A program made the position numbers and the translations under genes. A DNA stretch of 11,743 bases from the NCBI GenBank assembly GCA_029862935.1, contig JAOTWK010000066.1, forward strand, positions 1 to 11,743. Reading direction: 5' to 3'. Source of the stretch: Gemmatimonadota bacterium. Lineage in GTDB: Bacteria; Gemmatimonadota; Gemmatimonadetes; Gemmatimonadales; GWC2-71-9. This document shows positions 1 to 11,743 of the stretch, piece by piece. The first letter of the stretch is position 1, and each line of letters starts with the position of its first letter. A model generated the notes under the pieces. That model saw only the letters and a list, made by a program, of their open reading frames with translations, had not been told where the DNA came from and did no database searches.

Positions 1-155
1 GCGGAACGTGGCGTCCCGCTCTCTTGTCCCGTCGAGCCCTCGGGGTCGGACGTGTGCACCAAGCTGCATCGCCAAAGAAAAATGAGCAAAAGTGTGCACC
101 AGGATACCGCAGATACCCCCGCGGGTCCAGTGCTCTCGTTCCCCGCAGGCCCACA

Positions 156-563
156 TCACGGTTCGCGGCGACCGCCGACCACCAATCCGGCAATGCCGAT
201 CACCGTTGCCAGGAGCCCCACCCCACCGAGACTCACCAGCACCCACCACATGCCAGCGCCCGCGCCAACACCGGCGAACCGCTGCACGAGGACCAGTACG
301 AACGCCGCGGTGAGCAACATGACGCCGAGGCGGAACATCCACATCCACTTGAGCCGTCGTGCGAAACGCGCCAGAGGAAAGCCGCATTCGGGGCAAACTT
401 CTCCCGATGGAGGGCGCCAGACGAATGACCACCGTCCGCCCGGTTTGGCGGCTGCCTCTCCGGCGGACTCACCCATGTCGGGCAGGATTGGCGTCACGAA
501 TCCACCACATCCAGGGCACTTGACGCCTGTGATTCTCGCACTGATTCGCTCGCTGATTCGCAT
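156..563 (-). CDS. Small zinc-ribbon membrane protein of unknown function, last gene of the octahaem/NrfD operon
   Basis: This 135-residue protein has no function that I recognise. Its N-terminal soluble half carries two CxxC knuckles, C16-P-G-C19 and C57-P-E-C60, spaced like the two halves of a zinc ribbon. Two hydrophobic segments follow at about residues 74-94 and 105-130, and the protein ends in a short charged tail (GRREP). The arginine- and lysine-rich stretch before the first segment suggests that the ribbon lies in the cytoplasm. The ATG overlaps the TAA of the NrfD-type gene (TAATG), so translation is probably coupled. The position suggests an accessory or assembly role for the redox complex, but nothing in the sequence shows this. 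A CxxC pair could also bind iron or act as a thiol site. The reading frame is well supported by the overlap and the composition; the role is unknown. Confidence 0.75.
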   Translation of the reverse strand: MRISERISARITGVKCPGCGGFVTPILPDMGESAGEAAAKPGGRWSFVWRPPSGEVCPECGFPLARFARRLKWMWMFRLGVMLLTAAFVLVLVQRFAGVGAGAGMWWVLVSLGGVGLLATVIGIAGLVVGGRREP

Positions 564-1750
564 TATGCCTCTTGCTCCCTCACTGACTCCGTCTCACCCC
601 ACGGCGGCAATACCTTGACGAGCGCCCAGAGGATGACGAAGGGCAGCATCAACAGACCGATGGTCATCATGAGTCCCTCGAGACCGAACACATCGACTTT
701 GTAGACTGTGAGTCCCTTCAGGCTCTTCGAGAACAACTGACCGCCGATCACGACGTTCCAGCGGATGCTGAAGATCCCGATCTGGATCAACACAGCGGCA
801 ACGAGATACACCAGCTGCCGCAGCTCGGGTGGCAGCCTGAGGAACCCCTGCTTGCGGAGCCCCGGAGACACCAGCGCCAGGGTGATCAGCGGGATCACCG
901 TGCCGAGCAGAATCTGCAGCACAATGAGACTGAGGAAGAGCCGATTCTCGATCATCTGTGAGAGAATCTCGATCGATTCCTCCGCCTCGTAGAGCCGGTG
1001 GATGAAATCCAACATCTCGAGCGAAAAGTCCACGATGAGCGCGTAGAACAAGAACTGCGCAAGCTTGTCCAGGCACCTCATGTCGATCTTCCGCCAGCGG
1101 AACATCGTCGTGATCATGTACAACACGAGCACCAGCGCGATCCCGGACACCATGGCCGAAAACAGAAACACGACCGGCATCAACACGCTGCTCCACCATG
1201 GATTGGCTTTGATGGACCCGAAGATGAATCCGACGTATCCGTGCAGCAGAAACGCCGATGGAATCCCGATGACCGTGATCCATCGCCCGGCGGAGTCGTC
1301 GAACTTGAGCGACCGTTCGGAGAGGTCGGTGGCGCCGAGGGTGAGCGCATAGTGCAGCCACCGCATGAATCCCCGCTCTTGCCGCGCCCACAGCACCAAG
1401 TCCTTGCGGTAGTCGAACCAGATCTCCAGCAACAAGACGACGGCCAGATACCACGCGTACACAAAGCCGAACATCGCCATCGCCGACTGCCGGTTCGGCG
1501 TGAGAAAAATCTCGTAGGAGCGCTCCGGGTGCCCGAGGTGGGCCAGCAGCGGAAGGGGCGCCACGAGTAGGAAGGCAAGGGCCGTGAGCATCGATAGGCG
1601 GTAGGTCGGCTCCACCTCCTTCACATTGAAGACCCGCTCGAGCGAAGCGAGGATGAACGCGCCGGCCACGAGCCCCGTGAGGTACGGATAGAGCACCACC
1701 AGAAGACCCCACTGGAGCTCGAACTCGTTCGGATAGATGTACCCTTGCAC
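563..1750 (-). CDS. NrfD/PsrC-family quinone-interacting integral membrane subunit
   Basis: This 395-residue polytopic protein belongs to the NrfD/PsrC family, whose members exchange electrons between the membrane quinone pool and a partner iron-sulfur protein on the periplasmic face. Hydrophobic segments lie near residues 16-38, 51-72, 89-110, 158-178, 188-212, 229-250, 271-292, 311-329 and 356-379, in keeping with the 8-10 helices of the family. Family-like stretches include LLHGYVGFIFGSIKANPWWS near 168-187 and RWNVVIGGQ near 330-338. The start is the GTG at 1750, directly preceded in frame by a stop two codons upstream. A GAGGTGA Shine-Dalgarno sequence sits about 9 bases before it, inside the end of the ferredoxin gene. 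Genes of this type are usually cotranscribed with their ferredoxin partner, as here. The direction of electron flow (quinol oxidation or quinone reduction) cannot be read from the sequence. Confidence 0.92.
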   Translation of the reverse strand: MQGYIYPNEFELQWGLLVVLYPYLTGLVAGAFILASLERVFNVKEVEPTYRLSMLTALAFLLVAPLPLLAHLGHPERSYEIFLTPNRQSAMAMFGFVYAWYLAVVLLLEIWFDYRKDLVLWARQERGFMRWLHYALTLGATDLSERSLKFDDSAGRWITVIGIPSAFLLHGYVGFIFGSIKANPWWSSVLMPVVFLFSAMVSGIALVLVLYMITTMFRWRKIDMRCLDKLAQFLFYALIVDFSLEMLDFIHRLYEAEESIEILSQMIENRLFLSLIVLQILLGTVIPLITLALVSPGLRKQGFLRLPPELRQLVYLVAAVLIQIGIFSIRWNVVIGGQLFSKSLKGLTVYKVDVFGLEGLMMTIGLLMLPFVILWALVKVLPPWGETESVREQEA

Positions 1751-1753
1751 TGA

Positions 1754-2551
1754 CTAACTCACCTCGGCGTCCAAGTTCGCGTAGTACATCTTGGGTCTCG
1801 TATTGAGATGCGGCTTGAGCACCTGGAGATCGTTGAACCGCCGGAACCGCGCGAGTGGTGTCGCGCGATTCGTTAGCTCACCGAATATCCGCGCCCCGGT
1901 GGGACAGACTTCGACGCAGGCCGGTACCTTCCCCTTGACCACGCGGTGGTAACAGAACGTGCACTTGCCTGCGACGTGTCGTTCTGGATGCATGTAGCGG
2001 GCGCCATAGGGACACGCCTGAATGCAGTAGCGGCACCCAATGCAGTATTCCTCGTCGACGAGGATCACGCCGTCTTCCGTGATGAACGTGGCCCCGACCG
2101 GGCAAACTTGCACGCACGGTGGACTGTCGCAGTGATTGCACAACTTCGGGACGAAGAACGTGCGGCGGACCTGCGCCGGATTCTCGATCCGGCCGAACCC
2201 GTCGATGCCGCCGTTCGGGCTATCGACTTCGACTTCGCCGTCCTCGCGAATGATGTAGCGTTCGATCCACGTGTTGAAGTAATGCGGCTCCTGGGGAACA
2301 TCGTTCTCGGCTTTGCATGCCACCACGCAGCGCGCACAGCCGATGCACTTCTGTGGGTCGAGCCCCATGCCGTACAGGTGTTCGGAGGGATCATACGCGC
2401 GCGACGTCCCCTGGGCTGGGAGCCGCACGATCCCAAGGAGCAGTGGCGCGCCGGCGCAGCATACACCGAGTATGTCGTTGAGGAACTCGCGTCGGTCCAC
2501 CGAACCTGACGGGGACGGGGGGTGGCCCGACTGATCAGCGGAGTCGGCCAT
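1754..2551 (-). CDS. Tat-exported ferredoxin-like protein with four [4Fe-4S] sites (NrfC/DsrO/QrcC-like)
   Basis: This 265-residue electron-transfer subunit has a twin-arginine leader: R20-R21 in the context VDRREFL, followed by a hydrophobic run to about residue 46. This predicts folding in the cytoplasm and export with its clusters in place. Four cysteine sets follow: C69/72/75/79, C138/141/146/150, C170/173/176/180 and C197/200/212/216. This is the usual arrangement of the NrfC/DsrO/PhsB-type subunits that dock on NrfD proteins. The start chosen is the ATG at 2551, which overlaps the TGA of the cytochrome gene (TGATG). The frame stays open upstream for 36 more codons, but those would lie inside the cytochrome gene and displace the Tat motif from the N-terminus. 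The likely job is to wire the cytochrome to the NrfD-type protein. Confidence 0.93.
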   Translation of the reverse strand: MADSADQSGHPPSPSGSVDRREFLNDILGVCCAGAPLLLGIVRLPAQGTSRAYDPSEHLYGMGLDPQKCIGCARCVVACKAENDVPQEPHYFNTWIERYIIREDGEVEVDSPNGGIDGFGRIENPAQVRRTFFVPKLCNHCDSPPCVQVCPVGATFITEDGVILVDEEYCIGCRYCIQACPYGARYMHPERHVAGKCTFCYHRVVKGKVPACVEVCPTGARIFGELTNRATPLARFRRFNDLQVLKPHLNTRPKMYYANLDAEVS

Positions 2552-3297
2552 CACCGGGCCTCCGGATAATGGGGATAGTGGCATTGCCAGCACACGTACG
2601 GTTCGCCGTGGTTGCGCAAGTCGATTTGGGGGATGCCGGCAAGGCCTCCGGCGTGGCACGTCCCGCAGAACGCGCGTGCCGTCGGCTTGGTGGGCCGGAC
2701 GGCCCGCGGATTCATGCGGTGTTCATCCGGCGCTTCGTGGCACGTCGAGCACGGGAGCGCGGCGTGATGCGACACCGTGAGTTGGCTCGCGATCTGCCCA
2801 TGGCAGGCGCTGCACGATGTCGGTGGGACCGGCGTCTCCGGTGCGTGGGGCTGGTGACATCTCATGCACGGTACGCGCGGGTTGTGCATGACGGAGTCGA
2901 TCTGCGGAAACCCAGTCGGCCGGGACGGATTGTATGCGTGACACAGCACACACAGCCCGCGGTTCTGCGCAACGACCGGCTTCACATCCATTGGCGCCGC
3001 GACATGGCGGGCAGCGGGCTCATGGCACACTTCGCACGACACGTTTCGGTGGTTGCCGTCGAGGCGGGTCTCGGCCACGTCGGAGTGGCACAGAGCACAC
3101 TCGTGATGGCCCGCGTACCGCTGTTCGCGAGCGGAGATCGAATCAACGGCTGCCGCCCGGTAGTGGCCCCGGTCCCCAAACGTCTCGGGGACCAAGAGGC
3201 CTCGGGCTACTACGAGCCCGATCACCGCTACGGCGAACACCGCGAGGAGGCGCGGGACCTGATGCGGCATGGGGAAATCCGCTCGCGTTCGAGCCAT
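2551..3297 (-). CDS. Membrane-anchored octahaem c-type cytochrome
   Basis: This 248-residue protein has eight CxxCH haem-attachment motifs, at residues 67-71, 88-92, 116-120, 144-148, 162-166, 183-187, 211-215 and 236-240. Many additional histidines are available as distal ligands (for example H64, H65, H83, H98, H138, H151, H177 and H178). A single hydrophobic segment at about residues 17-34 has no obvious signal-peptidase site and probably anchors the protein with its haems in the periplasm. The gene opens the operon and overlaps the ferredoxin gene by one base. Comparable cytochrome/ferredoxin/NrfD trios occur in the Qrc, Dsr and Geobacter Cbc-type complexes, so transfer between the quinone pool and periplasmic carriers is the likely role. 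An ATG nine codons downstream (3270) is an equally possible start; neither has a clear Shine-Dalgarno sequence. I see no catalytic site with a lysine-type (CxxCK) haem motif, which argues against a nitrite reductase. Confidence 0.92.
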   Translation of the reverse strand: MARTRADFPMPHQVPRLLAVFAVAVIGLVVARGLLVPETFGDRGHYRAAAVDSISAREQRYAGHHECALCHSDVAETRLDGNHRNVSCEVCHEPAARHVAAPMDVKPVVAQNRGLCVLCHAYNPSRPTGFPQIDSVMHNPRVPCMRCHQPHAPETPVPPTSCSACHGQIASQLTVSHHAALPCSTCHEAPDEHRMNPRAVRPTKPTARAFCGTCHAGGLAGIPQIDLRNHGEPYVCWQCHYPHYPEAR

Positions 3298-3355
3298 GAT
3301 CTGCCGATACGTCCGTACCGACCAATGGGATACGGTGGGGCACCCACGTCGCAGA

Positions 3356-3376
3356 CTTCATGAAGCTTCCGTGAAG
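3356..3376. promoter_or_regulatory. Two tandem CTTC/GAAG palindromes in a divergent promoter region
   Basis: CTTCATGAAG (3356-3365) is a perfect 10-bp palindrome. It is followed immediately by CTTCCGTGAAG (3366-3376), with the same CTTC and GAAG arms around a 3-nt centre. A third partial copy, TTCATGA, lies at 3382-3388. The elements sit in the 130-bp region between the divergently transcribed cytochrome operon and the methyltransferase gene, just upstream of a TATACT box. This is a plausible paired operator for a dimeric regulator. No regulator gene adjoins it, so the binding factor is unknown. Confidence 0.4.
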
Positions 3377-3391
3377 GGCGGTTCATGACGG

Positions 3392-3397
3392 TATACT
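3392..3397 (+). promoter_or_regulatory. Candidate -10 box for the methyltransferase fusion gene
   Basis: TATACT lies 30 bases before the GTG at 3428 in an otherwise GC-rich stretch and matches five of six positions of the TATAAT consensus. No good -35 hexamer is visible at the usual spacing; the palindromes at 3356-3376 occupy that place. This may indicate an activator-dependent or repressor-controlled promoter. The AGGGGGT at 3412-3418, about 9 bases before the GTG, would serve as the ribosome binding site. Confidence 0.35.
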
Positions 3398-3427
3398 TGA
3401 ACCGAGAGAACAGGGGGTCATACGGCA

Positions 3428-4303
3428 GTGTCGATGCGCAGTCGGTTCGGAGTGTCCACGGTCGTGGCACCGCTCGCCGTCACGGTGGAGAACGGGGCAG
3501 TGGTGTCGATCGAGCTGAATGCCAAGTGCGAGCGGCGCCCGCGGACTGCCGTAGAGCGTCAGGTCGCCAGCGAGCTCCGCGAATACTCGACGGGGGCCCG
3601 CACGGCGTTCACGTTTCGCACGGCTCCCCACGGCACCACGTTCGACCACGCGGTGTGGGACGCGGTCGCGGCAGTTCCCTACGGCGCGACGGCGACCTAT
3701 GGCGAGATCGCGCGGCGCATCGGGAAGCCCGCCGCGGCACGTGCCGTGGGCACCGCCAACGGCCGCAACCCGGTGCCCATCGTCATCCCCTGTCATCGCG
3801 TCGTCGCGACCGGCGGCAAGCTGGGTGGCTACGGCGGAGGTCTGCCTCTCAAGCGTCGGTTGCTGGACCTCGAAGGGCGCGCAAAGCCGACGACCGGTCT
3901 GGCCCTGCTTGCCCTGACCCTGGTGACGCTCGTGTCCACCGTGTCCTGCGCCGACCCTACGCGACCGCGCTTCGGTCCTGATCCCTCGGCAGCCGACACC
4001 TTTCCGCCGACCATCACGTTTCTAGCGCCACCACCGGACGACACGATCCTGTCGGTCGGCCAAAACGTGCTGGTGCAAGTGCGCGTGTCCGACACCTCTC
4101 CGATCCAGTCCATCGCGGCCGGCGTGCTCGGCGTCTTCACGTTCTCGTATCCGTCGATCTTTCCCGACGATACGGTAACGGTCACGGGATACCAGATTTC
4201 GGTCCCTCCTGTCGTTCCGACGGGCCAGATCGTGTTGCGCGTGGTCGCGACCGACACCCTCTTCAACCGCTCGTCGGCAGACCGTGCCTTTGTCATCCAG
4301 TGA
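3428..4303 (+). CDS. O6-methylguanine-DNA methyltransferase fused to a membrane segment and Ig-like extracytoplasmic domain
   Basis: Residues 1-150 of this 291-residue frame form a complete Ogt/AdaB-type alkyltransferase, which repairs O6-alkylguanine by irreversible transfer to cysteine. The PCHRV motif is at 121-125, with C122 as the acceptor. The preceding asparagine-hinge region GTANGRNPVP lies at 108-117, and KRRLLDLEG at 142-150 resembles the normal end of the family. The frame then runs on without a stop through a hydrophobic stretch (156-172) to a cysteine at 174. A proline-rich linker and a beta-rich domain (about 191-291) resembling bacterial Ig-like folds follow. The start is GTG at 3428, with AGGGGGT at 3412-3418; ATG at 3434 is an alternative. 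The second half looks like a lipoprotein that has lost its own start: no internal ATG precedes the hydrophobic stretch, only a TTG at 3860. A true fusion would place the enzyme in the cytoplasm and the Ig domain outside. Initiation at an unusual internal codon, or a sequencing error, are alternatives. Confidence 0.8.
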   Translation: MSMRSRFGVSTVVAPLAVTVENGAVVSIELNAKCERRPRTAVERQVASELREYSTGARTAFTFRTAPHGTTFDHAVWDAVAAVPYGATATYGEIARRIGKPAAARAVGTANGRNPVPIVIPCHRVVATGGKLGGYGGGLPLKRRLLDLEGRAKPTTGLALLALTLVTLVSTVSCADPTRPRFGPDPSAADTFPPTITFLAPPPDDTILSVGQNVLVQVRVSDTSPIQSIAAGVLGVFTFSYPSIFPDDTVTVTGYQISVPPVVPTGQIVLRVVATDTLFNRSSADRAFVIQ

Positions 4304-4313
4304 GTTGAGCGCC

Positions 4314-5411
4314 GTGCAAGCCCCGGGTGGCGACGACCCCGTGCGCGTGCAGGAGCTCACGGTCCGGAATTTTCGCAACCTGGCGTCACTCGACGTGGAG
4401 TTGCCCGGTGACGGAGCCGTCATCATCGGTGCCAATGGGCACGGCAAGACGAATTTCCTGGAGGCGATCTACTATCTGGTGCTGTTTCGCTCGCTCCGGG
4501 GAGCCAAAGACCGGGAGCTCGTGCGTTTCGGAGAGGCCGGGTTCTTTCTTGCCGGGCGTGCGATGCAACGCGTCGCGGTGGGCTACGAAGTGCACGGCCG
4601 TCGCAAGAAGGTCACGGTCGATCACGGCGAGGTGAAGAAACTGTCCGATGGTGTCGGACTCATCACGGCGGTAGCGTTCGCGCCGGCCGACCAGGCGCTC
4701 GTGGCGGGTGGGCCTGCCGGGCGACGACGCTACCTCGACATTCTGCTCTCGCTCAGCGTGTCAGGCTACCTGGGCGCCCTCACCACTATGCGCCAATCGC
4801 TCAAACAACGAAACGCTGCGCTGCGCCAAGGGCGCGAAGACGCTGCGCGCGCGTTCGATCACCCGTTCGCCACGAGCGCGGCAGTCGTGGCGGCGGCACG
4901 CCGTCGCTGGGTGATGCGATGGGCTGCTCAGTACCAGGAGACGTGTGCCGCACTGGGTGAACTGGGTGACGCGACGCTCGACTACGCGCCCGATCATCAT
5001 CGTGCGGACGATGCAGCGCAACGCATTCGCGAAGCGCTCGATGCTGCACGCCCGCGCGACGTGCGCCGCGGTGTGACGACGGTGGGACCCCACCGGGACG
5101 ACGTCACGTTGATGCTGAACGGTAGGGCTCTACGACTCTACGGGTCCGCGGGACAGCAACGCACCGCGGCCGTGGCCCTCCGACTCTTGGAGGCCGAGAC
5201 CCTGCGTCAGGCGCGGGGTGCCGCGCCCATCGCGCTGTACGACGACGTGTTCGCCGAGTTGGACACGGGTCGGCAGGAACGTCTGCTGGCGCTCATTCGA
5301 GAGACGCTGCCGGGACAGGCCATCATCACCGCACCGCGTGACGACGAAATCCCGGCGGCACTCCTCGACCGGCCCCGCTGGCGCATCGCGGAGGGACGTC
5401 TTGCGCAATAA
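4314..5411 (+). CDS. recF: DNA replication and repair protein RecF
   Basis: RecF is an SMC/ABC-type ATPase that, with RecO and RecR, loads RecA at single-strand gaps and stalled forks. With the start used here the protein has 365 residues, the usual size. The Walker A motif GANGHGKT lies at 39-46 within an RNFRNL...F.EAIYYL N-terminus. GPHRDD is at 258-263, the ABC signature YGSAGQQRT at 276-284, and Walker B with a D-loop (IALYDDVFAELD) at 306-317. The frame opens earlier at GTG 4284, but that would overlap the preceding gene by 20 bases. GTG 4341 (MRVQEL) would give the most family-like N-terminus and has GGGTGG 10 bases before it. The start is therefore uncertain within about 20 codons. 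The gene is followed directly by dciA, and the recF-DUF721-gyrB order is common near bacterial replication genes. Confidence 0.95.
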   Translation: MQAPGGDDPVRVQELTVRNFRNLASLDVELPGDGAVIIGANGHGKTNFLEAIYYLVLFRSLRGAKDRELVRFGEAGFFLAGRAMQRVAVGYEVHGRRKKVTVDHGEVKKLSDGVGLITAVAFAPADQALVAGGPAGRRRYLDILLSLSVSGYLGALTTMRQSLKQRNAALRQGREDAARAFDHPFATSAAVVAAARRRWVMRWAAQYQETCAALGELGDATLDYAPDHHRADDAAQRIREALDAARPRDVRRGVTTVGPHRDDVTLMLNGRALRLYGSAGQQRTAAVALRLLEAETLRQARGAAPIALYDDVFAELDTGRQERLLALIRETLPGQAIITAPRDDEIPAALLDRPRWRIAEGRLAQ

Positions 5412-5703
5412 AGGCAACGGCGGCAGCGAACCCCTGGGCGACGCACTTGCCGGTTACATCAAACGTGCCGGTCTCAAGCGGCGGTTGGATCAGGCAAGTG
5501 TGATCCCGGAGTGGGCTGACCTCGTGGGTCCGCAGATCGCCGCCGTCACCACCCCACACTACGTCTCGCAGGACGGCGTGTTGGTGGTGAGCGTGTCGTC
5601 ATCCGCGTGGATGCAGGAACTCCAACTCATGTCGCCGGAGATTCTCAAGAAGCTGGGGAAACGGGGGAAGAAGATTAAGCGGATCGTGTGGAGGGGGGAG
5701 TGA
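5401..5703 (+). CDS. dciA: DUF721/DciA-family protein
   Basis: This 100-residue basic protein belongs to the DUF721 family, whose best studied members (DciA) act with the replicative helicase DnaB in place of DnaC. Family features visible are the N-terminal LGDALAGYIKRAGLKRRLD helix (12-30), the PEWADLVGPQIAAVTTP core (36-52) and the SSAWMQELQLM strand-helix (67-77). It ends in a lysine/arginine-rich tail (84-94). The start is taken as the TTG at 5401, inside the end of recF. A strong Shine-Dalgarno sequence, GGAGGG at 5390-5395, stands 5 bases before it, and no ATG or GTG fits better. The overlap with recF by 11 bases implies translational coupling. Between recF and gyrB this gene is in its classic position. 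Helicase loading has not been shown for every DUF721 protein, so the family call is firmer than the role. Confidence 0.87.
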   Translation: MRNKGNGGSEPLGDALAGYIKRAGLKRRLDQASVIPEWADLVGPQIAAVTTPHYVSQDGVLVVSVSSSAWMQELQLMSPEILKKLGKRGKKIKRIVWRGE

Positions 5704-5705
5704 TT

Positions 5706-5765
5706 GGGACGGCGGCAGGGACGGAAACGGCGGCAGATATAGAGACGGCGGCAGGGCGGCAGGAA
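5706..5765 (+). repeat. Left inverted-repeat tract of GGCGGCAG units
   Basis: This tract begins three bases after the dciA stop and contains three spaced copies of ACGGCGGCAG (5709-5718, 5727-5736 and 5745-5754), followed by GGCGGCAGGAA. Its purine-rich strand is complementary to the tract at 6225-6285. In a transcript running from recF to gyrB the two tracts could pair and close a large loop around the four-helix-bundle gene. Confidence 0.65.
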
Positions 5766-5825
5766 ATGCGATGAGGCGCAGTGTTCTGGTAACGTCAGAC
5801 ATCAGGCACACACGCAGATTGATGC

Positions 5826-6185
5826 GTGAATCGCCACCGAAGGCTTCGGACATGGCAGTCTGCGCGCGAGCTTGTTCGGCTGATCTACAAGGTCACCGAG
5901 GCGCTTCCCGTTGAAGAGAAATACGTTGCCAGCGCTCAGCTACGGCGGGCGGCGTGGTCGGTGGTCAACAACATCGCCGAGGGAAACGGGAAACTCGGAC
6001 GCGCCGAGATGCGGCGGTTCTTCGACACGGCCCTTGGCAGTCTCGCTGAGATCGACTCGATGCTTGCGACGCTGGCCCATCTCTATCCCCTCGAATCCAA
6101 CATCACCACCGGTTTTGAACAGCTTCGTCGGGACATAAATCGAGGCGTCTTCACGATGCTGAAGCAGAGCCGAAAGGGCCCCTGA
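5826..6185 (+). CDS. Four-helix-bundle protein of the 23S rRNA intervening-sequence (IVP/S23) family
   Basis: This 119-residue, mostly helical protein matches the four helix bundle family known from ORFs in 23S rRNA intervening sequences and also scattered in intergenic regions. The diagnostic pattern is present: W10-Q11-x-A13-x-E-L near the N-terminus, LRRAAWSVVNNIAEG at 39-53, and the F65-F66...A-L-GSLAE stretch at 65-75. The biochemical function of the family is unknown; its fold resembles the Avd accessory protein of diversity-generating retroelements, but no reverse transcriptase is nearby. The start is GTG at 5826 with no clear Shine-Dalgarno sequence, so expression may be low or depend on coupling. 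The gene lies between inverted G/C-rich tracts and splits the dciA-gyrB pair, which suggests it arrived as a cassette. Family membership is firm; the role is not known. Confidence 0.9.
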   Translation: MNRHRRLRTWQSARELVRLIYKVTEALPVEEKYVASAQLRRAAWSVVNNIAEGNGKLGRAEMRRFFDTALGSLAEIDSMLATLAHLYPLESNITTGFEQLRRDINRGVFTMLKQSRKGP

Positions 6186-6224
6186 CTCACTTCCGGTGGG
6201 CTCCAACCGCGCTGCCGCGCTGCG

Positions 6225-6285
6225 GCCGTTTCAGTTCCTGCCGCCCTGCCGCCGTTTCAGTTCCTGCCCCCCTTGCCGCTGTCCC
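6225..6285 (-). repeat. Right inverted-repeat tract containing a 26-bp tandem duplication
   Basis: GCCGTTTCAGTTCCTGCC occurs twice with a 26-bp period (6225-6242 and 6251-6268). Each copy is followed by a related tail, GCCCTGCC and CCCCTTGCC. The complement of the tract is built of the same GGCGGCAG and GAAACGG elements as the left tract at 5706-5765. It ends at GTCCC (6281-6285), the mirror of the GGGAC at 5706-5710. Confidence 0.65.
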
Positions 6286-6311
6286 TAAGACCTTGCCCTC
6301 CAAAAGCTTAG

Positions 6312-8351
<2,040 letters not shown>

Positions 8352-8391
8352 GGAGGAGGGGGAGTAGGGCAGCGGGACAGGAGAAGCAGTA

Positions 8392-8471
8392 GACGACTCT
8401 GACGACTGAGGCGACGTGGACGACTACGGAGCCCGGCAGTCGTCTGGGTCGTCGTTGTCGTCACAGTTGTC
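8392..8471. repeat. Long imperfect hairpin of GACGAC/GTCGTC units after gyrB
   Basis: A 34-nt left arm (8392-8425) and a 34-nt right arm (8438-8471) surround a 12-nt loop (ACGGAGCCCGGC). By hand alignment 25 of 34 positions pair by Watson-Crick rules, and four of the nine mismatches are G-T. The arms are built from repeated GACGACT-like units. No T-run follows, so it is not a standard intrinsic terminator. It may protect the 3' end of the gyrB transcript, stop convergent traffic, or be a dispersed palindromic element. Confidence 0.6.
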
Positions 8472-8518
8472 ATGACCATCTTTGACCATCCCGTCCGTCC
8501 CATGTCATTCGCCCCCCC

Positions 8519-8547
8519 TTGACACATATTAACATAGCTATTAATCT
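8519..8547 (+). promoter_or_regulatory. Strong sigma-70-type promoter of the arsR/efflux cluster
   Basis: A perfect TTGACA (8519-8524) and TAATCT (8542-8547) are separated by 17 bp. The -10 box ends only 7 bases before the ATG at 8555, so transcription should begin at or within a base or so of the start codon, giving a leaderless message. No Shine-Dalgarno sequence exists upstream of that ATG, which fits. Confidence 0.7.
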
Positions 8548-8551
8548 ATGT
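8528..8551. promoter_or_regulatory. AT-rich operator-like inverted repeats over the arsR promoter
   Basis: Two overlapping inverted repeats occupy the spacer and -10 region: ATTAA (8528-8532) with TTAAT (8541-8545), and ACATAG (8532-8537) with CTATGT (8546-8551), each with an 8-bp gap. ArsR/SmtB repressors typically bind AT-rich imperfect palindromes overlapping their own promoters, so autorepression is likely. A related sequence (TAACATA, ATAGCTAT, TATTAAT) recurs at 8881-8911 over the tolC start. Confidence 0.5.
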
Positions 8552-8554
8552 CTT

Positions 8555-8860
8555 ATGCCGCGCTTACAACTGGTGCGCTCCATCAAGCCGACGGTCCTGG
8601 CTCGGGCAGCCGAAGTCATCAAGCTGCTGGGACACCCAGAGCGATTGAAGATCGTGGAGGTGCTCGAGCGGCGTGAGGCGACGGTCGGTGAGATCCAGGA
8701 CGCGGTGGATTTGCCCCAGGCCATCGTCTCACAGCATCTGGCAAAGATGCGTGGCTGTGACATCGTATCGGCGCGACGCGAGGGAAACCATGTGTACTAT
8801 CGGATCATGGAGCCAAAGGTGCACCACATTCTGCGTTGCATCCGCTCCTGTGACATGTAA
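8555..8860 (+). CDS. ArsR/SmtB-type winged-helix repressor of the adjacent efflux genes
   Basis: This 101-residue protein has the ArsR winged-helix layout. A first helix pair ends in AAEVIKLLGHPERLKIVEVLER (18-39), the helix-turn-helix covers about 43-67 (TVGEIQDAVDLPQAIVSQHLAKM), and the wing REGNHVYYRI is at 75-84. The classic ELCVCDL metal site of ArsR/SmtB in the first recognition-domain helix is missing. Three cysteines are present instead, C68 after the recognition helix and C95/C99 in the C-terminal helix (RCIRSC), which could bind a metal or form a thiol switch. The start chosen is ATG at 8555, next to the -10 box; the frame stays open upstream to 8519 but those codons would include the promoter. 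The gene is followed after 26 bases by tolC and is the likely local regulator of the pump. The inducer is unknown. Confidence 0.88.
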   Translation: MPRLQLVRSIKPTVLARAAEVIKLLGHPERLKIVEVLERREATVGEIQDAVDLPQAIVSQHLAKMRGCDIVSARREGNHVYYRIMEPKVHHILRCIRSCDM

Positions 8861-8886
8861 CGTCCTCTTTTTTTGATCTCTAACAT

Positions 8887-10209
8887 ATGAAAATAGCTAT
8901 ACTACTATTAATTGCCGGTCTGCAGGGAACCACACCGGACACGACATACCTGTCCATCGAGACGGCCATCGAACGCGCGCTCGAGGCGAACCCGGCACTG
9001 CGTGCCGCGCGGGCCACCGCCGACGCAGCCGGCGCCCTCCCGACTCAGGCAAGCCAGGCATTCTTGCCAACTATTGATCTCGGGTTGACCGGCGTCCGGA
9101 CCAACGATCCCGTCGCGGTCTTTGGCCTCAAGCTGCGCCAGGCCACGTTTGCCATGTCCGATTTCGACATCGGCGCGTTGAACAACCCGAATCCGTCGGG
9201 TGGATGGGACGCGGCTGTCACGGTGCAAATGCCCATCTTGGCACCGGAAGGGCTGTTCGGGTTCGCGGCGGCACGGAAGGCCGCGCGGGCCCAGAGCGCT
9301 GCGGCAAGCCGGGCAGCTGGGGCAAGCCAATTCCTGGTTATTCGGGCGTATTGGGACGCGCAGCTCGCGGCCCGGCAGGTGGAGGCGCTCGACAGCGCCC
9401 TCACGGCGGTACGCGCCCACCGCCGTCGCGCACAGGCAATGCGTGAGCAAGGGCTGGTCACCGGACTGGATGAGCGGCTCGCCGGATTGAAGGCATCCGA
9501 GCTCGAAGTACAGCGGTTGGCGACGGCGGCGCTCGCGGCCAACGCGGTGGGCGTCGTTCGAGCCATGCTGGTGCTCCCCGAAGGTGACGTCATTGTGCTG
9601 ACCGACTCGCTTCGCCTGGCCGCGCCGGGAGGAACGTGTGCCGCCGCCGACGCGACATGCGTCATCGATCAACGGGGCGACCTCGAAGCGTTCCGCCTCG
9701 GGGAGGCCGCTGCCCGTCTTGGTGTCAAACGCGCCTGGGCCTCGCAACTCCCTGCCGTCGCAGTGTTCGGGACGCTCGCACACCGGACCGCGAGCGCACC
9801 GTTCAGCGCCGGAAGTGGTGATTGGACCGTCGGCGTCGGGGTCACTTGGCCGATCCTCCGCGGGTTGGCCGGTGTCGGCGCCGTGCGCGCGGCCAAAGCC
9901 GAACATCGTGCGGCCTCGGCGCGCCGTGAGGCTGCCGAGCGGCAGGCGGCACTCGAGATCACGCAAGCCAGCGACATGCTAGAGGCCGCGCGGCAGCGTG
10001 TCGACGTCGCAGCACGGGCCGAAGTGGAGGCCCGGGAAGCCTTGGAGCAGGCGCGCCTCCGCTACCGCACCGGTGCAGCCCCCATCACCGAACTGCTCGA
10101 CGTCCAAGCGGCAACGACCACTACAACCCTGCATTACCTCGCGGCGCGCCGCGATCTGTTTGTCGCCAGCGCCGCCCTGGACCTCGCATATGGAGTGAAT
10201 GATCAATGA
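8887..10209 (+). CDS. TolC-family outer membrane efflux protein
   Basis: This 440-residue outer membrane factor is expected to form the trimeric channel of the tripartite pump encoded with it. A short signal peptide (MKIAILLLIAGLQG, 1-14) precedes the typical family start, a SIETAIERALEANPALRAA helix near 24-42. Alternating long helices follow, with the second internal repeat ending in the RYRTGAAPITELLDVQ element characteristic of TolC proteins. Two cysteines, C251 and C258, sit in the linker between the repeats and could form a disulfide. The first codons (AAA ATA GCT ATA CTA CTA TTA ATT) are AT-rich and unlike the rest of the gene; they coincide with operator-like sequence. No Shine-Dalgarno sequence is visible before ATG 8887. 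The TGA overlaps the ATG of the fusion protein gene (ATGA). Confidence 0.93.
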   Translation: MKIAILLLIAGLQGTTPDTTYLSIETAIERALEANPALRAARATADAAGALPTQASQAFLPTIDLGLTGVRTNDPVAVFGLKLRQATFAMSDFDIGALNNPNPSGGWDAAVTVQMPILAPEGLFGFAAARKAARAQSAAASRAAGASQFLVIRAYWDAQLAARQVEALDSALTAVRAHRRRAQAMREQGLVTGLDERLAGLKASELEVQRLATAALAANAVGVVRAMLVLPEGDVIVLTDSLRLAAPGGTCAAADATCVIDQRGDLEAFRLGEAAARLGVKRAWASQLPAVAVFGTLAHRTASAPFSAGSGDWTVGVGVTWPILRGLAGVGAVRAAKAEHRAASARREAAERQAALEITQASDMLEAARQRVDVAARAEVEAREALEQARLRYRTGAAPITELLDVQAATTTTTLHYLAARRDLFVASAALDLAYGVNDQ

Positions 10210-11207
10210 TTCGTCGTCTCCCGCTCGTCATCCTTTCCGCTGCGGCACTCGCGTGCGGCGGCGAGTCTCACGAAGCCACCCCGCCGCGAGCGATCCCGCC
10301 CAACACGTTGACCGTGCAGGCTGAATCGCTCACGGCGACAATGCCCGTGGAGGGCACGGTCGTCGCCCGTCAGCGCGCCGAGGTGACCACGCGGATGATG
10401 GCACGGATTACGAGCCTTCCTGTGGACGTGGGGACGCGTGTCCGTCAGGGCCACGTACTGGTCCGACTCGGCTCGGACGACATTGCGGCCAATCGTGCCA
10501 AGGTCGACGCGGCCGTGGCAGCGGCCACCGCCGCTCGGGACGAGGCCGCAAGGCATGCTGCCCGGATGGACACGCTGCTCGCTCAGGACGCCGTCGCGCA
10601 GGTCCAGCGGGACCAGGCTCGCCTCCAGCTCACGCAGGCCGCATCGCAGCTGCAGTTGGCCGAGGCGTCGAGGCGGGAGGTGGACGCCGCCGCCAGCTAC
10701 GCGACCATTCGGGCGCCGTTCAATGGCGTGGTGGTCGCACGGTACCACGATGTGGGTGACGTCGCGTCGCCAGGCATGTCGATCGTCGTTGTCGAGTCGG
10801 AAGGCCCACGTGACGCCGTCCTCGCCGTACCGCCCGACGTGGCAACCGGGCTCGCCGTCGGCCACACCATCCGTGTGCGTGCCGCCGACGGTGGCGTGAT
10901 CGAGGCGCCAGTGCGGGCCATTGCGGGCGGCGCAGATCCCTGGACACGCACGGTCGAGGTCAAAGCCGAACTACCCGCGGACTGGTCCACCGGGATTTCT
11001 GTAACCGCGTTCGTGCCGACCGGCACCTTCCAGGGAGTTGCCATTCCGGCGTCCGCCGTGCTGCGGCGGGGGGCGCTCACCGGGGTGCGGGTGGTCACTG
11101 CCGACGGGGTCGTCGTTCGGTGGGTCCGGTTGGGCCGCAGCGTCGACGGTGACAATCGTGTGCACGTCTTGAGCGGTCTCGAGAGTGGCGACCGGATCGT
11201 GCTATGA
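10206..11207 (+). CDS. RND efflux membrane fusion (periplasmic adaptor) protein, probable lipoprotein
   Basis: This 333-residue HlyD/AcrA-type adaptor links the RND pump to the TolC-type channel. The N-terminus is a lipoprotein-like signal with a cysteine at 17 (SAAALAC-GGE), so the mature protein is probably lipid-anchored. The lipoyl/barrel-sandwich halves lie near 46-90 (PVEGTVVARQRAEVTTRMMA and following) and 165-195 (ATIRAPFNGVVVARYHDVGD). A helical hairpin rich in alanine, glutamine and arginine lies between them, at about 95-160. A beta-barrel and membrane-proximal part (about 200-333) follows, ending IPASAVLRR...GLESGDRIVL. Both ends overlap neighbours by ATGA, so tolC, this gene and the pump gene are translationally coupled. 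The transported substrate cannot be told from the adaptor. Confidence 0.93.
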   Translation: MIRRLPLVILSAAALACGGESHEATPPRAIPPNTLTVQAESLTATMPVEGTVVARQRAEVTTRMMARITSLPVDVGTRVRQGHVLVRLGSDDIAANRAKVDAAVAAATAARDEAARHAARMDTLLAQDAVAQVQRDQARLQLTQAASQLQLAEASRREVDAAASYATIRAPFNGVVVARYHDVGDVASPGMSIVVVESEGPRDAVLAVPPDVATGLAVGHTIRVRAADGGVIEAPVRAIAGGADPWTRTVEVKAELPADWSTGISVTAFVPTGTFQGVAIPASAVLRRGALTGVRVVTADGVVVRWVRLGRSVDGDNRVHVLSGLESGDRIVL

Positions 11208-11743
11208 AGACGGGTCCGTCCGGCGCTATTGCGCAACGCTTTCTCAACTCGAAGCTGACGCCGCTCCTCACGGCGTTCGCGCTGGTGGTCGGCATCGGGG
11301 CGGTGATGTCGACACCTCGGGAGGAAGAGCCGCAGATCCGCGTCCCGATGATTGACGTCGCGGTCGGCTTGCCGGGTGCGAGCCCGCGCGAGGTCGAGCG
11401 CCGCCTGGTCGAGCCACTCGAGCGAGCGATCTGGGAAGTCCGCGATGTGGACTACGTGTACAGTGCCGCCCAGTCGGACGGCGCGATGGTGACGGCGCGT
11501 TTCAAAGTAGGGACTGAACCAGAAATCGCGCTCACCAGGCTGTACGGCAAACTCATGGCGAACATGGACAAGGTGCCGCATGGGGCGACACCGCCGTTCG
11601 TGACACTCCACGGCATCAACGAGGTTCCCATTCTCACGCTCACGCTCTCGGGCGGGAGTGACGCCGGTGACGGCTATCTGCTGCGCCAACAGGCTGTCGA
11701 ACTAGCAGCCGAACTCAAGCGCATTCCGGACGTGGCCGAGACA
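11204..11743 (+). CDS. RND efflux transporter permease subunit, N-terminal part only
   Basis: The first 180 codons of an AcrB-type inner-membrane pump, cut by the window end. After a cytoplasmic N-terminus comes the first transmembrane helix (about residues 19-37, LTPLLTAFALVVGIGAVMS). The RND-typical PREEEPQIRVPMIDV stretch follows (about 38-52). Next comes the start of the porter domain: PGASPREVERRLVEPLERAIWEV, then YVYSAAQSDGAMVTARFKVG, then VPHGATPPFV. The ATG overlaps the TGA of the adaptor gene (ATGA). Energy would come from the proton gradient; the proton-relay residues lie beyond the window. Substrate class (drug, solvent or metal) is not determined, although the linked ArsR-type regulator leaves metals or toxic inorganic ions possible. 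Confidence 0.93.
   Translation, partial: MKTGPSGAIAQRFLNSKLTPLLTAFALVVGIGAVMSTPREEEPQIRVPMIDVAVGLPGASPREVERRLVEPLERAIWEVRDVDYVYSAAQSDGAMVTARFKVGTEPEIALTRLYGKLMANMDKVPHGATPPFVTLHGINEVPILTLTLSGGSDAGDGYLLRQQAVELAAELKRIPDVAET

Follow-up and report, generated by a model that had tools for sequence, protein, structure and literature searches.

The DNA analyzed here, referred to as the window, is a stretch of 11,743 nucleotides from a Gemmatimonadota bacterium. Between dciA and gyrB the window carries a gene for a four-helix-bundle (FHB) protein that is enclosed by long inverted arms. The insert begins directly after the stop codon of dciA (5701–5703) and stops short of the promoter-like region of gyrB. 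The features of the locus are listed below.

5401..5703, + strand: dciA, the upstream neighbor (PF05258); the start is uncertain and the gene overlaps the end of recF
5706..5768, + strand: upstream arm, a G-rich imperfect short-tandem tract (GGGACGGCGGCAGG...) with a unit of about 8–9 nt
5769..5825, + strand: leader from the upstream arm to the start codon, containing CGATGAGG, which is close to the weak leader motif AACGATGATG
5826..6185, + strand: FHB protein gene (PF05635 / TIGR02436), 119 aa, GTG start as listed
6208..6285, + strand: downstream arm, C-rich, an imperfect reverse complement of the upstream arm
6346..6400, + strand: promoter-like TATATTG of gyrB and leader with a terminator-like hairpin, common to relatives and intact 3' of the cassette
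6417..8351, + strand: gyrB, the downstream neighbor, assigned by Pfam scan

The 21-nt perfect inverted repeat reported in the first-pass annotation was confirmed, with positions 5745–5765 being the exact reverse complement of 6235–6255. The near-matches described beyond this core belong to longer imperfect arms, of which the downstream one reaches GTCCC. Without gaps, 5722–5768 pairs with 6232–6278 over 47 nt at 81% complementarity, and a second pairing joins 5706–5736 to 6220–6250 at 84%. The downstream arm contains a 26-nt direct repeat (6212–6237 and 6238–6263) and then continues out to GTCCC. STRR-like repeats have 7-nt tandem units, and the unit of the window arms is 8–9 nt and imperfect. 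When the whole window was scanned for inverted pairs (score of at least 20, loop of up to 900 nt), a single pair was returned, namely the cassette arms. A similar scan, at a score of at least 18 and a spacing of 200–900, detected no pairs in 373 kb, and one in 400 kb of shuffled sequence. The flank score, for which the upstream flank is compared with the reverse-complemented downstream flank, is 24.5 for the window cassette. In the predicted fold of the RNA of 5700–6290 (−285.9 kcal/mol, z of −7.7), the ends pair in a terminal stem that spans about 5706 to 6285; none of 100 shuffles did as well. No Rfam match was obtained for 5650–6500 up to an E value of 0.1, and a known RNA family was rejected for the cassette on this result.

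Behind the TATATTG box, the gyrB leader contains a GC hairpin with a T-run after it, an arrangement that resembles an intrinsic terminator and is a possible attenuator. The hairpin is located at 6346–6397 in the window, at 9520–9580 in locus L002 and at 9525–9580 in L017, and is also present in L003, L109, and L110. Folding was carried out for three of these leaders, and only that of L002 surpassed its shuffles.

The product of the window gene was identified as a PF05635 protein with an E value of 1.2e-24 using Pfam, which detected no catalytic domain in it. PADLOC gave no match, and the assignment as a known defense gene was rejected. The AF2 model of the protein has a pLDDT of 94 and was matched using Foldseek to XCC0516 (2gsc), with E values of about 1e-6 to 1e-5, and also to BT_0352 (2rld). 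A more distant match was found to Avd of the diversity-generating retroelements (TM 0.72–0.75, E 0.06–0.18; Foldseek E 0.05–0.4 for 4dwl and 8ub7). The relatives with the XCC0516/Avd fold are pentameric and bind nucleic acids. By analogy with them, the FHB protein is probably a pentameric nucleic-acid-binding ring of this kind. To our knowledge, the PF05635 proteins, known from inserts in 23S rRNA, have no settled function. The dN/dS ratio is 0.07–0.16 in 8 of 11 FHB pairs, one of the eight having a dS near 3; the other three pairs are saturated at silent sites, where the ratio is not computable. These values indicate that FHB proteins are under purifying selection and are functional. Pfam scans of 12 other window proteins, one of which was without any match, returned no transposase, in agreement with the first-pass annotation, and no reverse transcriptase was detected among the window proteins scanned.

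Related genomes were collected by RecF and DciA searches. In 34 of them gyrB follows dciA on the same strand within the locus examined (41 loci, 7 of which come from a genome already counted), and no FHB gene was detected between the two in any of the 34; L106 (G180) was left out of this count, its gyrB being on the other strand. The interval is at most 266 nt in 33 of the 34 genomes and is thus too short for an FHB gene, and the interval of 1,776 nt in L003 gave no match to the window protein. The window cassette is therefore a lineage-specific insertion, and the earlier description of it as a cassette rather than a fixed locus is upheld. A lone purine-rich tract without a gene lies right after the dciA stop codon in two relatives, L001/L127 (L001 2134–2223) and L110. 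The nearest relative of the window protein among the loci examined (L336 in G153; 64% over 73 aa) is located at another genomic site, and its arms are unlike those of the window.

Nineteen Gemmatimonadota genomes were sampled via their RecF loci, and PF05635 was found in 17 of them in 92 search rows; the FHB counts per genome are such rows in draft genomes, with whole and partial genes taken together. The loci provided 62 distinct FHB genes, or 63 with that of the window, and 58 of these had enough flanking sequence. The own-flank score of the 58 genes has a median of 23.75, compared with 9.0 for mismatched loci. It lies above the 99th percentile of the mismatched pairs for 46 genes, and the remaining 12 are without arms above this threshold. 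The own pair was the best of its row for 42 of the 58, and several of the misses are orthologous sites with common arms. Of the 58 FHB genes, 39 have a flank score of at least 20; among 474 control ORFs taken from four of these genomes, 2 do.

The arms consist of tandem repeats, most often of a 7-nt unit such as CAGGTAT, GTCAGGA, CCGGAAG, or ACGGCAG. A periodicity score of at least 10 was found in 36 of the 63 upstream flanks, 27 of these with a period of 7. The upstream arm is the G-rich one in 53 of the 59 cases with a bias (p of 2e-10, with orthologous copies included and thus not all independent), and 2 of 61 have no bias. The median gaps are 89 nt from the upstream arm to the start codon and 5 nt from the stop codon to the downstream arm. 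The AACGATGATG leader motif is weakly enriched, its best 7-mer occurring in 7 leaders, a number that shuffles also reached. A weak motif of this type is seen in the leaders of, for example, L038, L052, L058, L078, and L102.

Most FHB cassettes have an arm sequence of their own that is private to the locus or genome. The tracts GGCGGCAG/GAAACGG, proposed in the first-pass annotation to recur around other FHB genes, do not form the arms of any other FHB gene that was examined, and a recognition motif common to all FHB genes was rejected because the arms are mostly private. For the same reason, the fixed terminal inverted repeats common to copies that characterize a MITE or IS were not found. Arm likeness between loci is nearly confined to close proteins, mostly at orthologous sites, and the specificity of protein for repeat is therefore not proved by phylogeny. 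Two FHB copies in G018 (L037 and L051) differ at 29% of their silent sites and yet have the arm unit in common.

The arm units recur away from the FHB genes. The AGTCAGG arm repeat (AGTCAGGAGTCAGGAGTCAGG) gave 82 overlapping matches in G018, 12 in G009, and 0 in the 17 other genomes, and the GGTATCA arm unit gave 93 in G012, 5 in G013, and 0 in the 17 others; overlapping matches were counted, and the sites are hence fewer than the matches. The reversed-pattern controls provided 2 matches in G012 for the AGTCAGG search and none for GGTATCA. A reversed heptad of the GATTAGT type is invalid as a control because it is the same repeat when read backwards.

The 672 kb sampled from four FHB-rich genomes contain 15 FHB genes, 13 of which lie inside inverted pairs, together with 27 gene-free pairs, and the best period is 7 or 14 in 24 of the latter. 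The two FHB-free genomes G007 and G017, the only such controls, were sampled evenly and contain 2 inverted pairs in 800 kb; the contigs of the FHB-rich genomes were mostly picked for their FHB genes (G012:C67 for its hairpin), and some sampled genomes are close relatives. The best match of 18 of the 27 gene-free hairpins is to an FHB cassette of their own genome, where about 13% would be expected (p of 1e-10). The score of these matches is at least 20 for 15 of the 18 and weak (12–16.5) for 3, and some are only narrowly ahead of a related genome. For the other 9 of the 27, the best match is not to an FHB arm of the same genome. Across eight genomes the density of gene-free hairpins correlates with FHB number (Spearman 0.92, p of 0.001), and the correlation is the same whether the FHB cassettes are counted or only the gene-free pairs. 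By eye, in two FHB-poor genomes, the sole hairpin of G002 and the four hairpins of G005 have repeats like those of FHB cassettes L098 and L095, respectively. The six draft genomes sampled contain 14 inverted pairs whose loop is 200 nt or longer; an FHB gene lies in 13 of them, and the 14th is a hairpin pair around another ORF. The first-pass annotation had allowed that the tracts might be ordinary repeats unrelated to the FHB genes, but this is not simply so, since gene-free hairpins dispersed in other genomes share the arms of FHB cassettes in the same genome.

Other long inverted repeats were also observed. Two long hairpins of G012 (C27 18425–18615 and C172 4831–5012; L230 and L237) share ATGCGGCCTCAGGAC and ACAACCGAGGAT and have no good match to any FHB cassette arm. 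In FHB-free genome G017, an inverted repeat with an 83-nt perfect arm (score of 83) is located at 4649–4882 of L162.

One intergenic hairpin is common to the related genomes G011, G012, and G013, with 77–84% DNA identity there and a conserved loop core. The three genomes differ in its arms, which consist of (GATTAGT)n in G011, (CAGGTAT)n in G012, and (GATCAGT)n in G013. Each of these units recurs in its own genome, with 91, 93, and 11 overlapping matches in G011, G012, and G013, respectively, the last number covering both GATYAGT forms. FHB cassettes with the same units are L036 in G013 (GATCAGT) and L040 in G012 (CAGGTAT), and two FHB fragments at contig ends in G011 adjoin GATTAGT tracts. 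In a second common hairpin, the arms from G013 are mixed. For the G012 cassette L077, the orthologous site is empty in G013 and contains a decayed copy in G011.

FHB genes with repeat arms are also present on cyanobacterial plasmids, where they lie between operon genes (nrdB/nrdA, cas6/cas4, and cmr2/cmr3; L226, L228, L219, and L224), the cas and cmr sites being within CRISPR operons. Among the plasmid loci, including those of Gemmatirosa (13 of 15 records found), 9 of 13 score at least 14.5 and 4 of 13 are without clear arms. The 100 kb examined of Nostoc pNe_5 contain two FHB genes, each enclosed by an inverted pair; the AGGGAAC unit of one cassette recurs in a gene-free pair, and the TAGGGAG unit of the other in further tracts. 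In 200 kb of the Gemmatirosa plasmid, the sole FHB gene seen lies inside a pair, and a search of the plasmid returned one FHB place at an E value of 1e-5. In the other 27 of the 28 inverted pairs of this stretch there is no FHB gene, and the arm families of these pairs look unlike the FHB cassette there. The further hairpin families in the 200 kb of Gemmatirosa kalamazoonensis plasmid 1 (L393–L396) have GGGACTC, GCAGAGGAC, ACAGGATGA, and GGAGGACTGAA units. In the finished stretches of Nostoc and Gemmatirosa, loops of at least 200 nt enclose an FHB gene in three pairs and none in three. In a third phylum, to which a genome titled Lentisphaeria belongs, PF05635 was found in 41 of 59 genomes (37 over the cut-off); 13 of 29 loci score beyond the 99th percentile seen with mismatched pairs, and 16 of 29 are without clear arms.

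The association of FHB genes with their repeats is well supported. It suggests that the FHB protein and the repeats are spread or maintained together; we infer both an action of the protein on the repeats and the route by which these are copied. The reading that we favor, as somewhat more probable than not, is a REP/RAYT-like partnership of the FHB protein with its cognate hairpin repeats that operates without a known transposase. The window insert would then be one of a class of small selfish cassettes with the layout of a G-rich short-tandem arm, a leader of about 90 nt, the FHB gene, and the inverse arm just past the stop codon. Each genome would have one to several arm families, and in each family an FHB cassette would be joined by gene-free hairpins and isolated tracts that repeat its unit, much as a RAYT gene has its REPINs. 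While the hairpin of its own family is single-stranded, at the replication fork or in a transcript, the FHB protein may bind the folded form and may promote the copying of the hairpin into new intergenic sites and its homogenization via host replication or repair enzymes. The unrecognized mechanism tying the family protein to its own flanks, put forward in the first-pass annotation, is supported to this extent, with the action of the protein on the repeats being the conjectural part. Taken as a whole, the earlier interpretation stands in the cassette, the likeness to the 23S rRNA intervening sequences (IVS), the lack of a transposase among the proteins scanned, and the tie to the flanks, and is not supported as regards a tract sequence common to FHB genes, the arms being mostly private.

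Alternatively, the repeats could be host-driven and the gene dependent on them, with replication slippage and template switching between the inverted arms making and homogenizing the hairpins, while the FHB gene lives in them, or its protein binds them so as to limit harm, without spreading them. The arms of related genomes are one or two changes apart (ATCAGGT, ATCAGTG, and ATTAGTG) and one orthologous hairpin is mixed, as expected from slippage and conversion; heptad repeats are described without a partner gene in the passages drawn on from PMC4692102, and many Gemmatirosa pairs are unlike the one FHB cassette seen. We nevertheless judge this explanation unlikely, since FHB-free G007 and G017 are nearly without pairs (2 in 800 kb), almost every gene enclosed by pairs in those six drafts is an FHB gene (13 of 14), and the polarity of the arms is fixed. 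Also unlikely is a bolder version of the partnership, in which FHB would be the missing partner of the bacterial heptad repeats, a non-catalytic ring directing the genome-wide rewriting of arms from the master in its own cassette, such that all hairpins follow a mutation of the master heptad as telomere repeats follow their template.

An RNA-level element like the 23S rRNA IVS, with arms kept for RNase III excision from operon transcripts and gene-free hairpins as deletion derivatives, would account for the terminal stem (z of −7.7), for the cyanobacterial insertions between neighboring operon genes, and for a protein family and stem-closed layout that are those of the IVS in the part of PMC4990558 cited. 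Pairing alone leaves the genome-own heptad in dispersed hairpins and tandem units unexplained, and in an informal look the hairpin loops of G011, G012, and G013 appeared unlike FHB leader or coding sequence; this explanation is accordingly doubtful in a high degree. There is also a slender chance that the hairpins are moved in trans by a transposase or reverse transcriptase of an ordinary type, either a RAYT/Y1 enzyme or a DGR-like reverse transcriptase with an Avd-like FHB protein. In its fold the protein is similar to the Avd of DGR complexes (4dwl and 8ub7), at a TM of 0.72–0.75 but with Foldseek E values of 0.05–0.4, the hairpins are organized like REPINs, and G018 has one match to PF01797. 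However, PF01797, the one family used in the transposase search, is found in 7 of 19 genomes and is absent from hairpin-rich G011–G014, which weakens a RAYT/Y1 partner, and a reverse transcriptase or DGR partner is weakened by the occurrence of PF00078 in only 3 of 19 genomes (G004, G012, and G015) and its absence from G011, G013, G014, and G018. Since neither Y1 transposases nor reverse transcriptases are consistently present, a partnership with host enzymes is favored.

Among known systems, the REP/REPIN-RAYT elements (REPtrons) are characterized, in the passages of PMC3116915 and PMC8266576 cited here, by a gene with its private repeat in the flanking DNA, by gene-free inverted pairs of the repeat scattered extragenically, and by several gene-repeat pairs per genome. 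Dispersed gene-free inverted pairs of a gene-flanking repeat likewise occur in relatives of the window genome. The partner here differs in being a four-helix bundle without an HUH/Y1 domain, the arms are mostly tandem arrays of 7–9 nt rather than a fixed palindrome, and their sequence changes between related genomes. The 23S rRNA IVS with an S23/IVP ORF likewise place PF05635 in a stem-closed insertion (PMC4990558, in the part cited), and the likeness drawn in the first-pass annotation is sound in this respect. The window insert is intergenic (dciA/gyrB) rather than in a helix of 23S rRNA, and FHB cassettes are multi-copy with arms common to gene-free hairpins.

The heptameric repeats of cyanobacteria, Xanthomonas, and Beggiatoaceae are similar in having genome-specific 7-nt tandem units and, in Xanthomonas, often form inverted pairs; no partner gene is named for them in the portions of PMC4692102 and PMC4679880 cited, and the latter portion finds no transmission mechanism evident. 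The terms four helix, S23, and intervening gave 0 matches in the main texts of these two papers. For Xanthomonas campestris, PMC4692102 reports 70 inverted pairs of GGGAATC. Such heptameric repeats also go by the name STRR. The resemblance of PF05635 to Avd is mentioned in the cited part of PMC10053308, and the fold of the window protein is similar to that of Avd (4dwl, TM 0.72–0.75); diversity-generating retroelements differ from the cassette in that no reverse transcriptase was found among the window proteins scanned and 16 of 19 genomes are without PF00078. Four-helix-bundle or IVP genes are mentioned without repeats around them in the relevant passages of PMC5524665, PMC8700078, and PMC11637426, and no link of heptad repeats to PF05635 was found in the open-licence literature among the matches listed.

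The proposed FHB-repeat partnership is therefore classed with neither the REPtrons nor the IVS, since it works like a REPtron without the protein that defines one and is laid out as an IVS while lying outside rRNA; we regard it as a new kind built from known components. The association gives the heptad repeats and PF05635 a testable role, in that FHB genes should predict the repeat families of a genome. Should the FHB protein act on the repeats, the two would form a partnership that spreads repeats with no known transposase or reverse transcriptase taking part.
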